In this document: positions 1 through 64,000 of the stretch, in pieces
Numbering within the stretch: position 1 is the first letter of the stretch
Layout of the letters: each line of letters opens with the position of its first letter
Assembly (NCBI GenBank): GCA_000310025.1
Contig: FN648635.1
Span: 1-64,000 of the forward strand
Origin: Ectocarpus siliculosus
Lineage: Eukaryota; Sar; Phaeophyceae; Ectocarpales; Ectocarpaceae
Reading direction: 5' to 3'
DNA: 64,000 nucleotides
Program-made: the position numbers and the translations under genes
Notes under the pieces: generated by a model
What the model was told of the DNA's origin: nothing
The model's database searches: none
What the model saw: only the letters and a program-made list of their open reading frames with translations

Positions 1-1200
1 TCAATTTCGATCTGCACCTTTTCGTTCATAACCGGCGAATAGCGGTATGGTCTCTGCCGCACTGGCTGTGCCCCCGGCTTCAAAATGATTCGAAACGGAT
101 CCACCGTCACCCGTCCTAAATCCGAACCACCCTTCGAAAAACGATGCTCAAATTTGCACAACAAATCACCTAGTTTGTCAATGTCCTCCGGCTCCCACAG
201 TTTCGCATTGAAGTCGAAATGGACGTCTCGAATGTGCGGAGGCACCCTCTGCCACAACCGCCTGAACGCCACCTGTTGCGCCCCATCCAAAGAAGACATA
301 ACATCAGCGGGAGGTTCGTCGTTAGGCATGTCAGCCTCTTCACCCTCCTGAACAGCAAACACATTTTTGAATTCCTCATTTTCCACCAAACGAGCATCAT
401 CCAAATTTACCACCTCCAGGGGTTCACCACCATACCCCAAAATACCGTTTGGTTTCACCAGACACGAGCTGTCCCCTACCCTTCTCAGAGGAATTTCAGA
501 CGTGCCATTTTCGACTAATGCTTCCTGCGGGAACCACTTCTTCCCAAATTGCACACGGTACGTCCCTACCGCCGCGTCACTGCCATCTAGGTTGGTCAAT
601 TTTACCTCCACCCATGACATTGCATTTGGAAGCCGTCGTCTACGACCATTAGATTTCACCACCACCTTTCCATCACCTTCCGTTTCCACCATACCCACCG
701 CATTACCCACCCATTCATCAAAGCGGTGATCACCTGCCACTTTATCCGTATTTGAACCGACAAAAGTGACAATTGTATCTGTGTCCGACACGTCTTGGAA
801 TCTGCGAACTGGAAAATCAGCCCAGCTATCCCTCCCTAGTATCAGATCATGTCCCATGGCTGCGTCTGGCACGATATACGCATACACACTCGTCCGTACC
901 GTCGGTGTACCAAAATGAACCGGCGCTGATTTTCCGCCTTTCCACATTTCAATATTTAATCGCATTCTTCGATCAGTAACCAACGGCACCCCATGGAACC
1001 CACCCCATTTCTTGTTCAGCCCTGTTTCGATGCTATCATCTGAAGCAGAGCCGCATGCCAACATCTTTTGCACACACCTTTCTTGTACAAACGATGCCGG
1101 ACTTCCCGTATCCAACAGAGCCTCCCACGACATCATCTTGGTCGCTCTTGACCCCCGCGAACACTTGCACTCTTGTAGTATGCCGGTGTCGATCCATCGT
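1..1200 (-). CDS. Retrotransposon protease and start of reverse transcriptase (fossil)
   Basis: The minus strand carries a retropepsin-type motif LLDTGSPASF near 1,130-1,100, followed by about 300 codons that end in the linker and first RT block of Ty3/Gypsy elements (DPFRIILKPGAQPVRQRPYR near 90-30). The catalytic RT, RNase H and integrase would lie outside the window to the left. The assignment rests on the motifs and on the Gag upstream; it is part of the element described for 1-7300. Confidence 0.75.
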
Positions 1201-2484
1201 CAAATCTCCACCGACCGACCGAGTAAATGGTGACAGGTAGTCCACCGCTTCACCTGCAGCAAACGTAAAAGGAGGCGGAGGATACACCGCATCACTTCGT
1301 TGTCCTGACACAGAACTAACAGATACTTGTACGGCAAAAATGCGATCTGTTCCTTCTTGTGTTTCACCAAAATTCCCTCCCTCCTGCGCTGTTACCTCAA
1401 CCTCACGCTTGAGAGAATTGTCAGAGGCGGATGCATCCCCTATCACGCCCTCTTCTCTTATCACTTGTAAAGCAACAGTTTCATGGTTCTGCTTGCTTCC
1501 AGGACGATCAACGGTAACGCTTTTTTCCATTCTGGTGTCCCGATTAATCGACCCCTTTTTGGCACCATTTCGACCAACAGTGTGCTCCGCTTGAGGATCC
1601 GGCGGATATTTCACTGTCCTCGGAGAATTTGCCTTGCGTATTTTCTTACGTTGAGAGGTTAACGCATTCTCCGCTGGTTTTGCATTGCCACCAACATTTC
1701 CCTTTTTGTCAATGCTAGACTTCGTTTGATCGGACGAAGGGGGCGTGCTTGTCACCCCTACTTCTGGAAAAATCCTGTTTGTCTTACTAGTGATTTTTTC
1801 CTGAAGCTGTACACGTGCATCTTGCGGAAACACTATGACCAAGAATTTCTGCGGGGGGCCTACTCCCCAATACATTCTTGCTCCCGCGGCCGACACCCGT
1901 GGAACTTTATCAGCACCCGAAACCACATGCAGCTTGGGATAATTACTTCCACCCTGCTTGGAATACTCCTTAGATACTGACAAACGTCGCTTACCGTGGT
2001 TGGACGAGAAGCTCCTCGTCGCCAGGCCATCACCCTCGGTGTTGTGCACCACCGAACGGCCCCCCTCCTCCTCTACAATCTTCCTCTGCGAGTCGTCCTC
2101 GATGTTCTCGCGTGATGATTGTTCTGCGCTTACCCCAGCCCCCCCGAGATTCTTCTTTGATCCCGGCCCTTGGCTCTGCTTTCTTCCCATTTGCCCGCGA
2201 CATTTCTGTTCGTCGTGATAATACCCGGGACCTCTTTCACCCTGCACCTCCACCCTGCGGAATTCTTTGTTATTCACGCCATATCTTTCACCCCTTTCAC
2301 CCTTCACCTCCTCCCCCCGGAATTCTTTGTTATTCACGCAATATCTTCCCCCCCCTTCACCCTTCACCTCCTCCCCGCGGAATTCTTTGTTATTCACGCA
2401 ATATCTTCCCCCCCCTTCCCCCTTCTCTTCTGCTTGACCACCCACAAAGCAGTTCGGCCAAGGTGCTGCCGGCAAGCTGGCCAA
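1036..2484 (-). CDS. Spacer frame between Gag and protease of the Gypsy-type element (fossil)
   Basis: A 482-codon open frame of low complexity, rich in G, E, R and K. Its start holds three near-identical blocks of the type YCVNNKEFRGEEVKGE, produced by the DNA tandem repeat at 2,227-2,420. No domain is recognised. Its position between zinc-knuckle Gag and protease suggests a linker of the polyprotein rather than an independent gene. Confidence 0.45.
   Translation of the reverse strand: MASLPAAPWPNCFVGGQAEEKGEGGGRYCVNNKEFRGEEVKGEGGGRYCVNNKEFRGEEVKGERGERYGVNNKEFRRVEVQGERGPGYYHDEQKCRGQMGRKQSQGPGSKKNLGGAGVSAEQSSRENIEDDSQRKIVEEEGGRSVVHNTEGDGLATRSFSSNHGKRRLSVSKEYSKQGGSNYPKLHVVSGADKVPRVSAAGARMYWGVGPPQKFLVIVFPQDARVQLQEKITSKTNRIFPEVGVTSTPPSSDQTKSSIDKKGNVGGNAKPAENALTSQRKKIRKANSPRTVKYPPDPQAEHTVGRNGAKKGSINRDTRMEKSVTVDRPGSKQNHETVALQVIREEGVIGDASASDNSLKREVEVTAQEGGNFGETQEGTDRIFAVQVSVSSVSGQRSDAVYPPPPFTFAAGEAVDYLSPFTRSVGGDLTMDRHRHTTRVQVFAGVKSDQDDVVGGSVGYGKSGIVCTRKVCAKDVGMRLCFR
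2227..2420. repeat. Tandem repeat, about 3 x 63 bp, inside the Gypsy-type element
   Basis: Three successive units share GAATTCTTTGTTATTCACGC followed by ATATCTT and a C/T-rich stretch. The unit is a multiple of three, so the minus-strand frame stays open through all copies. Confidence 0.85.
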
Positions 2485-2499
2485 CGGACCGTCGCACCA

Positions 2500-3882
2500 T
2501 CAATTATTTCTCTCCCTCCTCCTTTCCTCCATACGATGTGCTTGCCACTGTTTCAGGCGATTCAACCATCGATCCCACCTTGCCTTGACTTCAGCCGGTG
2601 ACCCGTTTGCCAAATTACGGTTCAACATGTTTGAGGCGTTAATGTAACCCTTGTCACAATCACGCACAAAGTGTCCTTCACTACCACAGTTCAAACATCT
2701 TGACCCGAATGCCCGCCGGTGCCTGTCCTTTTCCTCGACAGACGTGAACCACGCGAAAAAGGGACAATCCTTCATTTGGCTGTTAGTGCGAGGCGACGCG
2801 TGAATGTCATAGACTCTTTGAAACTCTGCACATTCATCTTCATAATCGATCTCGTCCACCGTCATCACCCTTCTCCCCCCATATCCACCATCCAACCTGC
2901 CCGGAGACGTGGACCGAAAGGTATTTGTTCCACCTGACCCTGTCCCCCCTCCTCCATCCCTTTTCTGTCCCTGCCTCCCCCCCGAGGAACCCTTTACCTG
3001 AGCCGACCTCCGTGTTGGAGTCGTGGCCCCCCCCTTCACCGCCTGGAAATTTCGCAATTCCTGCATCAAGGTGTCGATGTTATCGAACGGCACCAACCCC
3101 AACTGCTTGCCCTTAAACACAGAGGCGGTCAGGACACTGTATTGATCGGACACACTCTCTCTCACTGCCAGTTGAATGGTGTTGTCCTGCGGCGTCACAA
3201 TTCCCAAGTTTCGAACATTGTGCACCAACCCCCGCAAGGCAGTCAGGTACTCACTATACGGCGTTCCAGTCGGTACCGTAAAAGTCTGCAAGTCGTACAC
3301 CAACTTCTCGGGCGAGGATGAACTCACAACCCTCCCCAACGCCGAAGTCAAGAATGTCAAGGCCTCTCTACCTGTCGACCCTCTTGCCATCTTCTCCGAT
3401 GTATCCGAGAAGACCTTGTCTATCTTCTCGCGGAACGTCATCGTCTGGGCAGCGGACATAGATCGGGTGACGGAAGTCATCAGATGTCTGTGCACAGGTT
3501 TTTCCCATCCCGGCACCCACCAACCATTGTAATCTCCCACCGCCAACATCACATCATTGACCGTCTCTTCCAACCTTCTGTTGAAAGAAACCAACTCTCC
3601 CGGCGACTCAGAGAGTGGTATCAAAGGGAGGTTTGTCCAGTCCTTCATGTTCATCGTCACATAGCCCGTCATGATCTTTTGTTTCATCCTCTCTGTCAAC
3701 GGCTGAATCGTGACACCTTCCGGTTCTTTCTCAACCGTCGCTACAGGCGTTGATACAACATCTTGCTGCTTTTGGTGGACAGGCCTTACGTCAGAGTCCT
3801 GGAGGCTCAGCTGTTTGAACTGACCTCCCATTTCAGCCAACTTCTGCTTCAGAGTTTCGATTTCCTTCTCCTTGTTCGACAA
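2500..3882 (-). CDS. Gag-like protein with CCHC zinc knuckle (fossil)
   Basis: A 460-codon frame. Its N-terminus is a short coiled coil (KEKEIETLKQKLAE). The middle region, about residues 75-290, has the helical look of a Gag capsid domain and includes RMSAAQTM- and LTALRGL-like segments. Near residue 390 lies CLNCGSEGHFVRDC, a textbook C-x2-C-x4-H-x4-C knuckle that binds nucleic acid. An RG- and G-rich linker precedes the knuckle. It overlaps the next upstream frame by about 30 bases, as successive retroelement frames often do. The zinc knuckle makes Gag the only sensible identity. Confidence 0.8.
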   Translation of the reverse strand: MSNKEKEIETLKQKLAEMGGQFKQLSLQDSDVRPVHQKQQDVVSTPVATVEKEPEGVTIQPLTERMKQKIMTGYVTMNMKDWTNLPLIPLSESPGELVSFNRRLEETVNDVMLAVGDYNGWWVPGWEKPVHRHLMTSVTRSMSAAQTMTFREKIDKVFSDTSEKMARGSTGREALTFLTSALGRVVSSSSPEKLVYDLQTFTVPTGTPYSEYLTALRGLVHNVRNLGIVTPQDNTIQLAVRESVSDQYSVLTASVFKGKQLGLVPFDNIDTLMQELRNFQAVKGGATTPTRRSAQVKGSSGGRQGQKRDGGGGTGSGGTNTFRSTSPGRLDGGYGGRRVMTVDEIDYEDECAEFQRVYDIHASPRTNSQMKDCPFFAWFTSVEEKDRHRRAFGSRCLNCGSEGHFVRDCDKGYINASNMLNRNLANGSPAEVKARWDRWLNRLKQWQAHRMEERRRERNN

Positions 3883-5714
3883 CTCTTCCTGGAACTCTGT
3901 AGCTTGTCATCAACGTGTGTAGTCTTTTCTTCCCTCAACACCTCTTCCTCCTTCACTTCCTCCTTGACAGACACATCACCCCCTTTGTCAACTCCCACCC
4001 ACCTTCCAGTGTGGAAGTTGTCCTTCTGGTCTTGGTAGACAGAGCCACCTTGAGGACCCCCGTCATGCCCCCCCCCTCCCTGTGACCAGTACTGTTGTGG
4101 CGCCTGCATTTGCGGCGGTGGCGGTTGCGGTTGCCACTGCTGCTGCTGCGACTGCGGTTGCTGCGGCTGCTGCTGTAATAATTGCTGCTGTTGCGGCTGC
4201 CACTGCGGAGGCGGCAGTACCTGCCCTTGGTGGAAAATTGCTCTTTCATCCCCTCCACTGTTCTGTCTAGTACTCTCCCCTCCTTGACCACCACCCCTGA
4301 AACCCCGTGGCATTCCTCTTACCCCATTGCCTCTGCCACCACCCGCGAAACTGTTCCTTCGGGGAGATCCCCTTCCCGACTTGTGCCACCCCCTCCCTCT
4401 CCCCCCCCTCGGAGAGGAACTAGATGATGAAAGCGTACCGAAACCATACTCTTCACGACCTGGGCCCCTGCCTCTCCCCCACCCCCTTCCCTGTTGGGAG
4501 GATGAAGCACTCGACACGCTTTCCCGGCTAGAGGTATCCCCCTCCCCCTCCTTTTGTTTCATGGCTTTATCGAATGCAGCCCGCCTTTCCCCCTCCTTCA
4601 CCTTGTCTGCCAGTGCCTTTCCATCTAGGCCAGGGTTTTTTGCCCGAATCTGCTCATAGACACTGTCTTCTTGGGTGGGCTGTACTATCTTGGGAATAGT
4701 GTACCCCTTACTCTGTGGTACCGCTTTTCCCTCCACCTTGGAGCCCCCCCCCGTCCTTGACTCTTCCCTTTTTCCCTTCTCTCCTCCCCCCTTGTTTGAG
4801 GGCTGTGGCTGGGCCTTCTTGGATTTTGTCTGTTCAAGAGGTGCGTCTGGCTCTGGTAAAATCTCTACCCCCGCCGCTTCCTTGGCAGTGCGCACTGCAC
4901 TCGCGGCAGTCTCTGCCTCCTTTGTGCACTGCAGATTTTTGAGGTTTACCTCCACAAGCGTGTCCTTTAAACGGTCTAATTCGTCCTGGGATTTATCTAG
5001 GGATGCCTTCAATCCTGCCCCACCCTTTGCCTTTTTGAGGTCTGCACGTTTTTGCAGGTTGATTCGGTCTGTCTTCGCACGTGCGAGGTTTGATTTCTCC
5101 TTTTCTACCTCTTGCTCGTAATACGACCGTCTCTTCTCGGCATCTTTCATCCTCTCCTTGACCTCTTCCTCCTTCTGGACCAATTTCGCGACGTCCGTGG
5201 TCAACCTTTCGAGTTCTGGATTCTTTTTCGCCCTTTCCCACTTCTTTGTCAAGGCAGATACCGTTTCCTTCAGCTTATCAAACTGAATTCTGACCTCGCC
5301 TAGAGCACCCTTACTACCCTCGAAAGCTTTTCGTTTGACCGCTAGGTTTTTCTCCGACAGAATCACCATTTGCGATGTAAAAGACAGTTCAGAGGGGGGT
5401 GCCATCCTCTTCTTCTTGGACCCCCTCTGGCCCACCACCTGCCAGGGGTTAGTCACACGTGGTACGGATGGTAACGGAGGAAACTGGTCATCCTCACTGT
5501 CGTCGACCAACGACTCAAAACGATTCCCCTCCAACACTGATTGGCCCGACACCGTTTCAGAGTTGCTGAACACCAGCTGGCTCGACTCATCTCCTTCACA
5601 GCTAGATTCGAGTGCGTTTCTGGGTGACACATACTTGTCTGCTGCTTGAAATGTGCGTTCCATCTCTCTTGCCAATTTCGCACTAGCTTCGACTTGTTGT
5701 TGTTCGCTTAGCAC
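3849..5714 (-). CDS. Long coiled-coil and Q/G-rich frame upstream of Gag (fossil)
   Basis: A 621-codon frame. Residues about 120-280 are charged and heptad-like (many K, E, L), predicted coiled coil. Residues about 400-560 are RG/GG-rich and then a glutamine/proline-rich tract coded by CAG/CTG runs near 4,130-4,200. No enzyme motif is visible. It lies in the same direction and directly against Gag, so it is probably an N-terminal extension or extra structural protein of the retroelement. An unrelated host gene is less likely. Confidence 0.5.
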   Translation of the reverse strand: MLSEQQQVEASAKLAREMERTFQAADKYVSPRNALESSCEGDESSQLVFSNSETVSGQSVLEGNRFESLVDDSEDDQFPPLPSVPRVTNPWQVVGQRGSKKKRMAPPSELSFTSQMVILSEKNLAVKRKAFEGSKGALGEVRIQFDKLKETVSALTKKWERAKKNPELERLTTDVAKLVQKEEEVKERMKDAEKRRSYYEQEVEKEKSNLARAKTDRINLQKRADLKKAKGGAGLKASLDKSQDELDRLKDTLVEVNLKNLQCTKEAETAASAVRTAKEAAGVEILPEPDAPLEQTKSKKAQPQPSNKGGGEKGKREESRTGGGSKVEGKAVPQSKGYTIPKIVQPTQEDSVYEQIRAKNPGLDGKALADKVKEGERRAAFDKAMKQKEGEGDTSSRESVSSASSSQQGRGWGRGRGPGREEYGFGTLSSSSSSPRGGRGRGWHKSGRGSPRRNSFAGGGRGNGVRGMPRGFRGGGQGGESTRQNSGGDERAIFHQGQVLPPPQWQPQQQQLLQQQPQQPQSQQQQWQPQPPPPQMQAPQQYWSQGGGGHDGGPQGGSVYQDQKDNFHTGRWVGVDKGGDVSVKEEVKEEEVLREEKTTHVDDKLQSSRKSCRTRRRKSKL

Positions 5715-5726
5715 TCTTGCTCTTTC

Positions 5727-6779
5727 CTACCCACCCAGACGGATTGCGATTTCAGCGTCAGATTCGGGTCCCGTTTTTCCACCTCCACCCATATTCGACA
5801 CCAGGCTTCGGAAAGCCTCTAGATCACCCCCAAAATGCGAATGTAACAAGTCAAGGAGCGCACTCGAAGAGCTTCTCACCTCCCCAACTTCCGCAGACAC
5901 CTCATCCTGGGACTCTGCATCCTTGTCACCACCCTTGTCTTCCACCTGGGCATCACCCACCCTCTTCCTTGAGTCTTCCTCCTTCACAGGACCTTGATCT
6001 CCCTTATCACCTGACATACGAGAAATAAAACGAACTGCGTCAGCTGTCTGTGACCTCTTCTTGCTTGTGCGCATTTCGTTTGTCCGTCGGGAGTAAAATT
6101 CTTCCCCTCCCCTCCTACTTCGCGGCGCTAACGCTTGGAACCCAGGCATTGCCATTGCCTCCATTGCCATTTTCCGGTCTGCGCTGAGGCGCCTTGCCCC
6201 TGCCCCCGAGTGTCTTGTCAGACGCCTCCCCCGACTATCAGACACGTCGTCCTCACGCCCTTCTTTGCCCGGATCTCCCGTGATCTGCGTCAGCCCTTTT
6301 GCTAAACTTGAAAACACACCCTTTTCCAAGTCATCCACCCTTCCACCCTTTTGCGACACGCTTCCCCTCCCCGCGTGCGCTACACCCTCACCCCCCACCT
6401 TGCCCTCAGGCCATCCACCCCTTCCCCCAGAGACCTCAGCCTCTGTCCGTTGTGCATCCTCAGATGTCTGCTCTACATCCTTAGATAACACTGCCCTTGT
6501 CTGACGTGAGTCCCCCACTTCAACGTCTCCACCCGACCTCTTTTTCCCCTCCTCCCGAGGTCTCTCTTTCCCCACTTCCCCCTTCACCGCCCTCGCTTTA
6601 TCAGCGGGCTCATCCCCTTTGTCAGTCGACTCATCCCCTCCCGTCGACAACCCTTCATCATCCACCCCACCGCCCTTAGAACCACCTCCATGCCTGTGGC
6701 CCGAGTGTCCAACCCTCCCTTCATCGCTGGTCACTTCCCCCCCCTCACCTCTCTGTGCCATGGGAAGACCACACCGCAA
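5727..6779 (-). CDS. First frame of the retroelement, low complexity (fossil)
   Basis: A 350-codon frame starting MRCGLPMAQRGEGG, rich in G, E, K, R and D, without recognisable domains or hydrophobic segments. It ends 12 bases before the next frame of the same strand. It is probably the N-terminal part of the structural region of the Gypsy-type element; a separate gene cannot be excluded. Confidence 0.45.
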   Translation of the reverse strand: MRCGLPMAQRGEGGEVTSDEGRVGHSGHRHGGGSKGGGVDDEGLSTGGDESTDKGDEPADKARAVKGEVGKERPREEGKKRSGGDVEVGDSRQTRAVLSKDVEQTSEDAQRTEAEVSGGRGGWPEGKVGGEGVAHAGRGSVSQKGGRVDDLEKGVFSSLAKGLTQITGDPGKEGREDDVSDSRGRRLTRHSGAGARRLSADRKMAMEAMAMPGFQALAPRSRRGGEEFYSRRTNEMRTSKKRSQTADAVRFISRMSGDKGDQGPVKEEDSRKRVGDAQVEDKGGDKDAESQDEVSAEVGEVRSSSSALLDLLHSHFGGDLEAFRSLVSNMGGGGKTGPESDAEIAIRLGG

Positions 6780-7224
6780 GCAGTGCGATTAAAACAGCCC
6801 CTCCTTCGGTGCCACTGACGTGCAATCGGCCGGCGGTGGCCTACTGGCGCCCAGATATTTATGTAGATGTGCCGGTGGGGTCGTGTGTGTTTCGCGTCTC
6901 GAAGGTGCATGCGATCAAAGTGTGTTTCTGAGGCCTTCGTGGGCCGGGATCAGCAGGGAATTCGAACACTGAAAAAGGGGGGCATGCAACGTCAGCAGCT
7001 ACTACAGCTAATTGCGCCGCTTCCCTGTATCTATCCAATTGCGCTGCTTCGCTTTCTCTCCAACTATCTCTCTCTCTCAACTGACTAGAATTCCCTCATA
7101 AGCTCATCATTCCAACCATAAACCACAACTTCCATCTCATACACTTTTTATGACCTTATTTGGCGATATCTCAACCAGAACTAAATCCAACCCTGCTCCC
7201 AGAGCCATCATTCGCAAGTCCATT

Positions 7225-7975
7225 CCATCACGCCTAAACATATATACTGCGATTAAACTACCCCAAGTCTTCTTACACTGACCCAAACTAGGGTTGGCTT
7301 ATTGCACGACACCTGCGATTTGGGTTTGAGGTCGTTGTGGAGGCGTTGTTGCACGCACGCGGCACCGATTGCACGTTTGCACCGCACCCGTGCACCGCCG
7401 TACACTTGTGTGCGCCATGTGTAGCGTGTTGCCCATGAACAGATCAAATGTTGGACTTGTCTGCTGTGTGTGTCAACTCTGGTCGGGATTGTGTGGAGAG
7501 CATTTGGTGGAAAGAGGCAGACGACACACCCTTTTCCAAAGGAAAAAACGGGCACAGCAGTACTACAGTGGATACTTTGGATCGCTCTGCTGCTGCATGC
7601 TTTCATTTGCAATTACACAACCGGCCGTTGCCTTTTTTTGCTGGTTGAGTGGTGTGCTGCTCAACACAGAGAGCGGGGTGTCCTGTAGGTGAGTGTATCG
7701 CTCCCGATCCTACGGTGGCGTAGAAGCTGCGCTGTTTGATATATGTTTCAGTCGTGCATTGTGTGTGGTTTTCGCAAGGAACCAACTGTCAGTTGGTGGT
7801 CTATCAACCTTCAGTTGGTGGTCTGTCCATTCACAGCCAGCGTTTCCCCTTTTCCGACCATAAGGGTTGATTCCAAAATCGCACCTGCTCACTCTCGGAA
7901 TACCGTGGAATTTTCCCCTGGATCTGTGGTTTCCAGCCAAAATCCAGACCTTCTATAATAATTGGCCTCATAAAA
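7225..7975 (+). repeat. Dispersed TIR-type repeat R4, copy 1
   Basis: About 550 bases (7,310-7,865) match 20,245-20,752 in the same direction, including GAACCAACTGTCAGTTGGTG and TTTTCCGACCATAA. The last 110 bases, read in reverse, resemble the left end of copy 2 (near 20,085), so the element seems to have inverted ends. No protein is visible. The left border merges with the retroelement leader and is uncertain. Confidence 0.6.
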
Positions 7976-7981
7976 CAGGAC

Positions 7982-9558
7982 ATATATTAACAAAGCGCGG
8001 AAAATCGAAATCGAACCAATCGAAATCAAAATCGAGATCTGATTGGTCCGGAATCTCATCCCTCCTGACGACGCCATTTGATTTTCTGGAAGTTCCTCTG
8101 TCTGAGAAGAAGTCCCCGCGGGACTTTTTTTTTATCGAAATCGAAATCAAAGAGGCAGGGAGTTCAAGACTTCGAAGGCTTGGAACACATGCCGCGAGGC
8201 TGCTGCAAAGCAGAGTTTAGTACTAAAGAGTTGCTATCAATGTGTAACCAAGGCTCCCGTAGCGGGCAAGGCGATTCCGGGGTATAAACGATTTCAAATC
8301 GTGTTTTCCAGGTACATAAGGGCGTATATTAACGAAGAGCCGAAAATCAAAATCAAAATGGGTACAAAATCAAAATCGAAATGCGTGATCGTGGAAAACT
8401 GGAAAAACAGGGTCGTGTGTTTTAACGAGGATAGGAGACAGATGAGGCAAAAAATCAAAAATACCTGGCGCCACGAGAAGAGCCAGCAGCGCAGCGGTGA
8501 TTTTTCCAGGGGGCGTTTTACGCTCTTCTGTTCATGTGTCAGCCCATATCTCGCCAAATACTGAACGACTTGCCTCAAGAACGGTATCCAGAAGGAGCTG
8601 GAAACATGGGCTGTTAGGTAATGCCAAGGTTTGGGGCGGTGAGATGCCGAGTGCGCCGGAAAAAAAAGGTTGTGTTGAAGCAAAAATGCCAACGGTTGCG
8701 AGCGGTCACTTCAAGTTCGGTGTTTTGGGCCGCCACGGGTTGGTTGTGATATCCACCGATCACTTTCCGAAGAAGGAAGCAACAGCAATAGCAACGCCAC
8801 GTGGCAGGAGGTACGTCTCTGCTCCATCTTTCAAGCCCAAGGTCTGCTACCGTGGGGTACCGTGCGTGTAGGAAAAACCGTTTTGGTTGACCCTAAAAAA
8901 TCTACGTCAGAGAGCGGATAGTTGAAGTTCGCGCCGAATGTCTGCTCACAGTTTGGTTTTTCAGCGATAACTCTTCGAAGGAGGAAGCAACAGCATTAGC
9001 AATGCCACGCGACAGGAGATAGCTTTACCCACCATCTGTCTTGTACAAGGTTAGATGCCTTGGGGTATCGTGAGTGTGGAGAAAAAAGGTTGCAACTACC
9101 CTTCCCCGGACGGAACAGCCCGAAAAATCCGCGCAGCCCTGTTCTGATCGTCAGTTCCGTTCACCGCTTGTCACGATCGGCATTTTCTCCTCGAGCACCC
9201 AACGAGCCGGCCCGTCTCATGGCTTGCCGGCGAGCAGAGTCTTCTGGCTACGAAGAATGACCATGGTCTCGGTGGTAGGGTGCCGATAGCCCCTCGATGA
9301 GCAGTGTGCAGCAGGTCGTGTCGTACACTTGCTTTGCAGCGGCCTCGCGGCAGGTGCTCCAAGCCTTCGAACTCTTGGACTCCTTGCCTCTTTGGTTATG
9401 ATTTGGATAAAAATAGTCCCCCGGGGACTTCTTTCCAGACAGAGGAACTTCCATAAAATCAAAGAGCGTCGTCAGGAGGTACCAGATATTCGACCAATCA
9501 GATCTCGATTTTAATTTCGATTTGTTCGATTTTGATTTTCGGCACTTCGTCAATAAAC
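7982..9558. mobile_element. DNA element R7 with ~240-bp terminal inverted repeats, non-autonomous
   Basis: The left 7,982-8,225 is repeated in reverse at 9,300-9,558; both contain runs of the type AAAATCGAAATCGAA, AGATCTGATTGGTC and GAAGTTCCTCTGTCTG at matching distances, with identity of roughly 85 percent. A third, partial copy of the outer end occurs inside at 8,313-8,400. No transposase frame is present. The interior holds two diverged direct units (8,745-8,880 and 8,955-9,090) sharing GAAGGAAGCAACAGCA-type sequence. Confidence 0.65.
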
Positions 9559-9880
9559 AGCACCATAGGGGTTGGTATGTTCTGCCGGCCTAATAAGCTT
9601 GAATAGGGCAGCTTCTTGCTGATAGAATGTGGGATGGTCCAGCAGGTATACCTTCTTGTACCCACACCCCCTCAGAATTGTCTACTCCGTGTGCCCTCTG
9701 AGATGAAGTTGGATTCCCAACTTCTTACAGACCCTTACTGATCGTCTCTCAGCAATAGCAAGCAACTTTTCACGTGCGTGGTCGTGGACTAGAGGGAGTG
9801 GCAACGACAGAACCTTCATCGATCTTTAGGAGCAAGCTACCGTCTACGGCTTAACCTTCACCAAACTTGGCGTCAGCGGC

Positions 9881-10410
9881 ATGGGTGCTCTGGCATGGGA
9901 AGAGAAGGAGGCCTTGACACTGGCGCCACCACACAGGCCGACAGGGGGGCCCGAGGCAGAGGGTTCACCGTTCGAGGTGACTGGCATCCGTCCAGGCCGT
10001 GGTGCCAATGACTGGAGCAGGAGAAGCGGTTTGATCCGCGCCTTAAGCTGCGGGGCCGTGGCTCTGACTTGCGGATGGGCCGGGTACAGCTACCATGCCA
10101 TGATTCAATGCAGCGGCAAGAGCAACGGCGACGGGAAGAACCTGCTTTTGAGAGCTCAAGAGCCAACGACAGACAAATCAGGAGCACCAGGAGCACCAGT
10201 GTCGTCGGGGGGAGGGCCTACTACTTCGCGGGCACCGTGGGACCCGCAAGGATGTCAAACCATAGTGTTTTTCCACATCCCGAAAACGGGGGGAGAGTCG
10301 ATCAACCACCTCCGTCCGGGGATAAAGTGGTGGAAGAGCGCCTACGACTGGAGCAGCTTTAGAAATACCGGCCTTGAGCTGACGGAGCAAAAGAACAACT
10401 TGGAGAGCAT
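9881..10410 (+). CDS. Sulfotransferase-family gene, exon 1 (N-terminus, membrane anchor, PAPS motif)
   Basis: Begins at the first ATG after an in-frame stop. Residues 51-70 form one hydrophobic segment after an RR pair, a likely type II signal anchor that would place the enzyme in the Golgi lumen. After a G/P/S-rich stem, residues 129-140 read VFFHIPKTGGES, the 5'-phosphosulfate-binding loop of Golgi carbohydrate sulfotransferases. The exon ends at 10,410 before GTGAGT, two bases into a codon. This phase fits the acceptor at 36,016/36,017, so the transfer of sulfate from PAPS to a polysaccharide is completed by exons 2-6. The assembled protein is about 419 residues. Substrate is unknown; sulfated fucans are a guess from the likely organism. 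Confidence 0.85.
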
Positions 10411-10711
10411 GTGAGTAGAAGTATTAAGACGAGGTGACCAAACAACGCCTATTTTTCGTCGTTCGTATGCATATCCAGAGCAGGGCGTGAGTTAATCCGC
10501 TGCGGCTGCATCAAACACATCTTCGACAGGAGAATATCTGCCGCTCGCTACTAGAATCTTCTTCACTGAAATTTCTTCAGCACTTCCCTTTCGACTGAGG
10601 TTATATCTCGAACGTGTAGTCTTTCTGTGAGGTAATGTTTACTTTCTAAAAGCTGCAGGTTGAAAAAATCAATTGTCGTCGAGACACTGGTGTACGGCGG
10701 GATACAAATAT

Positions 10712-10782
10712 GGAGTGCACTTCCCCGAAAATCATAATTATTTCTATTGCGTGCACTTCCCCGGAAATCATAATTATTTTCT
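10712..10782. repeat. Short tandem duplication, about 2 x 35 bp
   Basis: GTGCACTTCCCCGAAAATCATAATTATTT-like sequence occurs twice in a row with one or two differences. Confidence 0.8.
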
Positions 10783-11243
10783 CGCAGTTTGTGTAGCCGA
10801 ATGAAATTTGGCTGTGGTTTGCTGATACGATGGTTGGTAGTGATGACACACACCATCAAAATTGGCTGAAGTTTGCCTGCGTGCAGGCGGAAAGACCTAG
10901 AGAAAGTAGAGGGACGGAAAAAACATAAATAAATGAAGAGGCAACATCAGCCCCAGCAAACATGACAGGGGGGCTGATGCACAGCGTCGCAGTCAGCCTG
11001 GTTTTGCACCCTGCGTCTACTCCCGCTCTCGCATCGCTGTGTCTGTCTGTGTCTGCTTGTCGGTCTCAGTCTGACCGTCTTTTTCTCTTTGTCTTTCTCT
11101 GGCCTGTGATTCTTTTGACACCATATGCATAGATTCGTTGAGCGGCGGGCGGGGAAGAACAAAATCGTGACCGTGAAAAAACAAAAACAAAGCCTCTCTT
11201 TGCGGCATATTAGAAACGCAAGATTACCTCTTTTGAGTAAGAA

Positions 11244-11312
11244 GCATCCACTGGTGTAGTGGTAGCGCGTGAATCTTGTCTCTTGTCGAGGTGGGGTCGA
11301 ATCCGTTGATGC
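11244..11312 (+). tRNA. tRNA-like sequence, probably a pseudogene or SINE head
   Basis: GCATCCA at the start can pair with TTGATGC at the end as an acceptor stem (one mismatch). Between them are an A-box-like TGTAGTGGTAGCGC and a B-box-like GGGGTCGAATCC. The anticodon arm does not fold into a clean five-pair stem, so I do not assign an isotype and doubt function. Confidence 0.4.
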
Positions 11313-11514
11313 CGTCGTGTTTTCGTTCCCCGAGCAAATTCGCCGCGGCAGCAATTATCTCCGCGCTGTGCCACGGACGGACTCTCCACTTATCAATCCA
11401 AATTCCAAATATAATAAAAAATAAAACCACTATGCTGGTATATATTTTATGGTTTCCCGGATTTCAATAATTAATTGATTACTTGAGTTAGGCCTAGTCT
11501 TATGTCGTGATTAT

Positions 11515-12426
11515 TTCTGAGATTTTTTCTTCCTCTCGGTGGGGGGGGGGCTGGTCTGCAAGGGAAAAATTATCTGGATCCATACGACCGTCTTGCGGTT
11601 CCTCGAGACAGATTTTTTTCTCAGGGGAAAAAAAGGGCCGATTCAAGTCTTTGTGGGTCACAACATGCTTCAGTTCACGGTTTTGGCTCTTGTGCGACCA
11701 ACAAGACACCAAATGCCCTGTTTTTTGGGTCGCCTCCAGAGGGCATGTATATAATCGCATGCCAGTGACTGCAGTTTGTGGATGTCGTTGGCGAAAGGCC
11801 TCTCTCGGGCATGCGTTGTGGATTGATCACGCTCGAAGCAACCAGAAAAAAAAGGCAACGTTAAAAAAAGTCAACACCGCAACACACTTCGGTTCACGTT
11901 TGCAGGCCGTGTGCAATCAAAACTGGACAATACGCTCTGTTTCTGGTACGCGAGCAGAGGGCATGAGTATGAACACACGCCATTGGCTGCAGCTTGTGGA
12001 TGTCATTGGCCGAAAGCCTCTCTCTGGCATGCGTTTTGAACTGGTCACACATACATGCAGCAGGCACGAAAACGGCTTTTTTCGGCCCAAAGGCAAGAAC
12101 GTCAGCAGAGCAACGGGCAGGGTTGATGGTTTCGGCTCGTGTGTAGCCACCACGACGCAAAACGCCCTGAATGTTTGGTACCTGCAGAGGGTTTGTGCAA
12201 TGCCTAATGATACTGGCCTCTGTTTGGCCAGCAGACGGTGTAGTTCCTGGTTCTGGCACGATCGGGGTGTGACCAGGGGGTACCCCCCCCCAATTCCAAA
12301 CTGGAACTTATCAGCCGATCCAGTTTGGAGAATGGGTCCATTTTCCAACGCGGCAGCTGGGATCCCAGAGAATATTGGGCGATTTGGAATTTGGGCGTTT
12401 GGAATTGGACAAATTCCTCCGCGTAA
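11515..12426. mobile_element. Foldback element R6, half copy (one arm)
   Basis: This arm repeats the right half (about 13,760-14,905) of the full foldback to its right in the same order, from the loop sequence TTCCTCTCGG through the GGGGGTACCCCCCCC block to the outer end at GGACAAATTCCTCCGCG. It consists of internally similar units of about 220 bases carrying GTTTGTGGATGTCG and CCTCTCTCTGGCATGCG. Long frames cross it, but they are repeat artefacts. Confidence 0.7.
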
Positions 12427-13108
12427 GACCCATGTTTATGGTCGCCAAATCTTTGCGAAAATGTTTATATTTTCGAACATTTGCGGACAAAGATTTTGTT
12501 TCACTGTTTATGGGAGAAAATCTTCGGCAAAATATTCTCCAACATTTTGAAATGGGGCAAAAGTCGCTCGTTTGACAAAATATTCTCAAACATTTTGAAA
12601 TGGGGCAGGTCGCGAAAATGTTTCCCAAGAGCGGCGAGATTAGTAGCCGACCGCCCCTTCCGTCCTTAACACCAACCACTGCGCAGCGCACACTCAACAG
12701 GCGACCATAAACATGGGTCTTACGCGGAGGAATTTGTCCAATTCCAAACGCCCAAATTCCAAATCGCCCAATATTCTCTGGGATCCCAGCTGCCGCGTTG
12801 GAAAATGGACCCATTCTCCAAACTGGATCGGCTGATAAGTTCCAGTTTGGAATTGGGGGGGGGTACCCCCTGGTCACACCCCGATCGTGCCAGAACCAGG
12901 AACTACACCGTCTGCTGGCCAAACAGAGGCCAGTATCATTAGGCATTGCACAAACCCTCTGCAGGTACCAAACATTCAGGGCGTTTTGCGTCGTGGTGGC
13001 TACACACGAGCCGAAACCATCAACCCTGCCCGTTGCTCTGCTGACGTTCTTGCCTTTGGGCCGAAAAAAGCCGTTTTCGTGCCTGCTGCATGTATGTGTG
13101 ACCAGTTC
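12038..13108. repeat. 409-bp perfect inverted repeat around a short spacer
   Basis: Bases 12,038-12,446 read in reverse complement are identical to 12,700-13,108 wherever I compared them, including a nine-base homopolymer run. The first mismatch on the outer side pairs 12,037 with 13,109; beyond it the arms differ every few bases. The spacer is 253 bases. Such a structure would cruciform or hairpin easily. Confidence 0.9.
12427..12719 (-). mobile_element. 293-bp MITE with 20-bp TIRs (GACCCATG family)
   Basis: Ends are GACCCATGTTTATGGTCGCC and its reverse complement. The interior is the reverse complement of the right end of the larger family member at 27,064-28,319 (about 28,045-28,319), with the middle deleted. 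Flanks are TAA on the left and TTA on the right, an inverted rather than direct pair, because the MITE sits at the centre of the 409-bp palindrome. Confidence 0.75.
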
Positions 13109-14905
13109 GAAACGCATGCCAGAGAGAGGCCTTAAGCCGTCGACATCCACAAACTGCAGCCAATGGCGTGTGTTCATACTCATGCCCTCTTCTCGCGTAC
13201 CAAAAACAGAGCGTGTTGTCCAGTTTTGATTGCACACGGCCTGCAAACGTGAACCAAAGTGTGTTGCGGTGTTGACTTTTTGGTATTTTTTCTTGTTCCG
13301 CCGCGTGTTTGCTCCGTGTGTCACCCGCGACCAGTCAAAAACGCATGCCAGAGAGAGGCCTTCGGCCGACGACATCCACAAACAGCACCCGCTGGCGTGT
13401 GGTCATACACATACCGTCTGCTCGCATCCCAGAAACAGAGGGTATTGTCCAGTTTTGATTGCACACGGCCTGCAAACGTGAATCGACGTGTGGTTCGGTG
13501 TTGCTATTTTTGGTCGTTGCTTTTTTTTTCTGCCGCTTGCTCCGAGTCGAGTGTGATCAGTCTACAACGCAAGCCATTAGAAAGAGGCCTTTGGCCGACG
13601 ACATCATCAAACTGTGGCCACTGGCGTGCGATGACACACATGCCCTCTGCAGGCGACCCATAAATAGGGCGCTCGGTGTCTTGTTGGTCGCACACGAGCC
13701 AAAACCGTGTACTAAAGCATGTTGTGACTCACAAGAACATGAATATTTGTTTTTTTTCCGAGATTTGTTTTTCCTCTCGGGGGGGGTGGGGGTGGCCTGC
13801 ACCGAAAACATTATCCAGATCCAAACGACCGTCTTGCGGTTCCTCGAGGTACATTTTTTTCTGAAGGGAACAACGAGGCTGATTCATGTTCTTGTGAGTC
13901 ACAACATGCTTCAGTACACGGTTTTGGCTCGTGTGCGACCAACAAGACACCGAGCGCCCTGTTTATGGGTCGCCTGCGGAGGGCATGTGTGTCATCGCAA
14001 CGCCAGTGGCGGAAGTTTGTGGATGTCGTCGGCCAAAGGCCTCTCCCTGATGGCATGTGTTGCACACTGATCACACTCGACTCGGAGCAAGCGGCAGAAA
14101 AAAAAAGCAACGTCCAAAAAAGGCAACACCGAACCACACCTCGATTCACGTTTGCAGGCCGTGTGCAATCAAAACTGGACAATACGCTCTGTTTCTGGGA
14201 TGCGAGCAGACGGTATGTGTATGACCACACGCCACTCGCTGCTGTTTGTGGATGTCGTCGGCCAAAGGCCTCTCTCTGGCATGCGTTTTCGACTGGTCGC
14301 GGGTGACACACGGAGCAAACACGCGGCGGAACAAGAAAAAATACTAAAAAGTCAACACCGCAACACACTTTGGTTCACGTTTGCAGGCCGTGCGCAATCA
14401 AAACTGGACAACACGCTCTGTTTCTGGTACGCGAGCAGAGGGCCTGAGTATGAACACACGCCACTGGCTGCAGTTTGTGGATGTCGACGGCTTAAGGCCT
14501 CTCTCTGGCATGCGTTCTGAACTAGTCACACATGCAGCATGCGCAAAAACGGCTTTTTTCGGCCCAAAGGCAAGAACGTCAGCAGAGCAATGTGGCAGGG
14601 TTGACGTTTTCGGCTCGTTTGCGGCCAACACGACACACTACGCCCCGAAAATTTGACACCTGCAGAGGGTTTGTGCATGGTCTTATGATGCTGCCCTCTG
14701 TTGGCCATCAGACGGTGTAGTTCCTCGTTCTGGCACGATCGGGGTGTGACCAGGGGGTACCCCCCCCCAATTCCAAACTGGAAATTATCAGCCGATCCGG
14801 TTTGGAAAATGGGCCTATTTTCCAACGCGGCAGCTGGGATCCCAGGAAATATTCGGCGATTTGGCATTTGGGCGTTTGGAATTGGACAAATTCCTTCGCG
14901 TAAGA
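12720..14905. mobile_element. Foldback element R6, full copy with ~1-kb inverted arms
   Basis: Two arms of about 1 kb, 12,720-13,745 and 13,880-14,905, are inverted copies of each other around a G-rich loop near 13,780. The arms contain several diverged units of about 220 bases. Outer ends read as TTCCAAACGCCCAAATTCC next to GCGTAAGAC-like sequence. No transposase is present, so it would need a partner in trans. The half copy to its left shares the outer end. Confidence 0.7.
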
Positions 14906-14994
14906 CTCTCAAATAATTATTTGGGCTGAGAAAAGGACCCCCCCCCAATAAAAATCCCGAAATAATCACCACGTAAGACTCGGCGTAAGTATGA

Positions 14995-15300
14995 ATTTCC
15001 CCAAGCTCGCCGAGCTTGGGTCTCTGTCGACCGATATTCACTTTTACTGTTCCTGTCATTTTCATTCGCATAGCCCACCCCTGGCCCGACCCGGTCTCAA
15101 ATGCCGATCTCGAGCTACAGTAGTGCAAATGTTGTCGCGCCTAAAGTATGGTTCGGTAGGGAATCGCAAACCATTACCCCTCCCCGCGTTTCAGCAGCTT
15201 CCACCTCCTGTGGCAGACACGAGTCGGCGTTGACTGTTCCTTGTCTGTTTCGCCATGGGAACGGCCGGTTGAACAGAGAAAGAGGGACCTCGTGCTGCGC
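14995..15300 (+). repeat. Dispersed repeat, shared start with family A, copy near 15.1 kb
   Basis: Matches 17,355-17,660 over about 300 bases, including TTTCGCCATGGGAACGGCCG followed by GTTGAACAGAG. Its first 120 bases, with GGGTCTCTGTCGACC and CATTCGCATAGCCCACCC, recur at 19,505-19,620 and 40,080-40,200 on +, and reversed at 60,490-60,605. Confidence 0.7.
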
Positions 15301-15695
15301 GCCTCAATTTATCTTTTTTTTCGTTCTGTTTTGCTCTTCTTACTACAATATGTGACCGTTTCGTACACAACATGCGTCCGCCGTTTACGCTCGGAATGTG
15401 CTGCGAAGCTATGTTGCCTCTGGCGCTATTGCTCGCGTAGGTGGCGATGCGCGTCTCCTACTTCTTTCATTGTGACGCCATGCATGAACAGCAAGCAGCA
15501 CTTGAAGAGATAAACAACACGGACGGCAACACGGACGGTCCGCCGCCTACACACGAAACTCAAGGGTCTTACTTTATTGACTTGAGATATTGTCAATGTC
15601 ATGTAAACACGCAGTAGGCTATGACAACGGTCGATGCCTTATGCCTTGCTCGCGTAGCGGTGAGCATCTAATACGGGCGGCGTATTGAGGTAGCG

Positions 15696-15737
<42 letters not shown>
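15696..15737. repeat. (GTT)n trinucleotide microsatellite
   Basis: About 14 uninterrupted GTT units. Confidence 0.95.
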
Positions 15738-15738
<1 letters not shown>

Positions 15739-15925
15739 CTTCCGTTCCGATCTCTCTCTACCCAACATCTTCGTATGTCCGCACTGATCCAACACTCGAC
15801 GCGGTCGATTCCCGTGGTCACAGGTTAACTTACCCTTAAAAGGTACACTCACATAAACTGGCCCCGAAGGGTCCGCAAATCAGTAGAAATCAACGACAGA
15901 TATTCTGGAATCCTCCACTCCCTCT
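15735..15925 (+). repeat. Repeat pair with tRNA-like T-arm, copy 1
   Basis: Shares TCTCTACCCA, GACGCGGTCGATTCCCG and GGGTCCGCAA in order with 62,940-63,135. GCGGTCGATTCCCGC in copy 2 can fold as a T-arm and approximates a B box, so this may be a remnant of a second tRNA-derived SINE. Confidence 0.45.
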
Positions 15926-16529
15926 GCGTGCTATGCTAGGTATCATCTGAGACTAGCAGTCACTACCTATCATGGGCCGGAAAAAGAGGTACGCCCCCTT
16001 GGTTCAATATTGGTATTTCACAACTGAAGCAGATACAAGGCCACCTGGCACAGAAAAAGAGAGAAAAAAATATATAAAAGAGAAGAAAAAAAAAAAGAGC
16101 AAAAAAAAGCAAAAAAAAAATGGAAACCGTAAGGAGAAGAAGAAGTAAAATGAAAATATAATGAAAAAGGGCGAGGACAAAAAGGGACCAGGCCGAAAAT
16201 AACAAGAAGTATAAGAAAGAACAAGGCACACGGTGGAGAGACCACTAACGAACAAGCAAACACGCAAACATGACCACCACCCAGCGATACACTGTAGTGG
16301 TACGAAATCACTACTGGGGGGTTGGGTTTGGTAGCATGTATGTACATGGTTCGTCCTGTGGTGTAGCCAGAGTCTACTACAGTCATGTTCGTAGTTGTTC
16401 GTTGTCACCATTTGCGAACGTTAGCGAACGTAAACTAGACTAGTTTTTGTTGATTCTTGCTCGGTGAGACTACATTATCAGTGCAGCCGACATTACCGTT
16501 CGCTATGTTTGTTTACATGTCTGATATTC

Positions 16530-17300
16530 GGTGGGTCAGAGGGACGGTGTCAGAGGGACGAGAGAGGGTGTGAGAGAGAGTGACTGCGTTGTGTTCTCTG
16601 CGCTCTCTTGTCTCGCGTGTCGACGGACGGTGGAGTCCCCACAACAACGAGAACCGATCCGATTGTTTTCTTTCTTGCTTTTATTACATTTTATTTTTTT
16701 GTCTCCACATAAATCAGCGCACAAAGCGCTAGTGTTGTTTACTCCAACTCGCGGTCACACAGAAGAGCCCCTCTCTACCCCCCCTCCTGCGGTACTTTGC
16801 CTTCGATTTTCAATGCGAGAAGAGTTCAGGACTCTTTTCCTTCTCTGTACACACGAACTAGCGCTATCCACTAGGCCAGGAGGAGAAGCGAGAGCAAAAC
16901 TCATTTCGCAAGAAAAGCTCCGCGATTCGAACCCCTGACCTGACCTCTAGAAGGTGTCGAGGATACCAACTAGACCACCGGGGCGACCGGTCACAGTTCT
17001 GTAAAGAGGCAACCCGTGCGTCCGGTCGCTGTATGCAAGACGATGGGCGCTCTCAGGAAATAGGCAATTGTTTCCTGCAATGTCTATGTGACATCTTCCG
17101 GGGATTTACAGCGGCAAGCGTACTTTTCTGTGCTATCTTCCTCCTTCCTTACTGAAGTTTGTCGCGACTGGCTCGCTCTCCTGTTGTTCTCGCTCTTTCT
17201 TCATGCTTGTTTCGTTCATTTATTTTGTTAATTTCTGTTTTTTGGGTTCCTCTCCACTCACCCATCGTGTAGCGGTGAACCCGGACGGTAGGCATGTTGA
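16530..17300 (+). repeat. Family A partial copy, interrupted by a SINE
   Basis: 16,540-16,670 corresponds to 19,630-19,760 and 17,003-17,300 to 19,775-20,075, in the same order. The gap between the two parts is exactly the SINE at 16,678-16,993. Long frames here are not coding. Confidence 0.65.
16678..16993 (-). mobile_element. tRNA-derived SINE, copy 1
   Basis: On the minus strand it starts with a tRNA-like head: A box GGTCTAGTTGGTATCC and B box GGGTTCGAATC at tRNA spacing. A body of about 230 bases follows, ending in an A-rich tail (T-rich on +, 16,678-16,700). A second A-box-like TGGCCTAGTGGATAGCGC lies in the body (near 16,880-16,860), so the SINE may be a dimer of two tRNA-like parts. 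It matches 18,746-19,054 and 34,471-34,772 along the whole length. Confidence 0.8.
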
Positions 17301-17354
17301 GGTAGTTCGTCCGTGGTGCTAATGTGTAGTCTTTAATTGCCAGGTGGTTGGTTC

Positions 17355-17660
17355 CCAAGCTCAGGTCTCTAGATCGACCATAATTGACTTTTTCTGTCCG
17401 TGTCATTTTCATTCGCATAGATTGCCCACCCCCGACCCAGTCCCAAATGCTGATCTCGAGTCACAGTAAGAATCTCGTGGCGCCTCAAGTATGGTTCGGT
17501 ATGGAATCGCACACCATGACCCCTCCCCGAGTTTCAACATCTTCCACTTCCTGTGACCCGACACGAATCGGCCTTGACTGTTCCTCGGCTGTTTCGCCAT
17601 GGGAACGGCCGGTTGAACAGAGCAACAGGGTCCTGCATGCTGCGCGCCGCAGTCCTCCAT
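17355..17660 (+). repeat. Dispersed repeat, second copy of the 15.0-15.3 kb unit
   Basis: Same order of blocks as 14,995-15,300, including CATTTTCATTCGCATAG, GTATGGTTCGGTA and GGGAACGGCCGGTTGAACAG. Confidence 0.7.
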
Positions 17661-18745
17661 ATTTATTTTTGGGTTGCGTTCTTGTGTGTGATTTTTTTCT
17701 TGCTGAATGATGCTCGAAATGTGCTGCAAAATCGTGTGCTGCAAAGCTCGCAAGGTAATCGTCTCTATATAAATGTTGCCCGCGTTGCTCGCGTAGGCTG
17801 CGAGTTCTCGCGTATAGGTAACGATGTGCGTCTCTTGCTTTTTTGTCTGTGTCGTCATCCACGAACAACAACAGCAGCTCGAGACAAAGACTAAGAGTCG
17901 GTCTTAACGAAGAAATCATATATCTCGAAAATAATTCAGATTTGGTTATAAGACCGGAAAATCCACAGAACTCTTTCGTTGATTGCCTGAAACGTTATGG
18001 AACCCGTCGAATCCTTAGGACTTATTACAGGACGACCCAAAACCAAATCGGGATTTGAAAAAAGGTGAAATCATTTAATCGGATCCGGATTTCGGGTGAA
18101 CAGCGTCCATAGTTGCCGGACCACGGTCTACTCGCATACAAGGCGCGTGCCCACCTACCCCCATCCACACGAACTCCATCCACCGCCGAGCACAGAGGAA
18201 AGAAGAAGCACAAAAAGGCAACCCAAAGGGAGGTTGACTGCGCATGGTTGTTGCACGTGACTGGTCCCGAAAAAAAACGTGTGTGGGATGTGTTGGTCTG
18301 TGGAGCAATCTCCCGTGCGTTGTCGAACTTCAAATGCACAGACGAATTGGCGGCTTTCCGTCGGACGAGGGTCGATTCAAAGTGTCACATGCATAGACAT
18401 CGTGTCAGTACCGCACAGAGGCCATGTACGCGTTTGGTGTGTGCTTCTCGGCAGCGATAGCTCCCCATGTAGTGTGGCCACGTCAGAACAGTACGTCACA
18501 ACAGCAATCTGGCAGTTGGCAAGCGTCGGACCTCTCGGGTTGTTCGTGGTGGACTGCAGAGATTCGTTTCCATTTGGCAGATCTCCCGTAAAGACACACA
18601 GGCCATTTCTGTCCGGATTCGGGTAGATCCGACTCCTTTCTTGTTATATCGAACTATGATTTCGAGATAGATCTGATTTCTTCGTAAAGACCTACTCTCA
18701 TGATGTTCTTGTGACTACAAATGCGAGTTCGCCCGGGGGTATTTT

Positions 18746-19054
18746 TTTTTTTCTTCACTTCAAATCAGCGCTCACAACACTAGTGCCGTTTACTTCAACC
18801 CGTGGTCACACAGAAGAGCCCCTCTCTACCCCCCCCCCCTTGGGGTACTTTGTCTCGATTTTTAATGCGAGAAGACGTCAGGACTCTATTCCTTCTGTGT
18901 ACACACGAACTAGCGCTATCCACTTAGACAGGAGTGGAAGCGAGAGAAAAACTTATTTTGCAAGAAAAGCTCGCTTACGCCGGGATTCGAACCCCTGGCC
19001 TGACCTCTAGAAGATTTCGAGGTTGCTAACTAGACCACCGGGGCGACCGGCGTA
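18746..19054 (-). mobile_element. tRNA-derived SINE, copy 2, with 8-bp target duplication
   Basis: Same family as 16,678-16,993. GGTATTTT lies at 18,738-18,745 and again at 19,055-19,062; the uninterrupted copy near 61,005 has a single related GGTGGTTGG-type site. The tail (T-run on +) is at the left and the tRNA head, with GATTCGAACCCC and CTAGACCACC on +, at the right, so it was inserted in minus orientation. Confidence 0.85.
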
Positions 19055-20079
19055 GGTATTTTGGTTCTTGCCGAAAGAGCGGCACTAAACTATTGTACCG
19101 GTCCGCGTTCTGATGGTTTTCTTTATTCGGGTGGGTGTGATCGTGCGTACCAGCCAGATCATCAGCGAGCACGATTAGCGAGATTGTTGACAGGGTGGAC
19201 TCCCTCGCCACAAACAGTGCATACACATGGATGGGCGCTGTGAGAAGTGCCCTCTTCTTCCTCTCCGCTGAGGGACGATCGAGACTGTTGTTGATCGAGA
19301 CTGTTGTTGTTTTTCCGGGTGCGCGTCAGGTCGTCTCAACCCTTCTTCGCGCAAACAACAAGTCGTGGTCGCCACCAACAACATAGTCCATCTGCTAGCA
19401 GCGGTGTAGGCACTGCTGGGTCCAACCAAGATCGTCAGTAGTATTTTTCGTATTGTTCGTTCTTTGCTCAGTAACGTCTCACGTCTATCTATCTATGTAC
19501 ATTCCCAAGCTCGGTAGAGTTCGGTCTCTATCGACCTAGATTCATTTTTTCTGTCCCTGTCATTTTCTTCTGCATAGCCCACCCCTTGCCCGACAGGGTC
19601 TCAAATGCTGATCTCGAGCCACACACAGTGGTCAGAAGGACGAGAGTTGGTGTGTTCTCGAGAGTGAATGCCTTGTCTTCTCTCCGCTCTCTTCTCTCGT
19701 CTTTCGCCGGTGGGGTCCCCACGACAACGCCAACCGCGATTGGTTGTTTTTCATCTTGCTGGCTGAGTAGACTAAAGAGGCTACCTGGCACCCGGCTGTT
19801 GTATGGGAGACGATGGATGCTGCCAGAGAATGGGCATGACCATGATGCTTGCTGCAGTGCATACGTGACAGCTTCCGGGGATTCAGAGCGGCGAGGAGGG
19901 TGCCTGTTCTATGCTCTCTTCCGCCCCCTCTCCGAGGCCTGTTGGCTCACTCTCTTGGCCTCGCTCTCACCTCGTACTTCTCTATGTTGTTTTTTTGTGT
20001 GTTCATGCTTTGCCTTTTGGGTTCCCTCGTCCACCCATCGTCAATAGTGGTGCGCATCTAACACGGACGGCAGGGTTAT

Positions 20080-20765
20080 CGAGACCAATTCGTATGGAAG
20101 GTCTACAGTTGCTGAGATTTGGATTTATAGTGAGGCCAACAGAACATACCAACCCCTATGGTGCTGATATTTGCCGGAATCGTATATACCCCGGAATCGC
20201 TCTGCCCGCAACGATTTCGAGGCCCAAATCGCAGCGGAATATGTTTCCTGCTATTTGGGTTTGTGGTCGTCGTGTTGCCCGTGCGCGACGCCGAGCGCAC
20301 GTTTGCACCGCACCCGTGCACCCGTTTGCGCCATGTGTATCGTGTTGATGATGAACAGATCAGATGTTGGACGTGTGTGTGTGTGTGTCAACTCTCTGCT
20401 GGGATGTGGAGAGCATTTGGTGGTAGAGAGATGCAGACGACACACCTCTCTCAAAGGAAAAAAGGAGTTAGATGCATAGTACGTGGATCCATGGTATCGC
20501 TGCTGCTGTATGCTCTCACTGACAACTACACAACCGGCCGTTGCCTATTTTTGCTTGTTGAGTGAAATACTGCTCAACACAGAGCAGGGGTACTGTGTGT
20601 ATCGCTCCCGATCCTACACGGCGGCGTAGTAGCCGCGCTGAATTGATGTCTGTCGTAGTCGTGCGTCGTCGTGTGTGGTGTTCGAAACGAACCAACTGTC
20701 AGTTGGTGGTCTGTCGATTCAAAGCCAGTGTTCTCCCTTTTCCGACCATAATGATGATGACGTTC
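20080..20765 (+). repeat. TIR-type repeat R4, copy 2, inserted in family A
   Basis: 20,245-20,752 matches 7,310-7,865. The inverted family A copy passes from the sequence equivalent to 20,078 directly to that equivalent to about 20,770, which shows the insertion. The block AGAACATACCAACCCCTATG near 20,137 recurs reversed at 9,560-9,583. Confidence 0.65.
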
Positions 20766-22084
20766 AGTTGTTCGTCTGTCGTGGTTATAGCCTGCTGTCT
20801 GGTCTTGTCTGATCATCATGTTTTTTTTATACATTTGTCACCGCACTGCAGCTTCTTTCCCCTATGGTAAACGCCTTTTGCTCGCGTAGCGTTGCACATC
20901 TCCATCGGCAAGCACAATAGATGTTGCGTTGTACGTACGTCATTCATGATGTAGGTTGACGTTTTGCTGTGACGATAGAAATAAATGCAAGATCGGCCGG
21001 ACATTTTTTGTTCTGCTGAGTGAGAGGGACAAAATTGCCGGTCCGCGTTTCTGGTGGTCTCCTGCATTCGGGCGTGATAGTGCGTACTGAACAGATCATC
21101 AGCGAGCATAACTAGCGAGGAGATTGTTAACAGCATCAAATCCCTCGCATCAAAAAGTGCGTACAGCAGTAGGTGACCCGATAAAGTCCAGTGATGGCGA
21201 TCGTCTGCGACATGGGTGCCGATACGATATTTCAAAATCTAGCCAAATATTTTCGATGTTCGACTTTTTCCCGATACTCACCACAGTGACCGATACTCCG
21301 AGTATCGATATTTTGATATCGATATTGCCCAGAAAAACTCAAGCGGCTACATTAAAATGACCCGTGTCTTCCTGTCTTTTTTTGCACATCACGATTGATT
21401 GATCATGGTCTATAGTCAATGCAACTGCAGGCACGACGATACGTACGATGACACACTGCTGAGAGGTAGTGTATTCGGCGACGCGTTTTTTGTGTGTGGA
21501 AGTATCATCATCAATAGATAAATAAATGGAATTGAACCTTCCGTCAAACGAAACAAAAGTGAGTATTAATTTTCCTGTCTAACAAATGCACGAGGACCCT
21601 CAGACTGGAAGCCTATAGTCGTATACCTGCACTGACTGACTGACCCAGGTAGCACGACATGAAGAAAAAACGCCAAGAAGAACGAAGGACAAACAAGTCA
21701 GAGCTACATATACATGCTACACACTACGACTGCACTACAGTGTTGCAAAATCATATCCGCCTGCATCCAATCCGAAAGTCGAAAGGCTCATGTCCTCGTT
21801 GGTTTGGGATGCGGGACCGGACGTGGTGCGCAGAGGACAAAGCAGAGAGGGTGTGGTGTGTGATGTGTGCTGTGCATCTCGCAAGCTGGGCGCATAATAG
21901 GGGGGGGGCGTGCTATCAACTACAGCTAGGTATTTGCTAGTTTAGGGGCCCCGTGTCTGAAAAAATCCGTATTGGTATCGTCGATATTCGATATTCGATC
22001 TCGATACATTATCGACACATCGGCAATATTATTCATCGATTTGGATAGTGAGTATCAACTATAAATCGGTATCGAATGTGGCAA

Positions 22085-22221
22085 TTCGATACGCGATTGC
22101 ACATCCCCAACGGCAAGCACAATAAATGTTGCGTTGTACGTACGTCATTCATGATGTGGGTTGACGTTTTGCTGTGACGACAAAATATATGCAAGATCGG
22201 CCGGACGTCTTTTATTCGGCT
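22085..22221 (+). repeat. Family A fragment, left of the 3.6-kb TIR element
   Basis: GGCAAGCACAATAAATGTTG through GATCGGCCGGAC matches 20,895-21,005. The copy resumes at 25,800 on the other side of the element. Confidence 0.75.
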
Positions 22222-22621
22222 CAGGGCCCATAGGTAGGGCTAGCCGGGGACGCAATATATAAAAACTCGCGCGAAGCGCGAAAAAATGTTTAGAGGCGTT
22301 TGCACAGAATTTGGCTTTTTTTTGTTTTTTTCGGACACACCTCTGATCCACTGCTGTTTGTAGGCCGTTCTCCTCGAACTGTGAGCCGATTTAGAAACGG
22401 TTTCTTGCACTGCATTCTCAGGCACGTCTAGCATACCGTCCAACTCAATATCGTTGTCGAAAGACGGCAGATGGCGCCGGAAACAAAAAACACACCACAC
22501 ACACACACACATCGCCTGGGCAGCCGTGGTGCTGTATCTGCTGCCTCAATCGTGGGCCGTTTGTTTGTAATTTCCTTTACCATCCAAAATTCTGGGCGAC
22601 TGCCGTACAAGTAGTGCACAT

Positions 22622-23726
22622 TTAAATGACCGAACGGCCTTTCGAACCGGTAGGCAAATATTTACATTCTTTGTAATATGTCCAGCTCTTCTCGACCCGG
22701 CAGTACAGGCTAACCATCACCATCCTCCACGTGTCGTATGAGCCCTTGCATACATCGCACGGGCAGGGCAAAAACGTCCTCTTTCTTTGCTTCGGGTTCC
22801 AGACTTTGTCCGACTCTGGGCGCCGCAAGCTCTGGTCCACTGAACATTTTTTCGCCGGTTCGACGTCGGGCTGGGGCGCTGAACCTTTCGCCTTATGTCC
22901 ACGGCGATTCCCAGGGTGTTCAGCAGGGTATGCACCCTTGTGGTGTCCGCATTCGGTGCAGGCCCTGAACTGCGGCAACGACGCCCGCGCCGCCCGCGCC
23001 GCCACCGCCGCCCCCGCCGCCCCCGTCGCCCCCGCCGCCCCCGCCGCCCCTGCCGCCCCAGACCCAGACCCAGACCCAGCCAAGATCGGCGACCCCTCTA
23101 CCGGGTCACCTCCTGCCCCGGAGGAGCCCCCTACAACCACGCCCTGCCCGCTGCCTGCCCCCCCCTCCCTTGCCGCCGCCCTCATCGCCGCCATCGTGGC
23201 GTCCGCGACCGCGGCGGAAGCAGTCGGTAGGCCGCCGACGCCACGGTTGGGGGCAGGCATTTGCGGCGAGCGGACGGATCCGACGGCATCATCGGGTTGC
23301 CTCAGCGAAGCCGTGAGCCGTCCAATCGGTCCTTGAACGGGCCCGAGGGTGTTGAAGAAGTAAAACCAGAGCTCCCTCTCTGCAGGTGGAAGAGGAACGA
23401 CGGCCCCCTCAAAGCCGCAATCTGGAAGGTCGCTACAGGTTCCCGCCCACGAGGTGAAAACTGCCACTCTGCGTCCGCTCGGCACACCATCTTTCCCTCC
23501 ACTCGATTTGGATGATGCTCTGACGGAGGGAGCCGCAGGCAGCGGCTACCGCCTCCGGGTCGTACACGATGGCAGGGGTGAACTCCAGATGCAGCTGTGG
23601 CAGGAGCTCCAACTGAACTCCGGCGTCCACCTCGTCTTCCAGATAAAGACTGATCCACGTTGCCTCCTCAAACTCGCGAAATACCCGTTGCAGCAGTTGA
23701 CGGTCATCACAGCAGTCATCTGACAA
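22622..23726 (-). CDS. 3' exons of the TIR-element gene, uncertain structure
   Basis: Two overlapping open stretches: 23,726-23,433 reads LLQRVFREFEEATWISLYLE and LPQLHLEFTPAIVYDPEA, protein-like; 23,485-22,622 reads ERELWFYFFNTLGPVQGPIG, an alanine-rich region, then ACTECGHHKGAYPAEHPGN and FLPCPCDVCKGSYDTW, which contain cysteine/histidine groups able to bind zinc. How they splice together is not clear from the sequence. They lie between the element's TIRs and so are probably part of its gene. Confidence 0.4.
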
Positions 23727-23888
23727 AGTTATGCGTCACGCGTCACGCCACGGGGCCGGAAAGGATTGAGGAGACAATACTGCAAAATCACTGCGAAAAT
23801 AGCAGGCCTGACACCGGTCTACAACCTCGAAAAGCTAAGCAAGTCTACAATCATTTCGCAAATTACCTGTGTTCCACAGAGTAGGAAC

Positions 23889-24002
23889 CTTGAAGCCATT
23901 GCGAACGAATCGCATGAAAAAAAGCTTCAACTCCTCCACCAGCTCGCTCAAGGCACTCGTCTTCATCGGACGCTGCCAGACCAACTCCAATCCAGAAGAA
24001 AC
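23889..24002 (-). CDS. Following exon of the DUF6729-like gene
   Basis: Acceptor TTCTAG before 24,002 and donor GTTCCT after 23,889. The exon completes the split R codon and reads FFWIGVGLAASDEDECLE, then AFFHAIRSQWLQ. Order and phase fit the upstream exon. Confidence 0.5.
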
Positions 24003-24073
24003 CTAGAATTCGATGCCACGAAAACATGACTGATGAAGTTTATCGAGCGAAAACTCTTCATCGCATGCTGAAC

Positions 24074-24310
24074 TTAACGAAACCCCATGATGTACGCCAC
24101 GTCGTGCTCCATGAACACCCGGCGTGGCCCCTTAGGGTTCCAGCCATCAGGTGCGCCCTTGCCCCCACATCCTGGACAAGGAACTGCCTGGAGCTCTGGG
24201 AACAAGAACTCCGGTATCCATACCAATACTGCCTTCTGATAAAACCGGTCGAGTTTCGGTAGGCCTGGGCGCGCGTAAATTTGAGGTAGATATGTCAGAA
24301 CATCGGGCAC
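24074..24310 (-). CDS. DUF6729-like exon with CPGCG and GWNPKGPRRV
   Basis: The exon reads VLVWIPEFLFPEL, CPGCGGKG, DGWNPKGPRRVFME and AYIMGF. To my memory a hydrophobic VW-P-F block, CPxC, GW-x-x-x-x-PRRV and MGxR are the signature of the domain of unknown function DUF6729, found in repetitive eukaryotic genes. It splices (donor after TTTC near 24,082) to the next exon at 24,002 in frame, giving GFRFFWIGVGLAASDEDE. Function is unknown; the single CPxC suggests half a zinc site, the other half perhaps in a later exon. Confidence 0.6.
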   Translation of the reverse strand: MPDVLTYLPQIYARPGLPKLDRFYQKAVLVWIPEFLFPELQAVPCPGCGGKGAPDGWNPKGPRRVFMEHDVAYIMGFR

Positions 24311-24437
24311 GCGAGAAAAACAAATTAGCCTACCGGGGGACGGGATGTTTTTTTCCTGGACGATTTAATCCGAAAAGAACGATAGATAGGCAGAGCTATC
24401 CCCTCCCCCCTATAAAAAGAAACAACTCCTCTGGCGT

Positions 24438-25048
24438 ACCTGGTGATGGTTGGAAAGTGGCACACTTCGGACGGACGAGCGGGTTGTCAAACGGGAACCG
24501 GCCTTTCACACCACCTCCCTCGTGGGTGATACTCCGGTCGATCTTGTCCTTCACTTCTTGAAAGAAGCGTTCCTGCGCACTGGATATTGAAGTATCATCA
24601 TCGTCGGCCCCTCCACCGGCGGCTCCTTCAGCCCCACCTCCTCCTGCTCCACGACCTGGCGCTGCTGCCCGTCGCCCCCCTCCCCCACCTCCCCCACGGC
24701 CGCTCATCCCCCCTCCTCTACCTCCTTCACGGCTGCTCAGCCCCCCTCCTCGTCCTTGTTGGCGCGCTACGTGGTCTTGACGTCCGCTTGCTGCTGGTCT
24801 CGCCGCTGCCGCCCCCGCGGCGGCGGCTACTTCGGCTGCTACTGCTGCGAGTTGTGCCAATGTTGCTGCCCCTGTTGCGGCCTCTGGTGCCGCTGACATT
24901 GGCAGTGCTGTTGATGCTTGTAGTAACCCCTCACCTATTTGAGAGGATAGCACTGCTCGAGCTGCCCTCCCGCGTACTTGGGAGGCTTCATGAGCAAAGG
25001 CTTTACCCTTGCCTTTGCTGGGAGGGTGCGGGACGGGTACTGCCGCCA

Positions 25049-25079
<31 letters not shown>

Positions 25080-25583
25080 TGCTGTTGATGTTGCTGCTGC
25101 TGTTGTTGCCGTTGTTGTTACGAGCTCTGTTGATGCTGTGGCGAATCCTTCCCCTACGGTTGGGAATGGTGGTGCCCGAGCTTCCTCTCCATCTACCCGA
25201 GAGTGGTCACCCTCATCGTCCAAGCCAGGAGGCGACTGCTGCTGTTGTGTACCGGCGGGAGGTGGAGTGGACTCGCCGATGGTTGGTGCCGCCGTGCTTG
25301 ATGAACCACCAGAATCCCCAATAACGTCGACATCGCCGGCGGATGACGCGCTCCTAGCACCCGCACTGCTTCCCTCCCCACTCTGGTCTTCACTCACCCG
25401 TGGCCGCTTTGATGATGGCTGGGCTTGCGGGTTCCGGGAAAGCATCCTTGCGAACCCGTCCGTCTGATTCCTCTGCTGCGCAGCTATCTTTTCCCTCTCC
25501 GCATTCGTTTTCCGACCCGCTTTTTGTGCGCCATCCTTGGGCTTTGACCCTTGATTTTGCCCCACGGGGAGCGCTGGCTCCAC
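24438..25583 (-). CDS. First large exon of the TIR-element gene, low complexity N-terminus
   Basis: About 380 codons: basic start (KAGRKTNAEREKIAAQQRNQ), then S/G/A-rich, a poly-alanine run coded by GCT/CTG repeats near 25,045-25,110, an RGG-rich region, an acidic patch DDDDTSIS and a more ordered end (AQERFFQEVKDKIDRS). It can end at a CAG/GTACGC donor near 24,438. It looks like a disordered nucleic-acid-binding tail. The start codon is the first one in the frame and is not otherwise supported. Confidence 0.5.
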
Positions 25584-25799
25584 GGTTGCTGGGTGGGAGG
25601 GCTGTTGTGCTTTCCGTTGTGGTCTGTGTTGGGTGTCATCATGTGTCTCGGCAGCAGCGGCCCAATTCGGGTGCTTTGGCCCAATCAGCCGCCGTCGTTT
25701 TTCATGTCTTGGGGTCGTTTTTCATGTTGGGACGTGTTGATTGACCAATGAGATTGCGTCGTTTTTCATTTTTCTGGCCCTACCTATGGGCCCTGTCCC

Positions 25800-25924
25800 T
25801 TTTATTCTGCTGAGTGGGAGGGACAAAATTACCGGTCCGCGTTTCTAGTGGTCTCCTGAATTCGGGTGTGACAGTGCGTACTGGACAGATCATCAGCGAG
25901 CATAATTAGCGAGGATATTATTAA
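25800..25924 (+). repeat. Family A fragment, right of the 3.6-kb TIR element
   Basis: Continues the copy broken at 22,221 (AGTGGGAGGGACAAAATTACCGGTCCGCG) and is broken again at 25,925 by the foldback pair; it resumes at 28,320 with AACAGCATCAAATCCCTC. Confidence 0.75.
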
Positions 25925-27063
25925 GACCCATGTTTATGGTCGCCAAATCTTTGAAAAAAACTTCAAATGTTGTCCAAACATTTGCGCGCGAATATCTGCC
26001 AGAGGAACATTTGACTACCGTTTTATGGGCGAAAAAATCTTTATCGTGTGGTTTTCTCGAAATGCATCGCACGTGTGGCGGGAATCGTGGTCTACTCCTA
26101 CCAAACGATTTGTGACAGGCAAACCTCAAATGCGTCATGGCGACTGAATGTAACGAGCTCGCAAAGGGCTCCCCACAACCCTTGATGCACTGAGCTGATG
26201 CTGTGCCCGCCAATATGTGGCGATAGCGCTCCGGGCGTGCGAGAAAAAATGTTCTCGGTGTCAAACAGAGACCAAAACGTGCGTCAGCGCTTCCCAACGG
26301 CAAAAAGTCGGCCGCTTGAGAGGACACGTGAGTACAAAACTATCCAGCTCTCGTCCTCTAGACCATCGATTCATGTTTTGTCTTCTTGGGTGTCTTGTCC
26401 ATCAACGACTCTCATCCGGTTGTGCGTGGGTTAGCAGTGGCCGCGCTCAGCCGGCAGGGAGGCACATCGTTGTGCGCGCAAAGTTGTGGACACAACGTTT
26501 TTTCCGGTCTATTTTTTCACTTGAATATAGAGTGCTTGTTCCTCCGTCCCAAAAAAGACTTTTTCAACACATCGAGTTCACAGCGACGCGCCCCCCTGCC
26601 TGTTGAGTACGTCCACTGCTGAACCACGCACACCCGGATGAGAGAGCGGTTGATGGAGAAGACACCCAAGAAAACAAAACATGAATCGATGGTCCTGAGG
26701 ACGAGAGCTGGATAGTTTTGTACTCACCTCTCCTCTCAAGCAGCCGACTTTTTGCCGTTCGGAGACACAAACCACGCTTTGTCCGTGCCCTCCAAACCAC
26801 CCCTGTCTGCTTGTTTTTTGTGCACGCTTGACGAGCTCCCGCCATGTATCAGCCGGCAAAACATTGACACGGTAACTCTAGGTTGTCCGGATCCCTCTAT
26901 GAGCTTGGTACGTTGAGTGTGCGCTGCGCAGTGGTTGGTGTTTAGGACGGAAGGGGCGGTCGTCTACAAATAATTCCGCCGCTCTTGGGAAATATATTCG
27001 CGACCTGCCCCATTTCAAAATGTTTGAGAATATTGGGTCAAACGAGCGGCTTTTGCCCCATAA
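25925..27063 (+). mobile_element. GACCCATG-family foldback element, first of tandem pair (right end missing)
   Basis: Starts with GACCCATGTTTATGGTCGCC and is nearly identical to 27,064-28,185. The middle is a hairpin: about 26,300-26,470 pairs with 26,590-26,760 (GCAAAAAGTCGGC...GCCGACTTTTTGC). It stops at TTTTGCCCCA, where the second copy begins, and lacks the right TIR. No transposase. Confidence 0.8.
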
Positions 27064-28319
27064 GACCCATGTTTATGGTCGCCAAATCTTTGAAAAAAAC
27101 TTCAAATGTTGTCAAACATTTGCGCGCGAAAATCTGTCAGAGGAGTATTTGAGTACCGTTTTTATGGGCGAAAAAATCTTTATCGTGTGGTTTCCTCGAA
27201 ATGCATCGCACGTGCGGCGGGAATCGTGGTCTACTGCTACCAAACGATGTGCGACAGACAAACCTCAAATGCGTCATGGCAACTGAATGTAACGAGCTCG
27301 CAAAGGGCTCCCCACAACCCTTGATGCACTGAGCTGATGCTGTGCCCGCCAACATGTGGCGATAGCGCTCCGGGCGTGCGAGAAAAAATGTTCTCGGTGT
27401 CAAAAAGACCCCAAAACGTGCGTCAGCGCTTCCCAACGGCAAAAAGTCGGCCGCTTGAGAGGACATGTGAGTACAAAACTATCCATCTCTTGTCCTCTAG
27501 ACCATCGATTCATGTTTTGTCTTCTTGGGTGTCTTCTCATCAACGACTCTCATCCGGTTGTGCGTGGGTTAGCAGTGGCCGCGCTCAGCCGGCAGGGAGG
27601 CACATCGTTGTGCGCGCAAAGTTGTGGACACAACGTTTTTTCGGTCTATTTTTTCACTTGAGTATAGAGTGCTTGTTCCTCCGTCCCAAAAAAGACTTTT
27701 TCAACACATCGAGTTCACAGCGACGCGCCTCCCTGCCTGTTGAGTACGTCCACTGCTGAACCACGCACACCCGGATGAGAGCCGTTGATGGAGACGACAC
27801 CCAAGAAAACAAAACATGAATCGATGGTCTAGAGGACGAGAGCTGGTTAGTTTTGTGCTCACCTCTCCTCTCAAGCAGCCGACTTTTTGCCGTTCGGAAA
27901 CACAAACCACGCTTCTCCGTGCCCTCCAAACCACCCCTGTCTGTTTGTTTTTTTGTGCACGCTTGACGAGCTCCCGCCATGTATCAGCCGGCAAAACATT
28001 GACACGGTGACTCTAGGGTTGCCCGGATCCCTCTATGAGCTTGGTACGTTGAGTGTGCGCTGCGCAGTGGTTGGTGTTTAGGACGGAGGGGTGGTCGGCT
28101 ACTAATCTCGCCGCTCTTGGGAAACATTTTCGCGACCTGCCCCATTTCAAAATGTTTGATAATATGTTGTCAAATGAGCGACTTTTGCCCCATTTCAAAA
28201 TGTTTGAGAATATTTTGCCGAAAATTTTCTCCCATAAACAGTGAAATAAAATCTGTCCGCAAATGTTTGAAAATATATATATTTTGGCAAAGATTTGGCG
28301 ACCATAAACAACATGGGTC
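27064..28319 (+). mobile_element. GACCCATG-family foldback element, complete, 1,256 bp
   Basis: Left TIR GACCCATGTTTATGGTCGCC; right end GGCGACCATAAACAACATGG, then GTC, the same TIR with a three-base insertion. A TAA lies before the left end of the pair (25,922-25,924) and after the right end (28,320-28,322); the uninterrupted family A copy has one TAA at 21,130. TAA duplications fit PIF/Harbinger elements. An internal hairpin pairs 27,440-27,605 with 27,725-27,895. Confidence 0.8.
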
Positions 28320-28407
28320 TAACAGCATCAAATCCCTCCCATCAAAAAGTGAGTGTGACAAGAATGTTTGATGTCACTATATGGGCAATTCCACTTTTAT
28401 TTTTCAA

Positions 28408-28487
28408 GTTGCCACTTACATTGGGCCATCTGCTACCGTTAAATCAGTTGCACTTACATTGGGCCATCTGCTACCGTTAAATCAGTT
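28408..28487. repeat. Tandem duplication, 2 x 39 bp
   Basis: CACTTACATTGGGCCATCTG and the following CTACCGTTAAATCAGTTG occur twice in direct succession. Confidence 0.9.
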
Positions 28488-28489
28488 GT

Positions 28490-28893
28490 ACGTAGCTGGA
28501 TGGGCGTTCTGAGAAGTGCCCTCCCTCTCCGTTCAGGGCCGGTCGCGTCTGTTCTTTTCGGGAACGCTCGGGCGACACGTGGATCAGACCCTCCGGCCGA
28601 ACATGCTCGCTAGTTTTTAATGCGTCTACAGGGCGACGTGTGGCTAAAGTCAGTGTCAGTTAGTGTTAGCTTCTTCGGGTTGGACGTTGTTGGCTCAATA
28701 TACTGTGTGTATGCATGGCTCGTTACACTATTTTTCCGTTTGCGTCAGTTGCAGACTGCGGGGCCCCGCCCCTGACGCATGACTTTCCGTTCTTTTCTCA
28801 AGTGGAACGTGTGTTGTTGTTTTCCTTTGTTGGTGAACAAGGTGTGCCCGGCAGCCCGGCATGACGCATGAAAGAAAAAAGGGAGCTTGGGAC
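28490..28893 (+). repeat. Dispersed repeat R2, left part (split by pogo-like element)
   Basis: Matches 58,990-59,400 in reverse, including GGGGCCCCGCCCCTGACGC and GTGCCCTCCCTCTCCGTTC-type blocks. It continues after the transposon at 32,696-32,745. Confidence 0.8.
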
Positions 28894-28904
28894 TACAGTC
28901 GAGG

Positions 28905-29042
28905 GACTCTTTTAGTGCCGGTACGTGCACAGAGCGTTCACCGGCACTAAATCGGGCACCCGGCACTATTGCGAATAGTGCCAAACGGCACTATTGAGGG
29001 CTGGCCAATCCCTCATTAGTGCCGGTACCGGCACTAATGAGG
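28905..29042. promoter_or_regulatory. Subterminal AGTGCCGGT array, left end of pogo-like element
   Basis: Seven AGTGCC or GGCACT motifs in both directions. 29,011-29,042 is a perfect 32-base palindrome centred on GGTACC. Such arrays are typical transposase or host-protein binding regions; this is inference. Confidence 0.55.
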
Positions 29043-29520
29043 TTGTGTTCGATTTATGGTGTAGCGCCCACGCTTACGGGGCCAACAAAGAACGAAATGG
29101 ATCGACACTATTACTGTACTGTTGAGTGAAGTTCCAGCATGGGCGTGGGCGAGTTGAGTTTTCTTTTTGTTGTCTTGGGGCGCTCTTTGGTTCTTCATTT
29201 TCTTCTGCACCTCACTTATTTGCTTATTTGTGTACTGTCGTCGGGACAAATTCTCTCCTGTTTGCCTGGCGCACCCGCTTCGTTGTTGCAAGAAAAAAAA
29301 ACCGACAAGCACGACAGGCAGCGCACCGCAAAAAATCAAACAACCGTTACCACAGCTGTAACCCCTGCCCTCACTACTGTACGTCGGGACAAATTCTCTC
29401 CTTTTTGCCTAGCGCACCCGCTTCCATGTTGCAAGAAAAAAAAAAAATGACATGCACGACGGGCAGCGCACCGCAAAAATCAAACAACCGTTTTTTTAGT
29501 GCCACAGCTGTTCCCCGCCC

Positions 29521-30098
29521 TTACTCCGGAGCAACAAACTCCCTCATGTCTGCCTGGCGCACCCGCCTCTTGGAATGCTCTGCAATCATCGCCATCTTCG
29601 CTTTCGCTAGGTAGAGCGCCGCGTCTCCATTGCCGCTCTCCTCTGCTGCCGCTTCCAGGACGCCGAAGTGAGACGACAGTTCACCATAAGCCGGTGGGAC
29701 ACGGCGCGCGAGCCCCGTGTTGTCATCGCCGCTGTCCTCCTCCTCGTCCTCCTCCTCGCGGCCGGTAGACACTCGAGTCCCAGCCAGCTGTGCCGTCATG
29801 TCTTCCACCGTATCCTCTCTGAGAGCCTCAACCACTTCATCGTCGTCCTCGATGGAATCGCGTTCACCGCTTCCTCCAGGAGCGGCTTTCCGGGTTCGAT
29901 GCGGAGTTCGGCGATGTCCTCGTCCTCGATTTGGGTACCCTGCTTGTGCGCCTCGTGCATGCTCTCGTGCTCAACGTGTTGAGAGTCTCCGTGAAAGCCT
30001 TCAAGGTAGGCTCGGCGACGTGGAACTGGGACTTTCCGTGTTGCTTGGTGAGCTCAGCGGCCATCTCGTCCGGAAGAGTCTCGGCTTTGATAAAGCAC
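29521..30098 (-). CDS. Pogo-like transposase, 3' part in several frames
   Basis: Joining 30,392 to 30,098 gives DIARCFIKAETLPDEMAAEL and on to about 29,990. Protein-like sequence then continues in a second frame (GTQIEDEDIAELRIEPGKPL) and in a third (DDDEVVEALREDTVEDMTAQ to the end VRQADMREFVAPE near 29,521). Two small introns or two frameshifts separate these; no clean splice pair is obvious, so decay at the C-terminus is likely while the catalytic core is intact. Confidence 0.5.
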
Positions 30099-30391
30099 CT
30101 GATCCCAGGTAGCGCAGAAAATGTCATGCATACGTTTGTGGGTGGACAACAAGCGGATGTTAGATGAACCCAGGGACGATCAAAGACTCATAGGCGGGGG
30201 AGGACTCAAGTTTTTGCGAAAAGCAAAGAAGATATGTATTCGGATGTTGGAAAACTCAGTCGAAAACAATATAACCTATCCGTACAGCCTTACCCACGTT
30301 ACCTTTGTACCACCAAAGCTATGTGCACCAAGGCGCGAGTTGAACAGTTTACATTAATTATAAACAGCGATTGCACATGCTCAAACCTCAC

Positions 30392-31365
30392 CTGGCGATG
30401 TCCTGGGCGGTGACGCTGGCCCATGCTTTCTGGAGAAGTTCAGCGGCATCCCGCACGTGAGGTTGGTGCCCTTGCGCCAGCCCCATTGTCCCGGCCTTCA
30501 TTTTGCGAGCTTTGGCCTCGGCACGAAGGGTGTCAGCCACCAACATGGTCGATGTCTTCACATCGAGCAGCTCCTTCCTGTAGTTGAACTTCGTCTTGGC
30601 GATGATCCCCATGTCCATAGGCTGGTGTACGGAGGTGCAGTTTGGAGGGTAGAACTTGGTGGTAACTTGCCCCCGATCATCCACTAGATCACCGTGAGAA
30701 GCACAGCCGTCCATCAGAAGCAGCACAGGTTCGTGAGTGAAGCGCCGAACGAACGGGAGGAAGACCTCACACCACCACTTGCGGAAGGTCGCGGTGTCGG
30801 ACCAGGCGTTGGCCTGCGAGAAGTACTTGAGAGGTGAAGGCGTGTCGTTGAAGCAGCGGGGACCCTTTGCCTTCCCGATGATGGACATGTCAACCTTCGC
30901 AGTGCCGTCGGCATTGGCGCACATGATGGCAGACAGTCGATCCTTGAAGAACATGCCCTTGGAGCCCCGCGCCGTCTTCCGATCCTTCAAGTTGGAGAGG
31001 TACGTGCGCCTGGGCATGAGCTTCCACTGGAGGCCTGTCTCGTCGACGTTAAAGATGAGCCTAGCCGGGTACTTTGCGCAAAGGGCCTTGAGTTCCTCCA
31101 TGGCTTCCTTGATGGCCTCCTTGTTGACGCTACCAGCCTCGCCATGAAGTCTCACGCTGTCAATGCTGTTGCGCTTCACGAAGTTCCTGGCCCACCTTTC
31201 GCCGGCCTTGAAATCCTCGACCCTCGCCTTCACTTCCTTAGAAGCTGCTGGATCAGCCAGCAGGGTTGCCCTGGCGGCACGGCCGAAGCTTCGAAGGACG
31301 TCGCGCGTGACGGGCATCTTGGTCTTCCGGGCTTTCTCTAGTAGGTCAAGAGCTATGGCGTCCAC
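30392..31365 (-). CDS. Pogo-like transposase, exon 2 (CENP-B HTH and DDE catalytic core)
   Basis: Acceptor GTCAATAG before 31,365. Exon residues 50-75 (DFKAGERWARNFVKRNSI) are the second, CENP-B-type HTH. The RNase H-like core follows: FNVDETGL (D at exon residue 108), LLLMDGCASHG (D209) and PPNCTSVHQPMDMG (D241), so D-D-D with 31 residues between the last two, as in the pogo/Tigger/Jerky group. All three acids are present. It ends at CCAG/GTGAGG (30,392) at phase 2, which joins in frame to an acceptor at 30,099. The frame otherwise stops a few bases later. It catalyses cut-and-paste at TA. Confidence 0.85.
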
Positions 31366-31938
31366 CTATTGACCGTCAAACGAGGAGTAAACAATAAAGA
31401 CGGTACAAAAGATAGCACGATTAGTTTCGAACATTAAGCCTCGTTGCACAGTGCATCGTAGTGGGAAGGAAACATTTCCGGGCATTTGAAAAACCACAGA
31501 AGCTCGCCGCTGCATCCGCATGTGTATTGATGTATTGTAACTCGTTTGAAAGAATAGGTGTGCGTGCGATGTAATGTACCAGTACAGTACAATACAACTA
31601 CACATTTTTGGTTCGCAGTTTATATGCTGGCGCAGCAGCGCACGAACGATAAAACAACGAAGAAAGTTGAAAAAAAAGGTAACACAAAAAAAGACACAAA
31701 CGAACGACGAGAGGGAACAAGCTCAACAAGTACTGTAACAGTCGAGAAATAGAAGAAAAATGGGGAAAGGGAACAGAGAACAGGGAACAACTTGACAAGA
31801 GAAGAAGAAAAAAGAACAAGAACATCAGATAGACGAACAAGGCTACAGAAAAAGGTCCTTGCAAAAAAGAAAACTCTTTGCAAAGAAGGCGCGGGAACTA
31901 CGCGTATTTTTTTGAAAAACAACAGCAGAGTAGCGCAC

Positions 31939-32406
31939 CTCCGGATTATTGCCTGTGCGCACGTTTTTCTTGCTTCCTCCGCGTCCTGCAGCAGCCTCGG
32001 TCTCGTACTTCTTCCTGTTCTTCTTCACATCCCGGACCAACCGTTCCGAGCACTTGAAGCGATCTGCTATCTGCTCATGAGTCACCTTCTGATCCATCAG
32101 CTTCAGCATCTCACACTTGGCGCTGAAATCTGGCCGCGAACGAGGCTGAGACTTGTTGCTCCCCCCATTCGTGGCCTTCGGGCGTTTAGATTGTGCCTTC
32201 CCAGTGCTGTCTGCTGCTGACACTTTGCGCTTGCCGGCTTTGGCGACGCACGCGCTGCAGATGCGGTGATTCTCGTTGCCTACATCAACCACACTGCCGC
32301 AAATGCCGTGCAGTCGCCCGCCACATCCTCCCTGGCAGCCGTGACCATGAGGGTCTTGCGGCGTGGTGTCCTGTAGTTGGCACAGTTCACCTTCCGCACA
32401 GGGCAT
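31939..32406 (-). CDS. Pogo-like transposase, exon 1 (zinc-like and HTH N-terminus)
   Basis: 156 codons. Residues 1-57 contain many C and H (CQGGCGGRLHGICG, HRICSACVAK), PHD- or RING-like in spacing. A basic nuclear-localisation-like stretch follows. Residues about 95-140, with KCEMLKLMDQKVTHEQIADR and ERLVRDVKKNRKKYE, form a helix-turn-helix of the psq/CENP-B N-terminal type that binds the element ends. It ends in codon GAG before GTGCGC at phase 0. The start is the first ATG of the frame. Exon 2 follows at 31,365 after an intron of 573 bases in the same phase. Confidence 0.75.
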
Positions 32407-32519
32407 GGTACGCCCCTGTGTAGAGCTGTTCGGGTCTGCAGCAGCACGTGTACCCTATTTCTGTGTGTGGAGTCTATGTTTTCTGCCCTGGGTTGTGCGT
32501 GTGTGTGTTTCGCGCGTGC

Positions 32520-32680
32520 GGAGTACCGGCACTATTGGGGGTGACAGCAGTGCCGAACCGGCACTATATCGGGCATGCTTTCATTAGTGCCGCTCTGGCA
32601 CTATTGAGAGCTCCGCCTGTGTGCAGAGATTTTACCGGCACTATACCGGGCATCTGGCACTATTCAACCGGCACTAAAAG
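32520..32680. promoter_or_regulatory. Subterminal AGTGCCGGT array, right end of pogo-like element
   Basis: Eight AGTGCC/GGCACT motifs, mirroring the left end. The region also lies just upstream of transposase exon 1, so it could contain the promoter. Confidence 0.5.
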
Positions 32681-32695
32681 GGTCCCTCGACTGTA

Positions 32696-34470
32696 CATAG
32701 CATGCCAACGATATTCGTCCGCTTGCTTTGAAGCAATGATTATATCCGGCTCCAAATTACCTGCGTGAAGGCAGACAGACGGCAACGATGCCTGTATTCA
32801 CAGTGGCCTCGTTTGTATACCCCCACCGCTCACACGGCGTTGCGTGTGAATTATTTTCTCTGTTCACAACTGTGCGTCCCAGTGTACCCCTACCGCTTAT
32901 GTCTCGGGACAACAGAGGGTTGATGCGCGGCATCCAAGGCGGTCTCGCCTTTCATTGCTTCTGCTGATGTCTCTGTCTGGGTTTCTCTCTTTCTCCCTCT
33001 CCGCTGTATATATATCTCTCTCTTTTTTTACTGTTCTCCCTCTGTTTGGTCCCCTCTCTCTTTCTTGTCGCTTTCTCTGTGTGTCTGTGATGTTGGTGGT
33101 TGGTGGGTTCGTGTGTGTGTAATCGAAAACAAAGTACAGCAGCTGCTCTATGACTCATGATTCATTTAAGAAAGGCCAGAATACCATGTGTGTACCAAAG
33201 TCTATTTAATGTACTGTGTGTGCGAATAATTTGTTCCTTTTAGCGGTGGGTTCGAATCAGTCTGATCGCCTGTGTTTTCCTCCACTAAATACACAGTTTT
33301 GGACTGTGGCTCCAAATTTGCTGAGATAAGGAAACATATTTTGAGATAAGAAAGTTCCTGGAAACTACCTGCAGGCGAATATTTTCCGATTTAAGGCGGC
33401 TTCATGTGATTGGCTGTGGGACGACAGTCACCCAACGAACTTCCCCTGTTCGCAGGTACTGCTCTGCTGTTAATTGTTGTGCGCTGCGTGACAGCTGCAC
33501 CCTGATCACCGCGCTCCCACTGCTGTTGAGTGTGCGTGCATGCATGCGTGTGCGTGTCCGTGTTGCCCCCTCAACCCAGCACACGAACTCACACCAGAAC
33601 AGCGACAGGAAGTACACATACTGCCCGGCAGCCCTGTACGAAGTGCTGTGTATCGCATTTCAAGCGTTGGGGAGAGGGTGTCTTTTGGGGGCGGGGGCAC
33701 ATCGAAGTCAAACACGCTCTCTCAAGTAAAGCAGAGAATACTCTTGCGGCGCGTCACCAGAAGGCAACTAACTGCGTGCTCTTCCTCCTCTCTGCCCTTT
33801 GTGGCGGTGCTGCCACCTCCTCTACGTCGTCGGTTGCGGCGGTTCGTTCCGGCGCTCTTTCTCCCCCTTGCTTTAACCTGTGTGTGACGGGCGCGTATTG
33901 CTGACCTAAAGCCGTGCAACAACCAACCCCAACTTGGTTTTCTGACCGTGCAGCCCCCCCCTTTCTGTGTTGGTGGCGCGCAACTCCAGGGCCTTTGCGC
34001 TGGGCGCTGGGTTTTATTTGGGCGGCCGCTGGACATGCTCTTGCAGACTGTGTGTGTGCGTGTGGGTGGTGCCTGATGATGTGTTGTGCGTGGTGCCTGA
34101 TGTGTTATTTCAAAGAAAGCTGGGAAATCGAAAAGTTAGCGAGTTTTTCCACAAAACGAGCCTCCCCCCGCTGTTAAATCTGAATATTTTTCCCTTTTCT
34201 TGGGTTCTGGCGAGACTGTCAGGAACGATACTCAGAAAGATGGCTTAACTCAAAATATCTTTCCCTTTTTCAGCTTTTTTTGGTTTCGAAACTGTCTAAT
34301 GCAGACGGGCTAGGATCTACATATATACATGAACCTTGCATTATTATTGCGTCCCCGGAAACAATAAATAAATAAATACCCAAAACAAAACGCAGAACAA
34401 ACACGAATTAAATAATGGTCATGTTTTAATGATTTTCAACCCGAAACCACCGCGGCGTAAAATAGGCATG
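32696..34470. other. Intronic stretch without recognised gene
   Basis: The first 50 bases continue repeat R2 (ATTCGTCCGCTTGCTTTG). The rest contains T/C-rich and GT-rich stretches (32,990-33,120) and short open frames, none protein-like. Nothing else was identified. Confidence 0.5.
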
Positions 34471-34772
34471 CACATTTTTTTTTTTGTCTCCACATAAATC
34501 AGCGCTCACAGCACTAGTGCCGTTTCCTCCAACCCGTCATCACACAGAAGAGTCCCTCTCTACCCTCCCCCCCTGCGGTACTTTGCCTTCGAATTTTTAA
34601 TGCGAGAAGAGTTCAGCACTCTCTTTTCTCTGTGGACACACGAACTAGCGCTATCCACTAGGCCAGGAGCGGAAGCGAGAGAAACACTTACTTTGCAAGA
34701 AACGTTCGCTTACGCCGGAACTCGAACCGCTGATCTGACCTCTAGAAGGTTTCGAGGATACCAACGGGGCGA
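34471..34772 (-). mobile_element. tRNA-derived SINE, copy 3
   Basis: Same block order as the copies near 16.8 and 18.9 kb: T-rich tail GTCTCCACATAAATCAGCGC, CACACAGAAGAGTCCCTCTC, CTAGCGCTATCCACTAGGCC, then the head with CTCGAACCG and GAGGATACCAAC. The head is shorter than in the other copies (CTAGACCACC missing), so it is a degraded or 5'-variant copy. Confidence 0.75.
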
Positions 34773-36016
34773 CTGGTTACACGCATCCATCGGATGGAGG
34801 GTGGAAAAACACACACAAAAAATGAAAACGTTGGTTTAGTTTGCACACCACACGCGTGTTGTTGTGTGAACATGCGATCGAGTTGTTGTGGGTTGAGTTG
34901 AATCAGAAGTTGTTACGACTCTTGCCTCCGACCTGATCCTCATCTAGTTGAGATACCGTTGCCGATACGGATGATGTCGATGTCGATGTTGTTGGTCTTG
35001 GTGTTGATGTGGTCATCGTTGTTTTTGCAGGAAACCGTGGCTGCAAGAGAGCCCAAGCCAACGCCACAAGCTCATCGAGTTCCACTGTGGCGACGCTCTC
35101 AGGTACTACAATACCAGCTGTGCTGTATCCCATATCCATAGTTGGTTAACAAGTTGCGGGGCAAATCGTTGTACGGTGTTAACATTCCACAGGGCTAGTT
35201 TGACCGTTCGATTCGAGTTTTGCTGACTGGGAAGAATCGCTTGTACGGCTGCAACGGCGGGTTTTGTCTGTGTGTGTACTTTTGCCCTATTCAACCCAAC
35301 GCCAGAGGTTTCTAGTCAAGACACAAACCAAACTTAATAACGGGTGGTAGGTTGGCACGTGCTTGCCCAAAACGTGCATGCTTCAGGCGTGGTGGGCTCC
35401 ACTATGCTTTTCGAGACTGGTGTCCTCTCGCTTAGGTTCAATCAACAGTTGCACCAGGTACAAGCAGTCCCCGAGATGATCAGAGTCATTCATTCGTCAG
35501 GGCTACAAACACCGATGTATATCCGTGGGTCTATGTCCTTTGCGCTGAAACCAAGCCGACTCTGACCCTGGTTTGCACGTTGCCGATCACCAATCAATGC
35601 ACCTCTGAGCATCTGACTGTAGCTGTAGGAACGATTTCGGTGGCAGCGAACACCTTGACTGTTGGGTGTTTGTGTACGTGCTGAAGAAGGATATCATGCG
35701 ATCAGCCTTCGGGGAGTGCTGCTTGTCGTCGCTGTGGGTGTTGTGGTATTGTATAGTGTTGAGACAGAAGAGCCGGCCCGACCTCTTCCGAGCGTGTGCA
35801 TGTCATGTGTGGTGTGAAAACTCCAGGAATCCGGCACGTATTTGCTCGAAACCTCCTTTCACCACCATGGTAAGAAGGCCCGACACACCGCCTTTTCAGT
35901 GGAGTGTACCCATGCAAGAGATGAAATCTAGGCGTTAGATACCTCGGGAAGCCGATTGGACGTTTCGCGCCTGCCGCACTGCTGCCCCCCCCCAAAAAAA
36001 AACAAATAACCGACAG
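34773..36016. other. End of intron 1 without recognised element
   Basis: Minus-strand stretches such as NRTVKLALWNVNTVQRFAPQ (near 35,210-35,150) look protein-like but belong to nothing I know. The last 30 bases hold a C-run, an A-run and the exon 2 acceptor. Confidence 0.4.
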
Positions 36017-36194
36017 TTTCATGCAGGCCCGAGAAGCTCTCGAGACCATGAGGCACGAGCACGCGAAGAACGACTGCGGGTTCTTCGCCTTCACGATGGT
36101 CAGGCAGCCGCTGGAGTGGCTTGTCTCGCTGTACGACGACCTGTGCCACCGGAGGCTGAAGGGGCACAAGGAGACGTGTCCGCAGCAGGCGGGT
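36017..36194 (+). CDS. Sulfotransferase-family gene, exon 2 (3'-phosphate-binding motif)
   Basis: The first base completes the codon split at 10,410. Reads ALETMRHEHAKNDCG, then FFAFTMVRQPLEWLVSLYDD: R206 and S214 in VRQPLEWLVS are the 3'-phosphate contacts of PAPS in this superfamily, normally about 65-80 residues after HIPKTGG, as here. The donor is uncertain: GTTGTG after 36,194 keeps phase 0 for exon 3; GTGTCC after 36,175 would also work with an acceptor 5 bases later. Confidence 0.8.
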
Positions 36195-36772
36195 GTTGTG
36201 TTGTGCCTCTTGTTGGCCTTCTGTGGTGGTAGTGCTGGTGTTGCTATCCGTGCGGATTGGTGAGGCTGCCGTGGTTGTTCGGAGGGTGGCAGTTGTCGTT
36301 GTTTAGTTGGGGTGGTGGTGGAGGTCTTGCTGCTGCTCCGGACAGTTGTAGGTTAGGTGATGCTGCTGCTGTTTGTAGCATGTCCATTGTTGTAGTGCTG
36401 TTGCTGTTGCTGTTGCCGTCCGTAGGTATGGCAGTTGTGGCGGTGGAGGTAGACTTGCAAGAGTCGGAGGATTTCTCTACGAGTGTAGGTAAAAGTTTGG
36501 AACAAAATTTAGAAGCTAGTGAGCAACATGTCGCCCCGCTACGACGGTCGCCGGACCTCGACTTCTCCTTTACCACGTTGTTAAGGTCGAGATCAATCGT
36601 GCGGACCGTGCTGTTTTCCTCCCCTTCCGCTCCCTGCCTCTCTGTCTCTCTGTCTGTTTCTCCCGGATCCAGCTCCTGTTTCTTTCCGGTCACCGTGGTT
36701 AATCTGTAATTCTTGGTGACCCCGCCCACCTCCCCCGATTTTTCTGTGTTTCCACATGTACTTCTCCTCCAG

Positions 36773-36895
36773 AATAGCATGACCCCCAAGCAAGAGATGC
36801 TCGCGTATCCCCACAGGGACGGACTGGTCAGCTACTTGGCACACGGGTTCAATGGCTGGGCGTCGCCCGGATCAGTGGATGAGCGCACCGTAGAG
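36773..36895 (+). CDS. Sulfotransferase-family gene, exon 3
   Basis: Acceptor CTTCTCCTCCAG, donor GTGTGC. 41 codons, phase 0 on both sides: NSMTPKQEMLAYPHRDGLVS, then LAHGFNGWASPGSVDERTVE. It corresponds to the variable region between the PAPS motif and the C-terminal substrate region, so it has no diagnostic motif. It is assigned by phase, direction and position. Confidence 0.65.
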
Positions 36896-38347
36896 GTGTG
36901 CGTACATGCCTTTATGACGTGTACGTCGATGCGTGCCCGGGGGGGGTATTGCTTGCGTGTTGTCTGATAAAGACTTGCTGTTTCCCGCATACACGTGCGC
37001 CGGTATCGTAAGGCCGACCGTATACGAAACAAGATAACATACACGCCCTCGACCGATTCTCTGCGCTCGGTTTTTCAACAGCAGCAAGAGTCGCAGCGCC
37101 GAAAATGGCAGCGCTGGAACCGTTTGGTCGAGACCTCTCCGAAACTGTACCGTTTCGTCAATGCCTCATTTTCGTCGTGGTGTAATCTATTGGAGCTTTG
37201 AAAATCGGTCCAGGGGGTGTGCTATCTCGTGTCGTATACGGTATTAGTTACTGCAATCTTCGTGGGTTCGTGTTTCTTTTTGTTGAAAAAATACAGAGCA
37301 CGCGCGATGTATTGCTAAGAGGAAAGCCGAACGACCTGGGCTGGACTTGTAGCCAACGTGGCGGGTGGCACCACGTTTGGCAGGGCATGGACACGCATCA
37401 CGTGGTGTGCGGTGTTGTGGTCGTTTCTCGTGGGGTCCGGTGGGACGATCAATCAAACGCCTCTTCCCATGTACTGTGCTCTTGTGGCCAGGATGGTATG
37501 CCCCCCCCCGCGGGAGTAGTAGTGCGCAGAGGGGTGACAATTAGGAACAAGCGAACAACCGAAGTGCAGACCACAACGGGTGCATGCCCTCAAGCAACAA
37601 GCAACCGCTGTTCCTTCCCGCCCGTGCTCTGCGTGGCCTCCCCCCCCCCTCCCTCTTTGTCTTCTTCAACGGCGACAAATTTCTCCCTCCCCGACCGTGG
37701 TCTCTTCCCCCCCGGTGTTTGACATCGGGTGTGGGTTTTTGTCACTTGGCAACGACGTTGTAAAACAAGCCGCCCCCCCCGCCGGTTACCATCGGGGGTT
37801 TCGTCGCTTGGCAGCAATGTTATAAATTAAGCCTATTACTCCGTGAGCTCGGCAACCAGGTTACCGGTTTTTTTTTGCCTCCGTTCGTTTTTTGCGGTAA
37901 CCATGAATGCTTGTCGAGTAGATTATGTTGTGTGGGCTCGAGAACCGTCAATCCGCGCAAAGGGGACAATCGCACCACGTTGTGTTGAGTTGGTGAACCA
38001 CCCTCAAGGCAGTTACACACACGCTTACATACAGCCTCTGGGAAATGAAAACACCAAAAAGCAGGAGATTGTCATTGGTACGGGGAGAAATAAACCCCAA
38101 GATGCCGAACCCCTTTCCCAGGGTACAGGCGCACCCTCAGTGGGACTCCCCGAACCCCCCAGGGCGTTTCGCGCTATGGGAGACCCTGGTCCCAGTGAGA
38201 ACCCGGCATGTTTTATCCCGGCTTTGTAGGGATGGGAGGTTTACGGTTTAAAGGATTACGGCATGCAGGATTATGAGTCCCCCCCCCCCCCCCCCGACCG
38301 TGGTCTCCGCAACATCTCGCCGCCCGCCGTCGACGCCCCCTTGACAG
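36896..38347 (+). other. Intron 3 of the sulfotransferase gene, with repeat R3
   Basis: 1,452 bases. Its second half is repeat R3 copy A (37,705-38,297), which ends in a run of 17 C about 50 bases before the acceptor of exon 4. Confidence 0.6.
37705..38297 (+). repeat. Repeat R3, copy A (C-tract ended)
   Basis: Starts with two diverged 60-base units (CATCGGG...TTGGCA.CGA.GTTGTAAA), then GAGCTCGGCAACCAGGTTAC, GTCGAGTAGATTATGTTGTG, AATCGCACCACGTTGTGTTG, GTGAGAACCCGGCATG and a final GGCATGCAGGATTATGAGTC followed by C17. Copies B, C and partial D share this order. No frame, no inverted ends. Class unknown. Confidence 0.8.
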
Positions 38348-38494
38348 GAGATATTGGAATCCTTCGGAAGGCATCTCGATCTCGTGGCCCTTACCAGCGA
38401 GGTGCCACAGATTAGGAGGTACCTGACGAGACGGTTTGTGGCCCCCCACGGCGTTCTCACGCCTCAAGTGGAAGATAATCTTGACCGGGGGGAG
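38348..38494 (+). CDS. Sulfotransferase-family gene, exon 4
   Basis: Acceptor CCCCCTTGACAG, donor GTCAGT. 49 codons, phase 0/0: ILESFGRHLDLVALTSEVPQ, then IRRYLTRRFVAPHG. LDLVALTSEVPQIRRYL resembles the segment of the family in which the enzyme's conserved V-G-x-T-E-like block precedes a helix. In-phase joining to exons 3 and 5 supports it. Confidence 0.75.
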
Positions 38495-38671
38495 GTCAGT
38501 TGTATTATCGATATACGTACCTTTGTTTAGCCACGTTTTTATTGTTGTTCAGTTTCAGTCATCGCTCTTTAAATTTTGTCTATTTTGTTCATTTTTACCA
38601 TTTGCTTTGTTATTTTTCAATCATCGCTCTCCAGTAGTATACGATTCCCACTTTGGCATCATTTTTTGCAG

Positions 38672-38812
38672 ATATACTGTTCACGGGAGGTGATACGTGA
38701 TACGGAGTATGTACGTGTACTACACCCTTTTATCCTTACGGATATCGCGGTGACCCGGCAACAAGTATCGACGCATTTAGAACGTAATGAGGATGGCTTG
38801 TATTTCCTAGAG
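38672..38812 (+). CDS. Sulfotransferase-family gene, exon 5
   Basis: Acceptor CATTTTTTGCAG, donor GTGGGA. 47 codons, phase 0/0: YCSREVIRDTEYVRVLHPFI, then TRQQVSTHLERNEDGLYFLE. There is no signature motif; the match of phases and the clean splice sites, with the last exon downstream, place it in the gene. Confidence 0.65.
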
Positions 38813-38909
38813 GTGGGAACATTACTGTCAAGTCCACCTACTTTTACTGTTCTTTTCTCTCACGCATATACCCTCGGCATCCGTCCCTCTCAATGTCCCA
38901 AATCACCCC

Positions 38910-39522
38910 CCCCCCCGCCCCCCCCGGTATTTGCCATCGGGACTGGGTCGTCGTCGCTTCACAACAACGTTGTAAAACAAGCCGCCCCCCCTGTGTTTGC
39001 CATCGGGGTTGGGTTTTCGTCACTTGGCAGCGACGTTGTAAAACAAACCAATGCACTTGAACTCGGCAACCAGGTTACCGGGTTTTTTTTTTATCATATT
39101 TTTTTTGCAGTAACCATAGTGGTCATCGAGTAGATCATGTTGTGCGGGGTTGAGAAGCCTCACTCCGCGCAAGGGGGATGATCGCACCACGTTGTGTTAA
39201 AATGGTAAAGCATCCTCGAGGCAGTTACACAGCAGTGCTTATAACTGTCTCTGAAAGTGAAAGCACCAGAAAATATATTTAGCGATGCGCAGCTGTCATC
39301 CGTACGCAAGGAAGTATGCTCAAGATATCGAACACCCTTCACAGGATGCCGCTCACCCTTCATGCGACCCGCCGAATACCTCACGGCGTATCGCGCTTGG
39401 TAATGTGAGAGCCTGGCCCAGTGAAAACCCGGCGTGCTCCGTCCCGGCTGTGTAGGAATGCGACGTCAAAGGTCCAACGACTACGGCATGCACGACTATG
39501 AGTACCGCCCCCCCCCCCCCTG
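38910..39522 (+). repeat. Repeat R3, copy B, in intron 5
   Basis: Same order of blocks as copy A, ending GGCATGCACGACTATGAGTA then a C-run. It fills about 610 of the 749 bases of intron 5 and its C-end lies about 30 bases before the acceptor of exon 6. Confidence 0.85.
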
Positions 39523-39561
39523 CTGTCGCGCTTGGATTGAATGATTCCCCCAACCCGCCAG

Positions 39562-39702
39562 CTGCAAAATGCCAACAAAGTCAAGACGATCCGACTAAGC
39601 GACTTCGATCCCGATGAGCTGGCACAGCTCAACTCGACCATCCAGCTAGACTGGATGCTGTACGAAGGTGTACTCGCCACGCACGAACCGGTTCAGGGGT
39701 AA
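39562..39702 (+). CDS. Sulfotransferase-family gene, last exon and stop
   Basis: Acceptor CAACCCGCCAG. 46 codons then TAA at 39,700: TIRLSDFDPDELAQLNSTIQ, LDWMLYEGVLATHEPVQG. The N-x-x-x-Q-LDW-x-LY pattern is the usual C-terminal end of membrane-bound carbohydrate sulfotransferases, which makes this the natural terminus. No polyadenylation signal is evident in the next 100 bases. Confidence 0.8.
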   Translation: MQNANKVKTIRLSDFDPDELAQLNSTIQLDWMLYEGVLATHEPVQG

Positions 39703-39709
39703 CCGTTGG

Positions 39710-39800
39710 GATGGTTCACTTGTAGCCGTCGTGACGGTTGGCGCGTAACCGACCGGTTCAGTTGCAGCCGTCGTTACGGTTGGCTAACCGCCCGGTAGTT
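39710..39800. repeat. Two hairpin-forming units after the sulfotransferase stop
   Basis: AACCG..GGTTCA.TTG.AGCCGTCGT.ACGGTTGGC occurs twice, about 45 bases apart; each copy can fold on CCGTCGT.ACGG. Probably in the 3' UTR. Function unknown. Confidence 0.6.
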
Positions 39801-40079
39801 CATTCTCTCTTGAAATAGAGAAAGGGTGGCAGCGCTGGGTACGACAACGTCGCCCGTCGAGGAACGCTTCTGGCACTGCTGTGGTGGTAAAGTTTTCTTT
39901 GGCAGGCGATCAGCCTGGGTGGTTCGCTGGGGTGCTGTGTACGGCTGTGCGATTCAGGTTATCTTAGTTTGTGTTAGCAAATACCGTTGTCACATGATGG
40001 AACGAGTAGCGATGCTTCGCCACGCGTGTACGTGTGGGGACGTTTGTAACTAGTTCAGATGTTGGCTTGAATTTTTATC

Positions 40080-40200
40080 AAGTTCTGAGCTTGGGTCTCT
40101 GTCGACCAAAGGTGTTTTTCTCTTCGTCGCTCTGTGTCGTTGATATTCGCATAGCCCTCCCCTTGACCGATCGGGTCTCAAAAGGCGATCTCAGCCCACA
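40080..40200 (+). repeat. Fragment of the dispersed repeat start (family A/15-kb unit)
   Basis: GAGCTTGGGTCTCTGTCGACC, ATATTCGCATAGCCC and CGGGTCTCAAA in the order seen at 15,005-15,110. Confidence 0.6.
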
Positions 40201-40489
40201 CTGCAGACCTCCGAGAACTACCAACAGTTTTGTGTAGCTGAGACGTTGTCAAGACTTCTCACTGGTGTTTGAGCAGCTAGCGCTTGCTGTGGCGTGATAA
40301 CCGGTTTGTGCGTTATTGATGCAGTGAAGCAGGTTGACCTGTTGTCGTAGGTCCTTTTTCCCTAAAACGCTCCTCATCAATCTCCACACAAACATGCAGC
40401 GCCCGTTATGCTCCCGCTGCTGCTGCAAAATGCTTGTAGCGTGTTGCGGGAATCTCGCACATGAACCACAAGCAGCTTTGTGCAGCCGA

Positions 40490-40735
40490 GTTGGGTTGGG
40501 GGATGTTGTCCAACACGGTCGATATCTCGGACCTTGTCTAATGTGCACTTTTTTACCTTGCACAAGGCCCATTTTTTCGTTGAACCTTGGGCAACCCCTT
40601 TCCCTCGAACCCTGCTCAACCCTCTCGAAAATTCTGAACCTTGCCCAAGGTTGAGTTGGGGGACGTTGTCCAACATGGTCGATTTCTCGGACCTTGTCTA
40701 ATGTGCACTTTTTTTGGGGGGTTACCTTGCACAAG
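40490..40735. repeat. Direct duplication, two ~85-bp units 160 bases apart
   Basis: GAGTTGGG, GTTGTCCAACA.GGTCGAT, CTCGGACCTTGTCTAATGTG, CACTTTTT and TTACCTTGCACAAGG occur in both. Minus-strand open frames across it are products of the duplication. Confidence 0.85.
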
Positions 40736-40739
40736 GTCA

Positions 40740-42930
40740 AACCGTTTCACGTTATGGCACCTTGGCCAAGGGGGGGGTAGCGTCCATCTGTGTCACTACT
40801 GCTGTCGTGCTACAAGGCCTGTGGAAATTTTGTCCGGTTCTGATCCTTGGCCATTGAAGCACGCCGCCGCAGGTTCAAGATCGAGGTCGATTGTGCGTTT
40901 TACAACTCACGTTCGGCGTACATCTGTCCGTGGCAAAGACGACACGACCTTGCTTCTGCTGGTGTGTCAGGATTCGCCACGATGACGCCGCCGGGGGAGT
41001 CTTGCCCTGATTCTACCCGTCTCGACTCCCTTCCACGCCTGCTCTTGCCTCTACTGCTCCGGTCCTGCTGCACCCCTCTCCTCTTGCTGTGGCCGCTTGT
41101 CTGTGGTCGCTTCTCAAACACAAAAGCGAGAAAGGGGCGTTTGCCCGGCGAAGAGGTACCGCACCGATCTCCCGTGGTCTCCTGTTTGGTCCGACCCGCG
41201 AAGTGGTTATCTAGGTGTGGCATGAGTCTCCCTCTCCCTGCTGGCAGATGCCTGGACCCGGTTGTTCGACATTGCAAATGAGGTTGCACTCTCAGCTGTA
41301 GCCCAATTCTTTTTTAGCCCACTGTGAAATTGCTCGCCTTTTTTTTTCTTTTTTTCTTAATATGACACAACGAAACCATCTCTATCATAGAAAAGAGTCT
41401 GAGACAGATTAGCAATGGATTCATAGCGTCAGAAAGTACCTGTATGTCTACGATTTCCCAGACAGCATATAGGGACATCTCCCCTGCGGGTAACAGGCTC
41501 AACAAGACAGTTTGGTAGCTGTCTTGTGTGTCTCATATATGTTATGTTGGGAAGGTGCAGATGATATGTGTTAGGTACTGGTCGGGCGTTTTGTGTGTGG
41601 CACCCTTTTAGTCGTAGGGCATGCAATCTCCCTCAGTTTTCAAACGTATTTTCAATGTGGTGCGCGCATGTGCCGGGTATTTGGGTATGTATATGTGTGG
41701 ATACATTCGGAGTATGTGCGGACACACGGGCATGGTCTCACCATTTTCTTACCTTTTTGTGTAATTTCGTGCTGTTAGGTCTGCAAATGGCACGGGAGAA
41801 CATTTTTTCATTGCCTCCTGACGTGGTCGCCGATAGAGGCATGTGGTTGAGGTTTCATCACCGACATGTGGGTGTGTGTTAAATGCAGTGGGTATGGCTA
41901 CCTATCTCGCTCGTATGTAGGCAGAAGGTATGGCTACCTCTCCCACTAGTAGGCAGCGTGGACCACAAGTAAAGACAAGGCCGATCATTTCATGCATGTT
42001 ACAACATTTGTATTTGGCATGAGAGGGAAAAGAGGTTGTTCTAGTTTGTAAGCAATTTTGACGGTGTATGGGCAGGGGGAGTACTCCCTGTGTCCATGTT
42101 GTACCCAGGTGTCGTCGCATCAGTTGCCGCTTCAGTTGGCAGCACGTGTCATGGACATGTAGACGTGGAATGGTGGCGACAGGTGAAGGCAGCTGCAGTA
42201 TGTTATGCATGGTGTAGTCCATCCTTCGACCACACATAAAAGGAGTTTGTTCGTACCTGTGGGGATTTTCGAAGTCCTGGGTCAGCCAAGAGCAGCAGCA
42301 AGGAGCAGACGCAGTGCAGTATGCTACTACAGCTTTACAGTCCGTCCTCCTCAAGTCCTATCGGAGATGATTAGTATCGCACAACGGCTGGATCCGAAAT
42401 GCCGGCTAGCTCCGCAATCCAAGAGAGGTAGGTAGCTGATCTAAAAACGGAATGACTGCATGCTTGCTCCTCTCAGCAGATAGATGTGGCTGGCTGGCTC
42501 TTTGATGTGCAGATTTCTGGTTCAGCGGGATTTGTCGGAATTCCCAATTTTTCCGTTGTCACCTGGGTGTAAGAGAGTTTTTCATGAAAGGTGCACAGAA
42601 ATCGATTATCTTAATTGCAAGGGACACGTTTCATTTTCAGTGTTCCCCCTTGCGGTTTCGACGGTCAAATATGCGGTTGCCCACAGATTTTCGCATCGCT
42701 ATAAGCTATAAAGCTCCTAATAAAGTAGTGCGTGCAGGTTTGGTAGCACAAAAGGCAAATTAAACGGGAATTTTACGTCATTGATTACATACCAGCGTCC
42801 TTTTTGATCATATAAACATTACGGTGTACGAACACAGCATAACAACATTTCAGGAATTGTTGAACAACAGGATGAAACACTTTCTAATACAGCGAAACGT
42901 AATCAAAACAAAACACAATACAAGATAACA
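40740..42930. other. Stretch without recognised gene
   Basis: Several open frames of 130-150 codons on either strand (for example 41,902-42,354 minus) have no family resemblance and no splice context. A short direct repeat GGTATGGCTACCT lies at 41,892 and 41,928. Confidence 0.4.
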
Positions 42931-42936
42931 TGCAAG

Positions 42937-45110
42937 CTAATCTAACAAGAAAAGTCCTTCGTATCTATTCGCTTCCAGATACCCAGTTCCACTTTCGTCC
43001 AGTATGAATTCCGCACCGTAGGTACATGCAGTCACTGTCGAGGTACGAAAAAATGTATACATGAAATTGTGTAAAGTACTACGTACAAGTCGACTAGAAT
43101 AGTAACGTGCAAGCATATCAGCCACCAGTCTGGCTGTGGCTGCTTGAAAAAATCGAATATCAGTACATCTAATAGCAAATCGGCATATTTGACAGTGTAA
43201 CGTAAGCTTAGCCTTATCAGGCAACCCTAATTTATTGCCTGACAGCCCCTTTTCAGATCGGGGTTGCCTGAGAGGGTGTTTGGTGCCTGAGATGCCTGAC
43301 TTTCGCCAGGCAACGCAGCAAACCGCCAAAATACGTGTCAGGCACCATGAAATAAACGCCAACTCTCATAAGTAGGTATGTAGGGGGCCGAGGGGGGCCC
43401 GTGAGACACAGAGAGGGGGAAAAAATCAAGCACGGACCCCCTCCTAAAAAAAACAAATAGAGATGGATTCGTTGTGCCATATTAAGAAAAAAAAATAAAT
43501 GCACGGCCTTGCGCGCTCGACGAATGATGCGCCAGTGGTGGTTTAGCTAGCCGTGTGTGGTGCTGGTAGTGTCGTGCTGGCAGTGTGTCGTGTGGTCGTG
43601 CAGCAAGATGCTGCCAGCCAACTTTTCTTGCCCGTGCGTACATGAAAGGGATTGCGGGAAAGTCGAGGGGGCGCCAATAATCTGGCTGGCTGCTCGCATT
43701 TACCTCCGGTCATACTTGAAAAATCCAGGCCCCCTGCTCCTCCTATAGAGCTCGTTGACTGTTAGCGTTGTCTATTTATTTTGCGCTTCTGCACACACCA
43801 AACAGATGGAAGTGGGGGAGAATGGTAATTATCGGTTTACCATGCCTTGCGTCGGCGGGGAATGCTTTGCTTGTTGTCGAACGTTGAATAATGTCCGAAT
43901 CTTGTTTTGAACGTTTGTTTGTTGTCTGGTTTCTTTGGCATCTATCTGTACAACAACAATCTTCTTTGCGAAGTAATGGTTTTCTCTGTTTCTTTCTGCT
44001 CCTCCAGCCTCTGTGCGCTCTCTGTACCTCGCCCCTCGCCCCTCGCCCGCTTCAAGCAACCTCTTGCTGATGTTGGTAGAGTACTGAGTCGAGACGCATG
44101 GGGTGAATGGGGGGAACCAACGTACAGGCATGTATGCAACATAATAAAACAATAATAGACTATATATTTTTCGTCAACTACGTGTCTGAATACTTCAGTG
44201 TAAGCCCTGAATGCCAACACTGCCGGGGCACGTTAGTTGCGCGCTACAGGTGCGTAATGAGGGCGCCAAAACGACTTGAATGGGTTTCAGGCAAGTGTCA
44301 GGCAAGTTTTCAGGCAGGTTGCGTGATTCAAATCAGGCATTTCAGGCAAAAACCTGGTGTCAGGCAAATGCCTGAAATTTTGCCTGACCCCAAAATGTTT
44401 CGCCTGCGGCGGGCTGTTTTGCACATGCCTGAAGCACGCCTTCGGCGTGCCTGATAAGGCTAAGCTTAGTGTAACGTCGACATTTTACACCTAGTAGATA
44501 ACACTGTTTCCCAATGCGGAAATGCCCGATATTGCTTTAGCGTAGCCATATGTTGGCGCTTATTATACATACCAATACAAGTCTTACCAGGAATGTCTTG
44601 CCCTATTTGCATATCCAGAAAGTGTGCTGATTTCCCACACTGTTCTAGTGTAATGCGAACAGGATTTTCTGTCTCATCACCATCCATATCTAGCACTATC
44701 GTATGTAGGGTACATACCACCATACCTGATTACCCTCCTTATATATAATATCTTCAAATAAATGTTGGTCCAGTCTGGTTACCATATCGCACTGTAAAGA
44801 TGTCATCTATACACCGTTTTGTACCAATGCTATACTGCTCAATAAATTCAAATGGATACAACGGTGTAGTCCCAGCTTGTTTAGCAATTAAATACTCCTC
44901 CACCATTTCCTTCAAAAAACATAATTCATGTGTAAACGCAAAAATATTCGCTAATTCGGGGGCCGGTGCCGTTCCCATAAATATACCAGAGGCTTGTTGG
45001 TACATGCCATTCCCAAATTGTACAAATCCTTCATCCAAAATAAAATCTATCCATTTACAGACGGCCCGTTCCCATCCAATGTGATTCGGTCGACCTCTAC
45101 TAGACGTTGC
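42937..45110 (-). mobile_element. Reverse-transcriptase fragment, Penelope-like or similar (fossil)
   Basis: On the minus strand: WIDFILDEGFVQFGNGMYQQ, ASGIFMGTAPAPELANIF and RCIDDIF carry the RT active-site region (MGT-x-x-AP-x-LAN, then x-x-DD), followed by SAHFLDMQIGQDIPGK and FPHWETVLSTR, the FLD and H-x-x-T-x-x thumb blocks of Penelope-like RTs. A TIR element of 1.26 kb splits it at 43,204-44,467. It is broken; no endonuclease or termini were found. Family placement is by motif only. Confidence 0.55.
43204..44467. mobile_element. 1.26-kb TIR element with perfect 10-bp target duplication (MULE-like)
   Basis: TIRs AAGCTTAGCCTTATCAGGCA at both ends (20 of 20). AGTGTAACGT at 43,194-43,203 and 44,468-44,477. 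Subterminal CAGGCA/TGCCTG motifs occur many times in the first 140 and last 190 bases. No transposase. A 10-base duplication suggests Mutator-like mobilisation; hAT (8 bases) fits less well. It sits inside the RT fragment. Confidence 0.9.
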
Positions 45111-45129
45111 GTTGCTCGGGTTTTCCTTA

Positions 45130-46900
45130 TTTTTTTAGCCCGCTGTAGGGTTCAGAACCAGAACCTATTTTTCACCACAACGCTTCTGTGATACTTGGTC
45201 TTCGGGTTCTATTGATGACCCAATTACCCATTCAAATGCAGAGCAGTGCGGCTTTGCACTACCAGGGTTCTGCGCTAGGTTCGAGGTTCTTGTCTCTTAT
45301 GGATGCTTGATTGACTTTACGGATGTCGTCGAGGAAGGGAACGGACAGATAGCTGTTGAGGGAAACTTGTTGTTGATTCGTCTCTTAGGGCTATTGTTAT
45401 CGACCAATAAAACACGAAAAAAAAAACGAAACCGTGTTTTCTTGAACACATATGGAGGCGTTTTTGAACGAAAGCGTGAAAAGAAGGAGCCCGGTTTTTT
45501 TGGGGCTTGCTACTGAAACGAATTCGTGTTTTTGACAGAAGCATCGGACAAGCTCACCGCAGGCGCTGTAACATCACTGAGAACGCTAGAAAGACCTGCC
45601 AGACTCACGTCCAGGTCTGTTGTGGAGATGGACAAGCGGCAGAAGCGGCGTTCAGTCCGTTCTTGGTCCAAAACTAGACATTGCGTGGTGCTCTCGTCTT
45701 CAACTGCTGCTGTTGGTGCTGGGGAATTTTTTTCGATCACACATAGCAAACACGAAAACAGTAGAACGAGTACAGCAGCACCACCAAGACCTCCAAAGCG
45801 CTGATTCCTTCGGTTCGGCTGTCTATATGATACCATCTCCCGGCGCCGTGCTGCTTCGTGGGTATTGAGTGCTTGGGTGCTGCTCAATAAGGTGTGTGAG
45901 AGACGTGTGCCACCGCACCAAAATGCCGTTGGAAAAATTGCGGCGAGATGATCTGTTTTGGTCGGACACATCAACATCAATCCACGGCGTCACGCAGCAG
46001 TAGAGCAACAGGGCCTCCACCACGCTACTTCTTTCGGATTGGCCATCTATATGATGCTGGCCGTCAGCGCGGCTGCCGCCCTATGATTGTTGAGCTCGTC
46101 TACCTTTGGGTAGGTGGTGGTCAAAGATGGGAGTCGCAACCGTGAAAAATGAGCTGGCAAACTGAAGAAATCGCAAGCAACACCCAGGTTGCGACACTCT
46201 GCCGTGCGCCTGTTGTTGCTAAAAACTGAAAACAGCAGGCCGGGTGGACGGGATCTTTCTAAGTGTGTTGTCCTCTGTGCCGGGTGCTGCTTATTGCGCT
46301 TTTATCGCTGCTCTATGGTGAGCAATACCATGTCAACCTGTTGTGTGCCGAGCAAAGCGTGTATTCAGGGAAGGAAACGTACTTTTTTTGATGACATCAC
46401 GAAAAGAACAACCAAAAAAAAGTCGGGTTTTCTTTCAACCGTTCCGTTTAAAAAAGAACGATTTCGACGTTGCGTTAACAATAACCCTTAGCGGCTGCTG
46501 CACTCAACCCAGCTGCATGCATACCAACACTGCTGTTGCTGCTAACCTATCCACGCACACACATGCTAAAGTCGAGCTCTACCTAGATCTCTGCAACCGA
46601 ACTGGTACTCAACACATGCCCACTTGACCTTTACCCTTGACCGGGAGCTCTCTCTTCTCTGAACTCGTGGGGTCGACACAGAGCCAACTTCATGCGAACA
46701 CATACGTCATCTCGGAGAATAGCAAATTACGCCGCATCTTAACGCCAACACACCAGAAAGCGGGGACAAGGTCCAAACAGCCCCTGAAACGAGCCTACTT
46801 CGTACCACACTTCATCCCTCATCCCGCGCCTTAGCATGCTAGTGATAGGCTCGACCCCCGGAGCATACAGCCACATGCAACATCAGCACGGCAGAAACAC
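45130..46900. other. Stretch without recognised gene
   Basis: Long frames such as 45,510-45,980 minus have a possible membrane segment (AAVLVLLFSCLLCV) but no family, start context or splice support. A/T-run-rich segments flank it. I see nothing firm. Confidence 0.4.
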
Positions 46901-47278
46901 AACCCTTGCAGGCGAGGTTCAAGCAAAGGGCGGGCCACCGTTATGAGTGCAGCACCGGTGGGAGACCGTTCGAAACACCAGGCGCCACTCGGCGAGAACG
47001 AGAAGTCGGGGTTCCGCCGCGTCTTTCATCGGGGGACAGCTGCGGGAGCGACAGTGATGGTAAGCACTCTAAAGCCACATATACTTGTGGGTATTCAATC
47101 TCAACGTAGGTAGACAACCAGTCCATTGTTCCGCTTCGTTGGTTACAGACCTGGTAGGAGTTGACTTGATACCCACACCATATCGCATACCCAACGAAAC
47201 AAACTCGAACTAGGTAGGAGCTACAGGCAGGTACCGATGTACTGTAGACAGACACGTAACACCACGTGCACGACCCCG

Positions 47279-47338
47279 GTAGCTCCGATGCTCTAGTGGT
47301 TACCGTCGTAATCCTGCTGCCAGCAGGTTCAACGCTCT
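47279..47338 (+). tRNA. tRNA-like fragment, doubtful
   Basis: TGCTCTAGTGGTTA resembles an A box, CCTGCTGCCAGCAGG a short anticodon-type hairpin and GGTTCAACGC a B box. Arms do not add up to a full cloverleaf, so this is more likely a repeat remnant. Confidence 0.25.
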
Positions 47339-47380
47339 CTCTCTCTCTCTCTCTCTCTCCCCCCCCCCCCCTCTCTCTCT
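47338..47380. repeat. (CT)n/(C)n microsatellite
   Basis: CT repeats, a run of C, then CT repeats again. Confidence 0.95.
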
Positions 47381-47814
47381 GGAATGGAAGAGTTTTCATT
47401 TGGCCGCGGAAAACGTAGTACTTGGAGTAGTTGTTGAACACTCGTTCCGGTCTCCGTTCGTGCACCGTCTCCGTTTGTGGACAAATTGCACTTCCAATAA
47501 ATACTTCGAGCTCACGTTCGACGAGGGAAAAGAGACGGCAAAATCCTTCTCGCGATGCAAAATAAGGCGAGAACCGCAGGAGGAAAAAACGTTGAATGAA
47601 TCGGCAGCAGACCCATCGTAGAAGCTTCCAACAGCAGATCGTCTCCCACCAATCACACATCGGCTTTGTAAGACATTTTGTAAGACAGAGACAGATGATT
47701 AGGCGAATGGCACGAAGCTCGGGGAGAATCCCCCAAATCTTCTTGAAAAACAGACGCAGCACAGCAGCAGCACACGTAGACAACATACGAGACAACCAAC
47801 ACAGCAGCATACAA

Positions 47815-48260
47815 GACTGCTGTAGGCCAAGGGCGGCCAAGGGCACAAATCATAGGGGGCGTTGGGTGTGACTCTTAGAGCTCGTTGCCTGCTGTTGGCA
47901 GCACAAGCGAGGGACGACGCAAGTCAACCTGCGGTCTGTCTTCACCACCTGCCGATCCTTGGAGCTTCCCACACAGAGGCACCCCCACGACACAGACAAC
48001 GAGATGTGCACACTGCTGTAGGTCAAGGGCAGCCAAAGGCACACACATGGCAGGCATCGGAAACGATTGTATGGCCTGAGACACAAGTCCAGTCTATCTG
48101 TGGTCTGTCTTCGTCTGCAGGCCAATCTATGCTTGCACAACAGACGCACCCCCGACACAGAGACAAGTGAGACGTACACTGCAGGCGGAGGCCAAATACA
48201 CGCATCGTAGGAGGCGTCGGGAGCGATTTTTAGGGCCCGTTGCTCGCTGCTACCAGCGTA
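47815..48260. repeat. Diverged tandem repeat, about 2.5 units of ~180 bp
   Basis: TAGG.CAAGGGC.GCCAA.GGCACA, then CGTTGG/CATCGG and CTCGTTGC.TGCTG-like blocks recur at about 47,820, 48,010 and 48,180. Confidence 0.6.
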
Positions 48261-48837
48261 AGCGAGGAACGCAAGTGCACAGCCACGCACAGCAGCAGCA
48301 GCTGGTTACATGTAAGAGCTCGCCCATACCAGCGCTCTCATTCATCCCCGGGCTGCTAGACAGCAGACATCTGACTGACTGGTGGTGTCGGGTGAGGTGT
48401 GAGGGTGTCCAGTAGTGGCCTCTGTGATGGCGTAGGCTCCATCCATATCTATCTGCGCTTGCTTTGATGTCTCTCTCCGCCACTTCTTTTCGCGCTAGGC
48501 ACACACAGAACGAAGAAGCCGAGGCGATGGACTTGGTACATCAGTCCGATGCTGATACCCGTGCAGAAACAATTCACACGGTACAGGGGGTGTCCTTAGC
48601 CGTCCGGAGTGGCGCTTGCAATATCCTGAGGTAGTGGTACACACCGCGCGACGCGCCTACGCATTCTACCCCTTTTGTTTAGCTCCCTTCGTTTCGCTCT
48701 CGGTATGTGTTACAATATGGAAATGTTAGCACATAGCCAGTATGAGTCAATGTTCACGGTGCCCCTATCTCCGCCGTGGTGGTTCGACGGGCTCCGCTTA
48801 GTACAAGTCTTTCCCGTAAGGGTACTCCCCCCCTTTC

Positions 48838-48940
48838 GGTGAGAACCCGGCGTGCTCCGCCCCGGCTTTGTAGGGCTGCAGGTCAATGATCTAACGACTG
48901 CAATACGGTATGCGTGACTACGAGTACACCCCCACCCCTC
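48838..48940 (+). repeat. Repeat R3, copy D (3' end only)
   Basis: GAGAACCCGGCGTGCTCCGC, TTTGTAGGG, GGTCAATGATCTAACGACT and GACTACGAGTACACCCCC match the last 100 bases of the other copies. Confidence 0.8.
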
Positions 48941-48945
48941 CAAGC

Positions 48946-49190
48946 AGCGAAAGTCATCCTGGGAATCTCCAAGCGCGTAAATAATGCAGCCGTCAGGGCA
49001 GAACTGGGGATCCAATGTTTACGATCGGGAAGAGACGCAAGGAAGCTGATATGCAGTACCGCATGTGCGGCATGGGAGAGAAGACGTTGCCGAGAATAGT
49101 CTGGGAGGCGACGTGGGCAAATAAAAAGAGGGGTAGACAACCCACGGAGTGGGTCAAGGTTGTAGAGGACGTATTGAAGGGGTTCGTTAT
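48946..49190 (+). pseudogene. LINE reverse-transcriptase C-terminal fragment
   Basis: AAKVILGISKRVNNAAVRAE and LGIQCLRSGRDARKL, then in the next frame QYRMCGMGEKTLPRIVWEAT and KKRGRQPTEWVKVVEDV. AELGI-x-x-L-x-x-R-R-x-x-K-L followed by W-x-x-K-x-RGR-x-x-W is the tail that follows RT in many non-LTR retrotransposons. One frameshift near 49,055 divides it and nothing else of the LINE is present. It begins right after the C-rich end of R3 copy D. Confidence 0.6.
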
Positions 49191-49199
49191 TTTTTTCTC

Positions 49200-50060
49200 T
49201 ATGCGTCGTCACGTTTTTGCTTGATTTAACCTGACTTCGGCGTATCTGTGGTGTTTGAAGTGTATCTTAGATTCGCCTTGGCACGCTGTACACGGCTTCT
49301 TTAATACGATAAAGCATGAAATTTCTCGCCTTTAACGCTATCCACTTTGGCTTACTTCGTGAGATGCTTGTATCTCATGTACGCAATCCAGGAAACAGAC
49401 CATGTTTTTTCTTCGCCACCTCCCACCGTTTACAGCCATGTTCCGGTGATTCCCGAAGGAGCATGCCACCATGTCGAAGAGGCGGCTGTTTTCCCTCCTG
49501 GCGCGGGTCAGGGGCGCCGTAGCATGGCGAGGGAGGGGGTAGGAGGCTCGACGGGCCGCGGTGCTGGACGATTAGAGGTGTGCTTCCCAAGGTGGGGGTC
49601 CACTGTGCGTTAGTCAATGGCAAAGGAAGGCTCGTGATGAGGGGTCTTTGGGAAGGTGGTGGTGGGATTCGATTCCTTCTGGAAGCCCACCGATTTCTAG
49701 TGTTGCTCGTTGACTTATCGAGGACCGATCAGGTGGCGCAGATGACAGCCCCGTTTGACATCTCCGCGCTCGCCGCGCACACGAGGTAGGTTAAGGGCGG
49801 TGATATATATATACTTTTTTTTTCCGAGGTGGTCGTCTCTGTGTGTCCGTTTATTGACATGGTAGATGATACTTTCGTTGCTGCCGCTGCCGCTGCTGTT
49901 GTTGCTGCTCCTGCTGCTTCTGGTGGTGATGGTATGTTCAGGAGCGGAGCGTCCAGCCTGGATTTCAGGAGCTCGGCAGTACACGGACCGGAGCAGGATG
50001 CCGCCGCCACCGACGCCGCCAGTGCTGCTGATAGCGGCAGCGCCGGCGAAGGAAACGAGA
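49200..50060. other. Stretch without recognised gene
   Basis: Contains a GCT/GCC-rich trinucleotide stretch at 49,878-49,925. Open frames on both strands are low-complexity alanine/leucine readings of it. Confidence 0.4.
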
Positions 50061-50064
50061 GCGT

Positions 50065-50186
50065 TGCCCGAGCGCTCCCGTAGAGAACAGGCGCGACCGG
50101 CCCTGAACAGAGAGAGAGGGCACTTTTCAGACGCCCATCCATGCGTGCGCCCCGATAAAAATGGCGACTTGAATAGAGATAGCGCC
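50065..50186 (-). repeat. Repeat R2, partial copy
   Basis: GCGCGACCGGCCCTGAACAG, AGAGAGAGGGCAC and CGCCCATCCATGCG match 59,310-59,420; the match ends just before the presumed Harbinger left end. Confidence 0.7.
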
Positions 50187-50512
50187 CGCAGTTTAGAAAA
50201 ATTATGTTGAGGAAATAGAGAGTTTCGGAAGAAAAGTTATATTTAAGAGCGTTTCAGATTTAGATTTTAGTTTTGGAAGGTTCTGGGAAGATTATTCTGT
50301 GGCGAACAGTCTCAGATTTAAGAAATCTGGGACGTTTTGTGACGTGGGTTATAAACGTGCTTTGATTGGCTGATTGTCACAGTCTGGGAAGACCCACCGC
50401 ACACATAACGCGCGGGCCCTCCGCCACCGGGAGCGCGAGGCACACACACACGATACCAGCAGCCAGCACACGCACCTCAACCTGGCAACACTACTACTAG
50501 AGTCGTCCCATC

Positions 50513-50752
50513 ATGTCACGTCTGCGTATCCGTGAGAGGATCGCGCGCAAAACACGAGCGATAGTGTTTTTGCAGTGCCGACAGATGTTCGAGGCCTACA
50601 CCGACATATGGATGGCATACAACATGGCCTTCATCCACACGATGGCGAGTCTTGTCGCAGACGATGTGGCAACACGTGTGGCACGCCGAGACGTGACAAA
50701 CTTCTTCAGCCCCCAAGACTGCGTCAACTTTCTTCGCTGCACACAGCCGCAG
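50513..50752 (+). CDS. Harbinger transposase, exon 1
   Basis: 80 codons from the first ATG, ending CCGCAG/GTAGGT at phase 0. Reads RERIARKTRAIVFLQCRQMF and VTNFFSPQDCVNFLRCTQPQ, a helical N-terminus without a named domain. It splices in phase to exon 2, which begins at 51,008. Confidence 0.6.
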
Positions 50753-51007
50753 GTAGGTGCTTCCCAGTTCTCTGTCTGTGTGCATCCTACTTGCAAGAAC
50801 GCCGCACTGCTGTATGTAAGTATGTAGACAGCACCAGTGCACAGCAGCAGTACACTTGTCCCCACACACTTCGTTCACATGTTGCCGAGGGTGTGTACAC
50901 AGCGGCAGTGCGATAGAAGAAGTATTGAATGCACAAGCCGTGGGCCTTCACCGAACTCGGATCGTGTGTGACACCACACGTCTTGTCTCCTTTTTTCTTC
51001 GTTCCAG

Positions 51008-51351
51008 ATCATGCTCATGCTGGATCTTCTTTTGATCCCTGCTTTCATCCGGACCGACTGTGGGTTTGTCGTGAGTGGGCGAGAGGCTCTTTGCGTGCTG
51101 CTGTATCGCCTGGCGTTTCCATGCCGTCTGAAAGACATGCGCTTGGTTTTCGGGTTGAGCGAGTCGTGCATCTGCCAAACATTCAATTGGATGCTGCACT
51201 TCCTCGAGTTCAAATGGGGCTGGCTGCTCTCTCTCGACGTGGAGCGACTGAAGCCGAGGTTGGTGGAGTTCGCCGAAGCCATCTACAACGCGGATTGCCC
51301 TCTCACACACTGCTGGGGCTTCATCGATGGAACCGTCCGCGGCATTGCGAG
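51008..51351 (+). CDS. Harbinger transposase, exon 2 (first catalytic D)
   Basis: Acceptor TTCGTTCCAG, donor GTGTGT, phase 2 at the end. Contains LCVLLYRLAFPCRLKDMRLV, FGLSESCICQTFNWM (the helix-turn-helix-like segment before the core of DDE_Tnp_4) and THCWGFIDGTVRG, with the first catalytic aspartate in FIDGT. Confidence 0.8.
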
Positions 51352-51631
51352 GTGTGTGCGATAATTATTGCCGTTTTCCAATGTGGTAGGAATTAATGCG
51401 GGGTGGGCACACCGGCAGTAGACTTTTATGCACAGAGTACGATTCGAAGACTCTCACCAACAAAGTAAGGTTCAAATTTGTGATGTACCCAGGCAACAGT
51501 ATGTCGGCCCGTTCTCCGTACGGTTCAAATGGAGCCACTGCTGAATCCCCCCAGTTTTACATCACGTCGCCGGATTTGCATCGGCCAAACACATATTGTG
51601 CCGGTGCTTCTTGTTCTTGTACTCTTCGTAG

Positions 51632-52167
51632 GCCCGTACGCTTCCAACGGTGGTACTACAATGGCCACAAGAGGAAGCATGCCATCAAGTTCCAAGGAGT
51701 GATTACCCCTGACGGACTCTTCGTCGATATGTGGGGCCCTGTGCTTGGCACACGGCATGACAGTTACTTGCTTGCGCAGTCTGGACTGATGCAGAAGCTG
51801 GCAACACACTTTAACAGCCCTTCTGGCCACCCGTACTGCCTGTATGGAGACCTGGCATACGGTTGAAGCGACCATCTCGCCTGCCCTTTTAGTGCCACAT
51901 CCCACGGTCCGCTTACGCCCGAGATGGCCGACTTCAACCAGCGCATGAGCCACTGCAGGGTGGCCGTGGAGTGGGGCTTCAAGGAGATGACGAGCAAGTG
52001 GGCATTTGTAGACATGAAGCCGCAGCAGAGTACTTGTTGAGCCCAGTAGGCAAGCAGTACCGAGTGGCTACCCTGCTCTCCAACATGCACTCCTGCCTTA
52101 ATGGAGGCAACCAGATTTCGCAGTTCTTTAACGTGCAGCCGCCCACCCTCGAGGAATACCTTAAGGT
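51632..52167 (+). pseudogene. Harbinger transposase, exon 3 (second D and E), damaged
   Basis: Joins in frame to exon 2: FQRWYYNGHKRKHAIKFQGV, TPDGLFVDMWGPVLGTRHDS and YCLYGDLAYG with the second catalytic D. A TGA follows at 51,864. The same frame then continues protein-like: HGPLTPEMADFNQRMSHCRV, AVEWGFKEMTSKW with the catalytic E. Near 52,030 the sequence shifts frame to EYLLSPVGKQYRVATLLSNM and ends NVQPPTLEEYLK before GTGTAAG. So one stop and one frameshift interrupt an otherwise well-kept DDE domain. Confidence 0.8.
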
Positions 52168-52196
52168 GTAAGTCGTATAGTGTGTGACGTGTTTCA

Positions 52197-52328
52197 GACT
52201 TCAACGGTGGAGAAATGCGAGCATGCCCTGTCCAGGTACTTGCGCGACGAGGTGTTCGCACTGGCCAGAAAAAGAGCAGGGTGGAAATTGTGGGTTAAAT
52301 ATAATGCCTGTGATTTGCGCCCTGATTG
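52197..52328 (+). CDS. Harbinger transposase, C-terminal exon (probable)
   Basis: Acceptor GTGTTTCAG near 52,196. Reads TVEKCEHALSRYLRDEVFAL and ARKRAGWKLW then stops. Length and position suit the short C-terminal tail; no motif proves it. Confidence 0.4.
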
Positions 52329-52329
52329 A

Positions 52330-53160
52330 GCTTAGCCTACAAATTTGCGACCCAGAAGATTAAACGACCGGGGCGTTCTGGTGTGGTAGCAAGCCGTGTG
52401 CAATTGCCGCCGTGTAGCCGTCACGTCCGGTATTAGCAAGTCCTTTGGTGTGTGGTTGTGTGTTTGTGGGAAAATCAGGAGCTCTAGAGAGAGCCGGGAG
52501 GGCTCCCATCGGAGGGGGTACAGAGAAGTACCTACACCCGTTTCAATTTCGCTTTTTTTTCGCCCGCTAAACTGATCGCTTGAATATACTGAAAAGAGTA
52601 GTGCAGGCAGGTTGGTAGTGCAGGGTTTCTGAGGGGATCACTTCAAGGTCTGCCAGCCTACCACTCAACAAGCCTTGTATGAGGCTGGGAGTTGCGGCCA
52701 TCGTGTCGCGGCCCGCGGTAATGGTGCACATGGAGATAGCTTGTGCGGCTACAGAATTTGTTCTCGCTCTCGCTCTCTACCACACCCTCTCGGTTCTCGT
52801 ATCTCCATGGTAAAAACCTCGAAACAAACATTGCTACGAAACCTGGCACGAGAACGTCGCACTGACAGTCCAGGTTTCTGGCCGGCTGGACCCATAAGTG
52901 TCGAAGGGCTCCAGTCGATTAGCAACACACGAGTTAAACACGTCGAATCCCTGCGGCTCTCTACGGTAGTAAGCGACTCTGCAGAAATAGCAACAAGGGC
53001 TCCCCTTCGCTACCACGTCGGTGAAATAGAATGGAAAGTAAAACACCCCCCATATAGCCACCTACAACCTTCACGCGGAACACTTCAACGCAAATATGCA
53101 TTTGGCGACAGGAAGACGTGCACGTCGCAAACAGAGCAACTTTTTTCGGTTTTAAGGATT
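52330..53160. other. Spacer between Harbinger genes
   Basis: No gene recognised. The plus-strand open frame 52,675-53,262 has no splice or domain support. Confidence 0.4.
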
Positions 53161-53163
53161 GGG

Positions 53164-53202
53164 GCATGCACGATTAGGGGTACCCCCCCCCCCCCCCCCC
53201 CC
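53164..53202. repeat. R3-like terminus with C-run
   Basis: GGGGCATGCACGATTAGGGGTAC followed by about 20 C resembles the last 25 bases of R3 (GGCATGCACGACTATGAGTAC plus C-run). Confidence 0.55.
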
Positions 53203-53290
53203 TCCCGCTCTCTCGCAACGCAATCGCACGGCGCGGTATACCTCTTCGACCACAACAAATAAAAAACAAATAAACGAAAAAAAACAAAGC

Positions 53291-54300
53291 ACTGCAGCCG
53301 CCACGCCGCCAGCAACGCAACAAGCACGGACACCCCGCCCTCCCGTGAAAAACAAAGCTACGAAAAAACAAAACGAGGGACTGCAGCCGCCACGCCGCCA
53401 AAAATGCAGCAAGCACGGACACCCCCTCCTCCCTTCAAAAACAAAACTACGAAAAAACAAAACGAGGGACTGCAGCCGCCACGCCGCCAAAAATGCAGCA
53501 AGCACGGACACCCCCTCCTCCCTTCAAAAACAAAACTACGAAAAAACAAAACGAGGGACTGCAGCCGCCATGCAGCAAGCACGGACACCCCGCCCTCCCG
53601 TGAAAAACAAAGCTACAAAAAAAAAAAAGAGGGACTGCTGCCGCCACGCCGCCTGCAATGCAACAAGCACGGACACCCCCTCCTCCCTTCAAAAACAAAA
53701 CTACAAAAAAACAAAACGAGGGACTGCAGCCGCCACGCCGCCTGCAATGCAACAAGCACGGACACCCCCTCCTCCCTTCAAAAACAAAACTACGAAAAAA
53801 CAAAACGAGGGACTGCAGCCGCCACGCCGCCAAAAATGCAGCAAGCACGGACACCCCGCCCTCCCGTGAAAAACAAAGCTACAAAAAAAAAAACGAGGGA
53901 CTGCAGCCGCCACGCCGCCTGCAATGCAACAAGCACGGACACCCCCTCCTCCCTTCAAAAACAAAACTACAAAAAAAAAACCCGAGGGACTGCAGCCGCC
54001 ACGCCGCCTGCAATGCAACAAGCACGGACACCCCCTCCTCCCTTCAAAAACAAAACTACGAAAAAACAAAACGAGGGACTGCAGCCGCCACGCCGCCAAA
54101 AATGCAACAAGCACGGACACCCCCTCCTCCCTTCAAAAACAAAACTACGAAAAAACAAAACGAGGGACTGCAGCCGCCACGCCGCCAGCAATGCAACAAG
54201 CACGGACACCCCTCCATCCTAGAAAAACAAAGCTACGAAAGAAAACAAAACACTGCAGCCGCCACGCTGCCACCAATGCAACAAGCACCGACGCCCCCCC
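53291..54300. repeat. Minisatellite, about 12 units of ~89-90 bp
   Basis: Unit: ACTGCAGCCGCCACGCCGCC, CAACAAGCACGGACACCCC, CTCCTCCCTTCAAAAACAAA, ACTACGAAAAAACAAAACGAGGG. Starts near 53,291, 53,380, 53,468, 53,556, 53,634, 53,724, 53,812, 53,900, 53,990, 54,076, 54,168 and 54,254. Because the unit is close to a multiple of three and lacks stops in several frames, long open frames exist on both strands (for example GFHxGRxGCPCLLHF-type and SKTKLRKNKTRDCSRHAA-type repeats). I regard these as artefacts. Confidence 0.95.
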
Positions 54301-54459
54301 CCTCCCCCAGTGGCCGTATGGAAGTAGAGTAGTACCATATGCGCGTCACCCAGAGCAGCTTTGTTTTCTTGAGCGTGGTACCAAGAAAATGTTCTACGGT
54401 TTCTTACTCTCTGCCACGGCCATCTGCACCTTCAATCGCATCATTTCCAACTCGAAGTT

Positions 54460-54718
54460 CTAGTCCCTTTCCTTGTCCGCCTTTTCCTCGGCACGCCTAG
54501 CGGCCTCAGCCGCCTCCCGCTTATCCCTGTCCTCCCGTTCCTCCCGTCGCTCATCAGCACGCATATCTCTCTCGTGCTTGCGATTCAGCTGCCTTTCATC
54601 GCGCTCCCACTGGTATCGGTCCTCCGCCTTCTTCTCGCTCCTGATTGCCGCAGCGTCTTCCCTGGTCGCCCTCCGAACCTCATTTTGCTCGGCATTGTGG
54701 ATCGAGCGCTCGATCATC
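54460..54718 (-). CDS. Myb/SANT-like partner gene, exon 4 (coiled-coil C-terminus)
   Basis: Acceptor AAAATCTAG, first base completes an AGG codon. 86 codons ending TAG at 54,460: RMIERSIHNAEQNEVRRATR, then alternating charged sequence RDKREAAEAARRAEEKADKE, a strong coiled coil. Such tails are common in Harbinger Myb-like proteins and probably mediate dimerisation or contact with the transposase. Confidence 0.8.
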
Positions 54719-55004
54719 CTAGATTTTGGACACAACAAGAAAGACAACAAGCCACCTTTTGAATGCATGCTCGTGCAGACGATATTGACAATACTACAGG
54801 ACATGGGGAATTGTAGGCAAGCAAGAACTAACTACAATGAGGTTGGGTAGGCCTTGCCTACTGATACAGGTGAGGTTGGGTATACCTTCACTTGCAAGAG
54901 ACACCACGCATGGAACGCACTCCATGACACACAAACCTGGAACCAACAATCGTCTCGACACGTTTTGTGAAGCAACCCAAAGAGTATAAAATCAGTACGC
55001 TCAC

Positions 55005-56008
55005 CTGTTCATGTCCGTCTCCTCCTTCTTGCTGGTGTTGGTGCGGATTTTCCGACCGCTCTTGCCCTTACGTTTGGCTTGCTTATCGGGAGGTGCATCG
55101 TCGTAGCCGGAATCACCGTCGTCGTCAGCGCCGCCGCCGCCACCGGCGAAGTCCAACGGCGTGTCGCTGCCATCGAATACCAGTCGAGACGCCAGAGCCC
55201 TCGTCAGCCCATCAAAGATCTTGTCCGACGGCCCTTCCAGAACCAGCCACCCAAGGCGGTACCTCTCGGCATAGGGAAGGACGCTAAACGAGCCATAGTC
55301 TTGATTGTAGTGGGCAAAAAGTGCGTGCGTGATATTTCCGTACCTGTCTAGTCCAGGAGCTTTTGACGTATCTACGGAGTCCATGCCGTCGGCGTCTTCG
55401 TCAGCTGCAACGATATCTCTCACATATGCATCCACCGACTTCCCATCCCTTAGTCCCATGAAGTAGTCCGCAATCACATCCTCCATCATCCTCGTTGCGA
55501 CATCATGTGGGATTTGGTCAGGCCTAAATCCGGCGTTGAGGAAAAGGTCTGCCTGCTCACGCATAACGCCAACTTTCGACGCAAGTCTCTCAATCGTCGG
55601 TGCGCGTAGCAGGGCGGCAAGGGTGCTCCCAAGCGGGGGGGTAAGTGTGACCCCACCCGCGGTAGCTGGGCTGGATCGGCCGCTACCGCTACCGCTAGGG
55701 TTACCACTACCACTACCGAAACCGGCCACACCGCCGATGTTAGCGGGGCTCGATCGGCCGCTCCCACTACCAGACGGCGTGAAACCAGGCATGCGTCGCC
55801 TGTTGTCAATGACACCACTCATCCGGCGCTCGTCGCTGGCGTGAGCTTCTCCGAAGGTCGTCGCCGCTGCTCCCGGTCCACACCGGCTGTTGCCCATGTC
55901 AATGGCTGATAGCCCAAGCAAGTTCTGACCCGCCTTCCTCGCCTTTTTCTGTCGACTGTCTGCCCTCTCCCCCGCCCTGGAGTCTACCGCGGATTGCACC
56001 AGCTTCTC
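55005..56008 (-). CDS. Myb/SANT-like partner gene, exon 3
   Basis: Acceptor TTTTTCGTAG, donor GTGAGC, phase 0 to 2. Starts EKLVQSAVDSRAGERADSRQ; residues 60-120 are GSG/SP-rich with two copies of GSGSGRSSPA; a folded-looking part follows with AALLRAPTIERLASKVGVMR, FRPDQIPHDVATRMMEDVIA and YAERYRLGWLVLEGPSDKIF; the end is acidic then basic (KQAKRKGKSGRKIRTN), a nuclear localisation-like stretch. I recognise no named domain in the folded part. Confidence 0.75.
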
Positions 56009-56295
56009 CTACGAAAAAGGAGCAACATGACCCGACACAAAATGGTGGAAGCGCGGCAAGACCAGCAGCAAATGTCACGTCTCCCGTTACTCCACTTGGA
56101 CATTCCCGGGTTTGCATACAGACTTTGCTTGACTTCTTGCATGTTTTTCGCGAACGCATACAGCTGAACGAACTCGTCACATACAGGCAGCGGGCTACCC
56201 CGAATGATCGTTGTCAACTAAACACTGATATGAAGAATGTAGGTATATCACAGCAGGCAAACAAATCTCCGTTATCTACCCGATTAGCTTCTCAC

Positions 56296-56543
56296 CAGCT
56301 CGGCTTCGTCTCCCTCGAGGTCGTCGGCGGAGGTGTTCCCTGCTCCGGATGCTTTTGCCGCCTCCTCGTTTTTCTTCGTTTGAGCGCGAATATGCGAGTC
56401 GAAGCGCGACTTCAAATGCTTGACCGTCTTGATGCCGAACACTCTCACATACGGCTCCTTGTTCAAGTCCTCGACGACTAATGCCCACCTGTCTTCAACA
56501 CTGTCGGTCAGGCCAGCCACTCGCCAGGTATTGTGCTGGATAG
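56296..56543 (-). CDS. Myb/SANT-like partner gene, exon 2
   Basis: Acceptor GTCGCGGCAG, donor GTGAGA, phases fit both neighbours. Reads AIQHNTWRVAGLTDSVEDRW, ALVVEDLNKEPYVRVFGIKT, VKHLKSRFDSHIRAQTKKNE. With the end of exon 1 it makes a Myb/SANT-like fold: W in PKWSTRLD, RW in EDRWALVV and a third helix TVKHLKSRFDSH. This is expected to bind the element ends or bring the transposase into the nucleus. Confidence 0.8.
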
Positions 56544-57484
56544 CTGCCGCGACATAGAAATAGTGTTAACAAGCACGAAATATATGCGAAGTTGTCGGTG
56601 AAGAGCCCATGGGGTCGGAGTATTTTTCGGAAGAGATACCTAACACCTCTCCGAACAAGCCTACCCGGACGGATGCAAATGTGGTGAGTATAATAGCAGG
56701 CACACTTGGGCGCACCGTGGAATAGAAATTTGGATGTTGTTACGTTTTCGCCACACCTTCCTGTGCTACGGCAACCACTGCTGTACATACCTCCAGAGCT
56801 GCCCGCTCGTTATACTTCTGTACAGGAACAGCAGTCGGGTGGTAAGAGACACAATTCCTGTTCTAATCCCCCCATTCAAGCGAGAGCATCGGGTCCTCTG
56901 CTGTACAGCAGTAGAGACGCAGGCGTGAGGGAGCCTACCCATCTCGGCGCCGGCTGTTGCGGCGAAACAGGAAATTTGAAATTTGAAAAACGTAAGACAC
57001 CGATCGTCGAGCTGATGCGGTCTTCCTTGTTTCTGCTGGTGACCGCCAGCTGTTCTTCGCCACCGCGCTTTGCTTACTCAACGCATATTCTCTCCACATC
57101 ACCTTCAACTGCCGCCCTACACACAAAACCAAACGCGCCGCGGAACATCATCATCTCGTACAGATAGGCTGGTGTGGTACCCCTGCTGCAACCCAAAAGC
57201 ATGTATGTATGTATGTGCTCTGTGCTGTGTTATCCACCAACAACAGCTCGCCACCTCACCACAAGCCAAGTCTTCGGACCGAGTGCACGCACAGGTCCTA
57301 TTTACAAAACAACTGGACGCTATGCAGGAACTCTACCACAATAGGTGTCACCATGATGATGAGCGATCATGATGCATCGTGTTCGGTGGTAACGAATGCA
57401 TATGCGTGCCAGCTGTGCATGCATGGTCTAGTCTACAGCAGCAGTACAACATGTTCGCTTTGTCTGATGGTCGCACAAACTCAC

Positions 57485-57644
57485 CGTGTTTCATCAGCGT
57501 CAAGTCCAGCCGCGTGCTCCACTTCGGGGAGACTCTCTTCTTCTTCTTGCCCGCGGAAGCCGCACTAGATGGGTTGGCCACAGCTACCACCTCAGCGTCG
57601 GAGTCCTCCCCCTGCACCGGAGTCTCTTCTCCACCCAAGCTCAT
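57485..57644 (-). CDS. Myb/SANT-like partner gene, exon 1
   Basis: Starts at the first ATG (57,644) after a stop in the frame: MSLGGEETPVQGEDSDAEVV, a basic patch KKKKRVSPKWSTRLDLTLMK and the first helix of the Myb/SANT-like domain. It ends CACG/GTGAGT at phase 1, and exon 2 supplies CT to give alanine. The four exons give about 556 residues without an interruption. An upstream ATG at about 57,780 opens a frame that stops after 27 codons and is not used here. Confidence 0.8.
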
Positions 57645-58194
57645 CACCTTTTGCGCGTGCCCATCGCCTGCCGCCCTGAAGGACGCGCGCGAAGAGTCAC
57701 CTGCTTCCCTGGCGGGAAGCCTCTAGGGCCAAGACCTTGTCCGTGGGGGTGACGACCCTCGAGCTCTGACGGGAAGCCATGCTTGCTTGTGTGTGCTCTA
57801 TACAATCTGAAAGGTAATTTTCGATTTAGGAAAAAGCGGCGCCCGGCCTCTGTTTCTCTAAAGCTGAAAGCCCCCTTTCAGATTTAGGAGCTCGATGTTC
57901 CCCCGCTTTGAGGAACGTTCCAAGAAATGGAGCCTTCCACCTAAATCGAGAACTTCCACCTAAATCGAAAAGTGTCGAACCGTGTTCCGAAACTCCCCAA
58001 TGAGGCTCAAGTTTTTTAGAAAAAGAAGCAACGAGGGCTTAGAAACATACATAACTCAATCTCGGCCAAAACGTAAGAAACTTGATATTAGTGCGATATC
58101 CCCATGATACGAGAAGTCTTCGGTGCTCCCACCCCCTTCCCTAGCTGAACACAAGTGCACTGTTTGTGGTAAGGGGGCAGAGTGGTTGTTTTTG

Positions 58195-58825
58195 CCCCCC
58201 CCCCTGACCCACCCCCCCGGTGTTTACCATCGGGGTTGGGTTTTCGTCGCTTGGCAACGACGTTGCAAAACAAGCCCCCCGCTCGGTGTTTGCCATCGGG
58301 ATTGGGTTTTCGTCGCTTGGCAACGACGTTGTAAAACAAGCCAATTCACTTCGTGAACTCGGCAACTAGGTTTCCGTTTTTATTTTTTCGTCTTTTTTTT
58401 TTTTTGGCGGTAACCATAATGGTGGTCGAGTAGATCATGTTGTGCAGGGTCGAGAACCCTCACTCCGCGCAACGGGGGATGATCGCACCACGTTGTGTTA
58501 AAATGGTCAAGCTTCCTCGAGGCAGTTACACAGTGCTTACAACTGTCTCTGGAAGTAAAAGCACCAGAAAACAAATTAAGTCATACGTAGCTGTCATCCG
58601 TACGCAAGGAAGTAAGCACAAGGTGCCGAACACCCTTAGCAGGATGCAGCTCACCCTTCATGCGACTCGCCAAGTACCTCACGGTGCTTTGCGCTTGGTG
58701 ATGTGAGAGCCTGGTCCGGTGGGAACCCGGCGTGCTCCGTCCCGGTTTTGTAGGGATGCGAGGTCAATGGTCTAATGACTACGGCATGCACGACTATGAG
58801 TACACCCCCCCCCCCTCCCCCCCCG
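58195..58825 (+). repeat. Repeat R3, copy C
   Basis: Complete copy: two 60-base starter units, GTCGAGTAGATCATGTTGTG, GATGATCGCACCACGTTGTG, GTAAAAGCACCAGAAAACAA, CGTGCTCCGTCCCGGTTTTG, GGCATGCACGACTATGAGTA and a C-run. It is closest to copy B. No exon was found after it. Confidence 0.85.
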
Positions 58826-58984
58826 CTTACTCCTGCTGTTCCCTGTGCTGTACTATAGTACTGCCACACATCGCGGACAACCGCATGCTCTCCGCTGGTG
58901 TACGAGTTTGTTGGCACTCTCCACCATCTCTCTTGAGGGCTTGATGAAGAGGATTGTCTCAAAAGCAAGCCGACGAATGTCGTG

Positions 58985-59420
58985 GGCGTGCTAGTCCCAA
59001 GCCCCTTTTTGTTTTTCTTTCTTACGTCATGCCGGGCACACCTTCTTCACCAACGTCCCACTTAAAGAAAATAACGGAGAAACGCGTCAGGGGCGGGGCC
59101 CCGCAGTCTGCAACTGACGCAAACGGGAAGATAATGCAACCAGCTATGCATACCTGCAGTATATTTTGCCAACAAAGTCCACCCCGAAGAAGCCAACCCT
59201 AACTAACACCGACCCTAGCCACAAGTCGTCCTGCAGACGCATGAAAATCTAGCTGTTCGGCTGGAGGGTCTAAACCACATTGTAGCATGTCGCCCGAGGG
59301 CTCTCGAAAAGAATAGCCGCGACCGGCTCTGGGCTGAGAGAGAGGGCACTTCTCAGAACGCCCATACATGCGTACAGTAGGCGGCCCAATATCGCGGCAA
59401 CTTGAATAATAATAGTGACC
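58985..59420 (-). repeat. Repeat R2, full copy with the empty pogo site
   Basis: Reverse complement of 28,490-28,893 followed directly by the equivalent of 32,698-32,745. At 59,005-59,010 the sequence passes from CTTGGGAC-TA to GCACGCCCACGACATTCGTC (minus strand) with no transposon. Confidence 0.85.
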
Positions 59421-59564
59421 CATATTGTGGCATCAAAATCTCTTGTCACAATCTCAACATGTACATGAACCCGATATATCGAATAATAATGGCGCTGCCC
59501 TGAATAAATGATACAGAAGTGGCATGTTCTCCTCTTCCTGCCCCTACATGTCATTATACCGGAT

Positions 59565-61110
59565 CACTTACTGTAAGCACTTTTGCGGCGAGGGACTCGA
59601 TGCTGTCAACAATCTCCTCCCTGCCCGCTCGCCGATGATCTGTCCAGTACTACAGTGGCCGTTGCATTGCACTTATCCCAATGGTTTCGTCCTTATAATA
59701 TATGCATACGCACGATCACACCCGAATGCAGGAGATCACCCGAACGCGGACCGGTAGTTTACTCCCTCTCACGGCGGAACAAAAAACGTCCGGTCGAACT
59801 TGCATTTATTTGTCGTCACAACAAACGTCAACCCACTTTATGATTGACGTACGACGCAACATCATGATTGGCGTACTCTACTCTGCTTGCCGTTGGAGAT
59901 GTCCAACGCTACGCGAGGAAGGCGTTAACCGAGGAGGCGGAATCTGTACGGTCAGTTCACTGTGGTGACAACTGTAAAAAATAAAAAATGACCAGACAAG
60001 ACCAGACAAGAGGCTGTAACCACCACGGACGAAGTCTGTAACCCTGCCGTCCGTGTTAGATGCGCACCGCTACATGATGCGTGGGCGGGAGACCCCAAGA
60101 AACAAAGCATGAACACACGAAACAAACAGCAACATGGAAATACGAAAAATGAGCGAGGCCAAGACAGTGAGCCAGGCCCGACAGGTTTCGGAAAGAAGGC
60201 GAGAGAGAGCATAGAAAACGCACCCTCCTCGCCGCTTTGAATCCCCAGAAGCTGTCACATCGCACTGCACTAAGCATCATGGTCATGCCCATTCCCTGGC
60301 AGCACCCATCGTCTCCCATACAGCGGCCGGATGCACGGGTAGCCTCTTAAGTCTACTCAGTCAGCAAAATGAAAAACAATCGCGGTTGGCGTTGTCGTGG
60401 GGACCCCACCGGCGAAAGGTGAGAGAGGAGAGCGGAGAGAGGACAAGACATTCACTCTCTACAACACACCCACTCTCGTTCCTCTGACCACTGTGGCTCA
60501 AGATCAGCGTTTAAGACCCTGTCGGGTAAGGGGTGGGCTATGCGAAAGAAAATGTCAGGGACACAAAAAGTGAACTTCGGTGGATGGAGACCAATTTCTA
60601 GCGAGCTTGGGAATGTGCATCGATAGACATGAAACGATGCTGAGCAGAGAACGACAAATACCACTATCCTGACCAAACTCAGCAGTGTCACTAGCAGATG
60701 GACCATTATTCTTGGTGGAGACCACGACTTGATTATCGCGCGAAGCAGGTTGAGACGACCTGACGCGCACCCGGAAATAACAACAGTCTTCGACCGGCAG
60801 TCAGCGGAGAGAAAGAAGAGGACACTTCTCACAGCGCCCATCCGTGCGTATGCATTGTTGGTGGCGAGGGAGTCCACGCTGTCAACAATCTCGCTAATCG
60901 TGCTCGCTGATGATCCGGCTGGTATGCACGATCACACCCGAATAAAGAAGACCACCAGAACGCGGACCGGTAGCTTAGTCTCGCTCTTTCGGCAAGAACC
61001 AACCACCCCCGGACGAACTTGCATTTGTAGTCACAAGAACATCATGATCTATTGCTGATTGATTGACGTACTGTTTTGCTTGCCGTGGGGGATGCGCATC
61101 GCTACGGACA
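59565..61110 (-). repeat. Dispersed repeat family A, uninterrupted copy
   Basis: Reverse complement of the family A parts at 18,690-21,175 without the SINE and R4 inserts. Blocks: GTCCGGGGGTGGTTGGTTC, CCGGTCCGCGTTCTGGTGGT, GATCATCAGCGAGCACGATT, TTCGCCGGTGGGGTCCCCAC, TCGTGTGTTCATGCTTTG, ATCTAACACGGACGGCAGGG. Confidence 0.8.
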
Positions 61111-61123
61111 GCGAGGAAGCCGT

Positions 61124-61325
61124 TCACCCCTCGCACAGCTTCTTGCGCACACGATGAGTGTGCTGCCGTCAACCCTATCCCTCGAGCTCACACACAGCCA
61201 TACCCGATACATGCGAAGAAAACGTCAACCCCTCGCACAGCTTTTTGCGCACACGATGAGTGTGCTGCCGTCGACCCTATCCCTCCAGCTCACACAATCC
61301 ATACCCGATACATGCGAAGAAAAAC
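61124..61325. repeat. Tandem duplication, 2 x ~103 bp
   Basis: CCCTCGCACAGCTT.TTGCGC, ACACGATGAGTGTGCTGCCG, CCCTATCCCTC.AGCTCACAC and CATACCCGATACATGCGAAG occur twice in succession. Confidence 0.9.
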
Positions 61326-61369
61326 ATCCCCCGGCAAACTATTAATTGGTGGGTGGGCCAGCGCGGATG

Positions 61370-61620
61370 GAGGATGGAGGACCCCAGAAAACAAGGCATG
61401 AATACAGTAGGAATACATACGCATATGCATTGTAAACCCATGAAAGAGAGCCCGAGGCAACAGACTTATCCGAGGAGGCGGAGGAGAGCATAGAAAAAGA
61501 ACCCTCGCCACTCTGAACCCCCGGCAGCTCTCACATTGATACTGCCCAAACATTATGGCCACGCCCATTAGCTGGCAGCGCCCATCGCGTTACATGCACC
61601 AGCCGTACCCTCGATTATTC
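61370..61620 (-). repeat. Family A partial copy
   Basis: ACCCCAGAAAACAAGGCATGAA, GCATAGAAAAAGAACCCTC and GGCAGCGCCCATCG match the interior of family A (60,080-60,320). Confidence 0.55.
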
Positions 61621-62940
61621 AGACAGCAACAAACAAAACTACGTAATCTACGGACGGACTTTCTTTCTTCGTAGAATTCTTCTCTGTGTGGGAAAATGTT
61701 GTGGTGACAAAAAAACAAAAAGAACATGATCAATGACATGATGATTAGAAGAGACTAAGCATCACGGACAAACTACTTCAAACAAACGCCTGCCGTCCGC
61801 GTTAGATATGCACCGTTACAAGAAAAACTTTGACCGTTCTCGTTACCACTCCGTGTATACACACGATCAAAGAGATCGTGCTGCCATCGACCTTGGTGGG
61901 CGTTCTCTCCAAGCCCTTGTTGCAGATCACCTGTTCTCATCCACGGAACCCCTTCGTGTTTCCGTGATTTCGACATTATTTACTGCGGAATAGTTGTCGA
62001 CGATGTATAATTTGGATTGAAATGGGGCCTCTCGCCACGGCATGGGACCCACCCATACTTCCTGTTATTGAACTGTTATTTCTTGTCGTGAATCGACGAT
62101 CGCCCAAGTTCCCAATCATGTACTCAGCAAACATCCATGCTTGCGTGCGGCGGACCGTATGTGTTGTTAGTCTTTGTCTCGAGCTGCTGTCGTTGTTAAT
62201 GGGTGACAACACAGACAAAAACTCAAAAGATACGCGCAATGTCGGAGATATGCATCATGGCTGGATACCCGCAGTAGCATCACGAGTCACGCCATTCTCT
62301 CTGTAGTCGATTGCAGCAACAAAACAAGACGTTTCTGTCTGTGTGATGCATATTTATGTATGTGCAAATACATGCGTTCCACGCGTGTAGCCTAGGGATA
62401 ATAGGTTGAGAGTTTTGTCCTAGATACACAGCAGTGACAGAAGCCTGCGTGTAGAAGTCCAGCAGGGAGACTCTGAATGCTTCAGAGAGGTTGTCGGAAT
62501 ATTTGCGGTGGAATTTTGTTGGGTTGTCCCAAAAGACCCCGAGAGACCAGTACAGCGAGTAGATCTCTGAGGAACCCTGTGTTAGACGGTTGTTTGATTT
62601 TGTTTTTTGCTTTCGAGATGAGACACAAGCGCGCTCTCGCCCCCTTTGTGCTCACTCCACTTCAGCACTATCAAAACCCGACGCGGGAGTTAGTCAGTAA
62701 TCAAACATCATCCTTTGCTTCTTTGCTCCGAGGCACACATCAAGTTGCATAAGAACAACGAGCTCCCTCCATACTCCATAAGTAAGTTATTGTAGTAGTT
62801 GAAACCTCTCATTACTCATCCATGAAGAAGTCCTTTTATACACAAATACTTAAAAAAAATGTGGTGCAAAAACTATCCATGGACGAACCCAGCAGTCAGT
62901 GCCGATGTTGTTGTCTTCACAATTAATTTCAAAAAACCGT
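61620..62940. other. Stretch without recognised gene
   Basis: Short open frames only; no protein-like reading or repeat of known kind. Confidence 0.4.
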
Positions 62941-63135
62941 TCGTTCTGTTCTCTCTACCCAGTACCTTCTTGTACCTTCTTCGTCTGTTCGTACTATAAT
63001 ACTATGTATGATAGTCTGACACTTGACGCGGTCGATTCCCGCCGTGGTCAAGGCTTACTTACCCAAAAAAGTAATACGAAAATATAATGGACCCGAAGAA
63101 GGGTCCGCAATTCAACGACAGATTAGTCTAGGACC
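62940..63135 (+). repeat. Repeat pair with tRNA-like T-arm, copy 2
   Basis: Counterpart of 15,735-15,925: GACGCGGTCGATTCCCGC, AGGCTTACTTACCC and GGGTCCGCAA in order. Confidence 0.45.
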
Positions 63136-63189
63136 CTCCGCTCGCTTCACTACGCTGGATAATGAAGCAAAAAATGAGCAAACGAATAT

Positions 63190-64000
63190 TAGAGGCGACC
63201 TCACGTGCGCCCGAAAAAAACGTCAGTCTTCGACCGGCGCTTCTCACTACGCCCATCCATGCGAATGCACCTTTTGTGGCGAGGGACTCCATGCTTTTAA
63301 GAATCATCTCGTTGATTTTGTTTTCTCGTTTACGTACATGTAGTGCGCACATCACACCCGAATGAAATGGAGACCACACCCAGAACGCGCTCTTCCACAC
63401 GCTGGGAAAGAATCCGGGACAAAATGAGTGCGGGCCCCAGAAGATGCGCTTTCCACAGTAGGTTTCCTCTCCGAAACGAAAGAACCGGACGGGAGAGAGG
63501 GAAAAAAGAAAAGAGACGAGGCGTAGTACGCGTTCCCCGTCATAGACATTTCATAAGAGTCGTATTGTGGTAGTGGCAGGAACCTCTCTCTGCGATCAGG
63601 TCAGAAGACGACCAGTCCCCGGAGCTCTTCTGTTGCACCCACCCATGGACGCAGTAGTAGTAGCGCTTGTCCTGTAGTAGACAACTACTGCTGAAAATAT
63701 TGGAGACCACGAATGAATCATACCGACAGGTGGGTCGTGGGTGGGCGGGGGACCCTAAGAAACAGTCAGACTCAGCCATTTTACATCCTCACAGTTTTTT
63801 GCAAGGAAGAACGAAGGGCGATAACAAAAGAGAGACCGCCAGCGACAGGAAACAAATAAGAAGTAGAGGAGAGCAGAGCTAAGAAACAAGTGAAGAAACA
63901 AAACCTCCTTGTCTCTCTGACCCACTGGAAGTTTTCCATGTACCGCAGCAAACAGCAGGGGCAGCACCCACTACCTCACATGCAGTAGCCGAATACATTC
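63190..64000 (-). repeat. Family A partial copies to the window end
   Basis: 63,200-63,380 (GACCTCACGTGCGCCCG, CACTACGCCCATCCATGCG, GGCGAGGGACTCCATGC) and 63,730-63,960 (GGGGGACCCTAAGAAACA) match family A in reverse with more divergence. No gene seen. Confidence 0.5.

Follow-up and report, generated by a model that had tools for sequence, protein, structure and literature searches.

The 64,000-nucleotide stretch of Ectocarpus siliculosus DNA analysed here (the window) contains an element bounded by terminal inverted repeats (TIRs) and carrying a spliced minus-strand gene related to DUF6729. The question raised by this locus is whether the protein mobilises the element or is a passenger in a transposon moved by something else. 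A sequence-only reading had described a TIR transposon that carries the DUF6729-like protein instead of a recognisable DDE transposase. On the evidence given below, the element is very likely an internally deleted, non-autonomous, cut-and-paste DNA transposon related to Dada, its gene being that of the transposase and not cargo.

The ends of the element and its target site

The element, its termini and its target site were placed as follows.

22218..25799, minus (gene strand): element of 3582 bp, internally deleted, with termini common to its siblings and an exact flanking 8-bp duplication
22210..22217, unstranded: left copy of the target duplication TTTTATTC, exact 8 bp
25800..25807, unstranded: right copy of the target duplication TTTTATTC, exact 8 bp
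22218..22240, plus: left TIR GGCTCAGGGCCCATAGGTAGGGC, 23 bp
25777..25799, minus: right TIR GGGACAGGGCCCATAGGTAGGGC in the minus-strand reading, equal to the left TIR at 21/23 positions
25694-25707, 25714-25727 and 25758-25771, minus: three subterminal 14-mers of the type ATGAAAAACGAC (direct repeat family D11)
20892..21130, unstranded: paralogous empty target site (the repeat without the insertion), 219/238 aligned bases identical to the joined flanks

The perfect 19-bp repeats noticed by eye are present, as CAGGGCCCATAGGTAGGGC, and form the longest run of matches in the 23-bp ends GGNNCAGGGCCCATAGGTAGGGC, where 19 consecutive positions are perfect. Mononucleotide shuffles of positions 21501-26500, scored for perfect inverted repeats with an arm separation of 200 bp or more, gave a pair of at least 18 bp in 0/500 cases and one of 16 bp in 3/500. 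The same ends recur throughout the genome, with 21 exact matches to GGNNCAGSGNCCATRGGTAGGGC and none to a reversed-pattern control. A looser end pattern allowing up to 2 mismatches gave 76 matches genome-wide against 28 for its control, hence the weak end matches are partly due to chance.

The left end had originally been set at 22222; the real end is four bases further out. The target duplication, first taken to be 12 bp, is 8 bp long, and the longer call probably arose because the start lay four bases inside the left end. The empty-site relative proposed just upstream was borne out: the flanks, joined after removal of the element and one copy of the duplication, are collinear with the paralogous repeat and unbroken across the insertion point.

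Siblings of the element

The first 279 bp of the element, searched against the host genome (189 Mb, 492 contigs), gave 15 matches. Five of these, the window copy among them, cover the query at 95-100%; the other ten match at 76-80% over its first 65-102 bp. The five copies, the window copy and four siblings (L009-L012), are referred to as family 1, and all have the left end and the DUF6729 gene in common. Two siblings have both ends, L010 (5025 bp) and L011 (4973 bp), while only the left end was found for L009 and L012; a right-end fragment of 439 bp (L033) was also found. All three two-ended family-1 copies are flanked by exact 8-bp duplications. It had been considered that the TIRs might belong to a short MITE. 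The 5-kb two-ended siblings speak against this for family 1; related copies of 3.6 kb, described below, show no transposase match.

The assignment to DUF6729 made in the sequence-only reading holds for the spliced protein of L010 (E=3.9e-8, 33.6 bits, against a Pfam cut-off of 27), the spliced exons of which show the spacing CxxC-x32-CxxC. The window exon alone falls under that cut-off (PF20499, E=0.15, 12.1 bits). DUF6729 matches were found in 5/5 family-1 copies, and L012 retains a fuller exonuclease region. The L010 gene is itself broken: its frame is interrupted in exons 1 and 4, and exon 1 also contains a stop.

Remnants of the gene in the window copy

The minus-strand gene with VWIPEF..CPGCG..GWNPKGPRRV was found as first described, and its parts are the following.

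24440..25565, minus: exon 1, low-complexity N-terminal tail (poly-Ala, RGG), read against L010
24078..24264, minus: exon 2, first half of DUF6729 with CxxC; tblastn match to the relative L024 at 24265-24077
23867..23986, minus: exon 5 remnant, start approximate, fused to intron 2 by a loss of ~1.0 kb
23433..23719, minus: exon 6, motif DDCCDDR of the second putative catalytic Asp and beginning of the exonuclease region; 51% identity to L024, E=0.003
22628..22969, minus: C-terminal Cys/His-rich region (CTECGHHKG..AEH..CPCDVC); main block in L009-L012 98.6-98.7% identical

Compared with L009-L012, the window gene has lost ~1.0 kb from intron 2 to exon 5, exons 3 and 4 included. The exon with the first putative catalytic Asp lies inside this deletion; the second-Asp exon is retained. 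The window has GTG at the position of the inferred ATG start of L010, and its splice donor after exon 2 is TT where L010 has GT. The C-terminal Cys/His-rich region gave weak matches to the relatives L028 and L029 (32-33% identity, E=0.002 and 0.019). A further length difference of 0.48 kb was considered as a second deletion in the window and was dropped. The ~0.48-kb stretch of L010 concerned is missing from both the window and L012, and the comparison suggests an insertion into the longer copies instead, L010 and, by length, L009 and L011 too.

Queries from diverged relatives, which could overlook a strongly diverged piece, matched the DxxH or E part of the transposase-like core in 0/5 family-1 copies, and none of 25 genome-wide matches of the DxxH/E type lies at the place of a family-1 copy. 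Nor was a complete transposase found within family-1 TIRs in the assembly. Family 1 in this assembly thus looks non-autonomous, since none of its five copies gives a DxxH/E match. The window copy itself should make no enzyme because the first-Asp exon, a DxxH/E match and the inferred start ATG are missing and the exon 2 donor is changed. Loss of the first-Asp exon is one reason why no DDE signature is visible in the window. The earlier failure to see one by eye is right for the window in respect of the first Asp and DxxH/E, and wrong in that the second-Asp exon is kept and the motifs occur in siblings and relatives.

Fuller relatives and a transposase-like core

The locus L024 (contig C34) has an open frame across eight joined exons separated by GT..AG introns, in a model that lacks the start and the far C-terminus. 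Its spliced protein matches DUF6729 (E=3.2e-13, 50.2 bits), with the spacing CxxC-x31-CxxC, and the 3'-5' exonuclease domain DNA_pol_A_exo1 (PF01612, E=4.5e-17), the latter following the second D. The nearest PDB relative of the exonuclease is the Werner exonuclease (WRN homologue 2e6l, E=3.7e-25), with EXD2 (6k17) at E=5.2e-17. The domain is like that of the WRN and EXD2-type DEDDy exonucleases, but here it is embedded in a transposase-like protein.

Between DUF6729 and the exonuclease of L024 lie GDASFK and SDECCDDR. The two Asp, D1 and D2, are 75 residues apart in both L024 and L026 and are invariant in 3/3 aligned relatives. Downstream of the exonuclease, both L024 and L026 have DIFH/DLFH and GTN..E (GTNCTE/GTNDVE), and stretches related to DxxH/E also follow the exonuclease in L025, L028 and L029.

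In a Pfam scan of L024 up to E=10 there was no transposase domain; besides DUF6729 and the exonuclease, the sole match was a weak one to SR-25. The D1-D2 and DxxH-E pieces gave no Pfam transposase domain either, only a weak DUF6694 match (E=0.075). A D1-D2 profile found no chain in PDB up to E=10. Six L024-derived peptide patterns had no match in viral contigs. No convincing family-1-like ends or long inverted repeats were found around L024 and L025, so that mobility by such ends is only a possibility for these two loci.

Related families, duplications and targets

TIRs are present in three related families. Like ends also characterise family 2 (L013-L020), of which eight two-ended copies, in L014-L020, measure 3571-3603 bp. 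Seven transposase queries had no match in L013-L020, and 5 ORFs tested of the 19 listed for L014 gave no Pfam transposase match. Family 3 (L027, L030, L031 and L034) has kept exon 2 of the DUF6729 gene. The motif AAAAACGACGC lies close to the corresponding end in L027 and L030, as it does subterminally near one end in family 1; these motifs and the subterminal 14-mers are candidate transposase-binding sites.

L034 contains a fragment of a DDX39B/UAP56-like helicase (Helicase_C at 7e-16 in Pfam, 1e-32 in PDB). Nine occurrences of the fragment are associated with family-3 ends, lying between them or next to them. One more close match, the tenth, is on contig C16; it is not so placed and may be the source gene of the fragment.

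Among 12 two-ended copies of the three families, an exact 8-bp duplication flanks seven, a 6-bp duplication lies beside tandem units in three and no exact duplication was found for two; one further copy, L034, has a 9-bp duplication. In one copy an end is shortened although the duplication next to it is intact. None of 22 loci contained a tRNA according to ARAGORN. Rfam found no snRNA, tRNA or 5S in 14 of the 22 loci or in the window; its sole match in the 14 loci was MIR8622, an Ectocarpus microRNA, and in the window it matched nothing. The MIR8622 match and the Dada-like architecture described below would both fit a brown-algal host.

Comparison with Dada

Kojima & Jurka 2013 (PMC3706591), drawn on here and below in excerpt, describe Dada transposases as having an N-terminal CCCC zinc finger (residues C389, C394, C429 and C432 in Dada-U6_DR) and a DDE domain with DxxH after the second D. 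In the Dada elements of Laccaria and Ectocarpus a DEDDy exonuclease lies between the second D and DxxH, for which these authors proposed a role in processing cleaved 3' ends. The same excerpts give Dada elements as lacking TIRs, as making target duplications of 6-7 bp and, where the ends are definable, as inserted in small RNA genes.

The order D, D, DxxH, E in our relatives is like that of Dada-1_ES (Ectocarpus siliculosus) and Dada-1/2_LB (Laccaria bicolor), being represented in L024 and L026 by GDASFK, DECC, DIFH/DLFH and GTNCTE/GTNDVE, and the exonuclease of L024 occupies the position reported for these elements. The N-terminal CCCC finger has its like in L010 and L024. Also alike are the multi-exon gene, the internally deleted derivatives and some tandem copies 6 bp apart. 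The C-terminal region is Cys/His-rich, but the CCHC spacing of the C-terminal finger described for Dada is not clearly reproduced. Three properties set our element apart from the published account: TIRs of 23 bp, duplications mostly of 8 bp and no small RNA gene found as target, where Dada inserts inside such genes. Because of these differences the element is filed as Dada-related and not as Dada. It would belong to a Dada-related lineage outside canonical Dada, an assignment made by motif order and published description and not by alignment. The part of a survey of Ectocarpus repeats available to us reports one Dada family of 15 copies (PMC12477816), which may or may not be the family of this element.

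Discussion

The above results bear on what the gene is. The captured-cargo explanation, in which the DUF6729 protein is a passenger while an unrelated transposase moves the TIR element, draws on the helicase fragment of L034, a host-like sequence that was evidently picked up by a like-ended family, and on the failure to find a complete transposase within family-1 TIRs. Yet DUF6729 is found in every family-1 copy and its exon 2 is kept in families 1 and 3, and L024 joins DUF6729, the DDE-like motifs and the exonuclease in one spliced frame; a captured passenger is therefore very unlikely. The contrast originally drawn, of DUF6729 instead of a DDE transposase, is better replaced by one in which DUF6729 is probably not cargo but the N-terminal part of the transposase, the window copy being internally deleted.

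A second group of explanations accepts a transposase of another superfamily. Pfam includes a KDZ transposase model, and no KDZ transposase domain was among the L024 matches up to E=10, in a scan where the HMMER filters drop most weak matches. A relation to the Kyakuja-Dileera-Zisupton (KDZ) families, suggested in the sequence-only reading, thus found no support in that scan and is extremely unlikely, even though Zisupton makes 8-bp duplications (excerpt of PMC12730594) and such elements are listed in Ectocarpus in the part of the repeat survey used here (PMC12477816). A hAT or MuDR-like element, of the 8-bp class, that had acquired DUF6729 and the exonuclease would account for the 8-bp duplications and for DxxH, which the excerpts of PMC3706591 give as common to hAT, MuDR, P, Kolobok and Dada. 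Against this, the Pfam scans gave no hAT or MULE domain, and an exonuclease inserted at that place is described there for Dada; we consider such an origin highly improbable. As to whether the exons would prove to belong to a known superfamily, no Pfam transposase superfamily is matched, although the order of the motifs suggests one already described, Dada.

With the gene read as that of a Dada-related transposase, the following mechanism may be proposed. DUF6729 would form an N-terminal CCCC zinc-binding part that binds the transposon ends. GDASFK, (T/S)D(D/E)CC, DxFH and GTN..E would make up a split DDE domain, the RNase H fold and catalysis being predicted from motif order. Between the second D and DxxH, the WRN-like DEDDy 3'-5' exonuclease, recognised by homology, might trim 3' ends. 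Cleavage by the transposase would take place at the GGNNCAG ends, which it would then insert into the target with a stagger of 8 bp, and a duplication of that length would result. The window copy would either have been moved in trans or have decayed after insertion.

A broader proposal is put forward more tentatively and may well prove wrong. In it a brown-algal branch of Dada type, with DUF6729, a WRN-like exonuclease, TIRs and 8-bp duplications and with no RNA-gene targeting, drives several families, including gene-carrying ones. If this is true, the 6-bp junctions between tandem units and the copy with one end shortened but its duplication intact might be products of exonuclease trimming during integration, and targeting of RNA genes would have been either gained or lost within Dada. 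No mention of DUF6729 was found in the literature searched; its likely role would be to serve Dada-type transposases as their N-terminal zinc part. A Dada-type enzyme is here linked to TIRs and to apparently untargeted insertion. Comparison with such an untargeted relative could help in studying the target specificity of Dada, since the 2013 elements with definable ends all lie, in the excerpted account, in small RNA genes, and the fusion of transposase and exonuclease makes a role in end trimming testable.

Tandem copies and a shortened end

In two loci of family 2, L016 (C15) and L017 (C8), the copies lie head-to-tail with a spacer of exactly 6 bp (GCGTCC in L016, reading the + strand, and ATAAAA in L017), whereas 8-bp duplications were found at most single copies. 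A similar tandem case is described for Dada-U1 in the Dada paper (PMC3706591). At the family-3 locus L031 (C9), near 1492 and 8813, the terminal 15–16 bp are absent from one end and CGGAAGCC is present on both flanks despite this shortening. The arrangement would fit integration of an end that had been trimmed.

Gene content of the related elements

The C-terminal exon of L010, the family-1 copy used as the spliced-gene reference, carries an insert of ∼0.48 kb beginning with a TTG repeat. Judged by length the insert is also present in L009 and L011; the window copy and L012 are without it. Window positions 26292–26763 form a foldback structure with 122-bp arms, 92% complementary and separated by 228 nt, which encloses an inner inverted pair.

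The Dada-like relatives L028, near 6.01 Mb on C3, and L029, near 0.79 Mb on C34, share a 6.5-kb stretch at 99.7% identity. This contains the Dada-like gene part from the exonuclease through the E, and no match to DUF6729 was found within it.

A match to MIR8622 (Rfam), an Ectocarpus microRNA, adjoins a family-3 element at L030:1025–1230 and is a hint of an Ectocarpus-like brown alga as host. Inside family-3 elements there is a C-terminal fragment of a DDX39B/UAP56-like helicase, split into two exon-like pieces.

Copies of the helicase fragment
L034:2350–3168 (C472), helicase fragment
C3, C4, C9, C10, C19, C24 and C33 (two on C33), further copies

The helicase fragment in family 3 is a Pack-type gene capture by a Dada-related transposon.
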